Assembly: GCA_937995595.1 (NCBI GenBank)
Contig: CALKJW010000042.1
Location: 1 to 49,862 of the forward strand
DNA: 49,862 bases
Direction of reading: 5' to 3'
Origin: an uncultured Phycisphaerales bacterium
GTDB taxonomy: Bacteria > Planctomycetota > Phycisphaerae > Phycisphaerales > UBA1924
Shown: positions 1 through 49,862 of the stretch, one piece after another
Layout: each line of letters begins with the position of its first letter
How positions within the stretch are numbered: the stretch's first letter is position 1
Notes under the pieces: generated by a model
The model's database searches: none
Told to the model about the DNA's origin: nothing
The model's input: only the letters and a program-made list of their open reading frames with translations
Program-made: the position numbers and the translations under genes

Positions 1-1080
1 TTCCACCCAACAATTTGTCGGGTCTCACACAAATTACATTACATTAATTTAAACTCTTATATTTAGCAAACCAATCAAGTAATATGCAAGTATTATATAT
101 CATTTAAAAGAGAAAATTCTGCTCTTTAATCTGGATTATACGTTTAAAATTTTACCTAAATCAAGAATCAGTGAATTTTTATTTTTATTTAAAAATTATA
201 AATATTATTTTCTTTTATTTATTTTTCAATAACTTGATTTTTGTTGCCTATATCAACTACATTATTTTTTCAAATGAAGGAACAGATTCATAGCTAAAAG
301 GTTCAAGTTTGAAAATATGATCTTATATTTTTAAGTATCAATGAAAAATCACAATTTTTAGAAATTTATATATTTTTTTATTTATATTTTAATTCAACTC
401 AAAATTTTTGCTAAAGCTTTCATTCTCTGATTTGTGAATATCACACCATGAAATGCACAATTTTGTTCTCTTTCCAATGAGGGTATTCGCATCAAGATAT
501 GATGGATGGTTTAAAAGTTATGAAAGCTTAAGGAAGAAAGGTTCTGATGTTGCATGCATGCAACACTCGCTAGAAAAGGGTTAAGCTTTCATAACTTTTA
601 AACCATCCATCATATCTCTATGCAAATACCCTCATTGGAAAAAAACTTCATGGTGTGATATTCACAAAACAGAGAATGAAAGCTGTAGCAAAAAAATTGA
701 GTTGAATTAAAATATTTATAAAAAAATGTATTAATTTTTAAAAATTGTGATTTTTCAGTAAATCTTAAAAATATAAGACCATATTTTCAAACATGGAACT
801 TTTAGCTATGAATCTGTTCCTTTATATGAAAAAATAATGGAATTGATATATGCAACAAAAATCAAGTTATTGAAAAATAAATAAAAGAAAATAATATTAA
901 TATTTTTAAATTAAAATAAATATTCACTGATTCATGATTTAGGTAAAATTTACAACAATGTTCCAGGTTAAAAAGCAGAATTTTCTCTTTTAAATGATAT
1001 ATAATACTTGCATATTACTTAATTGGTTTGCTTAATATAAGAGTTTAAATTAAAAGTGATGACATTTGTGTGAAATCCCA
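1..1080. repeat. AT-rich imperfect inverted repeat (foldback-like)
   Basis: Two arms of about 500 bases face each other: the left arm runs from the window edge to about 530 and the right arm from about 582 to 1080. The inner ends read tgaaagctta and ttaagctttca, and the outer ends both carry a cacacaaat block. The arms differ by scattered substitutions and small indels, so this is not a perfect copy. The 51-base spacer contains a perfect 16-base palindrome at 549-564 (GTTGCATGCATGCAAC). No credible coding frame is present. Composition is extremely AT-rich, quite unlike everything after 1105. The form resembles a foldback element or MITE, of the kind common in eukaryotic (for example plant) DNA; that origin is inference. 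Contamination joined in assembly is a serious alternative. Confidence 0.85.
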
Positions 1081-1089
1081 AACGCTGGT

Positions 1090-1104
1090 GGGGGGGGGGG
1101 GGGG
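1090..1104. repeat. 15-G homopolymer at the composition junction
   Basis: An uninterrupted run of 15 G lies exactly between the AT-rich inverted repeat and the GC-rich bacterial sequence. Poly-G runs are a known artefact of two-colour Illumina chemistry, so it may mark a false join. It could also be a real tract. Confidence 0.9.
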
Positions 1105-1138
1105 TATGCTGCGGCTGTTCCCACATAAGGAGACGGCC

Positions 1139-1636
1139 ATGCTTCACATACTTGCGGCGATGTTGATCGGGTTCCTTGGAATGGGCGCAGCGAACGTCGA
1201 CCCCGGAGATGAGTATGTCGGCGTACTGGCGGAGTCCGCGATTCCTGGGTGGCAGATCAACGATTTCAAGTGCGTGTCCCTTGCGTCTTGTCCGGCCGGG
1301 GCGGTCTACGTTCCTACGGTGAACGGCCAGAAGATCAAGGGGTGCGAGGGCGGTACTGGGACCGGCAACCCGTGTTCAGGTGTCTGCAGTTACTGCGCCG
1401 GTGGTACGGCGGCGGTCAACCGGTGCAAGAGAGTCGCGTACGAGAAGTGCGAGATGGCCACCGGCACAACGCCGGTTGCGTGCGGGGCGTACATCAAGTA
1501 CAACTGCGTCTTCTCGGCGACCCCGCCGGGAACGCCGGCTGGTCAGAGCATCCAGACAGACAACGACTGCTATTGTGGGACGACGCCCGGTACGACCGGC
1601 GGAACCGGATGTTCGTTCACCGATTGCCTGATCTAG
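1139..1636 (+). CDS. small secreted cysteine-rich protein
   Basis: Predicted 165-residue protein of unknown function. The start at 1139 is chosen because an AAGGAG ribosome site lies at about 1126-1131 and because it opens a typical signal peptide (MLHILAAMLIGFLGMGAANV). An upstream in-frame start at 1070 would run through the poly-G tract and is rejected. The mature part is rich in Gly and Thr and has 14 cysteines, many spaced as C-x2-C to C-x10-C, which suggests a disulfide-stabilised exported protein. It is followed 35 bases later by a second exported protein and then a DUF1573 protein, probably one operon. Its GC content is visibly lower than the rest of the bacterial sequence. Function not assigned. 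Confidence 0.75.
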   Translation: MLHILAAMLIGFLGMGAANVDPGDEYVGVLAESAIPGWQINDFKCVSLASCPAGAVYVPTVNGQKIKGCEGGTGTGNPCSGVCSYCAGGTAAVNRCKRVAYEKCEMATGTTPVACGAYIKYNCVFSATPPGTPAGQSIQTDNDCYCGTTPGTTGGTGCSFTDCLI

Positions 1637-1671
1637 GCAGCGGGGCTTCTGTACGAGCAGGAGACCAATTC

Positions 1672-2775
1672 ATGGTGTTGTCAGTCGCGGCAGCGATCGT
1701 GTGGTTCGCGCTGAGTCCGCCCGCTGGGGCTCCGATATGCGGTGGTGTGTATTCGCTCGTCCCAGATGGTTCGTTGGGAGCGAGTCGACAGTCGGCCGAT
1801 GCCGTCGCGATCGCGACCGCCCTATTGATGCACGACTTGTCCGTGCGGTCGATAGAGTATGAGTTCGTTGCCGAAGGGACCTTCCCGGAACTCGGCGAAG
1901 ACTGGCCGCGCTTCCAGGAGGCGACGCACGGGTTCGCTGAGGATGGCGGTTGGTACGCCGACATCACCAAGTACTGGGTTGGTATGGACCCAGACACCCG
2001 GTTGCCCGTATTCGATCGTTGGCAGTATCGCAGCCCCGACGGCGTAGCGCAGGAGTCCCTGCAACGCGATCGCAACATCGGGCTGATCAAGGACACGGAC
2101 AGGGCGATTCTGTGGGTTCCCAATCTTGCCATGTTTCTCGGCCGGAACGTTGCGGTTGATGGTGCCTTTCGCTTGGGTGAACTCCTCCTCAAGTCGCCCG
2201 ATCTTGAGTTGGCTGATCCGCCGGCGGATCGGCCTTGGCTGTTCCGTCTGCGTGGGACAGTCGCGACTGGCGGGATGATTGCCGTGCTTGTAGTGGACGT
2301 CGATCCTCGAAGCGGGTTCATGCCGGTCCGCATCGAGAACCGCGAGAGTACCCAGGACTTTCCGATGGAGATCATGACCGTGACCAGCGCGGAGCCTCAC
2401 GCCGGGGTGTGGCTGCCGATGGCGGGTGTGCGTGAGACGTTCTACTGCTGCGAGTGGAAGGAAGGCGACTTCGATCGGCTCAATGAGGCTGCCCGACACG
2501 AGGGCTTTCCGCAGAGCAAGTTTGACCCGCGCGATGAGGGCGCCAGGCAGGCCTACATTCGCGCTATCAGGGCCGTGTTTGGCGAAAGGGGATTGCCGAT
2601 TGCCAAGATGGACACGAGCCCTCAGCGGTTCCAGGTCACCCGCGTGATTTCGCTCAATGAACCGATCGCGCCAGAAGAGTTTCGCATCAGGTACGATGCG
2701 GGCGCGAAATGGGTCGATGGCTTTCGCTTTGTCGATCAAGATGGCGACCGAATCGAAGACCCCGACGACGAGTGA
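1672..2775 (+). CDS. exported protein of unknown function
   Basis: Predicted 367-residue protein. The start at 1672 follows an AGGAG-type site (about 1659-1664) and opens a short signal peptide ending near PPAGAPICGG. The open frame upstream to 1249 only overlaps the cysteine-rich gene and is not used. The mature protein has alternating charged and beta-rich stretches (for example WLFRLRGTVATGGMIAVLVV) and an acidic C-terminus ending DQDGDRIEDPDDE. No transmembrane segment is seen after the signal. I do not recognise a family; overall shape (signal peptide, beta-rich middle) is compatible with a periplasmic binding or lipoprotein-sorting-like fold, which is only a guess. It sits between the Cys-rich peptide gene and a DUF1573 gene with a 6-base gap to the latter. 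Confidence 0.75.
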   Translation: MVLSVAAAIVWFALSPPAGAPICGGVYSLVPDGSLGASRQSADAVAIATALLMHDLSVRSIEYEFVAEGTFPELGEDWPRFQEATHGFAEDGGWYADITKYWVGMDPDTRLPVFDRWQYRSPDGVAQESLQRDRNIGLIKDTDRAILWVPNLAMFLGRNVAVDGAFRLGELLLKSPDLELADPPADRPWLFRLRGTVATGGMIAVLVVDVDPRSGFMPVRIENRESTQDFPMEIMTVTSAEPHAGVWLPMAGVRETFYCCEWKEGDFDRLNEAARHEGFPQSKFDPRDEGARQAYIRAIRAVFGERGLPIAKMDTSPQRFQVTRVISLNEPIAPEEFRIRYDAGAKWVDGFRFVDQDGDRIEDPDDE

Positions 2776-2781
2776 GCGCGC

Positions 2782-3837
2782 ATGGTCATATACACATACG
2801 TCGTTGCGGCGTTGCTGGAGGTATCAGACGTCCGGTGTCGCGACACGGACCGCGTGGTCGAGCCGCCGCGGAACGCCGAAGTCTCACAGTCGAAGTTGCT
2901 GGACGTCGCCGGGGGTGCTGTCGATCGCGGGCTCATCTCGATCGGCCTCGAGGCCAGACGGACGGTGAAACTGACGAACACGTCCGATGCGCCGCTCAAA
3001 CTGAAGGTCCTCGGCTCAAGTTGCCATTGTCTGCAACACCGATTGGCCTCCAGTCAAATCGCGCCGGGGGAGCAGACAGAGATCGTCCTTTCAGTACTCG
3101 TTGCGGGCGGGTTCGGTCGGCAGGACCACTTCCTCGTGCTCGAAGCAAGGGAAGCGGGGTCGCCACGGGCACGTGAGGAGGTGTTTAAGATCGGCATTTC
3201 GTTCACACCCATGCGCGAATACGAGTACCTGCCGAGACGTTTCGTTGGAACGGCGCGTGTCGGAGCAACCGCGACATGGAATGTCTATGTCGCTCGAAAG
3301 TCCCCTGGTGATCTCGCGGTGGAAGACCCTGCCACCGATGTGCAGGGCCTGATCGCCCTGGAGCCTGTGCCGGTTGCGGAAAATCCGACCGTTCAGCGAA
3401 TCGCAATGCGCGGCGAGTGGACCACTCCCGGCACACGTACAGGTTGGGTGACGTTCCGGACCAACAGCACCGAACAGCCGGTTGGAGCGGTACAGGCGAC
3501 CGTCCGAGTCTTGCCTGCTTGGGAGGCAACGCCTAACGGAGTCGTTTCGAACATCTTCAACGACTCGAATCGCCATGTGGACGTGACATTGCGGGCTGTG
3601 GTCGCAAACGCGCCGGTTCCTGCAGGATTGGACCTTGTTCAGTGCGACCCGCCCGGGATATTAAAGTGTGTGCTGACTGGTCCAGATGCTGCGGGGCGTT
3701 ACAGCGTTGGTGTCGAGTTTGATCCAGCGCCAATCCAATCCAATCGCGTCGCGGGACGGGCATTGATCCGTGTCCTCGATGACGCCGCGAACCTCATTCT
3801 GGAAGTGCCGTTCGTCTGGTACCGAGATCGGCAATGA
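2782..3837 (+). CDS. DUF1573 domain protein
   Basis: Predicted 351-residue protein. Residues about 45-120 match the DUF1573 (Ig-like, ASPM-SPD-2-Hydin-type) pattern: VDRGLISIG, then VKLTNTSDAPLKL, then a Cys pair in GSSCHC, then IAPGEQTEIVLSV. The rest (about 150-350) looks like further beta-sandwich repeats without the Cys motif. The family is common in exported proteins of Planctomycetes and Bacteroidetes; its molecular role is unknown. The N-terminus is hydrophobic but short, so export is likely but the signal is weak. Last gene of the three-gene exported set; it begins 7 bases after the previous stop codon, consistent with coupled translation. Confidence 0.75.
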   Translation: MVIYTYVVAALLEVSDVRCRDTDRVVEPPRNAEVSQSKLLDVAGGAVDRGLISIGLEARRTVKLTNTSDAPLKLKVLGSSCHCLQHRLASSQIAPGEQTEIVLSVLVAGGFGRQDHFLVLEAREAGSPRAREEVFKIGISFTPMREYEYLPRRFVGTARVGATATWNVYVARKSPGDLAVEDPATDVQGLIALEPVPVAENPTVQRIAMRGEWTTPGTRTGWVTFRTNSTEQPVGAVQATVRVLPAWEATPNGVVSNIFNDSNRHVDVTLRAVVANAPVPAGLDLVQCDPPGILKCVLTGPDAAGRYSVGVEFDPAPIQSNRVAGRALIRVLDDAANLILEVPFVWYRDRQ

Positions 3838-3871
3838 GCCTTGGAGGGTCCTTGCTCTCAATGATCTTGTT

Positions 3872-4375
3872 CTACGCCGGCCGCCTGATGCGCACCATGT
3901 AATCCATCTCGGGCGCTGCGCCGCCGAGCCGGCGGATCGCGTTGGTCGCCTGCGCGCGGTGATGCACCGAGTGCACGATGCCCTGCGCCAGCATGTCGCC
4001 GAGCGTCGCGCGGAACAGACCGCCGCGCGAGTCACGGTACGTCTGCTCGCGCGCCAGCGCCGCTTCGTCCAGCGTGCCGACGAACGCGGCGCGCTGGAGG
4101 CGCGTCGCCTCGAACCGCTCACGCACCTGTGCGACGCTCAACCGCTCGCCCTCCTTGGGCCACTCCGCCTCCACCTCGCCGCGCCAGCGCCGCAGCCACG
4201 TGTCCTCGCCCGCCCACGTGTGCATCAGCACGCGCCGCAGCGTCCCCGGCCCGGGGCCGATCTCCAGCGGCCGGTCGAGTTGCTCGTCGCTCAGCCCCGC
4301 CGCGGCGGCAAGCACCTGCGCGTTCGCCCAGTCGGAGTAGTCGAACAGTCGTGCCATGAACGGGAGTGCGGCCAT
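3872..4375 (-). CDS. DinB family protein
   Basis: Predicted 167-residue four-helix-bundle protein of the DinB/YfiT-like metalloenzyme superfamily. The metal-ligand pattern is visible: His52 in LMHTWAGEDTW and the HxxxH pair His135 and His139 in HSVHHRAQ. Length is typical. The family includes thiol-dependent transferases (for example bacillithiol or mycothiol S-transferases), but the substrate here cannot be told from sequence. The start is supported by GAGGA eight bases upstream. The gene is convergent with the DUF1573 gene (34-base gap) and stands alone. Confidence 0.85.
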   Translation of the reverse strand: MAALPFMARLFDYSDWANAQVLAAAAGLSDEQLDRPLEIGPGPGTLRRVLMHTWAGEDTWLRRWRGEVEAEWPKEGERLSVAQVRERFEATRLQRAAFVGTLDEAALAREQTYRDSRGGLFRATLGDMLAQGIVHSVHHRAQATNAIRRLGGAAPEMDYMVRIRRPA

Positions 4376-4406
4376 GGAAGCGGTCCTCGGAGAGTTCGAA
4401 AGTCCG

Positions 4407-4517
4407 GAGTCCTGAGTCGTGAGTCCTGAGTCCTGCGTTCCAGGCGCTGGACCCTTGTGTCCATCGTGTACCAGCCCGAAACCCGAAGCGCCACCTCAGG
4501 ACTCAGGACCCAGGACC
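4407..4517. repeat. short GAGTCCT heptamer repeats and inverted partner
   Basis: At 4407-4435 four near-identical heptamers of the type GAGTCCT/GAGTCGT follow each other. At 4495-4517 their inverse appears (CTCAGGACTCAGGAC and CAGGACC). The two blocks could pair across about 60 bases. They lie between the DinB start and the ABC exporter stop, so they may form a structured 3' end for the exporter transcript. No coding sequence is seen there. Confidence 0.6.
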
Positions 4518-4544
4518 CCGCCCCCGGCGCTCATGAATCGTTCT

Positions 4545-6449
4545 TCACTCCCCGCCTACCCCGCCCTTCATCAACTGGTTGCTCACCAGCGATCGGTACA
4601 GGTCGCACCGCGCCAGCAACTCGCCGTGCGTGCCGCGGTCGATGATGCGGCCCTCGTGCATCACCACGATCTGGTCCGCGGCGAGCACGGTCGAGAGTCG
4701 GTGCGCGACGATCAGGCACGTGCGCACAGGCCCGCCCTCGCGCCCCGCTTCGCCGCGGGACTTCGGCGACACAAACTCGGCGACCGCCTCGGCGATGCGC
4801 GCCTCGGACTCGGCGTCGACCATGCTCGTGGCCTCGTCGAGGATGAGGATCGCCGGGTCGCGCAGGATGGCCCTCGCGATGGCGATGCGCTGCCGCTGCC
4901 CGCCCGACAGGCCCGCGCCCTGCTCGCCGATCGCAAAGTCGTATCCGCCCGGCTTGGCGAGGATGAACTCCTCGGCCCGCGCCAGCCGCGCCGCCTCGCG
5001 GATCTTCGCGTCCGCGGCCGCGGCGTCGCCGAGGCCCGACGCGGCGTAGGCGATGTTGTCGCGGATCGTGCCGCGGAACAGCACCGTGTCCTGCGTCACC
5101 ACGCCGATGCGCCGCCGCAGCGAGCGGATGTTGAACTCGCGCACGTCGCGACCGTCGATGCACACGCGCCCCGAGTCGGGGTCGAACAGCCGCGGGATCA
5201 GCGACAGCAGCGTCGTCTTGCCGCACCCGTTGGGGCCGACGAAGGCGTACGTCGAGCCGTGCGGGATGCGCAGGCTCACCTCGCGCAGCGCGGGCGTCGC
5301 CGCGCCCGTATAGGTCAGCGTGACGCGCTCGAACTCGACGCACTCGCGCACCGGCGGCAGGCGCGGCAGGCGTCGGTCGTGCCCCGGCTCGGTCGGTTGC
5401 GCGACCAGTTCGTGCAGCCGACCCGCCGCGGCCGAGGCCTGCTGGATGTCGTTGATCAGCCCGGTCAGCGGCTTGAGGCTCGCCGCGGCAAGGCCGAGCG
5501 CGCCCAGCACGAGGATGAAGCGGTTGGGCTCCAGGTGCCCGTCGAGGATGGCCTTGATGGCGACCAGCGCCAGCGCGCCGAGGATGAACATCGCCAGCGT
5601 CTCGATCAGCGGGCTCGCCAGCGCGCGGGCCGTCCGCACCTTGAACTCCTGCTCCACCACGCGCTTGTTCATGCGGTGGAAGCGCCCGGCCTCCAGCCGC
5701 TCGCCCGCGTGCACCTTCACCACGCGCAGCCCGCCGAGCGCCTCGCCCGCGGCGTGGTAGAGCCCCGCCTGCCCCTCCAGCGCCGAGCGCGACGCCCGAC
5801 GGATCCGCTTGCCCAGTTTGCGGATCACCGTCGCCAGCAGCGGCGCGACGATCAGCGCGATCGACGCCAGCCGCCAGTCGAACCAGAACGCGGCGCACAT
5901 CGCCGCAAAGCCCTTGGTCACCTGCGCCACCGCGCGCGACAGCAGCGCGTTGAACCCCGCCCCCAGCGCGGCCGAGTCGTACACGATGCGGCTCACGATG
6001 TCGCTCGGCCCGGTGCGCAGCACCGTCCGCAGCGGCAGGTGCACCACCCGGTGGAACGCCTCGCGACGCACGTTCGCGATCGTGCGCGAGATCACCGTCA
6101 GCGACAGGTACGCGTGCAGGAAGTTGCACGCCGCGCCGAGCACCGTCAGCACGCCCAGCCCGACCATGATCCACAGCACCGCGTCGAACGGCTTGGACGG
6201 CAGCGCGTCGATCACGCCCTGCGGCACGCGCGGCGACCACGACGGCAGTTTCGCGTTCAGTTCCGCGGCCAGCGCCGGCAGCGTCCGCGCACCGCCCTCG
6301 CGCGTCCCCAGGATGTTGTCCAGAACCGGCTTGATGCCCAGGAGGCCCGCCCCCAGCCCGCCGGCCGACAACGCCGCGAACACCATCGCCGCGGCGACGA
6401 GCCATCGGTAGCGCAGCATGCGGCGGGCGAATGTCCAGAAGTGCGTCAT
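4545..6449 (-). CDS. ABC exporter, fused membrane and ATPase domains (MsbA-like)
   Basis: Predicted 634-residue half-transporter. The N-terminal 340 residues hold the type IV exporter membrane domain (first segment LVAAAMVFAALSAGGLGAG; long hydrophilic loop at about 48-90). The ATPase domain follows: Walker A GPNGCGKT near 405-411, signature LSGGQRQR near 513, Walker B ILILDEATS near 533-541 and the switch histidine in IVAHRLST. A short extra Pro/Lys/Arg-rich loop (SPKSRGEAGREGG) separates Walker B from the H-loop. Such homodimers move lipids, lipid-linked glycans or drugs outward. The glycosyltransferase gene divergent from it, 93 bases away, fits a surface-glycan role, but the substrate is inferred. 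The start at 6449 is chosen at the first residue of the family homology (MTHFW). Confidence 0.92.
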   Translation of the reverse strand: MTHFWTFARRMLRYRWLVAAAMVFAALSAGGLGAGLLGIKPVLDNILGTREGGARTLPALAAELNAKLPSWSPRVPQGVIDALPSKPFDAVLWIMVGLGVLTVLGAACNFLHAYLSLTVISRTIANVRREAFHRVVHLPLRTVLRTGPSDIVSRIVYDSAALGAGFNALLSRAVAQVTKGFAAMCAAFWFDWRLASIALIVAPLLATVIRKLGKRIRRASRSALEGQAGLYHAAGEALGGLRVVKVHAGERLEAGRFHRMNKRVVEQEFKVRTARALASPLIETLAMFILGALALVAIKAILDGHLEPNRFILVLGALGLAAASLKPLTGLINDIQQASAAAGRLHELVAQPTEPGHDRRLPRLPPVRECVEFERVTLTYTGAATPALREVSLRIPHGSTYAFVGPNGCGKTTLLSLIPRLFDPDSGRVCIDGRDVREFNIRSLRRRIGVVTQDTVLFRGTIRDNIAYAASGLGDAAAADAKIREAARLARAEEFILAKPGGYDFAIGEQGAGLSGGQRQRIAIARAILRDPAILILDEATSMVDAESEARIAEAVAEFVSPKSRGEAGREGGPVRTCLIVAHRLSTVLAADQIVVMHEGRIIDRGTHGELLARCDLYRSLVSNQLMKGGVGGE

Positions 6450-6542
6450 CGTCCTGCGCGGCGCTCCGGGGCGGGTCCGACCGGCACAGGGTATCGGCCG
6501 CACGGCCCGGACGCCGCGACGGCCCGGGGCTATCGTCGCCCC

Positions 6543-7637
6543 GTGACGCACCCGGACCCCGCCGCCCCGACCCGGGTGGCGTTCATCATCCCCTGCTACA
6601 ACCACGGCCGGTTCGTGGAAGAGGCGGTGCGCTCGTGCCTGGCGCAGGAGGGCGCCGAGTCCCGCGTGGTCGTCGTGAACGACGGCTCGGACGACGGCGC
6701 GACGCCCGCCGCGTGCGACCGGTGCGCCGAGATCGACCCGGCACGCGTGCTCGTGCTGCACCAGGCCAACGCCGGCCTGCCCGCCGCGCGGAACGCCGGA
6801 GCGCGTGCCGCGGCGGGGTTCGCGCCAGGCTTTGAGTTCCTCAGCTTTCTCGACGCCGACGACTGGGTCGAGCCGTCGTTTGCCCGCAAGCTGGGCGAGC
6901 GGCTCCGCGCGTCCGACCCCGCCCGCACCAGCCACGCCTACTGCCAGGAGACGCTCGTCGGCCTGGGAAGCGGCGTGTGGCGCGTGCCCGAGTGGGACCC
7001 TCTGCTGCTGATGGTGACGAACCTGCACCCGGTCACGTGCCTGGTGCGGCGCGACCGTTTCGAGGAGGCCGGCGGGTTCGACGAGACGATGCGGCTGGGC
7101 TACGAGGACTGGGACCTGTGGCTGCGCTTCGCGTCGCGCGGCTGGCGCGGCGTGCGCGTCGCCGAGCCGCTGTTCACCTGGCGACGCCACAGCCCGGACA
7201 CCATGATCGCCGACGCGGTCTTGCGCCACGACGAGTTGTACGGCGCGCTGGTCGCGCGGCACCGGGCCCTGTTCGACGCCCACGCCGTCGAGGTCATCCG
7301 CCTGGCCAACGGCCTGCTCCGGTCCGGCGACGCGCACTGGGTCGACGAGGACCGCCGGTCCGTCCTGCTCGCGCAACTGCGGTCCCACGTGCAGGACGTG
7401 TACCGGGAGTGCTTCGCGCTCCGCGAGCAGTCGTCGCGCGACCGCGCGGCGCGCGAGGCGGCCGAGCGTGCCGCGGCCGAGGCCCGCGAGCAGGTCGCGC
7501 GCGTGCGCGCCGAGTTCGAGGCCAAGCCCGCGCTGCGCCTGTCGCGCCGCCTGCACGGCGCGGTCGACGCGCTGCCGCGTCCGCTGGCCGCGCCGCTGCG
7601 GGCGCTGCTCCGCGCCGCGCGCCGGCTCGCGGGCTGA
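6543..7637 (+). CDS. glycosyltransferase family 2
   Basis: Predicted 364-residue protein using a GTG start; the frame upstream is only antisense to the ABC exporter. GT-A fold signatures are clear: AFIIPCYNHGRFVEEAV at about 12-28, VVNDGSDDG, the metal-binding FLDADDW near 101-107, and the acceptor-side GGFDE and YEDWDLWLRF. Residues about 290-345 are an Ala/Arg/Glu-rich coiled coil, followed by a basic C-terminal helix that may touch the membrane. The enzyme would transfer a sugar from a nucleotide-sugar donor to a surface or lipid-linked acceptor. It is divergent from an MsbA-like exporter and convergent with, and directly abutting, the cyclophilin gene. Confidence 0.92.
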   Translation: MTHPDPAAPTRVAFIIPCYNHGRFVEEAVRSCLAQEGAESRVVVVNDGSDDGATPAACDRCAEIDPARVLVLHQANAGLPAARNAGARAAAGFAPGFEFLSFLDADDWVEPSFARKLGERLRASDPARTSHAYCQETLVGLGSGVWRVPEWDPLLLMVTNLHPVTCLVRRDRFEEAGGFDETMRLGYEDWDLWLRFASRGWRGVRVAEPLFTWRRHSPDTMIADAVLRHDELYGALVARHRALFDAHAVEVIRLANGLLRSGDAHWVDEDRRSVLLAQLRSHVQDVYRECFALREQSSRDRAAREAAERAAAEAREQVARVRAEFEAKPALRLSRRLHGAVDALPRPLAAPLRALLRAARRLAG

Positions 7638-9770
7638 TCAGCCCGCCGTGCCCAGTTCGGTGAGCGCCACCACCGTGCCGCGCTGCGCGCCCAGCGTGTG
7701 GAACCCGCCGGAGGGGTCGGCGTTGCCGAAGCCCAGCCCGTTGTCGATGTGCCGCATCATCGCGACCACCGGCACGTCCGACGCGACGTCGATCGAGAAG
7801 AACTGCCGGCCGCCGGTGGCCTGCGCCAGCACCTGCGAGTTGGCGTGCAGGTCCAGGTCGAACCGCTCGCCGCCCGTGATCACCTGCGTGATCTCGAGCA
7901 CGAACCCGTCGGTGTAGTACAGGCGGAACGTGACCTCGGCCGGCGTCGCCGTCACGCCGAAGGGCGCGTAGTTGGGGTTGAAGACGCTGATGCGCTCGAA
8001 CAGGTCCACGCCCGCGCGCGACGCGTTCATGAAGCCCTCGGCGAAGTCGTGGTTCGTCGCCGCGTGCGTCGCCACCGGCGTCGCCAGCCCGTCGCCGAAC
8101 TCCTCGTGCGAACTCGCGGCGTAGATCGGCGTCGAGCCCGAACTGTACCGCATCGTGTAGGTCTTGTTGTTCAGCTGCGGGATCGTCGAGAGGTTGAACG
8201 TCGCGCGATCGCGCGCCGAGAGGAACAGCGCCGGCGGCGTGATCGAGAACTCCGGCGAGCCGTCGTCGAAGATGAACGTGAGCGTGACGATCGCGCCGGT
8301 CGTGTTCGTGTTCACGAAACTCACGCTGTCGATCACGCCCGAGGCCGTGTTCCCCATCGACAGCACGCCCAGCGTCGAGCCGTTGCCGCGGATGCCCAGC
8401 GCCGTCGACCCGGCCTTGCTGCCCGAGTTGTCGTAGTGCGTCAGCGCGGCGACCAGCGGCTGGTCGCTCGTCACCACCGCCGACATCCGCCCGTTGGGCA
8501 GCGCGGGGATGTCGGCGATCGCCAGCCCGCCGCGCCGGAACGCCTCGGTCGTCCGCGTGATCGTCTGCGGCGCGCCGCTCTCGAAGAAGAACTGCACCGT
8601 GACGGTCGTGTCAGTGTCGCTGGTGTTCTGCCACACGATGAAGTCGAAGATGTCCGCGCCCTTGCGCACGTCCGGCAGCACCCAACGCGTCGCGGTCTGG
8701 GTCGCGAAGGCCTCGCCCGTCGCCGTGCCGAAGTCGTAGTGGCTCAGGTTGACCGACAGCGGACCGGTCGACCAGATCTCCAGCGCGTACGGAACGTCCC
8801 GCTGCAGCAGGTCGTTGGCCGGGTTGGCCGAGCGCGAGACGGTGAACCCGCCGCGCGTGTTGGGCGCGACGGTGCCCGTGCGGATCACCTGGTCCCGGTA
8901 CCAGAACTGCGGGTCCACGTCGTCGGGGCTCGGCGTGGGCGCGGTCTGCGGCTGGCGCGTCTCGGCCCGCGCGATGGCCTGGAAGTGCACCGTCGTGTCG
9001 CCGGGGTTGCCGATGGGCACGAACTCGGTGATCGTCCCGCTGGCGAAGCCCTCGGGGTAGTAGTACCGGTGCGTGTAGAACGCCGCGACGTTCCGGGGCT
9101 TGATGATCTCCACGTCGTAGATCACCAGCAGTTCGTTCTCCTGGATGCCGTCCGCGGCGTTGAAGCCCGGGTTGACCGGCAGTTCGTTGTACGGCGCGCC
9201 CTGGTTGCTGGTCATCATGTTGTTGATGTCCTGCAGCACCATCCACGAGCGCCCGCTGGTCCCGCCCACGACCCGACCGAACACCGTGAAGCCCTGGTCC
9301 ACCGTGTCCAGGAACGTGTTGTTCGCGAGGTTGAAGAAGAACTGGCTCGTGGCCGAGTTCACCTGACCGCCCACGCGGGCCATCGCGATCGTGCCCTGCA
9401 GGTTCGACTGGTTGAACTCGTTCACGATCGGCGGACGCCGCGGGATCTCGGCAAACCCCGTCCCCGACGGGGCGATCCGCGCCAGGCCGCCCTGCACCAC
9501 GAAGTCGTCGTCCAGACGGTGGAAGAAGGTGCGGTCGTAGTCGCCGCGGCGGACGTAGCCCAGGAAGTTGTTCACCGTCACCGGCGCGGCGCTGTCGAAC
9601 AGTTCGATGTCGATGTCGCCCATCGACGTCTCGAACCGCACCACGGTGTTGTTCACGTTCAGCAGTTCACCGACCGACGGGAGCGGCGCCGAATCCAGCA
9701 GCATCCGTGCTTCCAGACCCTCCAGCGCGCACACCGCGTCCGCTCCGAGACCAGGCTTGGGCTTGCCCAT
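7638..9770 (-). CDS. exported cyclophilin-type peptidyl-prolyl isomerase with large C-terminal beta region
   Basis: Predicted 710-residue protein. The start at 9770 has an ideal AGGAG site eight bases upstream; an in-frame ATG at 9803 is less well placed. Residues 19-25 (LEARMLL) form the planctomycete exported-protein motif. Residues about 42-215 are a cyclophilin: FFHRLDDDFVVQGG gives the catalytic Arg85, Phe90 and Gln93, and QFFFNLANNTFLDTVDQGF and TVFGRVVGG complete it. The following 490 residues are Thr/Ser/Asn-rich beta modules without a recognised name, probably surface or extracellular. Its stop codon abuts the glycosyltransferase stop with no gap. Role is likely folding of exported proteins; the tail may anchor or localise it. 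Confidence 0.88.
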   Translation of the reverse strand: MGKPKPGLGADAVCALEGLEARMLLDSAPLPSVGELLNVNNTVVRFETSMGDIDIELFDSAAPVTVNNFLGYVRRGDYDRTFFHRLDDDFVVQGGLARIAPSGTGFAEIPRRPPIVNEFNQSNLQGTIAMARVGGQVNSATSQFFFNLANNTFLDTVDQGFTVFGRVVGGTSGRSWMVLQDINNMMTSNQGAPYNELPVNPGFNAADGIQENELLVIYDVEIIKPRNVAAFYTHRYYYPEGFASGTITEFVPIGNPGDTTVHFQAIARAETRQPQTAPTPSPDDVDPQFWYRDQVIRTGTVAPNTRGGFTVSRSANPANDLLQRDVPYALEIWSTGPLSVNLSHYDFGTATGEAFATQTATRWVLPDVRKGADIFDFIVWQNTSDTDTTVTVQFFFESGAPQTITRTTEAFRRGGLAIADIPALPNGRMSAVVTSDQPLVAALTHYDNSGSKAGSTALGIRGNGSTLGVLSMGNTASGVIDSVSFVNTNTTGAIVTLTFIFDDGSPEFSITPPALFLSARDRATFNLSTIPQLNNKTYTMRYSSGSTPIYAASSHEEFGDGLATPVATHAATNHDFAEGFMNASRAGVDLFERISVFNPNYAPFGVTATPAEVTFRLYYTDGFVLEITQVITGGERFDLDLHANSQVLAQATGGRQFFSIDVASDVPVVAMMRHIDNGLGFGNADPSGGFHTLGAQRGTVVALTELGTAG

Positions 9771-9993
9771 CGACACGACTCCTGTTCGACCGTCCTTGAA
9801 CATGGGCCCGACACCGCTCCCCCGCGGCCGCGCTCCGGTCGCGCCGGCCGCCACCCCGCCCCCGGGCGTGTCGGGAGTCTACCGGATAGCCCATTCGTCC
9901 GCCACCGCCCAACGGTTCGACCCAAAACGGGAGCGACCGGCCCGGAGGGTCTCGGCGCCGTACCGCGCAGTTTCTGCAGCGACGCGATGGGGG

Positions 9994-11649
9994 TCAGGCC
10001 GCGACGCGGCGCACGCCCGCCGAGACGTCCTCCAGGACCATCCGGTCGTACTCGGCAAAGTCGAGCCCGATAAAGGCCCGCGACAGGGCCGGGTCGAACT
10101 GCGCCCCGGCGCAGCGGGCCACCTCGGCGAGCACCTGCTGCCGCGGCATCGCCGCGCGGTACGAGCGGCTCGAACTCATCGCGTCGAAGGTGTCGGCCAG
10201 AGCGATGATCCGCGCCATCACGGGGATCGCCTCGCCGGCCAGCCCGTGCGGGTAGCCCTTGCCGTCGTAGCGTTCGTGGTGGTGCAGCACGCCGGGCAGG
10301 ACGTCGGCCAGGAGTGGGATGTCCTTCAGGATTCGGTGGCCGATCTCGGGGTGCTGCTTGATGGCCTCGAACTCCTCGTCGGTCAGGCGGCCGGTCTTGG
10401 TCAGCACGGCCTCGGGCACGCCGATCTTGCCGACGTCGTGCACCAGCCCGGCGATGCGGACCCGGTCGGCGTCCTCCTCGTTCATGCCGATGGCCAGCGC
10501 CAGCCGGTGCGACAGGTGCGCGACGCGGCGCGAGTGGCCGCAGGTGTAGCGGTCCTTGGCGTCGATGGAGGCGGTCAGGGCCTCGAGCGTGCCCAGGAAC
10601 AGCGCCTGCTGGTCGGCGTAGAGCACGGCGTTGTCGAGGAACGCGCCGACGTAGCCGCTGGCGGCCTCGAGCAACTGGATGTCGTAACTGCTGACCTGCG
10701 GGTCGTCGCCGTGCTTGTCGCCGGCGAGCAGGGCGCCGGCCTGCTCGCCGCCGCGCCAGATCGGCTGCACCAGCACCTGCCCGGAGCCCGGCAGCGACCG
10801 TCCGTCCAGTTCGGTGAGGATCAGCGGGACGTGCGGCTCGTGGTCGGCCGGGATGTTGGCCGACGCCGCGGCCAGCGCGTCGGGATCGAGATCAACCTCG
10901 CCGCTGCCGAAGAACCGGCCCGCGACCGGACCGGCGACGTCGGAGCGGGAGTTGAAGGTCGCGGCGATCCAGTTGAACGGCAGCGTCGACCGAAGGCGGT
11001 CGCACATGCGCTGGATGAACTGCGAGGGCTGCGTCAGGTCGTTCATCGACCGGCCGAGCGTGTACAGCAGGTCGATGGTCTCGAAGCAGTCGGTGAGTTG
11101 GCGCGTGAACCCCGACACCGTCTTGGAGTGCTCCTCGATGCGGTTCAGGTCGCCGCCCATCCAGAGCAGCACGTCGCGCAGGGCCGCGGCGGAGGCGGCG
11201 TCGTAGCGCGCCCGCGGGAGCAGGCTCCTGCGCGTCGCCTGCGCGTCGAGGTGGGCCGTGCGGCACGCGGCGAGGAAGAACTCCTCGTGCAGCGCGCGCT
11301 CGCCGAACGCCAGCGCGACGATGAACCCCACGCGCTCGCGCCGCCGCTGCTCGGCCAGCGGGATGGCCCAGCAGCCGGGGAACAGTTCCACGATCCCCGG
11401 CGCGCGGTCGCGGGTGCCCTCGCCCCATGCGCGGGCCGCGTCGCGCACCAGCCGGGTGAAGGTCGACGAGCCCAGCAGCAGGCCCACAGGGCCGGTGTCC
11501 AGCGGCTCGGACAGGATCGCGCCCAGGTTGTCGCAGCGCCACGTCGCCAGGCCCAGCCCCAGGCAGCGCTCGCGCAGCGCCTCGATCGAGGGCGCGTGCG
11601 CGTCCCGGATCGCGATCGGCGTGGACTGCGTTGTGCGCTGGTCGCTCAT
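9994..11649 (-). CDS. HD-GYP domain protein (c-di-GMP phosphodiesterase type)
   Basis: Predicted 551-residue cytosolic protein. Residues about 200-360 look like a GAF sensor domain and the C-terminal 190 residues are HD-GYP: HSRRVAHLSHRLA, HDVGKIGVP near 402, HHERYDGKGYPHGL near 458-470 and ALADTFDAMSSSRSYR. All metal-ligand positions of the family seem present, so hydrolysis of cyclic di-GMP (or another cyclic dinucleotide) is expected. The first 200 residues are not recognised. The ATG overlaps the stop of the upstream response-regulator gene as ATGA, so the two are probably co-translated and act in one pathway; the receiver would pass the signal to this enzyme by protein contact. Confidence 0.92.
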   Translation of the reverse strand: MSDQRTTQSTPIAIRDAHAPSIEALRERCLGLGLATWRCDNLGAILSEPLDTGPVGLLLGSSTFTRLVRDAARAWGEGTRDRAPGIVELFPGCWAIPLAEQRRRERVGFIVALAFGERALHEEFFLAACRTAHLDAQATRRSLLPRARYDAASAAALRDVLLWMGGDLNRIEEHSKTVSGFTRQLTDCFETIDLLYTLGRSMNDLTQPSQFIQRMCDRLRSTLPFNWIAATFNSRSDVAGPVAGRFFGSGEVDLDPDALAAASANIPADHEPHVPLILTELDGRSLPGSGQVLVQPIWRGGEQAGALLAGDKHGDDPQVSSYDIQLLEAASGYVGAFLDNAVLYADQQALFLGTLEALTASIDAKDRYTCGHSRRVAHLSHRLALAIGMNEEDADRVRIAGLVHDVGKIGVPEAVLTKTGRLTDEEFEAIKQHPEIGHRILKDIPLLADVLPGVLHHHERYDGKGYPHGLAGEAIPVMARIIALADTFDAMSSSRSYRAAMPRQQVLAEVARCAGAQFDPALSRAFIGLDFAEYDRMVLEDVSAGVRRVAA

Positions 11650-12104
11650 GCAGCGCGGCACTCCACGGGGACGGACGACGGGTCGGGCTTGGCCGGCGCG
11701 CGTCCGAGCAACTGCGTCTGCACGTAGTCCAGCAGGTCGCGCACGCCGAAGGGCTTGCCGATCACGCGGCGGATGACCGTGCGCTGCAACTGGTCGGGTT
11801 CGAGGATGTGACCGCGCGCCGTCAGCAGCACCGCGGGCGGGGGCGTGCGGTTCTCGGCCGCGGCGTCCTGCGCCACGCGCTCGCACAGTTCCAGCCCGCT
11901 CATGTACGGCATCTGCAGGTCGGTGATGATCGCGTCGGGGCGGTGCTCGCGCACCAGGTCCAGCGCCTCCTCGCCGTCGCGCGCCTCGAACACGACGTGC
12001 CCCGCGGCGCGGAACTTCTCCGCGACCACGAGGCGGATGTGCGTCTCGTCGTCGGCGACGACAAGGCGCGCGGGGCGGTGCGACTGATCGGACGTGCTGC
12101 TCAC
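11646..12104 (-). CDS. single-domain response regulator
   Basis: Predicted 152-residue receiver-domain protein. It uses a GTG start with a strong AAGGAGG site four bases upstream. Conserved residues are in place: acidic pair Asp18-Asp19, phospho-acceptor Asp62 in TDLQMPYMSG, Thr95 in LLTARG and Lys117 in IGKPF. There is no output domain; the 30-residue tail is Pro/Ala-rich. The stop overlaps the HD-GYP start by four bases (ATGA). No histidine kinase is in the window, so the phosphodonor is unknown. Confidence 0.93.
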   Translation of the reverse strand: MSSTSDQSHRPARLVVADDETHIRLVVAEKFRAAGHVVFEARDGEEALDLVREHRPDAIITDLQMPYMSGLELCERVAQDAAAENRTPPPAVLLTARGHILEPDQLQRTVIRRVIGKPFGVRDLLDYVQTQLLGRAPAKPDPSSVPVECRAA

Positions 12105-12259
12105 TGCGCCTCCTTGGTTCGGTCGGTGGTCGTGGACCGGGGGCGATTCGTCCCGACCGCCATCGACCCCGCCCGCTCGCGGGTTGAGGCCGATCGTCGG
12201 ACGCCGACCGTTCGGGTTGTTCCGACGCGACACCACCCGCACGACCGGCGCAGGTTGAC

Positions 12260-12282
12260 GCCGGCGCGGTTATCGCGCCGGC
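12260..12282 (-). terminator. GC-rich hairpin, possible terminator
   Basis: A perfect 9-base stem (GCCGGCGCG with CGCGCCGGC) closes a 5-base loop GTTAT. It lies in the gap after the small membrane-protein gene ending at 12334 and before the response-regulator start. There is no T-tract, so it may be a weak or Rho-assisted terminator. Confidence 0.45.
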
Positions 12283-12333
12283 GAGCCGCGCACGGCCCGC
12301 GGTCGAGCGTTCAGAAGCGGGTTGAGCGGGGCA

Positions 12334-12654
12334 TCACTGAGAGCCGACCGGCGGCGGGCGCGGCGCGGTGGGTTCGCGCTCGGCGCGCTGCCGCATCTCG
12401 GCGTCGCGGGCGATCTGCTCGTCGAGCGCTCGCTGCTCCTCGGCGCTCACCTCCGGCGGGTGGTTCGAGCCGCCGAAGGAGATGATCTCCATGCTGTACA
12501 GCAGCCAGACGATGACCAGCACGATCACACCGACCGACACCGAGAGTTTGATGATCTGCGCGCGCTCCAGTTGCCCACCCTTGCCGCCCTTGCCGGCGGG
12601 GGCGGTCTTTGGCGAAGTCTTCGCACCCGCGCCTTCGAGTGATGTTCGTGCCAT
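12334..12654 (-). CDS. small single-pass membrane protein
   Basis: Predicted 106-residue protein of unknown function. The start at 12654 has CAGGAG ten bases upstream; a start at 12690 is possible but has no such site. The N-terminal 35 residues are rich in Lys, Gly and Ala; one transmembrane helix follows (LSVSVGVIVLVIVWLLYSM); the C-terminal part is a charged helix rich in Glu and Arg ending in a Pro-rich tail. It lies 50 bases downstream of the ABC-2 permease gene on the same strand, so the two are probably co-transcribed. It may be an accessory subunit, but nothing in it proves that. Confidence 0.65.
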   Translation of the reverse strand: MARTSLEGAGAKTSPKTAPAGKGGKGGQLERAQIIKLSVSVGVIVLVIVWLLYSMEIISFGGSNHPPEVSAEEQRALDEQIARDAEMRQRAEREPTAPRPPPVGSQ

Positions 12655-12704
12655 GTGTGAAGTTCTCCTGAAGCGCGTGCTCTGCGCCACGCCGTCGCAC
12701 TAGC

Positions 12705-14066
12705 CTACCCGACTTCACGCCTCTGGAACAGCGCGACCGCCAGGCAGAGGAACACGCCGATCTGCGCCGCGCCGTACAAGCCGACCAGCACCACGTGCGA
12801 CGCCGGGATCCGCTGGTTCTGGTTGATCGCGTCGAGCAGCCAGAAGTACTGCACGTTCGGAATCACCGACCAAAGAACAAACACGGGCGGATTGACCTTC
12901 GTAGGTGTGAGGAAGATATAATCACCCGAAGTGGGGGGCTTGCGGACGAGTGGCCGGTCGGCGCCGACCCTCTGCACCACCAGCAATCGCTCGGCCGGGT
13001 CGGTGCTCTTCACGACCACCGCCGGCGGGCGCGTGCGGTCCGAAAGGTCCGCCAGTTCCGTCACTTTGCCGTCAAAGGGCGTGAACGGGGCGACCGACAG
13101 GCCCATGCCGTTGGGGTTTGGCCCGTAGTACAGCGGCGAGCCGGCGTTGATCGGGATCCGCGGGTCGTATTCCAGACGGATGCGGTACACGTCGCCGTTC
13201 TGGTCGAACGTCCGCTGGCTGACCAGGTCCGGCGTCGCTTCTCGGATGCGCGCCACGAACCGGTTGTCGATCGCCTTGGTGCCCAGAAAGTGGTTCGAGA
13301 GCAGCCCGAGCAGGAACACGCCGCAGCAGACCACCAGCGTCATGACCTGCCCGAGCCGCGCCGAGGCCGCGGTCGCCAGCGCGGTCAGCACCATGTGGGC
13401 CATGACGACGCACATGGTCGCGATGAGGATCTGCGGCTTGAAGTCCGCCGCGGGCGACTGCAGGTGCCACTTCTTCGAGACCAGCAGCACGCCGGCGTAG
13501 GCCGCGAGCATCAGCGGGAACAGGAGCATCGTCGCCGTCTGCGGGAAGACCCAGCCGTAGAAGAAGTTGCACCAGATCGCGGCGCCCAGCGCGACCGCCA
13601 CGGCCAGCCCGGTGAACAGGAGCACCGGACCGTCGAGATCGTCGGCCGCGGTGGACATCACCTCGTGCCGCAGCGCGACGAACAGGAACAGGCTCATGGT
13701 GAGGCTGGCGATCAGGATCGCGCCGGCCACGCCGACGTACTTGCCCAGCACGACCGTCACCCGTGAGACCGGCTTGCTCACCACCGTCAGGACGGTCTTG
13801 TTGTCGATCTCGCGGCTCAGAACGGCCGTCGCGAGGAACGCGGCCAGCAGCAGCCCGCACACGAAGATCGTCGCCAGGCCGACGTCCAGCAGCATCTTGT
13901 TGTCGCCGGACACCTCCGACGACTCGCTCATGCCCATGGTGAACCCGGCCGACCAGGTGGTGAACAACTGGCACAGGCCGCACAGCGCGATGATGATGAA
14001 GTAGATCGGTTGGCGCACGCTCTCCACGAAGGTGTTCCGCGCGATGGTGAGCAGTTGCGAGAACAT
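12705..14066 (-). CDS. ABC-2 type transporter permease
   Basis: Predicted 453-residue membrane protein. The first 28 residues end in the amphipathic helix and VRQPIYFIIIALCGLCQLF segment typical of ABC-2 permeases. The motif LSREIDNKTVLTVVSKPVSR then VVLGKYVGV is the family's conserved cytoplasmic loop (about residues 88-118). Further helices follow to about residue 290, then a soluble region of about 130 residues and a last helix. Its homologue at 20338 carries the same loop as FEQRDKVIWQTMTKPVA and LLGKWLGVV. No ATPase gene is adjacent on this strand; the nearest is at 19085 in the divergent operon. Substrate unknown. Confidence 0.82.
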   Translation of the reverse strand: MFSQLLTIARNTFVESVRQPIYFIIIALCGLCQLFTTWSAGFTMGMSESSEVSGDNKMLLDVGLATIFVCGLLLAAFLATAVLSREIDNKTVLTVVSKPVSRVTVVLGKYVGVAGAILIASLTMSLFLFVALRHEVMSTAADDLDGPVLLFTGLAVAVALGAAIWCNFFYGWVFPQTATMLLFPLMLAAYAGVLLVSKKWHLQSPAADFKPQILIATMCVVMAHMVLTALATAASARLGQVMTLVVCCGVFLLGLLSNHFLGTKAIDNRFVARIREATPDLVSQRTFDQNGDVYRIRLEYDPRIPINAGSPLYYGPNPNGMGLSVAPFTPFDGKVTELADLSDRTRPPAVVVKSTDPAERLLVVQRVGADRPLVRKPPTSGDYIFLTPTKVNPPVFVLWSVIPNVQYFWLLDAINQNQRIPASHVVLVGLYGAAQIGVFLCLAVALFQRREVG

Positions 14067-14499
14067 GGTTCGTGGGGTGCGGTCGGCCTGCGGGCGGTGT
14101 CGGTCGGGGAACGCCCGCCGACGGCGTGCGGGGGCGGCGAACGGCGGCGGCGACGCACGGCGGGCGAAGAAAGTCCCGGCGCGGGTACGAACATAGGGCC
14201 AACCTGATCGTACATCAACGTACCGGCGGGCCGCGCGGTTCGCGCACCGGCCCGTCCGGTCGGCTAATCTATCGCCCCGGTCGGCGTTCTGTCGGCGGAG
14301 AGAGAGGGGCGAATCCGGGACAGGGGCGGGCGGGAGTCGGCAGCGACGGCGGAGGACCGCGGCAGAACGCCGCGGCCGGCAGCCGACGCGTCCGACCGGG
14401 TTGTGGACAGGCCGGGCGTGCCCGGTCACAATCTGCCCCGCCGCCGCGCGTGCGGGCGGCGTGCCACCGGGTCCTTGGTCGATCCAGTCAGAGGAGCCG
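14067..14499. promoter_or_regulatory. divergent intergenic region with a leader hairpin
   Basis: This 433-base gap separates two divergent transcripts and must hold both promoters, though I cannot point to clear -35/-10 boxes. A perfect 7-base stem with a 5-base loop lies at 14357-14375 (CCGCGGC, AGAAC, GCCGCGG), flanked by a further GTCGGC/GCCGAC pair. A second dyad lies at 14412-14425 (CCGGGC-GT-GCCCGG) inside TTGTG...CACAA (14401-14431). Both are upstream of the SPFH operon and could be leader structures or an operator. No gene is seen. Confidence 0.4.
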
Positions 14500-16500
14500 A
14501 TGAAGGCCGACTACCAGAGTTACAAGCGAGCCGCGAGCGTCTGCCTGCTGGGCCTGTTCCTGCAACTGGCCATGGGCCTGACGCTGCTGGTTCACAGCGT
14601 GCTGTCGCACAACCACGCGGGGCTGACCGGGGCGCTGTACATCCTGCTCGGCGGGGTGGTGTGGCTGAGCCTGGCGATCGTCTTTGACCAGCACCGGCGC
14701 GAGCGCATCGAGGCGCTGGAGGCCGAGGCCATCGCCCAGCAGGGGGGGCGGGCGCTGTCGGTCTTCGGCGAGGGCGCGTCCGACCTGCGCGTCGCGGCCA
14801 AGCGGCTGGCCGGCATGCACCGTGTCATGCTGCCGGTGGTCAGCCTGCTGTACGCCGCGGCGCTGGCGGGCATCGGCCTGTGGCGGTTCCGCTCGGGCGA
14901 GGCGTTGATCGACCACGGGTCGTTCAAGCCCTTTGCCGAGCACGGCTGGGCCATCTCCATCGGCATCGCGCTGGCGTTCGTCGGGTTCATGTTCGCCCGG
15001 TACGTGGCGGGCATGGCCAAGCAGCCGGTGTGGGCCAACCTCCGCGGCGGGGCGGCGCAGGCCGTGGGCGCGGCGCTGGTCGGTCTGGCCATCGCGGTCA
15101 CGCGGTTCATCGACTACATGGGCACCGACGCCGGGACGCGCTACCTGCAAGCGGTGCTGCCCGCGCTGATGATCGCGCTGTCGATCGAGGTAATGCTGAA
15201 CTTCCTGCTGGGGATCTACCGCCCGCGCCGGCCGGGCGAGGTGCCGCGCCCCGCGATGGACTCGCGCGTGCTCTCGTTCGTCGCCGCGCCCGACCGCATC
15301 GCCGAGTCGATCGGCGGCGCGCTCAACTACCAGTTCGGGTTCGACGTGACGGGGAGTTGGTTCTACCAGTTGCTGTCGCGTTCGCTCAGCGCGCTGGTGG
15401 TGGTTGGCGTCGCGGTGCTGTGGCTGATGACGACGGTGGGCGTGGTGCAGCCCAACGAGCAGGGCGTCCGCGTGCGCCTGGGGCGTCTGGCCAGCGCCGA
15501 GCCGCTGCCGCCCGGCCCGTACCTCAAACTGCCCTGGCCGCTGGAGCGCATCGAGCGATTCGACACCGAGCGCGTGCGCCGAATCAATGTCGCGGGCGAG
15601 GCGCCGACCATCTCCGGCGCGATCCTGTGGACCAACGACCACAAGGCCGCGGAGAGTTTCTTCCTCGTCCAGCCCGCCGCGCTGGAGCGCACCGCGGGCG
15701 TCGCCACCGGCGACTACTCGCTGGTCGCGGCGGAGATCCCGCTGTACTACCGCGTGGACGACGTGATCAAGTTCCACCTCTTCGCCGCGCCCGAGGCGCG
15801 CGAGCAGGTGATCCGCGCCGAGGCCCAGCGCGAGGTGCTCCGCTACATGGCCGCGATGAACGTGGACGACGTGCTCGGGCGCGGGCGCTCGGCCGCGGCG
15901 GCCGAACTGCACCGGCGCATCAGCGCGCGGCTGGCCGAACTCAACACCGGCGTGGGCGTGCTGTTCGTCGGCATCGAGGGCGTGCACCCGCCGCGCGAGA
16001 CCGCCGAGGAATACGAGAAGTACGTCGGCGCCAACCAGGAACGCGAGGCGCTGATCGACATGGGCCAGCGCGAGGCGTCGGAGATGCTCATCAACGCCGC
16101 GGGCAGCCTCGCGACGGCCCGCAGGCTCGTCGCGCTGATCGACGACGCCGAGCACACCACCGACGACGCCCGGCGTGCCGAACTGGAGGCCGAGATCTCC
16201 GACCTGATCGCCAAAGCCGGCGGGCAGGCGGCGGTCCGCCTGCAGGAGGCCCGCGCCGAGCGCTGGCAGCGCCACATGACCGCGCGGGCCGAGGCCGAGG
16301 CCTACGCCGGCGAACTGGCCATGTACCGCGCCGCGCCGCGCATCTACGCCGCGGGGAGGTACTTCGAGACCCTGCGCGACCTGATCAAGGACAAGCGCGT
16401 GTACTTCGTCCGCGGCGACGGCGTGGAGGTGCGCGTGAACCTCGAGGACTCGGCGCTGGGCGGCAACCTGTTCGAGCAGCCCCGGCAGCAGCAGGAATGA
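14500..16500 (+). CDS. SPFH/band-7 (HflK-like) protein with multi-pass N-terminal membrane domain
   Basis: Predicted 666-residue protein; GAGGAG precedes the start. The first 320 residues hold about seven hydrophobic helices, for example SLLYAAALAGIGLW and LQAVLPALMIALSIEVML, the last being ALVVVGVAVLWLMTTVGVV. Directly after it comes an SPFH domain: VQPNEQGVRVRLGRL, LPPGPYLKLPWPLERIERF and later PLYYRVDDVIKF. Residues 540-650 form a charged coiled coil. HflK usually has one helix and about 420 residues, so the extra membrane domain is unusual. HflK/HflC complexes form large membrane cages around FtsH; FtsH is not in the window. First gene of a six-gene operon with two more SPFH proteins and an ABC transporter. 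Confidence 0.85.
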   Translation: MKADYQSYKRAASVCLLGLFLQLAMGLTLLVHSVLSHNHAGLTGALYILLGGVVWLSLAIVFDQHRRERIEALEAEAIAQQGGRALSVFGEGASDLRVAAKRLAGMHRVMLPVVSLLYAAALAGIGLWRFRSGEALIDHGSFKPFAEHGWAISIGIALAFVGFMFARYVAGMAKQPVWANLRGGAAQAVGAALVGLAIAVTRFIDYMGTDAGTRYLQAVLPALMIALSIEVMLNFLLGIYRPRRPGEVPRPAMDSRVLSFVAAPDRIAESIGGALNYQFGFDVTGSWFYQLLSRSLSALVVVGVAVLWLMTTVGVVQPNEQGVRVRLGRLASAEPLPPGPYLKLPWPLERIERFDTERVRRINVAGEAPTISGAILWTNDHKAAESFFLVQPAALERTAGVATGDYSLVAAEIPLYYRVDDVIKFHLFAAPEAREQVIRAEAQREVLRYMAAMNVDDVLGRGRSAAAAELHRRISARLAELNTGVGVLFVGIEGVHPPRETAEEYEKYVGANQEREALIDMGQREASEMLINAAGSLATARRLVALIDDAEHTTDDARRAELEAEISDLIAKAGGQAAVRLQEARAERWQRHMTARAEAEAYAGELAMYRAAPRIYAAGRYFETLRDLIKDKRVYFVRGDGVEVRVNLEDSALGGNLFEQPRQQQE

Positions 16501-16564
16501 ACCCGACGGCGGCGCCCGCCCGCGCGACCCCGCGCCGGCGCGCCCCGCACCAGGAGAACCGGCC

Positions 16565-17617
16565 TTGCAACGCTTCATCATCATCGGCATCGTGGTGCTG
16601 GTCTTCGTGTCGTTCATGGTGACCTACACCGTGCGCTTCAACGAGGCGGCGGTGGTCTCGATGTTCGGGCGGGCCGACGAGTCCTCCGTCCGGCGCGAGG
16701 CCGGGCTGGGCTTCAAACTGCCCTTCGTCCAGCGCGTCACGACCTACGACACCCGCGCGCGGCTCGTCGAGTCCGCGCCCGAGACCCAGTCCACGCTCGA
16801 CTCCAAGCAACTGGTCGTCACGGCGTACCTGGCCTGGAGCGTCGAGGACCCGCTCAAGTTCTACAAGAAGTTCTCCGGCGCGGGCGACGCCGCGCGCGAC
16901 CACTACCGCGAGGCCGAGAGCATCCTCAAGTCCAAACTCCGCAGTTCGCTCAGCGAGATCAGCGCGTTCAGACTGACCGACCTGCTCGCCGCCGACGAGC
17001 GCGGCAGCCGCCTGCCCGAACTTGAGGCGCGCATCCTCGCCATGCTCCAGCGGCCCGGCGGGGGCGACCAGGCCGGCGCCGCGCTGGCCGACTACGGCAT
17101 CAGGGCCCGCGCCGTCGGCCTGTCGTCGATCGTCTTCCCGCAGGAGAACACCAAGAACGTCGTGGCCCGGATGAACGAGAACCGCAAGAAGGTCGCCCAG
17201 GAGATCACCAACCAGGGCACCAGCCAGGCCAACGCCATCCGCTCCCGCGCCGAGAACGACGCCAAGCGCATCCTCGCCTTCGCCGACCGCATGGCCAACG
17301 AACTCCGCAGCCGCGGGCAGACCGAGGTCGCCGGGTACATCCAGCAGATGAACACGCACCCCGAACTGGCGCTGTTCCTCAAGAACATGAAGATGCTCCG
17401 CGAGGTCTACGGGCGGCAGACCACGCTCGTGCTGCCCACGACCATCCCCGGCCTTGAACTGCTCGGCCCCGACGCCCCGGCGTCGTTCCGCCCCGGCACG
17501 GTGCCCGTGCCCGACTTCGAGCGGTTCTTCCACGACGACGCCGCGCGCAGGCCCGCCTCCGGCGCGCCCGCCGAGCGGCGCGAGCCCGTCGCCAGCGCAC
17601 AGGAGACCGGCCGATGA
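16565..17617 (+). CDS. SPFH protein, HflC-like
   Basis: Predicted 350-residue protein with a TTG start and AGGAG eight bases upstream. One N-terminal helix (FIIIGIVVLVFVSFMVTYTV) is followed by the SPFH domain: FNEAAVVSMFGRADES, GLGFKLPFVQRV and DSKQLVVTAYLAWSVEDP. The helical region contains SSIVFPQENTKNVVARMNE and SRAENDAKRILAFADR, close to HflC signatures. The C-terminal 60 residues are Pro/Ala-rich. It likely assembles with the two neighbouring HflK-like proteins into a membrane scaffold. The stop codon overlaps the next start by four bases (ATGA), which favours equal expression of the pair. Confidence 0.9.
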   Translation: MQRFIIIGIVVLVFVSFMVTYTVRFNEAAVVSMFGRADESSVRREAGLGFKLPFVQRVTTYDTRARLVESAPETQSTLDSKQLVVTAYLAWSVEDPLKFYKKFSGAGDAARDHYREAESILKSKLRSSLSEISAFRLTDLLAADERGSRLPELEARILAMLQRPGGGDQAGAALADYGIRARAVGLSSIVFPQENTKNVVARMNENRKKVAQEITNQGTSQANAIRSRAENDAKRILAFADRMANELRSRGQTEVAGYIQQMNTHPELALFLKNMKMLREVYGRQTTLVLPTTIPGLELLGPDAPASFRPGTVPVPDFERFFHDDAARRPASGAPAERREPVASAQETGR

Positions 17618-19062
17618 GCCAGAACCCCGGCTCCAACCCGCTCACCCCGCGCGGCCGGCGCCAGACCGCCTCGGTCCGCCTCAACGAGACCGGGCCCAGC
17701 GCCGCGGCCGAACTGGCCTCGATGATGGACCCGGCGACCAAGTCGCTGGCCGACGCGCTGCGCATCAGTTACCGCCTGCTCCTGGCGTCGATCGTCGTCC
17801 TCGTCGCGCTCTACTTCGGCTCGGGCGTGCAGAAGGTCGGCGAGTCGGAACGCGGCATGCGCCTGCTCTTCGGGCGCGTCGTCTCGCCCAACCTCTCGCC
17901 GGGGCCGCAGTTCAGCGCGCCCCCGCCCATCGGCGAGATCGTCAAGGTCCGCGTCGACGAGCAGTCCGTCGAGATCACCTTCTTCCCCAACCTGAGCGAC
18001 ACCGAGCAGACCTCGCTGAACAAGGACGGCCCGACCGTCCTCGCCGGCGGCGGGCCCGACTCGCTCGACCCCGGCTCCGACGGGCAGTTGATCACCGCCG
18101 ACGGCAGCATCGCCCACGCACGGTGGACGCTCACCTACCGGCGCGACGACCTCCGCCCCGACGAGAGCGAGCGCAACATCGATCCCGACCACCTCGCCGC
18201 CATCGTCAAGGCCGTGGCGCGCCGGTCGATCGTCACCGCCGCGGCGAGCATGACGCTCGACGAGATGATGCGCAACATCCCCGACTCGGGGCGCGACCCC
18301 GAGACCTTCCGCACGCTCGAGCAGCGCGCCCGCGACCTGACGCAGCGCGCGCTCGACGACATGGAGGCCGGCATCCGCGTCCAGCAGCTCGTGATGACGC
18401 AGAAGTTCCCGCCGCGGCGCGTCATGCCCGACTACTACCGCGTGCAGAGCGCCGAGTCCGACGCCGGCGCGGCGGTGCTGGAGGCCGAGCGCGTCTGGCA
18501 GCAGTCCATGCAGAAGACCGCCGGCGACGCCGCGGCCGTCATCATCGAGCAGATCGACCGCTACGAGGTCGAACTGCTCAGGGGCGACGCCGACGCGGCC
18601 GAGCGCACGCTCGCGGCGATCAACAAACTGCTGCTGGGCGAGCCGGTCGAGATCGACGGCGCGCTTCTCAACCCCCGCGTCTCGGGCGACGTGACCTCGC
18701 GACTCGACCAGGCCCGCCAGGAGCGCACGACGATGGTCGCCGCGGCACGGTCCGACGCGGAACTGTTCGCGGCCAAACTCAAGGCCTTCGAGTCCAACCC
18801 GCTGGTGCTGGTCAACTCCGACTGGGCCGACGCCTACTCGACCTTCCTGGCCCGGCCGGGGGTGCAGGTGCTGCTGCTGCCGCCGCAGTCGGCCGGCCGG
18901 TGGGTGCTGAACATCAACCGCGACCCGTTCCTGGCGCGCGAGCAGGAGATGGCCCGCAACACCGAGGAGTTCCAGCGCGCCCAGCAGCAGCGCGTGAAGG
19001 AGCGCGAACGCGCCCAGTTCGAGCAGCGGCTGGGCTCGAGCGGGACCAAGTTCACCCAGTGA
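17614..19062 (+). CDS. SPFH protein, HflK-like, second copy
   Basis: Predicted 482-residue protein. A 50-residue cytosolic lead is followed by one helix (LLLASIVVLVALYFGSGV) and an SPFH domain: VGESERGMRLLFGRVV, LSPGPQFSAPPPIGEIVKV, then ARWTLTYRRDDLRPDE. A Gly/Asp-rich insertion (about 125-165) splits the first part of the domain compared with HflK. The helical part (280-420) has long charged coiled-coil stretches. The N-terminal proline-rich part resembles that of HflK. It overlaps the HflC-like gene by ATGA and precedes the ABC ATPase by 22 bases. A third SPFH member in one operon is uncommon. Confidence 0.85.
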   Translation: MSQNPGSNPLTPRGRRQTASVRLNETGPSAAAELASMMDPATKSLADALRISYRLLLASIVVLVALYFGSGVQKVGESERGMRLLFGRVVSPNLSPGPQFSAPPPIGEIVKVRVDEQSVEITFFPNLSDTEQTSLNKDGPTVLAGGGPDSLDPGSDGQLITADGSIAHARWTLTYRRDDLRPDESERNIDPDHLAAIVKAVARRSIVTAAASMTLDEMMRNIPDSGRDPETFRTLEQRARDLTQRALDDMEAGIRVQQLVMTQKFPPRRVMPDYYRVQSAESDAGAAVLEAERVWQQSMQKTAGDAAAVIIEQIDRYEVELLRGDADAAERTLAAINKLLLGEPVEIDGALLNPRVSGDVTSRLDQARQERTTMVAAARSDAELFAAKLKAFESNPLVLVNSDWADAYSTFLARPGVQVLLLPPQSAGRWVLNINRDPFLAREQEMARNTEEFQRAQQQRVKERERAQFEQRLGSSGTKFTQ

Positions 19063-19084
19063 CCAGCGCCCGACCGGAGAACGC

Positions 19085-20337
<1,253 letters not shown>

Positions 20338-20341
<4 letters not shown>

Positions 20342-22287
20342 ACCTCGGCGAACTGTGGCGACGCCTCGACCGCGTGCAGCGGTCGTTTGCCTTCAAGGTG
20401 GCGGTCACGGCGGTCGTCGTGCTGCTCGGCATCGGCGGGCTCGCGGCCTACATCGTGCACCAGCAGGCCAACGCCGACCCCGGCGTGCGGTCCAACTTCG
20501 AGGAGATGTTCCCGCGCCCGCCCGACGACGCCGACCCGCAGATCAAGGAGCAGTGGGAGCGCGTCCGTTTCTCGGCCGACGCCATGGCCAAGGCGACCAA
20601 CGCCGTGCTTCGAGGGCAGGGCGACCCGACCGCCGTGGCCGTCGGCGTGACGCTGGCGGTCGCCGTGACCGTCGCGGTCGTGTGGATCGGTCTGGGGCTG
20701 TGGTCTCTGGGTCTGCTCCTCGTGCTCTCGCTGGTCGCCGGGCCGCTGATCGTCTTCGGGTCCGGGGGCTGGCAGGACCTTGGCCGGTTTGTCGCCGCGG
20801 CGGGCGCGCTGACGTTCTCGTTCCTGGTGCTCATGGAGTTGCTCAAGGCGGCGTTCAGCGGGCCGTTCAAGCCGCTGGCGATCGCGCGCAACGTCGTGCT
20901 CGAAGCGGTGCGGATGAAGGTCAGCGTGGTCTTCATCGTGCTGCTGGTGATCGTGCTGGCCGCGCTGCCCGAGCAACTCGACCCCGAGCGGCCGCTGCGC
21001 TACCGCGTGCAGTCGTTCCTGCAGTACGGCGTGGGCGCGACGTTCTGGATCACCGCGATCCTCACGCTCTTCCTCGCCGTCGGCTCGGTCGCCTTCGAGC
21101 AGCGCGACAAGGTCATCTGGCAGACCATGACCAAGCCCGTCGCCGCGTGGCAGTACCTGCTGGGCAAGTGGCTGGGCGTCGTGGGCGTCGCGGCGGTCCT
21201 GCTGGGCGTGAGCGCGTCGGGCGTCTTCCTGTTCGTCGGCTACCTGCGCGAGCAGCCGGCCATCGGCGAGGTGCGGGCCTTCGTGCCCCGCGGCAACGAA
21301 CTGGTCACCGACGACCGCTGGATCCTCGAAACGCAGGTGCTGACGGCGCGCAGGTCAGTCATGCCGACGCTGCCCAGACTCGACCCCTCCGCGCTGAGCA
21401 ACGAGGTCGACCAGCGCGCCGAGCGCGCCCGCAAGGCCGACCCGTCCTTCCGCGACGGACCCGAGGAGCGGCAGAAGATCCTCAACGAACTGCTCAACGA
21501 GGTGCAGCAGTCGTATCTCTCGATCGGGCCCGGCGAGCGCGAGGTGTTCCGCTTCCCCGGGCTCAGGGAGGTCCGCGAGCGCGGCCTGCCCGTCACGCTG
21601 CGCTACCGCGTCAACGCCGGCGCCAACGACCCGCGCGCCACCTACCGCGTCACCTTCTTCCTGCCCAACGCCGAGCCGGTGATCCAGGAGATCCCCCTCG
21701 GGCAGACGCTCACCATCCGCGTCAGCCCCGCCTCGATCAACGCCGAGGGCGTGCTGGAGGTGCTGGTCGTCAACGGCGACGCCGCGCGAAGGACCGTCAA
21801 CGAGGAGACCATCACCTTCCCGCCCGACGGGCTGGAGGTCTACTACCCGGTGTCGAGTTACCGGATGAACTACCTGCGCGTCGTGGGCGTGCTGTGGCTC
21901 AAACTCGCGTTCCTGGCGATGGTCGGCATCTGCGCCGCGACGCACCTGTCGTTCTCGGTGTCGTGCCTGGTCGCCTTCGGCGTGTTCCTCATGGCCGAAT
22001 CGGCCTCGTTCCTCGTCGAGTCGCTGGAGTACTACGAGTCGCGCGGCAACAAGGACGAGATCCTCTGGGGGCGCGTGCTCATCCGGACCATCGCCGTGCC
22101 CGTCGCCTACGGGTTCAAGTTCTACGCCGAACTGCGCCCCTCCTCGCACCTGGTCGAGGGCAAACTGCTGGACTGGGGCACGGTCTCCCGCGGCGTGGGC
22201 GTGCTGTTCGTGCTGACCGCGTCGCTGTTCGCCGTCGCCGTGTCGATCTTCCGAAAGCGCGAACTGGCGACCTACTCGGGCCAGTAG
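20338..22287 (+). CDS. ABC-2 type permease with long periplasmic insertion
   Basis: Predicted 649-residue membrane protein starting at the overlapping GTG. An N-terminal helix (VAVTAVVVLLGIGGLAAYIV) and a soluble stretch come first, two helices at about 100-175, then the ABC-2 core with VVFIVLLVIVLAALPEQL and the cytoplasmic loop FEQRDKVIWQTMTKPVA, LLGKWLGVVGVAA. Residues about 300-510 form a large soluble insertion with beta-rich sequence and no helix, then four helices to the end. The insertion probably lies outside the membrane. Longer than typical ABC-2 permeases. It follows the ATPase directly and precedes a gene of unknown function by 22 bases. Confidence 0.85.
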
Positions 22288-22309
22288 TCATCAGGAGGCG
22301 GTTCTTCCC

Positions 22310-24283
22310 ATGCGACGCGACAGGGCCATCCAGTTGACCGCGGCGTGCCTGATGGTCGTCTTCCTGGCGGCCCAGGGCGTGCTGTCGGCGCAACTCGCCG
22401 CGTCGGTCGGGCGCAACCGGCTGGTCTTCGCCGACCGCGCCGAGGCGGGCGACCCGCCCGAGGTCGCGCTGGGCATCGCGATGGGCGCGTTCCGCGGCGT
22501 GTTCGTGAACTTCCTGTGGATCCGCGCCAACACGCTCAAGGAGCAGGGCAAGTACCACGAATCGGTCGACCTGGCGCGGACGATCACGCGCCTGCAGCCG
22601 CGCTTCCCGCGCGTGTGGGTCTTCCACGCATGGAACCTGGCGTACAACATCTCCGTCGCCACCCAGACGGCCCAGGAGCGGTGGCAGTGGGTGCAGGCGG
22701 GCATCACGCTGCTCCGCCGCGACGGCATCCCCAACAACCCCGGCTCGATCCTGCTCTACAAGGAACTGGCGTGGATCTACCTGCACAAGGTGCAGGGCTA
22801 CATGGACGACGCGCACCGCTACTACAAGCGCATGCACGCGCGCGAGTGGACGATCGTCATGGGCACGCCGCCGAGGATCCCATTCGGCGAGCGCACCGAG
22901 CCCGACGCGCTCAGGAACCTCTACATCGAGCGCTGGCTCCGGCCCATCGCCGAGGCGCCCGACACGCTCGACGAGGTCTACGCCCAGCAGCCGCAGGCGC
23001 GCGAACTGGTCGCGCGCCTGCGCGACGAGGCCGGCCTCACGCCGGGGAAGAAACTGCTCGAATACGTCGAGGAGGTGCGGTCCTACGTCAACCTCTCGGG
23101 CACGGGCGTGCCGCTGCCGCCGGGCTTCGCCGACGACGCGCTGGTGCGCATCCTGTCGGACCAGCGCTTCGCGCAGGCGGGCCCCACGCTGATCCGTCAC
23201 CTCCGCAAGCGCGTGCTGATCGACGACTACAACATGGACCCGCGGACGATGATCCGCTACACGGCCAAGTACGGCCCGCTGGACTGGCGCCACCCCGCCG
23301 CGCACGCGGTCTACTGGTCCGCGCGCGGCTCGGAGGAAGCGCTGCTGCGCATAACCGAGGCCAACCGCAAGGACTTCGACCTGCTCAACACCGACCGCGT
23401 CACCATCCAGGCCATCCAGGAACTGTTCCGCTCGGGCTGGGTGCAGTACGACATCATCAACCCGATGTTCTACCGCACGCTCCCGCACGCCGACTTCATC
23501 CCCATCTACCCGAAACTGCTCGACGAACTGGCCGCGCGGTCCGAGTTCGACACCCCCACGCGCGTGTACAGCTTCTACGCCGCGGGAAACGAGAACCACA
23601 TCAAGGACTCGATCCGCTTCCTCTACCGGCGCGGCGACCTGAAGGCGGCCGAGGACTACTACCGCTACCTCCGCACCTGGCCGGGGCTGAACACGCACAA
23701 CCCCGAACTGGTCGCCAAGATCACGGTGCCCCTGCGAGAGTTCGTCGTCAACGAGATCGTCGAGGACGCGCGCGAGACCAACCCAACCGTCGCGATGCAG
23801 GAGATCGCCGGCGCGATGATGTCCGCCTTCGTCGCCGGCCTGCTCGGCGGCGACGAGCAGCAGTTCCGCAGCAACATGGAGTACGCGCGCCTCTTCCACG
23901 ACCGCTACCAGCAGGAGCAGGGCAGCGTCCGCACCGCCGTGACCGGGCGCGAGGGACGCATGGCCTTCCCGCCCTTTGACCAGATGGCCGCCACCTTCCT
24001 GGCCGGGCTCATCGAGGAGGCGGGCATCCCGCAGGGGCCGCTCATGTACCGTCGCGCCCCGGCCGACCTGCAGGGCCGCGCCTACGTGCTGCTCGAGCGC
24101 ACCAACCTGCGCGCGATGATCGACCAGATGGCCGCTCAGGGCCAGCCCGCCTTCGACGTCTGGTTCCCACCGCCCAACAACGGCGACGAGCGCACGCTGC
24201 AGATGTACCGCTCGCTCATGCTCGGCGAGGCCGGGCGCGTCGCGCCCACCGACCGCGACGCCGGGCGAATCGAGCAGCGCTGA
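22310..24283 (+). CDS. membrane-anchored helical protein of unknown function
   Basis: Predicted 657-residue protein; AGGAGG lies 11 bases upstream. One N-terminal helix (LTAACLMVVFLAAQGVLSA) anchors it; the rest is soluble and mainly helical, with TPR-like pairs such as LKEQGKYHESVDLARTITR and later WIYLHKVQGYMDDAHRYYKR and RRGDLKAAEDYYRYL. Trp, Tyr and Arg are frequent. It has no catalytic motif I know. As last gene of the SPFH/ABC operon it is most likely an external partner of the exporter, for example a scaffold or substrate-handling factor. That is inference from position. Ends 15 bases from the convergent CNNM gene. Confidence 0.75.
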   Translation: MRRDRAIQLTAACLMVVFLAAQGVLSAQLAASVGRNRLVFADRAEAGDPPEVALGIAMGAFRGVFVNFLWIRANTLKEQGKYHESVDLARTITRLQPRFPRVWVFHAWNLAYNISVATQTAQERWQWVQAGITLLRRDGIPNNPGSILLYKELAWIYLHKVQGYMDDAHRYYKRMHAREWTIVMGTPPRIPFGERTEPDALRNLYIERWLRPIAEAPDTLDEVYAQQPQARELVARLRDEAGLTPGKKLLEYVEEVRSYVNLSGTGVPLPPGFADDALVRILSDQRFAQAGPTLIRHLRKRVLIDDYNMDPRTMIRYTAKYGPLDWRHPAAHAVYWSARGSEEALLRITEANRKDFDLLNTDRVTIQAIQELFRSGWVQYDIINPMFYRTLPHADFIPIYPKLLDELAARSEFDTPTRVYSFYAAGNENHIKDSIRFLYRRGDLKAAEDYYRYLRTWPGLNTHNPELVAKITVPLREFVVNEIVEDARETNPTVAMQEIAGAMMSAFVAGLLGGDEQQFRSNMEYARLFHDRYQQEQGSVRTAVTGREGRMAFPPFDQMAATFLAGLIEEAGIPQGPLMYRRAPADLQGRAYVLLERTNLRAMIDQMAAQGQPAFDVWFPPPNNGDERTLQMYRSLMLGEAGRVAPTDRDAGRIEQR

Positions 24284-24296
24284 GCCCGGCCCGGGC
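24284..24296. terminator. short GC hairpin between convergent genes
   Basis: GCCCG, loop GCC, CGGGC fills the gap between the convergent stops at 24283 and 24299. It could serve both strands. The stem is only five bases and has no T-tract. Confidence 0.35.
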
Positions 24297-24298
24297 CG

Positions 24299-25654
24299 CT
24301 ACTTCGCCGCGTCGGCGCCCAGCCCGCCCGGCCGCGGCGCTTCCTCCGCCGGCGCGGCATCGCGGACCGTCAGCAGCACCTTGTCGATGCGGTGCCGGTC
24401 CATGTCCACCACCTCGAACCGGAACCGGTCGAACGCGAACGTGTCGCCCGTCGCGGGGATCCGCCCCAGGTAGGCCAGCACGAACCCGCCGAGGGTCTCG
24501 AACGCCGCCTCGTCCTCCTTGGGCAGCGCGGCGCTGGAGTGCTCGCCGAACATCAGCCGCCGCAGTTCGCCCACCGGCAGCATCCCGTCCAGCAGCATCG
24601 AGCCGTCCTCGCGCCGCACGACCATCGGCTCGGGCTCGGCCTCGCCCGCCGCGGCGGTGTCGCCCACGATCGCCTCGACCACGTCGTTGAGCGTGACCAG
24701 CCCCTCGAGCACGCCGTACTCGTCGAGCACGAAGGCCACGCGCTCGTTGCGCTGGCGGAACAGGTCCAGCAGTTTGAGCGCGGGCAGCGACTCGGGCACG
24801 AACACGGGCTTGCGCGCCAGTTCCGTGAGTTTCACGTCGTCGCTGATCAGCCCGCTCTTGACCAGGTCCTTCACGTGCACGACGCCGATCAGGTCGTCCA
24901 GCCCCGTGCGGCACACGGGGAAGTGCGAGTGGCTCGTCGTCGCCACCTCGACGCGGATGCGGTGCACGCTCGCGTCGGCCGGCAGCCAGTCGATGTCGGT
25001 CCGCGGCACCATGATCGACTTGACGGTCCGGTCCGACAGCGCGAAGACCCGCTCGACGATCTGCCGCTCCGACTCGTGGAACAGCCCGCCCCGCGCACCG
25101 GCCCGCATCAGCGAGCGCACCTCGTCCTCCGCGCCCTCGTGCTCGGCCCGCGGGCGCACGCGCAGCGCGGCCAGCACCAGGTCCGTCAGGTGCGAGAGCA
25201 GCCACACCGCCGGCGCGGCCACCGTCGCCACCAGCGTCATCGGCGGGCTCAGGATCGACGCGACCCGCTCCGGGGCCGACTGCGCCACGCGCTTGGGCAC
25301 CAGTTCGCCGAAGATGATCGTGAAGAACGTCACCGCCACCACCGTGACGCCCAGCGACGCGTGCCGGGCGGTCGCCTCCGGCACGCCCTGCGCGGCGATC
25401 AGCGGCGTGATCGTGCCCGCCGCGGCGGACTCGCCCAGCGCGCCGATCAGCACCGTGATCAGCGTGTTGCCGATCTGCACCGTGGAGAACAGGCGCGTCG
25501 GCGTGTCGAGCAGGCCCAGCGCGGCCCGCGCCCCCGCCGCGCCGCGCTCCCGCGCCGATTCCAGCCGCGACCGGCGCGCCGACACCAGCGACATCTCCGC
25601 CGCGGTGAACAGCGAACTGCAGACGATCAGCAGGACCAGCGTGGCGACAACCAT
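24299..25654 (-). CDS. CNNM/CorC (hemolysin C-like) family membrane protein
   Basis: Predicted 451-residue protein. Domains in order: CNNM/DUF21 transmembrane domain at about 1-185 (TLVLLIVCSSLFTAAEMSLVS; FSTVQIGNTLITVLIG; TIIFGELVPKRVA), a CBS pair at about 205-340 (VKSIMVPRTDIDWLP; AFVLDEYGVLEGLVTLNDV), and a CorC_HlyC domain at about 355-440 (MLLDGMLPVGELRRL; ETLGGFVLAYLGRIP; FEVVDMDRHRIDKVLL). The family moves or senses Mg2+ or Co2+ and binds adenosine nucleotides through CBS. The name hemolysin is historical. It stands alone, convergent with the SPFH/ABC operon. Confidence 0.93.
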   Translation of the reverse strand: MVVATLVLLIVCSSLFTAAEMSLVSARRSRLESARERGAAGARAALGLLDTPTRLFSTVQIGNTLITVLIGALGESAAAGTITPLIAAQGVPEATARHASLGVTVVAVTFFTIIFGELVPKRVAQSAPERVASILSPPMTLVATVAAPAVWLLSHLTDLVLAALRVRPRAEHEGAEDEVRSLMRAGARGGLFHESERQIVERVFALSDRTVKSIMVPRTDIDWLPADASVHRIRVEVATTSHSHFPVCRTGLDDLIGVVHVKDLVKSGLISDDVKLTELARKPVFVPESLPALKLLDLFRQRNERVAFVLDEYGVLEGLVTLNDVVEAIVGDTAAAGEAEPEPMVVRREDGSMLLDGMLPVGELRRLMFGEHSSAALPKEDEAAFETLGGFVLAYLGRIPATGDTFAFDRFRFEVVDMDRHRIDKVLLTVRDAAPAEEAPRPGGLGADAAK

Positions 25655-25734
25655 GACGCCGACACGATATCACAACCGCGCGCCCGGACGCTCCGCGCCG
25701 GCCGCGCAGGCCCGCGCGCCCGGGGGAAGGGGGG

Positions 25735-27693
25735 TCAGACCGACACGTCGAACGTGCCCAGCGTCAGCGGGTTGCCCCCGTTGACGGCGTTGCCCGCCGT
25801 GTCCGTCACCGCCCCGGCCAGCAGCACCACGGTGTAGGTGCCGTTGTCGGCCGGGTCCCACGTGCCGTCGGGGGGCGCGAAGCGGTAGGTCGCGCTGATC
25901 GGCGTGCCGTCGTTGGCGCGCGACACGCTCACCAGTTCGACGAGCACCGAGAAGAGGTTGTCCGGCGCGTCGATGCGGATGTCCCCGTCGCCGATGCTCG
26001 ACCGCAGCACCGCCCGGTTGTCGGTGAAGCGCACGGTGATCAGCGACGGCGTCACGCCGGTGTTGACGCTCACGATCACCGCCTCGGGCGTCACCAGGTC
26101 GCGCACCCGGAAGCGCGCGTCGTTCGCGGGGTTGATCGTGCCGCCGTTCACGCTCACCGTGCCGGTGAACCGGCCCGCGACGATCCGCGCCGCGGGCGCC
26201 ATCGTCGAGCCGATGGTCACGTTCCCGATCCGGCTCTTGGCGGGTTGCTTGATGCGGTCGTCCCCGTCGTTCAGGACGCCGTTCACCGGGTCCAGGCCCG
26301 CGCCGACGATCACGCCCTTGACCTTCCGAGCCACCGTCAGCGAGTCGATCCGCCCGAACGCGAAGCGGTCGGCGTCGTCGCCCGTCCCGCCCAGTTTCGC
26401 GTCCTCGCCGAGGTTCGCCCCCGCCAGGATCTTCGCCCCCAGCAGGTCGAGCCCCACGTTGATGCTCAGGAAGTTCTTCGCGGCGATCGTGCCGCGCAGC
26501 GTGCGCGTGCTCGCCAGCGAGTCCAGCGTCGCCGTGAACGACGCGCTCCACCGCGCGGCGGAGGTCTTGGTCTGGATGCTCCCGCCGCGGCCGATGACGC
26601 CCCACGTCCCGCCGGTGATCGACTCCCCGATCGTCGCGCTGCCGAGCGTCGGCCCGCCCGTGCGGCCCGAGAGCCGGATGCTGGCGCCGAAGTTGCCCGC
26701 CGAGGTCAGCGTCCCGATCCACTGCGCCGAGATCAGGTCGGTCGGCGAGGCGTTGGTGTCGGTCCAGCTCGCGACGGTGAGCGACTGGATCGCGCCCGGC
26801 GTCGTGACGCTCGCGTTCGTCACCGCGCCCAGGGTGATGGCCGTGTTCACGCCCGCCTGACCGATGGTGATGGAAACCTCCGCCGCGGTGCCGCCCACCG
26901 CGCCCAGCGTGAGCGAGCCGAGCGTTCCCGAGACCGTCAGCGAGCCGAGCAGCCGCGTGTTCACCGCCGCGATCGACTGCATCGAGCCCGAGATCGTCAC
27001 CTGCGCGATGTCGGCCACGCCGTCGCCGCCGCTGGTGGCGATGCCGAGGCGCGAGTTGGCGCCCGAGCCGGTGATGTTCACGACGAACCGCCCCCCCGAG
27101 TCGCGCGTCACCGTGCCCACGCCGCCGTCGAGCAGTTGGAACTGCACCGCGGTTCCCTCGGGGTCGGTCAGTTGCAGGACCGCGTTGCCGCGCCCGGGGA
27201 TGTTGCCGAACTTGATCTCCAGCGGGAAGAAGTTGTCGCTGGCCACGACGTTGTTCGACTGGTTGTTGTCGGCGACCGACGCGCTGGGCACGATCCGCGC
27301 CAGCAGGAAGTAGTTGCCCGGCGTCGCGTTCGACGGCACCGTGAAGTTGTCCGAGAAGAACAGTTCCTCCCCGTTGCCGAACACGCCGGGGATCTGCTGG
27401 TTGGGGTACGACCCGCACAGCAGGTCGTCGCTCGAGAACGTCACGTCGGTCGAGAGGTAGAAACTGATGCTGATCTGCCCCGTGGCGTTCATCGGGCCGT
27501 TGTTCGTCAGGATGATCCCCGCGACAAACCGGTCGCCCGGCACCAGCGTCGAGGGCACCTCGAAGTTGTTGAACTCCACGCCGATGTCGGCGGTCAGCAG
27601 GTCGCGCCGCTCCAGCGACTCGACCCCGAACGGCTCCGACCCCTTCGCGCACGCCGTCCGGCGCGCAGCCCGACGCCCAAAGCGACTCTTCAT
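25735..27693 (-). CDS. large exported protein with CARDB-like N-terminal domain
   Basis: Predicted 652-residue surface or secreted protein. The start at 27693 has GGAGCAGGAG upstream. After a basic lead comes the planctomycete motif VESLERRDLLTADIG at about 24-38. Residues about 35-165 resemble a CARDB Ig-like domain (VPGDRFVAGIILTNNGPM; SFYLSTDVTFSSDDLL; NNQSNNVV). The middle is a long run of short beta repeats with Thr, Ser, Gly and Ile steps (LGSLTVSGTLGSLTLGAVG), like a beta-helix. The end (ATYRFAPPDGTWDP; GTYTVVLLAGAVTDTAGNAV) is an Ig-like module. Probably a cell-surface or matrix protein; no enzyme motif. Confidence 0.85.
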   Translation of the reverse strand: MKSRFGRRAARRTACAKGSEPFGVESLERRDLLTADIGVEFNNFEVPSTLVPGDRFVAGIILTNNGPMNATGQISISFYLSTDVTFSSDDLLCGSYPNQQIPGVFGNGEELFFSDNFTVPSNATPGNYFLLARIVPSASVADNNQSNNVVASDNFFPLEIKFGNIPGRGNAVLQLTDPEGTAVQFQLLDGGVGTVTRDSGGRFVVNITGSGANSRLGIATSGGDGVADIAQVTISGSMQSIAAVNTRLLGSLTVSGTLGSLTLGAVGGTAAEVSITIGQAGVNTAITLGAVTNASVTTPGAIQSLTVASWTDTNASPTDLISAQWIGTLTSAGNFGASIRLSGRTGGPTLGSATIGESITGGTWGVIGRGGSIQTKTSAARWSASFTATLDSLASTRTLRGTIAAKNFLSINVGLDLLGAKILAGANLGEDAKLGGTGDDADRFAFGRIDSLTVARKVKGVIVGAGLDPVNGVLNDGDDRIKQPAKSRIGNVTIGSTMAPAARIVAGRFTGTVSVNGGTINPANDARFRVRDLVTPEAVIVSVNTGVTPSLITVRFTDNRAVLRSSIGDGDIRIDAPDNLFSVLVELVSVSRANDGTPISATYRFAPPDGTWDPADNGTYTVVLLAGAVTDTAGNAVNGGNPLTLGTFDVSV

Positions 27694-27846
27694 GGCTCCT
27701 GCTCCGTGATCGACCCGCCCGCTCCCCGCGGCTGGCGCCCAGCCGGCGCGCCCCTGCGCGGCTCGTTCGCCGGCGCAGGCCGGCGTTCGCCGCGTGCTTG
27801 TACGGGCGAGCATAGGCCGCGGTTTCCCGCCGCGTCGTGGCGCCGT

Positions 27847-29436
27847 CTATCGGCCTTGCGATGCCGCGGCGGTCGGTCGGGGTTCGGCCGCGCTCGCGGC
27901 GGCCTCAACCGGGCGGAAGCGGCCCGCCTCCGCCGCGCGGGCGCCCAGCCACGAGCCCGCGCCCGTCACCGCAACGACCACGACCGCGGTCGCGGCGATC
28001 GCGCCGGCCATCCGTCGCGCGCCGTGCCGCGCCACGCGCGGCGCGACGCCCTCGGCCTCGGGCTCGGCCAGCAGCGCCGCGCCCGCCAGGCGCAGGTAGT
28101 AGTACGCCGCGATCGCCGAGTTCACGCCCAGGATCAGCACCAGCGGCACCTCGCCCGCGCCGATGCCCGCGGCGAACAGCGGCAACTTGCCGAAAAAGCC
28201 CAGGAGCGGCGGCAGGCCCAGCAGGCCGACCGCGCTGATGACCATCGTCCAGCCCAGCAGCGGGTCACGCTTGCACAGGCCGCGAAGATCGGCGACGTCC
28301 TCGGCCTCTTCGGTCCCGCCGTCGGCGGCGCGCCGCTCCAGGCACGCGACGACCGCGAACGCGGCGATCGTCATCACGCCGTACGTCGCGAGGTAGAACA
28401 GCACCGCGCTCAGCCCGTTGCGCGACAGCGACGCCCCGCCCCCGCCCGGCCCGGCGATCACCCCCACCAGCATGTACCCCGAGTGCGCGATCGACGAGTA
28501 CGCCAGGATCCGCTTGACCGAGTTCTGCCACAGCGCCAGCACGTTGCCGACGGTCATCGTCAGCGCGGCCAGCGCCCACAGCACGATCCGCAGCATCTCG
28601 GGCAGGCTCTCGCCGCCGGCGCCGAACCGCCAGCCCACCAGGCCCAGCAGGCTCATGATCGAGAAGAACCCCGCCGCCTTGGGCACAAAGGCCAGGAACG
28701 CCGCGACCGGCGACGACGCGCCCTGGTACACGTCCGGCGTGTAGTAGTGCATCGGCACCGCGGCGATCTTGAACGCGATGCCCAGCACCGCCAGGAGCAG
28801 GCCGAGCATCGCCACGTCGCCCACGGGGCCGGCGCCCAGCACGCGCTGCATCTCCGCGAACGAGGTCGTGCCCGTCGCTCCAAAGAGCAGCGCAAAGCCG
28901 TACAGGAAGATCGCCGCGCCCAGCGCGCCGAGGAAGAAGTACTTCACGCCCGCTTCCATCGACCGGTTGCGCGCCGTGGACAGGCTCACCATGATGTACG
29001 TCGGCAGCGACGTGAGTTCGAGCGCCAGGAACAGGAAGATCAGGTCGTCCGCCCCGGCGCAGAGCATCAGCCCGGTGAGCGAGAAGAGCGCAAAGGCCCA
29101 GAACTCGCCGGTCGTCGAGCGGATCGGGTCGTACGTCCCGCCGCGCACCACGCTCGCCTCGTAGTCGCGATCGACCCCGCCCTCCATGAGCATGAGCAGC
29201 AGCAGGCCGACGCCCGCGACGAGCACCTTGGCGTACATCGCCATGTACGGCAGGGGCCCGGGCGTCGGCGGCGTGGTGTACCACGCGAGGAACCCCGCCG
29301 TCGCCAGCGCGACCATCGACAGCAGCCCGCACTGGCGACGCGTCGAGCGGTCGGGCGAAAGCCCCATGACCATCACCACGCACGCGCCGACGAACAGCGC
29401 GATCTCGGGCCAGAGTTGGGCGACTTTCTCTACCAT
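27847..29436 (-). CDS. nuoN: NADH-quinone oxidoreductase subunit N
   Basis: Predicted 529-residue antiporter-like subunit of complex I; last gene of the nuoJKLMN run. Family motifs include LELTSLPTYIMVSL with the conserved Glu, YFFLGALGAAIFLYGFAL with the TM7 region, KIAAVPMHYYTPDVYQGAS and VKRILAYSSIAHSGYMLVG. About 14 hydrophobic helices are seen. It contributes to proton translocation in the membrane arm. The C-terminal 40 residues are Ala/Pro/Arg-rich and not conserved in the family. Separated from nuoM by 49 bases. Confidence 0.95.
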   Translation of the reverse strand: MVEKVAQLWPEIALFVGACVVMVMGLSPDRSTRRQCGLLSMVALATAGFLAWYTTPPTPGPLPYMAMYAKVLVAGVGLLLLMLMEGGVDRDYEASVVRGGTYDPIRSTTGEFWAFALFSLTGLMLCAGADDLIFLFLALELTSLPTYIMVSLSTARNRSMEAGVKYFFLGALGAAIFLYGFALLFGATGTTSFAEMQRVLGAGPVGDVAMLGLLLAVLGIAFKIAAVPMHYYTPDVYQGASSPVAAFLAFVPKAAGFFSIMSLLGLVGWRFGAGGESLPEMLRIVLWALAALTMTVGNVLALWQNSVKRILAYSSIAHSGYMLVGVIAGPGGGGASLSRNGLSAVLFYLATYGVMTIAAFAVVACLERRAADGGTEEAEDVADLRGLCKRDPLLGWTMVISAVGLLGLPPLLGFFGKLPLFAAGIGAGEVPLVLILGVNSAIAAYYYLRLAGAALLAEPEAEGVAPRVARHGARRMAGAIAATAVVVVAVTGAGSWLGARAAEAGRFRPVEAAASAAEPRPTAAASQGR

Positions 29437-29485
29437 GTTGACCGATCGAGTTTCTCAGGCCAAGGTGGGTGAGGGGGGATCGAGT

Positions 29486-31159
29486 TCAGTTCGGATTCGC
29501 CGCCGCGGCGGGGGCCGCGGGCGCGGCCGCAACGCCCTCGGGCGAGCGGTTCAGGGAAGGGTTGTTGCGTCGGACGTCGTCGAGCATCTGCGCCATCTGC
29601 TGCGTCGGCGCTTCGAGCACGTGCAGCAGCGGGCGAGGGTACAGGCCCAGCAGCAGGCACAGCGCGGCCAGCGGCAGCAGCACGCCGATCTCGCGCCGGC
29701 TCAGGTCCGTCGGCAGCGGGGCGTGGCCGCCGTGCCCGTGCCCGTGCCCATGACCGCCGTGCCCGTGCGGCTCCTTCAGCGGGCCCCACACCACCGCGCC
29801 GACCATGAGCAGGATGTACATCGCCGTCACGATCATGCCCGTGCCGGCGAAGAAGCCGAACAACGGGCCCAGTTCGCCCGGCGTCGCGCCCGGCAGCAGG
29901 CCCGAGCCCGCGCCCTGCCAGCGGAAACCGTCGGCCTGGAACGCCGCGAACAGGCACATGAACTCGCTCACAAAGCCGTTCAGCCCCGGCAGTCCGACGC
30001 TGGCCATGGCGAAGAAGACCATGAACGTCGACCACACGGGCATCCGGCCCGCCAGCCCGCCCAGTTCCTTCAGCGAGCGCGTGTGGTAGCGCTCGTAGAT
30101 CATGCCGATCAGCAGGAACAGCGCGCCGGTCGAGAGACCGTGGTTGATCATGTACAGCACCGAGCCGGTGAGCCCGATGCTGTTGAGCGCGAACAGCCCC
30201 AGCACGCAGAAGCCCAGGTGGCTGACCGAGGAATACGCCACCAGTTTCTTCACGTCCTTCTGCACCCAGCAGATCAGCCCCGCGTACACGATGCCGATGA
30301 CCGCCAGCACGCCGACCACCGGCGCGTAGTGGATCGCCGCGGCCGGGCACATGACCAGCGCGAAGCGGTACAGCCCGTACGTGCCGAGTTTGAGCAACAC
30401 GCCCGCGAGGATCACCGACCCCGCGGTGGGGGCCTCGGTGTGCGCCAGCGGCAGCCACGTGTGCACCGGGAACAGCGGCACCTTGACGGCAAAGCCGCAC
30501 ATCAGCGCCCAGAAGACCAGCCCCTGCTCGGGCAGCGGCAGCGCGGCGCACGTCTGCGCCAGCGGCCCGAACTCGAACGTCCATGAGCCCGTCATCGCGT
30601 GGTGCCGGTACGCGACGTACACCAGCCCCGCCAGCGTGACCAGCGAGCCGGTGAACGTGTAGAGGAAGAACTTGGTCGCCGCGGCCCTGCGGTTGGTCGA
30701 GCCCCACAGGCTGATGAGGATGTACAGCGGGACCAGTGTGAACTCGAAGAAGATGTAGAACACGACGACGTCCCGCGCGGCGAACACGCCCGTCATCGCC
30801 GTCTGCAGGACCAGCAGCCACGCGTAGTACGTCCGCACCCGCTCGGTCACCGCCGTGAACGACGCGAGCACGCAGACCGGCCCGAGCAGCACCGTGAGGC
30901 CGACCAGCAGCATGCTGACGGTGTCGAGCCCCAGCGACAGGCGGATGTTCAGCGGCGCGAACCAGTCGGCCGCGCCCACGAAGCCCGGCACGTCCGCCGC
31001 GCCGCGCGACCAGTCGAACGTCCACGCCATCCACACAAAGACGGCGACCGGCGCGAGCGTGCCCAGCAGGGCCAGGTCCTTGGCCCGCTGCGAGGGCGAC
31101 AGAGCGACCAGCGCGGCCGCGAGCAGCGGGACCAGCAGCAGGAGGGCAAGACCCGTCAC
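29486..31159 (-). CDS. nuoM: NADH-quinone oxidoreductase subunit M
   Basis: Predicted 557-residue subunit; GTG start overlapping the nuoL stop by four bases (GTGA). The frame is open further upstream but that part is antisense-type shadow of nuoL. Motifs: FEFTLVPLYILISLWG with the key Glu, KFFLYTFTGSLVTLAG, FAVKVPLFPVHTWLPLAHTE and VKKLVAYSSVSHLGFCVLG. A His/Gly-rich loop (about 461-486, EPHGHGGHGHGHGHGGH) is inserted before the last helix; such a loop is not in the E. coli protein and could bind metal. Proton-pumping role as usual for the family. Confidence 0.95.
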   Translation of the reverse strand: MTGLALLLLVPLLAAALVALSPSQRAKDLALLGTLAPVAVFVWMAWTFDWSRGAADVPGFVGAADWFAPLNIRLSLGLDTVSMLLVGLTVLLGPVCVLASFTAVTERVRTYYAWLLVLQTAMTGVFAARDVVVFYIFFEFTLVPLYILISLWGSTNRRAAATKFFLYTFTGSLVTLAGLVYVAYRHHAMTGSWTFEFGPLAQTCAALPLPEQGLVFWALMCGFAVKVPLFPVHTWLPLAHTEAPTAGSVILAGVLLKLGTYGLYRFALVMCPAAAIHYAPVVGVLAVIGIVYAGLICWVQKDVKKLVAYSSVSHLGFCVLGLFALNSIGLTGSVLYMINHGLSTGALFLLIGMIYERYHTRSLKELGGLAGRMPVWSTFMVFFAMASVGLPGLNGFVSEFMCLFAAFQADGFRWQGAGSGLLPGATPGELGPLFGFFAGTGMIVTAMYILLMVGAVVWGPLKEPHGHGGHGHGHGHGGHAPLPTDLSRREIGVLLPLAALCLLLGLYPRPLLHVLEAPTQQMAQMLDDVRRNNPSLNRSPEGVAAAPAAPAAAANPN

Positions 31160-33390
31160 GGCCGCACCTCCCGGATGATGAGCACCAGCGCGATCACCAG
31201 CGCGACGCCCCCGGCCATCCGCACCGCGTAGTCGTGCAGCACGCCCGTCTGCGAGGTGCGGGCCGCGCCGCCGATGCCGCGCGGCGCCCAGCCGAACACG
31301 TTCACCAGACCGTCCACCAGCACCTTGTCGATCGCGTGCAGCACGTGCGACAGCACCCACAGCGGCGTGACGATCAGCCAGTCGTAGATCTCGTCCACGT
31401 ACCACTTGGCCCGCGCGCCCCGCGCCAGCGCGCCCAGGTTGATCGAGTCGGCGCGGCTCGTCGCGGCGGTGGTGCGGCCGGCAAGGTGCAGCCACCACGC
31501 GATCAGGATGCCGACGACGCCGACAACGCTCGAAGCGACCATCGCGAACGTGTGCGCGTCCATGCCGAACGGGTGCGCGTGCCCGTGCGCGCCGGGCGAG
31601 ACGCCCGCCGTCGACGCGTGCACCATCATGCCCGCCCAGCCGTGGTGGTCCTTGTGCACGAAGAACGTGCCCACCGCCGCGATCGAGAGCACCGCCAGCG
31701 CGCCGAGCACGAAGTTGATCGCGACCCCCGGCGGGTGCGGGTGGAAGTCGTGCGCGCCGCGTGCCGGGTGCCCCGGCGCTTCGGTGCCGTGCGCGTCGTC
31801 CCCGTGCCCCTCGGCGCCGTGCGCGTGCACATCGTGCGCGTGCGCATCGTGCGCGTGCGCCTCCTCGCCGGCCTCGTAGTGCTGCGGCCCGACGAACACG
31901 CGGAAGTACACGCGGAAGGTGTAGTACGCCGTCATGCCCGCCGTCAGCAGCAGCAGCCAGCCGATCAGGAACAGGTGCGTGTTGCCGAACGCGTCGGCCA
32001 GGATCATGTCCTTGGAGTAGAAGCCCGCGGTGATGAACGGGAAGCCCGCCAGGTTGAAGCACCCGACCAGCATCGCGACGCCCACCAGCCGCCAGCCCGG
32101 CATCTTGCCCACGCCGCTGAGTTTCCGCAGGTCCAGCTGGCCCGCGAAGCCGTGCATCACCGCCCCGCACGACAGGAACAGCAGGGCCTTGAAGAACGCG
32201 TGCGTGAACACGTGCGACGCGCCGCCGACCGCCCCCAGCACGCCCAGCCCAGCGAACATGTACCCCAGTTGCGACACCGTCGAGTACGCCATGATGCGCT
32301 TGATGTCGAACTGCGCCATGCCGATCGTCGCCGCCCAGAACGCCGTGATCGCCCCGCCCCACGCCACCAGCGGCAGCGCCCACTCGCTGCACACAAACAG
32401 CGGGAGGCACCGCGCGACCAGGTACACGCCCGCCGTCACCATCGTCGCCGCGTGGATGAGCGCCGACACCGGCGTCGGGCCTTCCATCGCGTCGGGCAAC
32501 CACACGTACAGGAACACCTGCGCCGACTTGCCGAACGCGCCGATCATCAGCAGCACGGGGATCAACTGCACCAGGAACGGGATCTGGTCAAACCTCCCCT
32601 GCTGCGCCAGCGCCAAATACGCGCTCGCCGCGCCGTCCAGGCCGTACCCCGGCGCGCCCAGCAGTTTGGCGTACTCGATCGTCCCGAAGTACACGAACGT
32701 CAGCATCACGCCCAGCGACAGCCCGAGGTCGCCGACGCGGTTCATGATGAACGCCTTCTTCGCCGCGGCGACCGCCGAGGGCTTCTTGTAGAAGTACCCG
32801 ATCAGCAGGTACGAGCACAGGCCCACGCCCTCCCAGCCCAGGAACAGCAGCAGCAGGTTGTCGCCCATCACCAGGCAGGCCATCGAGAACACGAACAGGC
32901 TGAACGCCGCGAAGAAGCGGCAGTACCCGGCCCCGAGGTCGTGCGACATGTACTCGCTGGCGTACAGCGCGATCAGCGTCGCAAGGCCGGTGACGAACAG
33001 CATCCACAGGAGCGTCAGCGCGTCGACGTAGAACGAGAAGTTCGCGACAAACGTCTGCGCCGCCGCAGGGCCGTACTGGAACGTGATCCAGTCCCACGCG
33101 TGCGCGATCCGCGGCTGCGTGCCGATGTCCAGGTACGTCAGCAGCGTCAGCGCGAACGCCGAGCCCAGGCACGCGACCGTGATCCACGCCGGAAGTTTGC
33201 TCTTCACGCGGAACGCCGCGCACACGCCGCACAGCACGCAGCCCGCCAGCGCCAGCAGCGGCACAAGGACCATCAGCCCCGCCCCGTGCGGGATCTCCGA
33301 CAGCGCGTCGCCCGCGGGCGCGGGGGGCGCGCCCGAAGCGCCGGTCGCGGCGAAGATCAACGAGGCGATGCTGTCGAGGTGTTGCGTCAC
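31156..33390 (-). CDS. nuoL: NADH-quinone oxidoreductase subunit L
   Basis: Predicted 744-residue subunit with a GTG start, clearly longer than the usual 610-650. Motifs: LGWEGVGLCSYLLIGYF, AFIMNRVGDLGLSLG, VWLPDAMEGPTPVSALIHAA and IKRIMAYSTVSQLGYMFAG. The extra length lies mostly in a His/Asp/Glu/Gly-rich loop at about 500-560 (HAHDAHAHDVHAHG) and a second His-rich stretch near 590 (GAHGHAHPFGMDAH). The long lateral helix expected at the C-terminus follows (about 640-700). It is the distal proton pump of complex I. Confidence 0.96.
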   Translation of the reverse strand: MTQHLDSIASLIFAATGASGAPPAPAGDALSEIPHGAGLMVLVPLLALAGCVLCGVCAAFRVKSKLPAWITVACLGSAFALTLLTYLDIGTQPRIAHAWDWITFQYGPAAAQTFVANFSFYVDALTLLWMLFVTGLATLIALYASEYMSHDLGAGYCRFFAAFSLFVFSMACLVMGDNLLLLFLGWEGVGLCSYLLIGYFYKKPSAVAAAKKAFIMNRVGDLGLSLGVMLTFVYFGTIEYAKLLGAPGYGLDGAASAYLALAQQGRFDQIPFLVQLIPVLLMIGAFGKSAQVFLYVWLPDAMEGPTPVSALIHAATMVTAGVYLVARCLPLFVCSEWALPLVAWGGAITAFWAATIGMAQFDIKRIMAYSTVSQLGYMFAGLGVLGAVGGASHVFTHAFFKALLFLSCGAVMHGFAGQLDLRKLSGVGKMPGWRLVGVAMLVGCFNLAGFPFITAGFYSKDMILADAFGNTHLFLIGWLLLLTAGMTAYYTFRVYFRVFVGPQHYEAGEEAHAHDAHAHDVHAHGAEGHGDDAHGTEAPGHPARGAHDFHPHPPGVAINFVLGALAVLSIAAVGTFFVHKDHHGWAGMMVHASTAGVSPGAHGHAHPFGMDAHTFAMVASSVVGVVGILIAWWLHLAGRTTAATSRADSINLGALARGARAKWYVDEIYDWLIVTPLWVLSHVLHAIDKVLVDGLVNVFGWAPRGIGGAARTSQTGVLHDYAVRMAGGVALVIALVLIIREVRP

Positions 33391-33426
33391 GTGCTCGCTC
33401 TGCCCGCAGAAAACCCGGCCCCGCCC

Positions 33427-33801
33427 TTACCCGCGCATCTCCGACCACTTCGTCGCGTCCAGCGTCTCGCGCCGGCGGAACAGCAGCACCACCAGCGCCA
33501 GCGCCAGCGCCGCTTCCGCCGCGGCGATGGTCAGCACGAAGATCACGAACGCCTCGCCCGTGTGGTTGAGGTGGTAGCGGCCGAACGCGATCAGCGCGAT
33601 CCCCGCCGCCTGGAACATCAGTTCCGTGCACAGGAACATGATGATCAGGTTCCGCCTCGTGACGAACCCGATCAGCCCGATCACAAACAGCATCGCCGAC
33701 GCCGCGACGTAGTGGTACAGCGTCGCCGCCGCCATCGGCGCGGGGAAGCCCTGCTGCGCCAGCACGCACGCCGAGATCGCCGCCGCTCCGAGCACGCTCA
33801 C
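33427..33801 (-). CDS. nuoK: NADH-quinone oxidoreductase subunit K
   Basis: Predicted 124 residues from a GTG at 33801 that overlaps the nuoJ stop by four bases (GTGA), or 102 residues from an ATG at 33735, the latter matching the usual NuoK length. Neither has a strong ribosome site; the overlap tips the choice. Three helices are present with RRNLIIMFLCTELMFQAAG, which carries the conserved Glu, and AEAALALALVVLLFRRR. The 22 extra residues look like a fourth hydrophobic segment. Part of the membrane arm next to NuoJ. Confidence 0.88.
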   Translation of the reverse strand: MSVLGAAAISACVLAQQGFPAPMAAATLYHYVAASAMLFVIGLIGFVTRRNLIIMFLCTELMFQAAGIALIAFGRYHLNHTGEAFVIFVLTIAAAEAALALALVVLLFRRRETLDATKWSEMRG

Positions 33802-34820
33802 GCGACACCCCCGTGCACCGGCGATGGGGGCGAATCGGGCAGGTGCCGCGCCTGCGCGGCGAGTTTCTCCGCCTCGTCCAGTTCGACCTTTTTGCGAGCC
33901 AGCACCACCGCCCCCAGCATCGCCATGAGCAGGATCACGCCCGCGACCTCGATCGCCCCCGGCGCGCCGTTCAACAGCGCAAAGCCCACGCCCTCGGGGT
34001 TGGTCACGTAGAGATCCTTGGGCCAGTCGGGATGATCCGGGCCGACCGTCCGCACCTGACCCTGCCCGTAGGCGATCTGCACGCCGTACCCGCCGGAAGA
34101 GAGGTCGATCAGCGGCGCGCCCGGCGTGCCGTCGGCCCGGTCCGGCCCTCGGGCTATGCGCTCGTCGGCGGTCATCAACCCGGCCTGCCGCAAGGCCCGC
34201 TCGACCTTCCCGGGCAGGAGCGCAAGTTGTTGCTGCGTCAAAACTTCCGTCGGCGGCTGGAGCGTCTGCACACCCCGCGCCAGCATGGTCGTCATCGCCG
34301 CGACCAGCACGAACCCGACCACCGAGGCCAGCACCGGCTCGCGGCTGTAGCGGTCGTACTCGGCCAGAGCCTCGACCTGATCGGCGGTCGGCGACTCGGT
34401 CGCGAGCATAATGACAAACAGGTACGTGATGAGAATCGCCCCGGCGTAGACGATGATCAGCGCAAACGCCATAAACTCCGCTGAAAGCAGGACATACAGC
34501 CCGCTGCTGGCGACGATCGTGAGCACGAAATAGAGCGCGGCGTACACCGGCCGCGGGTGCGAAATCACCCGCAGGCCCGAGCCCAGCGCGATCACCGTGA
34601 ACACGTAGAACAGCGCGTTCGGGAGGGTGCCGTTCTCGGCCGACCGCAGGCCCAGGCCCAGGAACACCCCGCCCACGCCCACCGCCGCGATCAGCGCCCC
34701 CAGCAGTTGCGGGCTGACTCCCCGCCGCGGCAGGGCCAAGCACACACCGACCGCGCCGATCGCACACCCGAGGTAGAGGAGGATCGGGCTGACAAGGCCG
34801 TCCAAGGTGGCGAACTCCAA
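33798..34820 (-). CDS. nuoJ: NADH-quinone oxidoreductase subunit J
   Basis: Predicted 340 residues, far above the usual 165-200. The first 165 residues hold five helices including LSAEFMAFALIIVYAGAIL and YLFVIMLATES, the conserved NuoJ core with a possible pi-bulge helix. An insertion of about 110 soluble residues (about 185-285) separates this from a last helix (IEVAGVILLMAMLGAVVLA). The annotated start is TTG and lacks a ribosome site, so the true start is unsure. First gene of nuoJKLMN; nuoA-I are not upstream because a divergent gene lies there. Confidence 0.9.
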   Translation of the reverse strand: MEFATLDGLVSPILLYLGCAIGAVGVCLALPRRGVSPQLLGALIAAVGVGGVFLGLGLRSAENGTLPNALFYVFTVIALGSGLRVISHPRPVYAALYFVLTIVASSGLYVLLSAEFMAFALIIVYAGAILITYLFVIMLATESPTADQVEALAEYDRYSREPVLASVVGFVLVAAMTTMLARGVQTLQPPTEVLTQQQLALLPGKVERALRQAGLMTADERIARGPDRADGTPGAPLIDLSSGGYGVQIAYGQGQVRTVGPDHPDWPKDLYVTNPEGVGFALLNGAPGAIEVAGVILLMAMLGAVVLARKKVELDEAEKLAAQARHLPDSPPSPVHGGVA

Positions 34821-35078
34821 CGCGCGGCGGGAAAAACTCGGGCGAGGAACACAACGCGGAACAGCAGGGGACCGGTCCGCCCGAAGCGGCCGGCCCCACA
34901 GGGACGCAGAGGATAGTGGACCTCGCGCGGACCTTCAACACGGCCCATGTTTCCGGACGCAAGAGGTCACGGGCCGGTGGACCCGAGGTCGCTCCGGAGA
35001 TTGTCGGCCGCACTCTGGCGTTCTCGGTTTGCCGGATCGAAAGGTGGGCACCCGTCCTCCGTGTGCAACACTTCAACC

Positions 35079-37529
35079 ATGACCCAACCTGCCCCAACCC
35101 TCCGAATGCTCGCCCGCTGCGCGGCCGCGGCGGCGTGCCTGCTCGCCGCGGCGGGGCAGGCCCGCGCCACGTGGTCCATCATCCTCATCAACACGCGCAC
35201 GGGCGAGGTCGCGCTCGGCTCGGCCACCTGCCTGACCAACTTCGACCTGCAGGCCAACACGCCCGTCCTGATCACCGGCGTCGGCGGCGCAACGGCCCAG
35301 TCGTTCGTCGACGCCGGCGGCTTCAACCGCACGTTCATCCGCGACCGACTCGCGGCGGGGTGGTTGCCCGCGGCGATTCTCGCCGCGCTGCCCGCGTTCG
35401 ACACCGGCCACCAGACGCGCCAGTACGGCCTGTGCGACACGCGCGAGAACGGCCGCTGCGCGACCTTCACCGGCACCGGCGCTGGCGCGTGGGCCGGCGG
35501 GCGCACGGGGCGCGCCGTCGCCGCGGGGCACCTCGGCGCCGACGTCGTCTACGCGATCCAGGGCAACGTGCTGACGGGCGAGCCGGTGGTCGCCGCGGCG
35601 GAGGCGGCGGTCATCAACACGCCGGGCGACCTCGCGGCCAAACTCATGGCCTCGATGGAGGCCGCGCGGGCGATGGGCGGCGACGGCCGCTGCTCGTGCT
35701 CGTCGGGCGCGCCGACGGCCTGCGGCGCGCCGCCGCCGAGTTTCACCAAGTCGGCCCATATCGCCTACATGCTCATCGCGCGGACCGGAGACCGCGACGG
35801 CTGCAACCAGATCTACCGCATGCAGACCACGCCGGTGCGACTGATCGCCGCCGACCTGGACGGCGACGGGTTCCCCGAACTGCTCGGCCCCAACAGCGCG
35901 TCGCAGAGCGTCACGCTGCTGCAGAACATCAGCACGGGGCCGGGGCAGGGGGCCTTCGCCGCGCCCGCGCACATCACCGGGTTCTCGGCGCCGCGCGACG
36001 TGCACGTGCGCGACGTGACCGGCAACGGCGCGCCCGACATCCTCATCGCCGTGCAGGGCCTGAACCGCGTCTCCATCCTGCCGGGTCTGACCGATGCCAG
36101 CGGCGCGCCCACGGGGCAGTTCGGCGCGCCGGTGCACCTGTCCGCGGGAGCCGGCACCTACGGCGTGGTCGCCGGGGACTTCGACGGCGACGGCATCGTC
36201 GACATCGCCGCGTGCAACTTCGCCGACGACACGCTCACGATCTTCCGAGGACTCGGCGGCGGGGCGTTCGCGCCCGGCGTGCACACGGCCGTGCTCGACG
36301 GGCCGGTGACCATCGCCGCGGCGGACCTCGACGGCGACGGCGACGCGGACCTCGTGCTGGGCGGAGCGTTCGCCGAGGGCGTGCAGATCGTGCGGAACGT
36401 CTCGCCGCCGGGCGGGCCGCCGCTGTTCGCGCCCGAGGCGCCGCTGGCCGGCAGCGGGAGCAACATCGCGCAGGTGGTGATCGGCGACGCCGACGGCGAC
36501 GGCGCGCCCGACATCGCCTGCGCCGCGGGCGGGAGCAACGCGCTGATCGTCTTCCGCAACAGCACGGGATTCGTGGCCCAGCCGATCGCCTTCGGCCCCG
36601 CGCCCGGCGGCGTGGCCATCGCCGACGTGGACGGCGATGGCGTCGCCGACCTGGTGGGCCTGACGCGCCAGACGACCGCCAGCAGGCTCGGCGTGTTCCG
36701 CGGGCTGGGCGGCGGGGCGTTCGCGTCGCCGGCCGTGCTGGTCGCGCTGCCCAGCACGCCGGGCCGGCTCGACCTGGCGGACATCGACGGCGACGGCGAC
36801 CCCGACGCGGTCGTGCCGATACAGGGGAGCAACTACGGCGTGGTGGTGCCGAACGTCGGCGGACAACTTATATATAACAATGGAGTCGGTTGCGCGACGG
36901 GCGATTATTACATGTCGTTCAACATCGCCAATCAGGGCGCGGCCGCGCCCGACCCGGTCCTGCAGTTGCAGGCCCAGTACGACGCGTGGCGGGCCGCGCT
37001 GGCCGGCAAGCCCGACGCGGAGCGGTCCTCGGCCGAGTTCTCGCGCCCGCGCGCCCCGCAGGGCGCGGCGGGCCCGTGCGTGCAGACGCTGACCATCCGC
37101 CTGCGCGACTGGCAGGGCCATGACGTCGCCGCGACTCCCGGAACCGTGAGCGTGCTGCACGCGCCGGGCAGCGCGGGCCGGGCCCAGATCGGCCCGGCGG
37201 TGCCCGACCCCGACGGCACGGTGCGAGTCGAGATCCTCAGCCCGTGGCCGGGCGCGGGCGAGGCGGACGCGGACCGCTTCGCCGTGCGCATCGAGCCGGT
37301 GGGCGCGGCGACGCCGACCAACCGCGCCGTGACGCTCATGCCGTACACGGGCCTGGCGCGCACCCCGCACGCCGACTTCGACCTCGACGGCCAGCGCACC
37401 GTGCAGGACATCTTCGCGTTCCTCGCGGCGTGGTTCGCCGGATCCGACGGCGCGGACTACGACAACTCCGGCTCCGCCGATGTGGCGGACATCTTCCAGT
37501 TCCTGTCGGTGTGGTTCGCGGCGGTGTGA
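35079..37529 (+). CDS. DUF1028 / FG-GAP repeat protein with dockerin-like C-terminus
   Basis: Predicted 816-residue exported protein. A signal peptide (LARCAAAAACLLAAAGQARA) is followed by DUF1028 at about 30-235 (TWSIILINTRTGEVALGSA; DRLAAGWLPAAILAAL; YAIQGNVLTGE), an Ntn-hydrolase-like fold of uncertain activity. Residues about 250-590 carry at least six FG-GAP/VCBS-like calcium repeats (DLDGDGFPELLG, DFDGDGIVDIAA, DLDGDGDADLVLGG). The end (DFDLDGQRTVQDIFAFLAAW and NSGSADVADIFQFLSVWF) is a dockerin-like calcium pair typical of Phycisphaerae. A second possible start lies at 35106. A local AT-rich patch at 36866-36886 has unusual codons. Confidence 0.87.
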   Translation: MTQPAPTLRMLARCAAAAACLLAAAGQARATWSIILINTRTGEVALGSATCLTNFDLQANTPVLITGVGGATAQSFVDAGGFNRTFIRDRLAAGWLPAAILAALPAFDTGHQTRQYGLCDTRENGRCATFTGTGAGAWAGGRTGRAVAAGHLGADVVYAIQGNVLTGEPVVAAAEAAVINTPGDLAAKLMASMEAARAMGGDGRCSCSSGAPTACGAPPPSFTKSAHIAYMLIARTGDRDGCNQIYRMQTTPVRLIAADLDGDGFPELLGPNSASQSVTLLQNISTGPGQGAFAAPAHITGFSAPRDVHVRDVTGNGAPDILIAVQGLNRVSILPGLTDASGAPTGQFGAPVHLSAGAGTYGVVAGDFDGDGIVDIAACNFADDTLTIFRGLGGGAFAPGVHTAVLDGPVTIAAADLDGDGDADLVLGGAFAEGVQIVRNVSPPGGPPLFAPEAPLAGSGSNIAQVVIGDADGDGAPDIACAAGGSNALIVFRNSTGFVAQPIAFGPAPGGVAIADVDGDGVADLVGLTRQTTASRLGVFRGLGGGAFASPAVLVALPSTPGRLDLADIDGDGDPDAVVPIQGSNYGVVVPNVGGQLIYNNGVGCATGDYYMSFNIANQGAAAPDPVLQLQAQYDAWRAALAGKPDAERSSAEFSRPRAPQGAAGPCVQTLTIRLRDWQGHDVAATPGTVSVLHAPGSAGRAQIGPAVPDPDGTVRVEILSPWPGAGEADADRFAVRIEPVGAATPTNRAVTLMPYTGLARTPHADFDLDGQRTVQDIFAFLAAWFAGSDGADYDNSGSADVADIFQFLSVWFAAV

Positions 37530-37561
37530 GGGCGCTTCGCGGGAACTCCGCTTGGTTGCGA

Positions 37562-37589
37562 GCGAAGGGTGTGGTAGTCTGTCCTTCGC
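37562..37589 (+). terminator. weak hairpin after the FG-GAP gene
   Basis: GCGAAGG (37562-37568) pairs with CCTTCGC (37583-37589) across a 14-base loop, 33 bases after the stop. No T-tract follows, so terminator function is doubtful. Confidence 0.25.
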
Positions 37590-37653
37590 AGCAAGAGGGC
37601 GGACAAGCAACGCCCCGTGCGCACGCGGCGGGGTATCGGACCGGCCCTCTGTT

Positions 37654-37857
37654 CCCCTCTCCCCGGTCGCCGGGGACAGGATGTCGCGCAGCGACAGGTG
37701 AGGGGCGGATCGGTTTGTTTCCCATCTCCCCGTTGCTCTGAACGGGGAGAGGATGTCGCGCAGCGACAGGTGAGGGGCGGATTGTCGATCGAGAAGCACC
37801 CCTCACCGGCTCGGCCTTCGGCCTCGCCACCTCACCCCGCTAACGCGGGGAGAGGGG
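37654..37857. repeat. cluster of hairpin-rich intergenic repeats (three copies)
   Basis: Two direct copies (37654-37710 and about 37721-37782) share an identical 33-base core at 37678-37710 and 37750-37782, containing the hairpin GTCGC-GCA-GCGAC and the end GGTGAGGGG. Each begins with a C-rich block and its own hairpin: CCCCGG/CCGGGG in the first, CCCCGTT/AACGGGG in the second. A third copy at about 37799-37857 lies inverted: CCCCTCACC, a GGCC-TTC-GGCC hairpin, then CCCCGC-TAAC-GCGGGG and GAGAGGGG. These look like a REP-type dispersed repeat. The inverted copy ends exactly where the SUMF1-like coding sequence begins. The stretch 37530-37653 shows no gene. Confidence 0.8.
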
Positions 37858-39013
37858 AAGGTCTGGGCGCTTGCGGCGGCGGCGTGCGCGTCGCTGTTCG
37901 CCCTGGCCGCTCCCGCCCTTGCCGGTGGGGGGTCGACCCCCTCTCCGGCATCGACTTTGTCCGCATCACGTATCCCGGTTACGCGCCGTGGAGGGGGACG
38001 ACCCCGCCGACGCAGGGCGACGATGCCATCGGCCGCGGCGGGGTGGACTACGAGTACTTCATCGGGCGGTACGAGGTCACCACGAGCCAGTGGGTGCAGT
38101 TCTTCAACGCGGCGTACGACCGCCCCGCGGGGCAGCCCAACCTGCCGTGGCTGACGCCGCCGACGTTCTGGGGCGCGCAGGGCACGAAGCCTATCAACAA
38201 ATCGAACCCCAACGCGCGAAGGTGGCAGGTGCCAGCGGGCAACGAGGTGCTGCCGGTGGGGAACATCAGTTGGCGGATGGCCGCGATGTACTGCAACTTC
38301 CTGCAAAGCGGCGGGGCCGGTGCTGCGGGACCGGGCGGGGTCGTGCCGCGGGAGAACTTCCTGAGCGGCGCGTACGACGTGAGCACGTTCGGTCCCAACG
38401 GGATGGGCGGGTTTGGCGACCAGCCGACGCGCTCGCCGGGGCGCGGTACTTCATCCCGACGAGGGATGAATGGATCAAGGCAGCCCACTACGACCCGCAC
38501 CGCTACGGGCCGGACCAGGGCGGGTACTGGGAGTTCTCCAACTCGACCGATTCGTGGGTTCCCGGCGGCCCGCCGGGCGTGAACGTGAATCTCGGCCCCG
38601 GCGGTCCCGGCTCCAACCCGAATGGGCCGCTTGCGCAGGCCAACTACGGCTGGGACACCTTCACCTTCCCCGGCCACGGCAGCCCGTTCACCGTGCCGCT
38701 GGGCGCGTACCCCGATGTCCAGAGCCCGTGGGGATTGCTCGATGTCGCGGGAGCGACAACCGAATGGACAGAACAGATCGCATTTGGCACCTTTGAAGGG
38801 CCCAGCGCGAGGTTCCTCGAGGGAAGTTACTGGGGTAGCGCTCCCGGATTTGGAATCGCCGACGCTGTCTGGGCTAGCTACGGACAGCTTTCGCCGAACT
38901 GGGCGCCATTCGACAGCGGTTTCCGCATTGCCTCAATAGTCCCCGGTCCCAGCATACTGCTGGTGCTTGCCTCCGGGTGCGTCCTCGTGGTCGCTCGAAG
39001 AAAGCGAGAGTAG
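37858..39013 (+). pseudogene. SUMF1/formylglycine-generating-enzyme-like exported protein, broken
   Basis: The reading is split over three frames. A signal-peptide-like run (KVWALAAAACASLFALAAPA) begins at 37858 with no start codon in frame since the stop at 37771. The frame then shifts in a run of six G near 37925-37931; mature sequence follows (SGIDFVRITYPGYAPWRG; YFIGRYEVTTSQWVQFFN). A second shift falls in CCGGGGCGCGG near 38436-38439, after which ARYFIPTRDEWIKAAHYD to WGLLDVAGATTEWTEQ and SGFRIAS continue the sulfatase-modifying-factor fold. It ends in VPGPSILLVLASGCVLVVAR, a PEP-CTERM-like tail. One missing G at each site would restore a single frame. Either a sequencing error in G runs or real decay. 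Confidence 0.8.
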
Positions 39014-39019
39014 AAGCGT

Positions 39020-39667
39020 ATGAAACTGAAGAAAGTCGTAGTAATCGCCAGCGCATGCCTGCTGGCGAGCGGGGTATCGGTCTGTGCCCAAACACCAATC
39101 CGTGTGGAGGTGACTGGACAATCAACGACGCAACACGCCGCATCAACACCCATCTCGGTCACGATCAGCAACACCATTACCGGGACCGTGCAGGTCATGA
39201 TTTACGATGTCAACTCGCTCGACGTCAACGGCGGCGTGCCGTCGAGCAGCATCGGCGCGGTGACGATCAGTGGTACGGTCGGCACATCGGGCACGCCGCT
39301 GGTCGAAGTTCTGATCGCCGACGGCGACAGTAGCTTTCCGATAACGCCGCCCGAACTGATGACCGTCGGGGCGATTGACTTCGTCGGCCTCTCCTTCAGC
39401 AGCACCGCGCTCCGCGACATCACCCGTGTCGCCGTGGCCTTTGGAGGCGACATCACCGGCAGCATCGAGGCCGGCGCGATCCGCCGCATCCAGGCCCGCG
39501 GCCGCATGGTCAGCAGCACCTACACCGGCGGCAAGATCACGGGCAAACTCACCGCCACCGCGCCGGACCGTCTCGGCGTGACGGTGGGCGCGCCACCCGC
39601 GTCGTCTGGGCGGGGGACGAGATCAGCGGCACGATCTCCGCGGCGTGAGTCTCGCTTCGAGCGATGA
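39020..39667 (+). CDS. secreted beta-rich protein of unknown function, 3' end probably frameshifted
   Basis: Predicted 215 residues as read. A clear signal peptide (MKLKKVVVIASACLLASGVSV, then CAQ) is followed by Thr/Ser/Ile/Val-rich beta sequence (VTISNTITGTVQVMIYDVNS; RDITRVAVAFGGDITGSIEA). The last 25 residues turn basic and Ser/Arg-rich (SGRGTRSAARSPRRESRF), unlike the rest. In a neighbouring frame the DNA near 39590-39648 reads TRVVWAGDEISGTISAA then stop at 39648, which continues the beta pattern, so one base is probably missing near 39585-39592. GC is visibly lower than the flanks in its first half. It follows the broken SUMF1-like gene by six bases. Confidence 0.65.
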   Translation: MKLKKVVVIASACLLASGVSVCAQTPIRVEVTGQSTTQHAASTPISVTISNTITGTVQVMIYDVNSLDVNGGVPSSSIGAVTISGTVGTSGTPLVEVLIADGDSSFPITPPELMTVGAIDFVGLSFSSTALRDITRVAVAFGGDITGSIEAGAIRRIQARGRMVSSTYTGGKITGKLTATAPDRLGVTVGAPPASSGRGTRSAARSPRRESRFER

Positions 39668-39706
39668 GAACATCCGCTGCCGCGGGGCGTGCGAATACTC
39701 TGGTGC

Positions 39707-40378
39707 ATGTCCACCGCCCTGGCCACGCCCGAAACAGCCACCCGCCCCCGGCGGTTCGTGCTGGGCATTTCCGGCGCATCGGGCGCGGCGTACGCCCTGC
39801 GGTTGCTGGAGCAGTTGCTGTTGACGGGCGCGGAGGTGCACCTGGTCGTCAGCGACTACGGGCGCCGCCTGCTGTTCGACGAGGCAGGCGTCACGCACCT
39901 CGACTTCGCCAGCCTGTGCCCGACGATCGCCGACTCGGCCGCGGCGGCGCGGCTGGTGATCCACCCCAACAAGGACGTCGGCGCGGTCATCGCCTCGGGC
40001 AGTTTCCTGCACGACGGCATGGTCGTCGTGCCGTGTTCGAGCACCTCGCTCGGCGCGATCGCCACGGGCTCGGGCTCGAACCTGCTGACCCGCGCCGCGA
40101 TGGTGACGCTCAAGGAGCGTCGGCCGCTGATCGTCTGCCACCGCGAAACGCCGCTGAGCCTGATCGACATCGAGAACATGCGCACGCTGACGCTCGCGGG
40201 CGCGATCGTGTGCCCGACCAACCCCGGGTTCTATCTCAACCCGCGCCGCATCGGGGACATCGTCGACTTCATGGTCGGCAAGGTGCTCGACCTGCTCAAG
40301 GTCGAACACGCACTGAACACGCGGTGGGAAGAGGCCGCACGGAGCGGCACGGCAGCAAAGCAGCAGAACAGCAGATAA
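39707..40378 (+). CDS. ubiX: UbiX-type flavin prenyltransferase
   Basis: Predicted 223-residue enzyme that attaches dimethylallyl phosphate to FMN to make prenylated FMN, the cofactor of UbiD-type decarboxylases. Motifs: GISGASGAAYALRLLE for FMN binding, VHLVVSDYGRRLL, then VVVPCSSTSLGAIATGSGSN and RRPLIVCHRETPLS near the C-terminal half, all typical. The ATG at 39707 is preferred to a GTG at 39689. The C-terminal 20 residues are non-conserved. The partner UbiD is not in the window; the gene stands alone between a secreted protein and an ExbB-like gene on the other strand. Confidence 0.95.
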   Translation: MSTALATPETATRPRRFVLGISGASGAAYALRLLEQLLLTGAEVHLVVSDYGRRLLFDEAGVTHLDFASLCPTIADSAAAARLVIHPNKDVGAVIASGSFLHDGMVVVPCSSTSLGAIATGSGSNLLTRAAMVTLKERRPLIVCHRETPLSLIDIENMRTLTLAGAIVCPTNPGFYLNPRRIGDIVDFMVGKVLDLLKVEHALNTRWEEAARSGTAAKQQNSR

Positions 40379-40421
40379 CCGCACGCCGACATCGGCCTGC
40401 GCCACGCTTGCCGACGCGGGT

Positions 40422-41255
40422 CTACTGCGCCTTGACCGGCGCGCGGTGCTGCGCCGCGGGCGCATCGCCCATGCGCAGGCGCGCCTCGCGCGGCAGCAGT
40501 TCGACCAGTTCGCTCGCCGCGACCATCGCCCGAGTGCAGAGTTTGTCGATCAGCGAGCGGTAGAAGCCGTACACCGTCAGGCACGGCACGGCCAGCAGCA
40601 GGCCCAGCAGCGTGTGGAACAGGGCCTTGGAGATGCCGAGCGAGAGGTTCGCCGGCGAGGCCTGCCCGCCCGCGTGCCCCAGCGCGGCGAAGGCGATGAT
40701 CATGCCCCACACCGTCCCCGCAAGGCCCAGCAGCGGCCCGAGGTTGCCGATCACGTTCAGCGGCTCGACCCTGCGGAACCACCGCGCGCACTCCTCGCTC
40801 GCGGCCAGTTCCGCCGCCTCGCGCACCGCGTCCTTGTCGTCGGTCGGCACGGCCAGCCCCGCGCGGACAACCCGGCTGACCAGCGCGTCGTCCTCGGCGA
40901 CGAACGCGCGAAGATCGGCCCAGCGCGCCGCGCGGCACAGGCCCGAGATGATCTCGACCGGCTCGTCGGGCGCGATGCTGCTCTTGCGCACCTCGATCAG
41001 GCAGATGATGATGATCGTCCACCCGGCCAGCGATCCGATGACCAGCAGCACGGTGAACAGGTCGAACGACTGGCTGAACAGTTCCCACAGCGAGACGCGC
41101 CCACTCTCGGTCACGGCCGGGCCGGGCGAGCCGGTTCCCTGCGCCACCGCCGCGCCGCCCGCGAGCGCCACGACCAGCGTGCACGCGACGGCGAGCAGGA
41201 CCACGAAGCGCGACCACGGCGCGCGCCGGGAGACGACCGGGAAAGGCTTGTTCAT
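40422..41255 (-). CDS. MotA/TolQ/ExbB-type proton channel protein
   Basis: Predicted 277-residue membrane protein. A signal-like N-terminus (FVVLLAVACTLVVALAGGAAVAQG) is followed by TM1 (LFTVLLVIGSLAGWTIIIICLIE), a cytoplasmic region of about 90 residues, then two helices: NVIGNLGPLLGLAGTVWGMI and LFHTLLGLLLAVPCLTVYGF, the core of the ExbB/TolQ family. In Planctomycetes such genes often energise envelope transport. Its usual partner (ExbD/TolR) is not adjacent. The start at 41255 is chosen because it directly precedes the signal; 41282 is also in frame. Neither has a clear ribosome site. Confidence 0.87.
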   Translation of the reverse strand: MNKPFPVVSRRAPWSRFVVLLAVACTLVVALAGGAAVAQGTGSPGPAVTESGRVSLWELFSQSFDLFTVLLVIGSLAGWTIIIICLIEVRKSSIAPDEPVEIISGLCRAARWADLRAFVAEDDALVSRVVRAGLAVPTDDKDAVREAAELAASEECARWFRRVEPLNVIGNLGPLLGLAGTVWGMIIAFAALGHAGGQASPANLSLGISKALFHTLLGLLLAVPCLTVYGFYRSLIDKLCTRAMVAASELVELLPREARLRMGDAPAAQHRAPVKAQ

Positions 41256-41324
41256 TCGCGGGTCCGTGAAGGGTACGTGCATGGGCGGGAGTGTACTCGC
41301 TTCGGGCGCGCGGCCGCGCGTCGG

Positions 41325-42095
41325 TCAGTTGCTCTCGGGCGGCGGCGGGTCGTCCGCGTCGTCGGGCGTGATCTCGCGGCTGATGCGGTAGTGGCCGGTC
41401 ATCCACCGGCCCAGATCGGCCAGCCTCGCCCGCTCGTCGATGAACGGGAACGTCGGATTGTCCGGCGGAACGGGCTTGCCGGTCGTCGGGCAGCGGGCCC
41501 AGCCCTCGGGCAGCGCGGCGCGCGAACCCGTGGAACCTGTCCCGGACCACGCGGCCGCGACGCGAGCCCAGCCCGCGCGCTGCGCCGCGTCGTCGGGCGC
41601 GTCGAGCGTGAGCGTCCGCGTGCCGCGGCCGTCGGCGTCGTCAGGCCCGCCGTCGGTATCGATCCGCACGTTGAACAGCGATGGTTTCATCTCGTGATCA
41701 GACGATCGTCGAACGGCCTCCCGCAGCGCGGACGCGATGCGCGACGCCCACTCGACGACCACCACCGCCGCGCCGTCGGCGACGCAGTCCCACCCCATCG
41801 ACTCCAAGTCATCCGTGCCGCGGAGGCGGTAGGCGTCGACGTGGCGCAGCGCCGCCCGCGGCGTGGTGCGCGGGTCGTTCGGCGCGGCGTACTCGTTCAT
41901 CAATACGAACGTGGGGCTGCTGACCTGCGCGGGGTCGAGGCCGAGCCCCTCGCACACGCCGCGGACGAAGCGCGTCTTGCCCGCGCCCAGTTCGCCCTCG
42001 AGCGCGACGACGTCGCCGGGCACCAGGACGCCGCCCAGCGCGCGGCCGAGCGCGACGGTCTGGCGTTCGTGGCCGGTCCGTGCGGTCAGCCGCAT
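41325..42095 (-). CDS. tsaE: TsaE with degenerate YacG-like C-terminal domain
   Basis: Predicted 256 residues. The first 150 residues are TsaE, the ATPase of tRNA t6A synthesis: Walker A GELGAGKTRFVRG, SSPTFVLMNEY, HVDAYRLRGTDDLESMGWD and VVVVEWASRI. Near 198-240 the pattern of YacG (DUF329, gyrase inhibitor) appears: RCPTTGKPV, then FPFIDERARLADLGRWM and HYRIS. YacG normally has four Zn-binding Cys; only one is left here (Cys about 201). A variable linker of about 45 residues joins the parts. The start at 42095 overlaps the thiL stop by one base (TGATG) and has GGGAG eight bases upstream. TsaB, TsaC and TsaD are not in the window. Confidence 0.9.
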   Translation of the reverse strand: MRLTARTGHERQTVALGRALGGVLVPGDVVALEGELGAGKTRFVRGVCEGLGLDPAQVSSPTFVLMNEYAAPNDPRTTPRAALRHVDAYRLRGTDDLESMGWDCVADGAAVVVVEWASRIASALREAVRRSSDHEMKPSLFNVRIDTDGGPDDADGRGTRTLTLDAPDDAAQRAGWARVAAAWSGTGSTGSRAALPEGWARCPTTGKPVPPDNPTFPFIDERARLADLGRWMTGHYRISREITPDDADDPPPPESN

Positions 42096-42994
42096 CAGGC
42101 GTGCTCCCATCCGCGCTGCGCGCAGTCGTGCTCGCGTCCGGCCGCGTCGATCGCGACACAGCCCGAGCCGCGCGCGACCGAGCCGATCCGCGTGAGCGGC
42201 GTCCCGTCGGGCGCGCGCGCGGGCAGCGCCAAACCGGGCGCGGCGGCGAAGAGGAGCTCGTAATCTTCGCCGTCGCCGATCGCCGCGAGCGCGTCGGGCG
42301 CGTCGTCGTGCAGCGGCACGCGCGGCAGGTCGATGACCGCGCGGGCGCCCGACGCCGCGGCGAGGCGCGAGGCGTCGATGCCGACGCCGTCGGAAACGTC
42401 CATCATCGCGTGCAGGTCGGGGCCGAGCGCATCGCACAGCCACGCGCCGACCGCCACGCGCGGCGTGAAGCGCAGGTGCCGGCCGCTGCGCACGCTCCCG
42501 CCGATGCGCCCGGTGACCCACAGTTCGTCGCCCGGCCGCGCGCCGGATCGGAGCACGGGCCCGCGCTCCGCGTGCGGCTCGCCGCCGACGGTGCACGTGA
42601 GCACGAGCGCCCCGTCCCACGTGGCGACGTCGCCGCCGACCAGCGGCGCGCTCATCTCGCGCGCCGCGCGCGACATCGCGTCAAAGAGCGCGTCGGCGTG
42701 CGCGAAGCCGCGCGGCAGCAGGCCCGTGGCCAGCGCCCACGCGGGCGTGCCGCCCATGGCCGCGATGTCGGAGACGCTGCGGGCGATGCACTTGTGCGCG
42801 ATGTCCGCCGCGGGGACGTCCGCGGCGAAGTGCCGCCCCTCGACGAGTTGATCGACCGTCAGCAGCAGGAGCGCGCCGGAGCCGGCGCGCACGACAGCGC
42901 AGTCGTCGCCCGGGCCGACAACGATCTGACCGAACGCCGCGGCGAGATTCGCCGAGCGTGCGTGGATGTGCGCGAGCAGTTGGTTCTCCCGCAT
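42095..42994 (-). CDS. thiL: thiamine-monophosphate kinase
   Basis: Predicted 299-residue enzyme, usual length about 310-325. It phosphorylates thiamine monophosphate to thiamine diphosphate. Conserved sites: GPGDDCAVVRAG for substrate phosphate and Mg2+, SVSDIAAMGGTPAWAL, GGDVATWDGALVL, MDVSDGVGIDASRL and GDGEDYELLFA. Belongs to the PurM-like ATP-binding family. Co-directional with tsaE with a one-base overlap and 28 bases downstream of the HTH gene. No TPP riboswitch is seen upstream. Other thiamine genes are absent from the window. Confidence 0.96.
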   Translation of the reverse strand: MRENQLLAHIHARSANLAAAFGQIVVGPGDDCAVVRAGSGALLLLTVDQLVEGRHFAADVPAADIAHKCIARSVSDIAAMGGTPAWALATGLLPRGFAHADALFDAMSRAAREMSAPLVGGDVATWDGALVLTCTVGGEPHAERGPVLRSGARPGDELWVTGRIGGSVRSGRHLRFTPRVAVGAWLCDALGPDLHAMMDVSDGVGIDASRLAAASGARAVIDLPRVPLHDDAPDALAAIGDGEDYELLFAAAPGLALPARAPDGTPLTRIGSVARGSGCVAIDAAGREHDCAQRGWEHA

Positions 42995-43022
42995 CGCGCA
43001 AGGGTAGGGGCGGCCTTGCAGC

Positions 43023-43673
43023 CTACCGGTCAGAAGGCGACCACCGGTAGGAGCGATCCAGCACGCGCTTGTACAGCAGTTCGCCCGGCTCGGCCGGCCG
43101 GTCGTGCCCGGTCACGACGACCTCGCCGGAGGGTTCGACTCGCAGAGCGATCTGCCCGGGCGGCGGCTGCGCCAGTTCGAGCGACAGGCCGTTGGCCGGC
43201 CCCAGCAGAAGGCGGACCTTGAGCGGCGGCGGAGGGCCGTTCGTCTCGGCGGGGTTTCGAAACTCCGAGCCGGCGCTCTCCGCCGCGTGCGCGATCTGCC
43301 CGGACTTGGCAAGTTCCAGCGCCAACTGCTTGAAGTGCTCGCCGAGCGTGTCCAGCGTCCGCGTGAGCGATTCATCGTTGATCTTGGCGCTCTCGGCCAG
43401 GTACATCGGCGTGCCCCGCCCCAGCAGCAGCCAGTCGGCGCTGATGTGCAGGACCTCGCACAGGCGGATCACGAACGGCACGCCGGGGTTCTGCCCGTTC
43501 AGGTATCGGCGGACCGACTCGTGGTTGCTGCCGGTCAGGTCCGCGATCTCGCGGAACGAGAACGGACGGCAGACCGACTGCAGCCGCGCCTGCAACGCGG
43601 CGTCGGGGGGGCCGACGGACTCGGCCCCCCCGTTGCCACGCGCTTCCACTCGGAGTGAGGGATCCTGATTCAT
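43023..43673 (-). CDS. XRE-type helix-turn-helix regulator
   Basis: Predicted 216 residues. Residues about 28-90 form a Cro/CI-like HTH: FSFREIADLTGSNHESVRRY then LNGQNPGVPFVIRLCEVLH and ISADWLLLGRGTP, the last being a common tail of the fold in such regulators. The rest is helical (95-135) followed by a beta-rich region with no known domain. Its ATG overlaps the stop of the small exported-protein gene as ATGA, so the two are likely co-translated. It could regulate the divergent sigma/kinase genes at 44293, but nothing shows a binding site. Confidence 0.85.
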   Translation of the reverse strand: MNQDPSLRVEARGNGGAESVGPPDAALQARLQSVCRPFSFREIADLTGSNHESVRRYLNGQNPGVPFVIRLCEVLHISADWLLLGRGTPMYLAESAKINDESLTRTLDTLGEHFKQLALELAKSGQIAHAAESAGSEFRNPAETNGPPPPLKVRLLLGPANGLSLELAQPPPGQIALRVEPSGEVVVTGHDRPAEPGELLYKRVLDRSYRWSPSDR

Positions 43674-44116
43674 GGAACAGCCTGCGCGTCCTGTCGCATG
43701 GCGGCGATGGCGTCCACGAACGCCTTGAGCGTGTTCTCGGGGAAGTTGGGCGGGGCCTGCTTGCAGGCCTCTTCCGCCTCGTTCAGCACGGCCAGAAAGG
43801 CCAGCCGCTCCTCCAGCGTCATGGGCGACAGCCCGCCGGTGTTGTAGCAGTCCACCGTCACCTCCATGGCCAGGGGGACATCCGGGGGGAGTTGCAGACT
43901 GGGGCAGGAGAGCTCATTAATGAGCAGTTCCAGAAGGAACAGAATCCAAGCCTCCCAGTCCGTGATTGCACGGACTTGAGACTCGGCACGGGCCGGCGTC
44001 GGGGCGGCCTGCGACGCCCCCGCCAAGCCGAGGGCGAGCCCTGCCGCGATCACCACGGAAACCCTTGGAATCCACGCCCACTTTCTGGTAACCTGTTGTC
44101 TGTTCTGGACTGACAT
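43670..44116 (-). CDS. small exported protein of unknown function
   Basis: Predicted 148 residues; GGGAG eight bases upstream. A signal peptide (VSVVIAAGLALGLAGASQAA) is followed by a short soluble protein with one hydrophobic stretch (WEAWILFLLELLINELS) and three Cys. The C-terminal half is helical and acidic (LEERLAFLAVLNEAEEACKQ). No family recognised. Located between the HTH gene it overlaps (ATGA) and, on the other side, the divergent sigma factor, 176 bases away. Confidence 0.7.
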   Translation of the reverse strand: MSVQNRQQVTRKWAWIPRVSVVIAAGLALGLAGASQAAPTPARAESQVRAITDWEAWILFLLELLINELSCPSLQLPPDVPLAMEVTVDCYNTGGLSPMTLEERLAFLAVLNEAEEACKQAPPNFPENTLKAFVDAIAAMRQDAQAVP

Positions 44117-44292
44117 GGTGCTGACTCCCGTCTCGGGGCGGGGCAGGTGCGCAGGGATCGCCGCCGCGTGGCACGCGGCTCCTTGGCGTCCCCGTTTGCC
44201 TGCCCTCCACCTGTTCAGTCGTGCCTCGAACCCGCCGTGTGAGCAATCCGGTAAAAAATTTTGAGGTCACTCGACCACCGGCTCGGTCCCCC

Positions 44293-44934
44293 ATGCTCGC
44301 AACCCAGCCCAACCCCGCAACATTCCGGGACCCGCCAAGCGGGAGCGGGTCCGCGGCGGGGGCCCTGCCGGTGGATCAACTGCTGGCGCGCATGCGGGCG
44401 GGCGACCGCCGGGCCGCGGCCCTGTTCCTGAGCAACTACGGCGACCTGATCCGCCGCCGCGTGCGCGGCAAACTGGGCGCATCGGTGCGGCGGATGTTCG
44501 ATTCTCTCGACATCCTGTCGACCGTGGGCAGGCGGTTCGACCGGTACGTGCGCGACGGCAAACTACAGGCGGTCGACGAGCCGCAGTTGTGGAGCCTCCT
44601 GTTCCGCATGGCCGAGGCAGCGGTCGTCGACAAGGTCCGCGCGGTCAAGCGCCTGCAACTGGCCGAGGGCGAGGACGGCCCCATTGCGCGAGAACTGCTT
44701 GCGCGGATCGACTCGGCGGAGCGCGGCGGCGCCAGCGGCGCCGACATCGTGCTGGAAAGGGCGCTGGGGGCCCTTCACTTTGACGAAGACCGGTCCATCC
44801 TGACCCTCTGGCTGGCCGACTGGCCGCTGTTCCGCATCGCCGAGGCGCTGGGCACGACCCCCGCCGCCGTCCGGCAGCGGTGGCGCGCCATCCGAGAACT
44901 GCTCCGCGAGAAACTCGACGCCGGGGAACTCTGA
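44293..44934 (+). CDS. ECF-like sigma factor
   Basis: Predicted 213 residues from the ATG at 44293; a GTG at 44221 is also in frame and neither has a clear ribosome site. The C-terminal part has a sigma region 4 pattern: LTLWLADWPLFRIAEALG then TTPAAVRQRWRAIRELL. The N-terminal half (QLLARMRAGDRRAAALFLS; DLIRRRVRGKL; SLDILSTVGRRFDRYV) resembles sigma region 2 of planctomycete ECF factors, but divergently. The stop overlaps the kinase ATG by one base (TGATG). Planctomycetes often pair ECF sigma factors with Ser/Thr kinases, so the kinase probably controls it by phosphorylation. No anti-sigma gene is seen. Confidence 0.78.
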   Translation: MLATQPNPATFRDPPSGSGSAAGALPVDQLLARMRAGDRRAAALFLSNYGDLIRRRVRGKLGASVRRMFDSLDILSTVGRRFDRYVRDGKLQAVDEPQLWSLLFRMAEAAVVDKVRAVKRLQLAEGEDGPIARELLARIDSAERGGASGADIVLERALGALHFDEDRSILTLWLADWPLFRIAEALGTTPAAVRQRWRAIRELLREKLDAGEL

Positions 44935-47105
44935 TGCCCGTGCGCACGTCCCAGGACACCACCGCGGCCGTCGCCGCCTGCTACCTCGCCGACGCCGACC
45001 CCGACTTCGCCGTTGTCCGTGCGGCGACCGGCGCCGTCGAGGACCACGACTTGGCCGACGCCATCGAGGCCGACGCGCGCGAGCGACTGGCTCGCGGGTT
45101 ACCGCTGGAGATCGAACGCTACCTCGAATCCGTGCCCGGCATCGAGGGCATGCGCATCGCCGCGGACGCCGCGATCGAGTTCGCCCTTCGCGCGGCGGTC
45201 GCCGCCGGCACTCCCGAGAACGAGGCCGCGCGAGCGCTGATCCGGAAGCACCCACGCCTGACCGCGGCGATCGAGACCGCCGTCGCGCTCTCCGACGGTC
45301 TGGCGTCGACCACGACGCTCGGACGCTCGGCGGGCCGCTCGGTGCCGCTGCAGGTCCCCTGCGAGTACGGGCCGCGCCTGCCCGACGGCCGGCGCCGGTT
45401 CGACGTGCGCGAGCGGCTCGGCATCGGCGCACAGGGCGAGGTGTACCTCGCGGCCGACCACCTGCTCAGCGAGCCCGACAAGCCCGCGTGGGTGGCGATC
45501 AAGCGGCTCCGGCCGATCGCCGCGGCGGACGCCGCGAGCCACGCCGCGGCCGAAAGCCTCAAGGCCCGCCGAATCGACCACCCCAATGTCGTTCGCGTGC
45601 TCGACCGGGGCACGGATGATCGGTCCATCGAGTACATCGTCTACGAGCACGTGGACGCGGGCGATATGGCCCGGTGGTTCGCGCAGCAGGCCGGCCCCAT
45701 CCCCGCAAGCGAGGCGGCACGCCTCGTCGCGGCCATCGCGCGGGGCGTTCACGCTGCGCACGTCGCGGGCGTCGTGCACTGCGACCTCAAGCCCTCGAAC
45801 ATCCTGATGACCCGCGCTGGCGAGCCGAAGGTGGCCGATTTCGGCGTGGCCGCGGCGGTGCGATCCAACTCCGGACGCGTGCCCGACGCCACGCCCGTGG
45901 GCAACCTCGCGTACATCGCGCCCGAGCAGTACCGCGCCGAGGAAGGCGCGCAGGCGATCCCCGCCGACGTGTACGCGCTGGGCGGCCTGTTGTACTTTCT
46001 CCTGACAGGCAAGGCGCCCAACGGCGACACGCCCTCGCAGGTGGCGGCGCGGCACACCCGGGCCGACTCTCCCGCGCCCTCGCCGCGGGCGGCCCGGGCC
46101 GACGTGGCCGCCGATCTCGACGCGGTCTGCCGACGCGCGCTCGCCCCGCGGCCGGCGGACCGGCACCCCTCGGCGCACGCGCTGGCCGAAGATCTGGAAG
46201 CGTATTTGGAGCACCGGCCGCTGGAGTGGCGGCATCCGTCCATCTGGAAACGGACGGTGTTGTTCGCTCGCAGAGAGCCGCTTGTACTCACCGCGATGAT
46301 CCTTTTGATGATGGTGATCGTGGCAGCCGCGGCTGGCGTGGCACGCTCGCACGCTGTGGCGCAGCAGAAGATCCTCGAAGGACAGAACCAAGCGCTCAGG
46401 AAGGTGCACGCCGAGCAGAAACGCGTCATCGACAACTCGCTCACCATGATTGGGTCGATGGCCCACTTCTTGCGAGGCAAGAGCGAAGGGGGCGTTGGAA
46501 TTGACTGGATGCCCGGACTCACGATGATGGAGTCGCTTGCCGGGCCGATCATCTTCTCCGATCAGGCGAACAGACAGTCCGCTGAACTCTGGGCCAACCG
46601 CGTCAAGGTCGTTTCCGAGTTGGTGCAGGACCTCGAGTCGCGCGGGCGTGCGGGCGACTACGAGACGCTCCTCTGGCGCGACGCGCTGGCGTTCTGGGCG
46701 CTGCGAACCGGCGACCACGCCGCCGCGCAGCGGTTTCTTGACGCCAACGACGCCTACTACGAGCCGATCCTCGCGCCCGCCGACCGCTGGCGCGACCTCC
46801 GCCGCGGCATGCACCTGACCGCGGCGGTGCTGCGCGCCGCCGACCGCCCGCCGGGCGCGCCGCTGGCCGACGATTCGAGGCGGGCTGTCGAGTCGGCCGC
46901 GCGCGACCTGCTCGCGCTGGCCGACCAACTCGAGGGCGATGCGCACAACCGCGCCCTTCGGCTGCTCTTTCTGATGGCCGCACGCCGGGCCTTCGAGCCC
47001 GACCTGCTCGCCGACGCCGAGAAGGCCGACGAACTGCGCCGGCGTCTGGTCCGCCGCGAAGAAGTGCCCGAATCCGCGGTGTCGCTCCCCGCGCCTACAC
47101 GTTGA
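44934..47105 (+). CDS. membrane-anchored serine/threonine protein kinase
   Basis: Predicted 723 residues. The first 155 residues are helical and unlike known domains. The kinase domain spans about 160-430: glycine loop [13 protein letters not shown], catalytic Lys in WVAIKRL near 189, [11 protein letters not shown] near 281 (the Arg of HRD replaced by Cys, an RD-less kinase), VADFGVA near 302 and [10 protein letters not shown] near 328. One helix follows ([19 protein letters not shown], about 448-468), then an outside coiled coil and a helical domain of about 230 residues that may sense a signal. Co-translated with the sigma factor. Its 3' end overlaps the convergent ychF by 11 bases. Confidence 0.9.
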
Positions 47106-48210
47106 ACAGGAAGTGGCAGACGTCGGCGTCCCGCATGACGTACGACTTGCCCTCGACGCGCAGGCGCCCGGCGTCCTTGATCGCCTTCTCGCTGCCGAGT
47201 TCCTCCAGATCGCTCACCGAGTAGATCTCGGCCCGGATGAAGCCGCGCTCGAAGTCGGTGTGGATCACGCCCGCGGCCTGCGGCGCGGTCGCGCCGATCG
47301 GCACCGTCCACGCGCGCACCTCCTTGGGGCCCGCGGTGTAGAAACTCTGCACGCCCAGCAGGTGGTACGCGGCGCGGGCCAGCGCGTTGAGCGCGGGCTC
47401 CTTCATGCCAAGGCTCTGGAGCATCTCGAGCCGGTCGGCGTCGCTCAACTCCGCCAGTTCGCTCTCGATCTTGGCGCACACGGGCACGACGTCGAACTCC
47501 GGGTCGCCGCCGTGCGCCTTCACCCACTCGCGCACCCTCGTCGCCAGCGGCCCGCGCCCGTTCACGTCGTCGTCCGAAACGTTGGCGACGTAGAGCATCT
47601 TCTTGGCCGTGATCATCCCCAGCCCCTTCATCGCCTTGATCTGGTCCGGGTCGTCGAACCGCACCGTGCCCGCAAGCCTTCCCTCGCTCAGCACGGGCAG
47701 GAGTTTCTTCAGCACCTCGTGGCGGGCCACGTCCTCGCGGGCGCCGCCCTTGGCCGCGCGCTCGGCCTTGCCGATCGAGTTCTCCACCGTCTGCAGGTCC
47801 GCCAGCACCAGTTCGGCGTTGATCGTCTCCAGGTCGCGCACCGGGTCGACCGTTCCCTCGACGTGCGTGATCTCTTCGCCTCCGGGCGCCTTCTCGAAGC
47901 ACCGCACGACCTGCACGATCGCGTCGACCTCGCGGATGTGCGAGAGGAACTTGTTGCCCAGGCCCTCGCCCTTGCTCGCGCCGCGCACGATCCCCGCGAT
48001 GTCCACCAGCCGCAGCGCAGCGGGCACGACCTTCTGCGTCGGGATGAACCGCGTGATCGTCTCCAGCCGCGGGTCCGGGATCGGCACCACGCCAACGTTG
48101 GGCTCGATGGTCGCGAACGGGTAGTTGGCCGCCAGCGCGCCGGCCTTGGTCAGCGCGTTGAAGAGCGTGCTCTTGCCGACGTTGGGCAGACCGACGATCC
48201 CGGCTTCCAT
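47095..48210 (-). CDS. ychF: YchF-type GTP/ATP-binding protein
   Basis: Predicted 371 residues, the usual length for this Obg-family P-loop protein, which prefers ATP and associates with the ribosome and redox stress. Motifs: GLPNVGKST at 7-15, [16 protein letters not shown], the helical insertion, and a C-terminal TGS domain ([22 protein letters not shown] starts it; [12 protein letters not shown] and [16 protein letters not shown] end it). The ATG start has no strong ribosome site. Convergent with the kinase gene with an 11-base overlap, and downstream of tRNA-Arg on the same strand. Confidence 0.97.
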
Positions 48211-48244
48211 AAGTGCAGATCCTTGGCCAACTTGCGCGATATCC

Positions 48245-48261
48245 GCGGGCGGCGTGCCCGC
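48245..48261 (-). terminator. hairpin downstream of tRNA-Arg
   Basis: GCGGGC (48245-48250), loop GGCGT, GCCCGC (48256-48261) lies between the tRNA 3' end and the ychF start. No T-tract. It may end the tRNA transcript or lie in the ychF leader. Confidence 0.35.
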
Positions 48262-48315
48262 CCGCGCAGGGGGCCAAGTCTAGCGCGGCTCGCCGCGCCC
48301 GCGGCCAAGGCCAAG

Positions 48316-48389
48316 CACCCGGGACACGATTCGAACGTGCGACCTGCGCTTTAGGAAAGCGCTGCTCTATCCAGCTGAGCTACCCGGGC
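48316..48389 (-). tRNA. tRNA-Arg (anticodon CCT)
   Basis: 74 bases on the minus strand fold as a cloverleaf. The acceptor GCCCGGG pairs with CCCGGGT (last pair G-T), the D arm has GCTC/GAGC, the anticodon stem is GCGCT/AGCGC around TTCCTAA, so the anticodon is CCT, reading AGG. The T arm is GCACG-TTCGAAT-CGTGT. The discriminator is G and the CCA end is not encoded. AGG is rare in the GC-rich genes around it. Confidence 0.95.
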
Positions 48390-48483
48390 ACGCGGGGAGT
48401 CTACGCCGCACGCGGCGGCCCGCGCGGGTGCGCTACCGTTCGCCGCGGCGGGCGGCGACCGACCCGCCGGAGGAGCCCACCCG

Positions 48484-49862
48484 ATGCTCTCGAGACTGAC
48501 CCGAGCGTGCGCGCTGGCCGGTGCGCTGGCCGCGAGTCTGGCCCGCGCCGACGAGCCGGCGCCGAACCCCACCATCGCGCTCATCGAGATCGAGGCGACA
48601 CCCGTCGAGCGGCCCAGCCCGCTGGCGTGGCTGCTGGGGGCCGAGAGCGAGCCGACCCTGCGCGACGTGGTCACGCTCGTCAGACGCGCGGCCAACGACG
48701 CCGCGTCCAAGGGCGTGGTGGTCCGCCTGCGCGAGGCCCCGCTCTCGATGACGCAGGCGGAGGAACTCGGGCGCGAGATCCGGCGGGTGCGTGCGTCGGG
48801 CAAGAAGGTGCATGTCTTCACCGACTTCTACGGCCCGGCCGAGATCGTCCTCGGCGCGCACGCCGACGAGGTGATCATCCAGGAGGGCGGCGCGGCGTCG
48901 CTGCCCGGCCTGTTCATGGAGGAACTCTTCCTCGCCGACGCGCTGGAGTGGGCCGGCGTCAAGGCCGAACTGGTGCAGGTCGGCGCCTACAAGGGCGCGA
49001 ACGAGTCGATGACGCGCTCGGCCCCGAGCCCCGAATGGGACCAGAACATCAACGCGCTGCTCGACGGCATGTACGCCAACCTGCGCGGCGCCATCAAGCG
49101 CGGCCGCAGACTCGACGACGCGCGCCTCGACGGCGCGATGCGCGCCGCGTGGATGGCCGACGGCGCGACCGCCCGAGCCGCGGGGCTGCTCGACGCCTCC
49201 GTCGACCTGCCCGACCTCTCCGACCACCTCGCGCGCGGCTACGGCGCGCCGGGCGTGTCGTGGGTCAACATCGAGCACGAGGCGGGCGCGGCCGCGCCGG
49301 ACATGAGCAACCCCTTCGCCGCGCTGGCCTCGCTCTTCCAGCAGCCCGACACCGCGCCCGACCGCGACACCATCGCCGTGGTGCACGTCGACGGGCCGAT
49401 CATCGACGGTGAATCGACCCAGGGCGGCCTGTTCGGCGAGTCCGGCGTCGGGTCGACGACCATCCGCCGCATCCTCGAAGAACTGGAGTCCGACGATCTG
49501 GTCAAGGGCGTGATCGTGCGGATCAACTCGCCCGGTGGCTCGGCCACCGCCAGCGAGATCATCTGGCAGGGCCTGCACCGCCTGTCGAAGACCAAGCCGG
49601 TCTGGGCGAGCGTCGGCGACATGGCCGCGTCGGGCGGGTACTACGTCGCCGTCGGCTCGCAGCGCATCTACGCCAACGAGTCGAGCATCCTCGGATCGAT
49701 CGGCGTCGTCGGCGGCAAACTGGCGACCACCGGCCTGTACGACAAACTCAGGGTGCGGTCGGTCGGTCGCGCCCGCGGGCCGATGGGGCACATCCTCGGC
49801 TCGTCGGCACCGTGGACCGACGCCGAGCGCGAACAGGTGCGCGCCAAGATGAAGGAGACCTA
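48484..49862 (+). CDS. sppA: signal peptide peptidase SppA family, 3' end outside window
   Basis: 459 codons are visible and the frame is open at the window edge. GGAGGAG precedes the start. A signal peptide (MLSRLTRACALAGALAASLA) is followed by two tandem SppA halves, like the long E. coli-type enzyme. The N-terminal half has VGAYKGANES, where the Lys corresponds to the catalytic base. The C-terminal half has VIVRINSPGGSATASE and VGDMAASGGYYVAVG, with the catalytic Ser in ASGG. The enzyme cleaves leftover signal peptides at the membrane. The lack of a strong anchor after the signal means the exact topology is unclear. Confidence 0.93.
   Translation, partial: MLSRLTRACALAGALAASLARADEPAPNPTIALIEIEATPVERPSPLAWLLGAESEPTLRDVVTLVRRAANDAASKGVVVRLREAPLSMTQAEELGREIRRVRASGKKVHVFTDFYGPAEIVLGAHADEVIIQEGGAASLPGLFMEELFLADALEWAGVKAELVQVGAYKGANESMTRSAPSPEWDQNINALLDGMYANLRGAIKRGRRLDDARLDGAMRAAWMADGATARAAGLLDASVDLPDLSDHLARGYGAPGVSWVNIEHEAGAAAPDMSNPFAALASLFQQPDTAPDRDTIAVVHVDGPIIDGESTQGGLFGESGVGSTTIRRILEELESDDLVKGVIVRINSPGGSATASEIIWQGLHRLSKTKPVWASVGDMAASGGYYVAVGSQRIYANESSILGSIGVVGGKLATTGLYDKLRVRSVGRARGPMGHILGSSAPWTDAEREQVRAKMKET

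Follow-up and report, generated by a model that had tools for sequence, protein, structure and literature searches.

A TsaE-YacG fusion protein of planctomycetes whose YacG domain lacks its zinc site and remains under constraint

The window, by which we mean the whole analysed stretch of 49,862 nucleotides, encodes a protein that joins the tRNA-modification ATPase TsaE to a domain of the gyrase inhibitor YacG from which three of the four zinc-binding cysteines have been lost. In this planctomycete order tsaE and yacG usually lie side by side and are often fused, and the loss of the cysteines is restricted, in our sample, to one sub-lineage of the window's family. The Cys-poor domain is under continued constraint, and what has been lost is the zinc site and not the domain; since the zinc cysteines are gone and the domain is nonetheless well conserved, it is probably a working metal-free version of YacG rather than a decaying remnant. 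The explanation that we prefer, and to which we give a probability of roughly 0.6, is that a normal TsaE carries a metal-free ('C-') YacG on a variable tether, with the YacG domain likely docking on GyrB and TsaE acting in t6A synthesis.

The fusion gene (41325..42095, minus strand) is a single ORF of 256 aa with its ATG at 42095 and its stop codon ending at 41325; the original prediction had the coordinates right, and the strand is to be read as minus. Directly upstream lies thiL, encoding thiamine-phosphate kinase (42095..42994, minus strand; NCBIfam TIGR01379, 204.8 bits against a cut-off of 184.15), whose stop codon shares one base with the tsaE start in the sequence TGATG (42093..42097, minus strand), an overlap that suggests coupled translation. 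The neighbourhood of thiL and tsaE is known elsewhere too, for example in Bacillus. Downstream of tsaE-yacG are a gene for a MotA/TolQ/ExbB channel protein (40422-41282, minus strand) and a match to the Pfam family Flavoprotein (39689-40378, plus strand), which we take to be UbiX-like. Elsewhere in the window, the listed frame of an ECF sigma factor (PF07638; 44221-44934, plus strand) overlaps the start of that of a serine/threonine kinase (PF00069; 44880-47105, plus strand), and the true start of the kinase may lie later than its listed frame.

The ATPase part of the fusion protein is a normal TsaE. Its P-loop domain (residues 9-126; 41718..42071, minus strand) matches Pfam PF02367 with 109.9 bits (E 1.1e-31) and the NCBIfam equivalog TIGR00150 with 77.3 bits, above the cut-off of 60.1. 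The Walker A motif GELGAGKT (residues 34-41; 41973..41996, minus strand) has G37, G39, K40 and T41 invariant in 28/28 aligned rows. An AlphaFold model made with 28 fusions reached a mean pLDDT of 87, and all nine of its Foldseek matches at E <0.001 are TsaE/YdiB/YjeE structures. Excerpts of a review of t6A enzymes present TsaE as an ATP-driven switch, its binding to TsaD-TsaB excluding tRNA (PMC9654439). TsaD is encoded in the window's genome (G000:C5:198983-199978, 356.4 bits), and it was found in 7/7 genomes searched. Between the two domains runs a variable linker (residues 166-197; 41505..41600, minus strand) with a mean pairwise identity of 0.35 and an occupancy of 0.62 across 28 fusions.

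The original prediction recognised a YacG pattern in the tail of the protein, and the motifs it quoted, CPTTGKP, PFIDERARLADLGRW and YRIS, are all present. Pfam finds a YacG domain (PF03884; residues 201-248; 41352..41495, minus strand) with 35.6 bits and E 7.7e-9, over the cut-off of 25.5, in the same stop-free frame as TsaE, which bears out the proposal that both are parts of one protein; in a whole-genome search the domain scored 38.9 bits. The similarity also survives a profile check in the other direction, as a profile built from 29 Cys-poor domains alone retrieved E. coli YacG as its only significant PDB matches (4tma_I, 2e-5; 1lv3, 2.2e-5), the other 4/6 matches being glucokinases with E about 0.1. 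We can thus discard the idea that the tail bears no similarity to YacG. Pfam YacG matches 28/28 Cys-poor fusion proteins (that of the window and those of 27 loci from the pattern scan described below), with E up to 0.1, and the domain misses the cut-offs of the NCBIfam YacG equivalogs (NF002362, 28.8 of 79 bits; NF001638, 18.4 of 83 bits). No second YacG scored over the cut-off in the window's genome, which is 96% complete (two further matches had E 0.18 and 0.29), and the candidate of a separate zinc-type YacG elsewhere in this genome was dropped on this ground.

Three of the four zinc cysteines are replaced, as had been predicted: C202 is kept, and T205, I219 and A223 stand in place of the others. 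Across 29 Cys-poor domains the substitutions follow a pattern. Cys202, at the position of zinc Cys 1 (41490..41492, minus strand) and the sole Cys ligand kept, is Cys in 29/29; the position of Cys 2 (Thr205; 41481..41483, minus strand) holds Thr in 26 and Ser in 3; that of Cys 3 (Ile219; 41439..41441, minus strand) is the most varied, with Ala in 13, Ile in 6, Ser in 4, Phe in 3 and His, Val and Arg in one each; and that of Cys 4 (Ala223; 41427..41429, minus strand) holds Ala in 26 and Cys, Leu and Glu in one each, the lone Cys belonging to L067 (genome G005). The domain L084 reads C-T-A-A at the four positions; L124, by contrast, is a four-Cys domain of a CX4C form. Because the four-Cys zinc site is missing, we classify the window's domain, on the sequence evidence, as a homologous and putatively metal-free variant and not as a canonical zinc-finger YacG.

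One may ask whether the site was remodelled rather than lost, with Cys1 and acidic residues binding another metal, or with Cys202 engaged in a disulfide or redox function. The invariance of Cys1 in 29/29 domains despite its missing partners needs an explanation, and Asp or Glu is common at the two columns beside the old Cys3 (21/29 and 25/29). However, no replacement set of invariant metal ligands was found in the Cys-poor domains beyond Cys1 and Asp227, this Asp is also kept in zinc-type YacG, and the fusion has no second invariant Cys and therefore no conserved internal partner for a disulfide. We consider such remodelling very unlikely.

Turning to the distribution of the fusion, the search for YacG covered 61 relatives and, in a set overlapping with these, 248 class genomes, and the search for TsaE 30 genomes; the fetched loci were classified with profiles built in this analysis. 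Among the 48 sampled genomes of the window's family, the fusion occurs with Cys loss in 29 and with the four Cys intact in 4; in 11, tsaE and yacG are separate neighbours and all four Cys are kept, and in 2 there is TsaE without YacG. Of the remaining 2, G019 yielded only a partial yacG at the end of a contig (with four Cys; TsaE was not found), and in the other neither gene was found. The fusion, thought unusual when first noticed, is hence anything but an oddity in this family. Of 39 genomes sampled from the order's other families, 22 have fused and 10 separate genes, with four Cys retained in all 32; TsaE occurs without YacG in 5/39 and neither gene was found in 1/39, this count of 39 including G285, which has YacG in a 246-aa frame and whose locus was left out of the classification. 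The two genomes in which neither gene was found are G022 and G058. As to the survey suggested at the outset, of whether the cysteines are ever kept, all four are present in 4 of the family's fusions and in the 22 of other families. Two family members with TsaE and without a YacG tail, L120 (genome G009) and L112 (genome G147), have apparently lost the domain and offer natural comparisons for its role.

Beyond the order, tsaE was found near yacG in 0/58 loci within the fetched stretches, and four Cys are kept in 58/58. These loci are a non-random sample, as they were picked by best score (30 loci of the class) or for long frames around YacG (28 loci, 8 of the class and 20 of the phylum) among the matches listed. 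The sole candidate for a fusion outside the order, a TsaE match of 8.2 bits at L232, lies on the opposite strand and was rejected. When distinct sequences are compared, Cys-poor YacG domains are fused to TsaE in 45/45 (scan loci included), and the 78 four-Cys domains divide into 26 fused, 21 neighbouring and 31 without TsaE in the stretch. A species-wide pattern scan (one genome per species, 84,980 species) yielded 457 stretches and from them 27 confirmed loci, of which 27/27 are fused and Cys-poor, a count that is biased because the patterns were drawn from Cys-poor domains; several of these loci come from the same genomes as those in the family sample. The record titles give Phycisphaer- for 23, Planctomycetota for 3 and Isosphaera for 1. 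Isosphaera is a planctomycete genus; the record in question (L156, PNJV01000002.1, titled Isosphaera sp.) seems to correspond to G036 of the window's family and is probably wrongly labelled. A frameshift or an assembly join between the TsaE and YacG halves was also considered: the frame is single, G001, of the same genus as the window's genome, has the identical single-frame architecture with the same Cys loss, and the fusion recurs in many genomes, so that such an artefact is excluded, as far as sequence allows, by G001 together with the 27/27 scan loci. In titles and abstract openings of the literature on YacG, planctomycetes and gene fusions, and of part of that on TsaE fusions, we found no mention of a TsaE-YacG fusion.

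Whether the cysteines were lost once or several times is a more delicate question. A TsaE-domain tree (100 rows, 121 columns) was set aside for dating the loss as too poorly resolved, with 43/97 inner branches open, a bootstrap that had not settled and 11 changes for the Cys-lost group, and a GyrB tree was used instead. GyrB was searched in 53 genomes and the tree holds 51 (no usable frame came from G009, and G041 was set aside); second copies of three f6 genomes were omitted, and the Cys-lost genomes G090 and G103 lay outside the search. Within the family the tree separates two clades. The first (support 100/99) has 14 members, of which 11 have separate genes, 2 a fusion that keeps four Cys and 1 no YacG; the second (support 99/98) has 29, of which 27 are Cys-lost and 2 have a fusion that keeps four Cys. 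It is this division that assigns the Cys loss to one sub-lineage. The two fused four-Cys genomes of the larger clade, G033 and G168, are nested among its Cys-lost members, with G036 and G005 as neighbours, which requires at least two changes on the GyrB tree. Several independent losses, each after fusion, would explain this placement and would be compatible with our preferred explanation; we give them a little less than an even chance. The TsaE tree, too, groups G033 with G036 (96/85), and G005 keeps Cys4 as well, possibly as an intermediate. Against this, a single loss was not rejected (AU p 0.0565), replacement of the domain in G033 and G168 would mimic the pattern, and the common C-T-x-A pattern fits one origin.

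A central question is whether a YacG domain without its zinc site is still maintained by selection. In 28 fusions the mean pairwise identity is 0.59 for YacG and 0.51 for the TsaE P-loop domain, compared with 0.35 for the linker and 0.27 for the tail. With the Cys columns excluded, the ratio of YacG conservation to that of TsaE is 1.13 for Cys-poor domains (26 of the 29 Cys-lost genomes), 0.93 for zinc-type domains of the same family (13 genomes) and 0.89 for those of the rest of the order (19 genomes). Between the window and L134, a single pair with few sites, dN/dS is 0.24 for YacG, 0.17 for the TsaE P-loop, 0.25 for whole TsaE and 0.51 for the linker, and in this one pair the YacG value is thus not below that of the P-loop. 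A decaying remnant carried along with a conserved TsaE would account for the disappearance of three of the four ligands, for the two family genomes that have TsaE and no YacG tail, and for the 7 Cys-poor genomes of the family whose Pfam scores do not reach the cut-off, with G003 and G011 missed altogether. It is nevertheless highly improbable, and we reject it on conservation: YacG is more conserved than TsaE and shows no relaxation when compared with zinc-type YacG, the substitutions are patterned (Cys2 to Thr or Ser in 29/29, Cys4 to Ala in 26/29, Cys1 kept in 29/29), and the Cys-lost state spans 25 of the sampled genus groups.

The usual view of small zinc fingers is that they depend on their metal for folding. 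In a model of the window's YacG domain alone, pLDDT averages 94-97 per block across the first 40 residues, and the five best PDB matches of this model in Foldseek are all E. coli YacG (4tma chains I, K, J and L, with probability 0.99-1.00, and 1lv3, with 0.66), at E 0.033 to 0.16, none <0.001. The YacG fold is therefore predicted to persist without zinc, a prediction that supports the fold but is no proof of its stability, since AlphaFold takes no account of metal and may produce a zinc-finger fold where there is no zinc. To judge from the substitution pattern and the model, a small packed core (C-T-hydrophobic-A) most likely takes the place of zinc and would hold the beta-hairpin onto the helix.

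If the fold persists, it may still serve its old partner. Excerpts of a review describe a Trp of YacG that inserts into GyrB and call the C-terminal region essential for contacts spanning GyrB and GyrA (PMC10886550); in an excerpt of another article, YacG residue 40 is given as Phe meeting GyrB Phe513 (PMC5507300). Position 40 of E. coli YacG is Trp in the PDB sequence, and Trp231 of the window's protein (41403..41405, minus strand) aligns with it in 4tma_I and is invariant in 29/29 Cys-poor domains. The equivalent residue is kept in 45/45 distinct Cys-poor and 78/78 zinc-type domains (in L122 as DLGKW), and because it is equally invariant in zinc-type YacG its invariance could also reflect fold stability. 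On the side of the partner, a single GyrB is encoded in the window's genome. E. coli GyrB is its best match, the matching PDB sequence being the same as that of 6rkw, which excerpts of the review assign to E. coli (PMC10886550). This GyrB keeps the Phe513 segment; Phe513 is kept in 46/46 printed segments, and the neighbouring residue 514 differs in 5/46. As the segment is conserved in gyrases generally, its presence is permissive for docking and little discriminating. GyrB ORFs (L133, L161-L212) are long in most searched genomes, at about 800-1090 aa, and in the window's genome a long variable stretch of GyrB seems to come after the TOPRIM segment. The tail of the YacG domain, its last 14 residues, is unconserved (identity 0.27 over 28 fusions) and modelled with low confidence, a point against a mechanism fully like that of E. 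coli YacG. Overall, the invariant docking Trp and the unrelaxed constraint favour an old role kept without metal over the new role that the original prediction raised as a possibility, and we infer that the Cys-lost YacG probably still binds gyrase.

A different role would be recruitment of the YacG domain to t6A synthesis, where it would help TsaE to dock on or leave TsaD-TsaB (or tRNA), contact with gyrase having gone. Several observations are in line with this: fusion or adjacency with TsaE inside the order as opposed to 0/58 loci examined outside it, TsaD in every one of the seven genomes searched, Cys loss in the fused state only (45/45), and the lack of conservation in the tail, which in E. 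coli extends to GyrA. Yet we regard recruitment as unlikely, as the variable length and poorly conserved sequence of the linker argue against a fixed intramolecular role, the proteins are separate in 11/48 family genomes and TsaE lacks YacG in 2/48, and the gyrase-facing Trp is invariant.

Our preferred explanation, a TsaE with a tethered, metal-free and still gyrase-directed YacG, can be laid out as a sequence of steps. Neighbouring tsaE and yacG have often become fused in this order, and in one sub-lineage of the window's family three of the four ligands of the fused domain have been lost. The helix presenting Trp231 was kept, and the domain therefore most likely continues to dock on GyrB in the manner of E. 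coli YacG, with the TsaE part meanwhile performing its ordinary function in making t6A; the fusion would tie the amounts of the two activities together. More broadly, the neighbourhood and fusion of the two genes suggest that t6A synthesis and the control of gyrase may be linked in these bacteria. One could go further and imagine YacG as a metal-free regulatory arm of TsaE, through which the ATP cycle of t6A synthesis controls gyrase (or the reverse), coupling translation capacity and supercoiling, with freedom from zinc uncoupling the gyrase brake from metal and oxidative stress; we find this scheme decidedly unlikely. What makes the system valuable is that the only YacG found has lost three ligands and kept its constraint, with zinc-type sisters, both fused and unfused, as natural controls, so that how the fold is held without zinc and whether the zinc of YacG matters at all for gyrase inhibition both become directly testable questions.

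Three known systems come closest to the protein. With TsaE (YjeE/YdiB), the t6A ATPase, it shares a score over the equivalog cut-off, intact Walker A and other invariant motifs, and the best structural matches of its full model; it differs from TsaE in having an additional C-terminal YacG domain. With YacG (PF03884; E. coli, PDB 1lv3 and 4tma) it shares a score over the Pfam cut-off, a predicted hairpin-helix fold and the invariant equivalent of Trp40; unlike E. coli YacG, its domain lacks the four-Cys zinc site, is part of a larger protein encoded with tsaE directly after thiL, and has a tail that is not conserved. For ribosomal proteins that bind zinc (L31, L36 and others), zinc-independent alternatives are, to judge from abstract openings, a known kind of change, and the likeness is that of a small zinc-binding protein that also exists in a form for which no zinc binding is predicted. 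In these same sources the L31 and L36 alternatives are extra copies for zinc limitation, whereas the window's metal-free YacG is the only YacG found in its genome and is fused to an enzyme.
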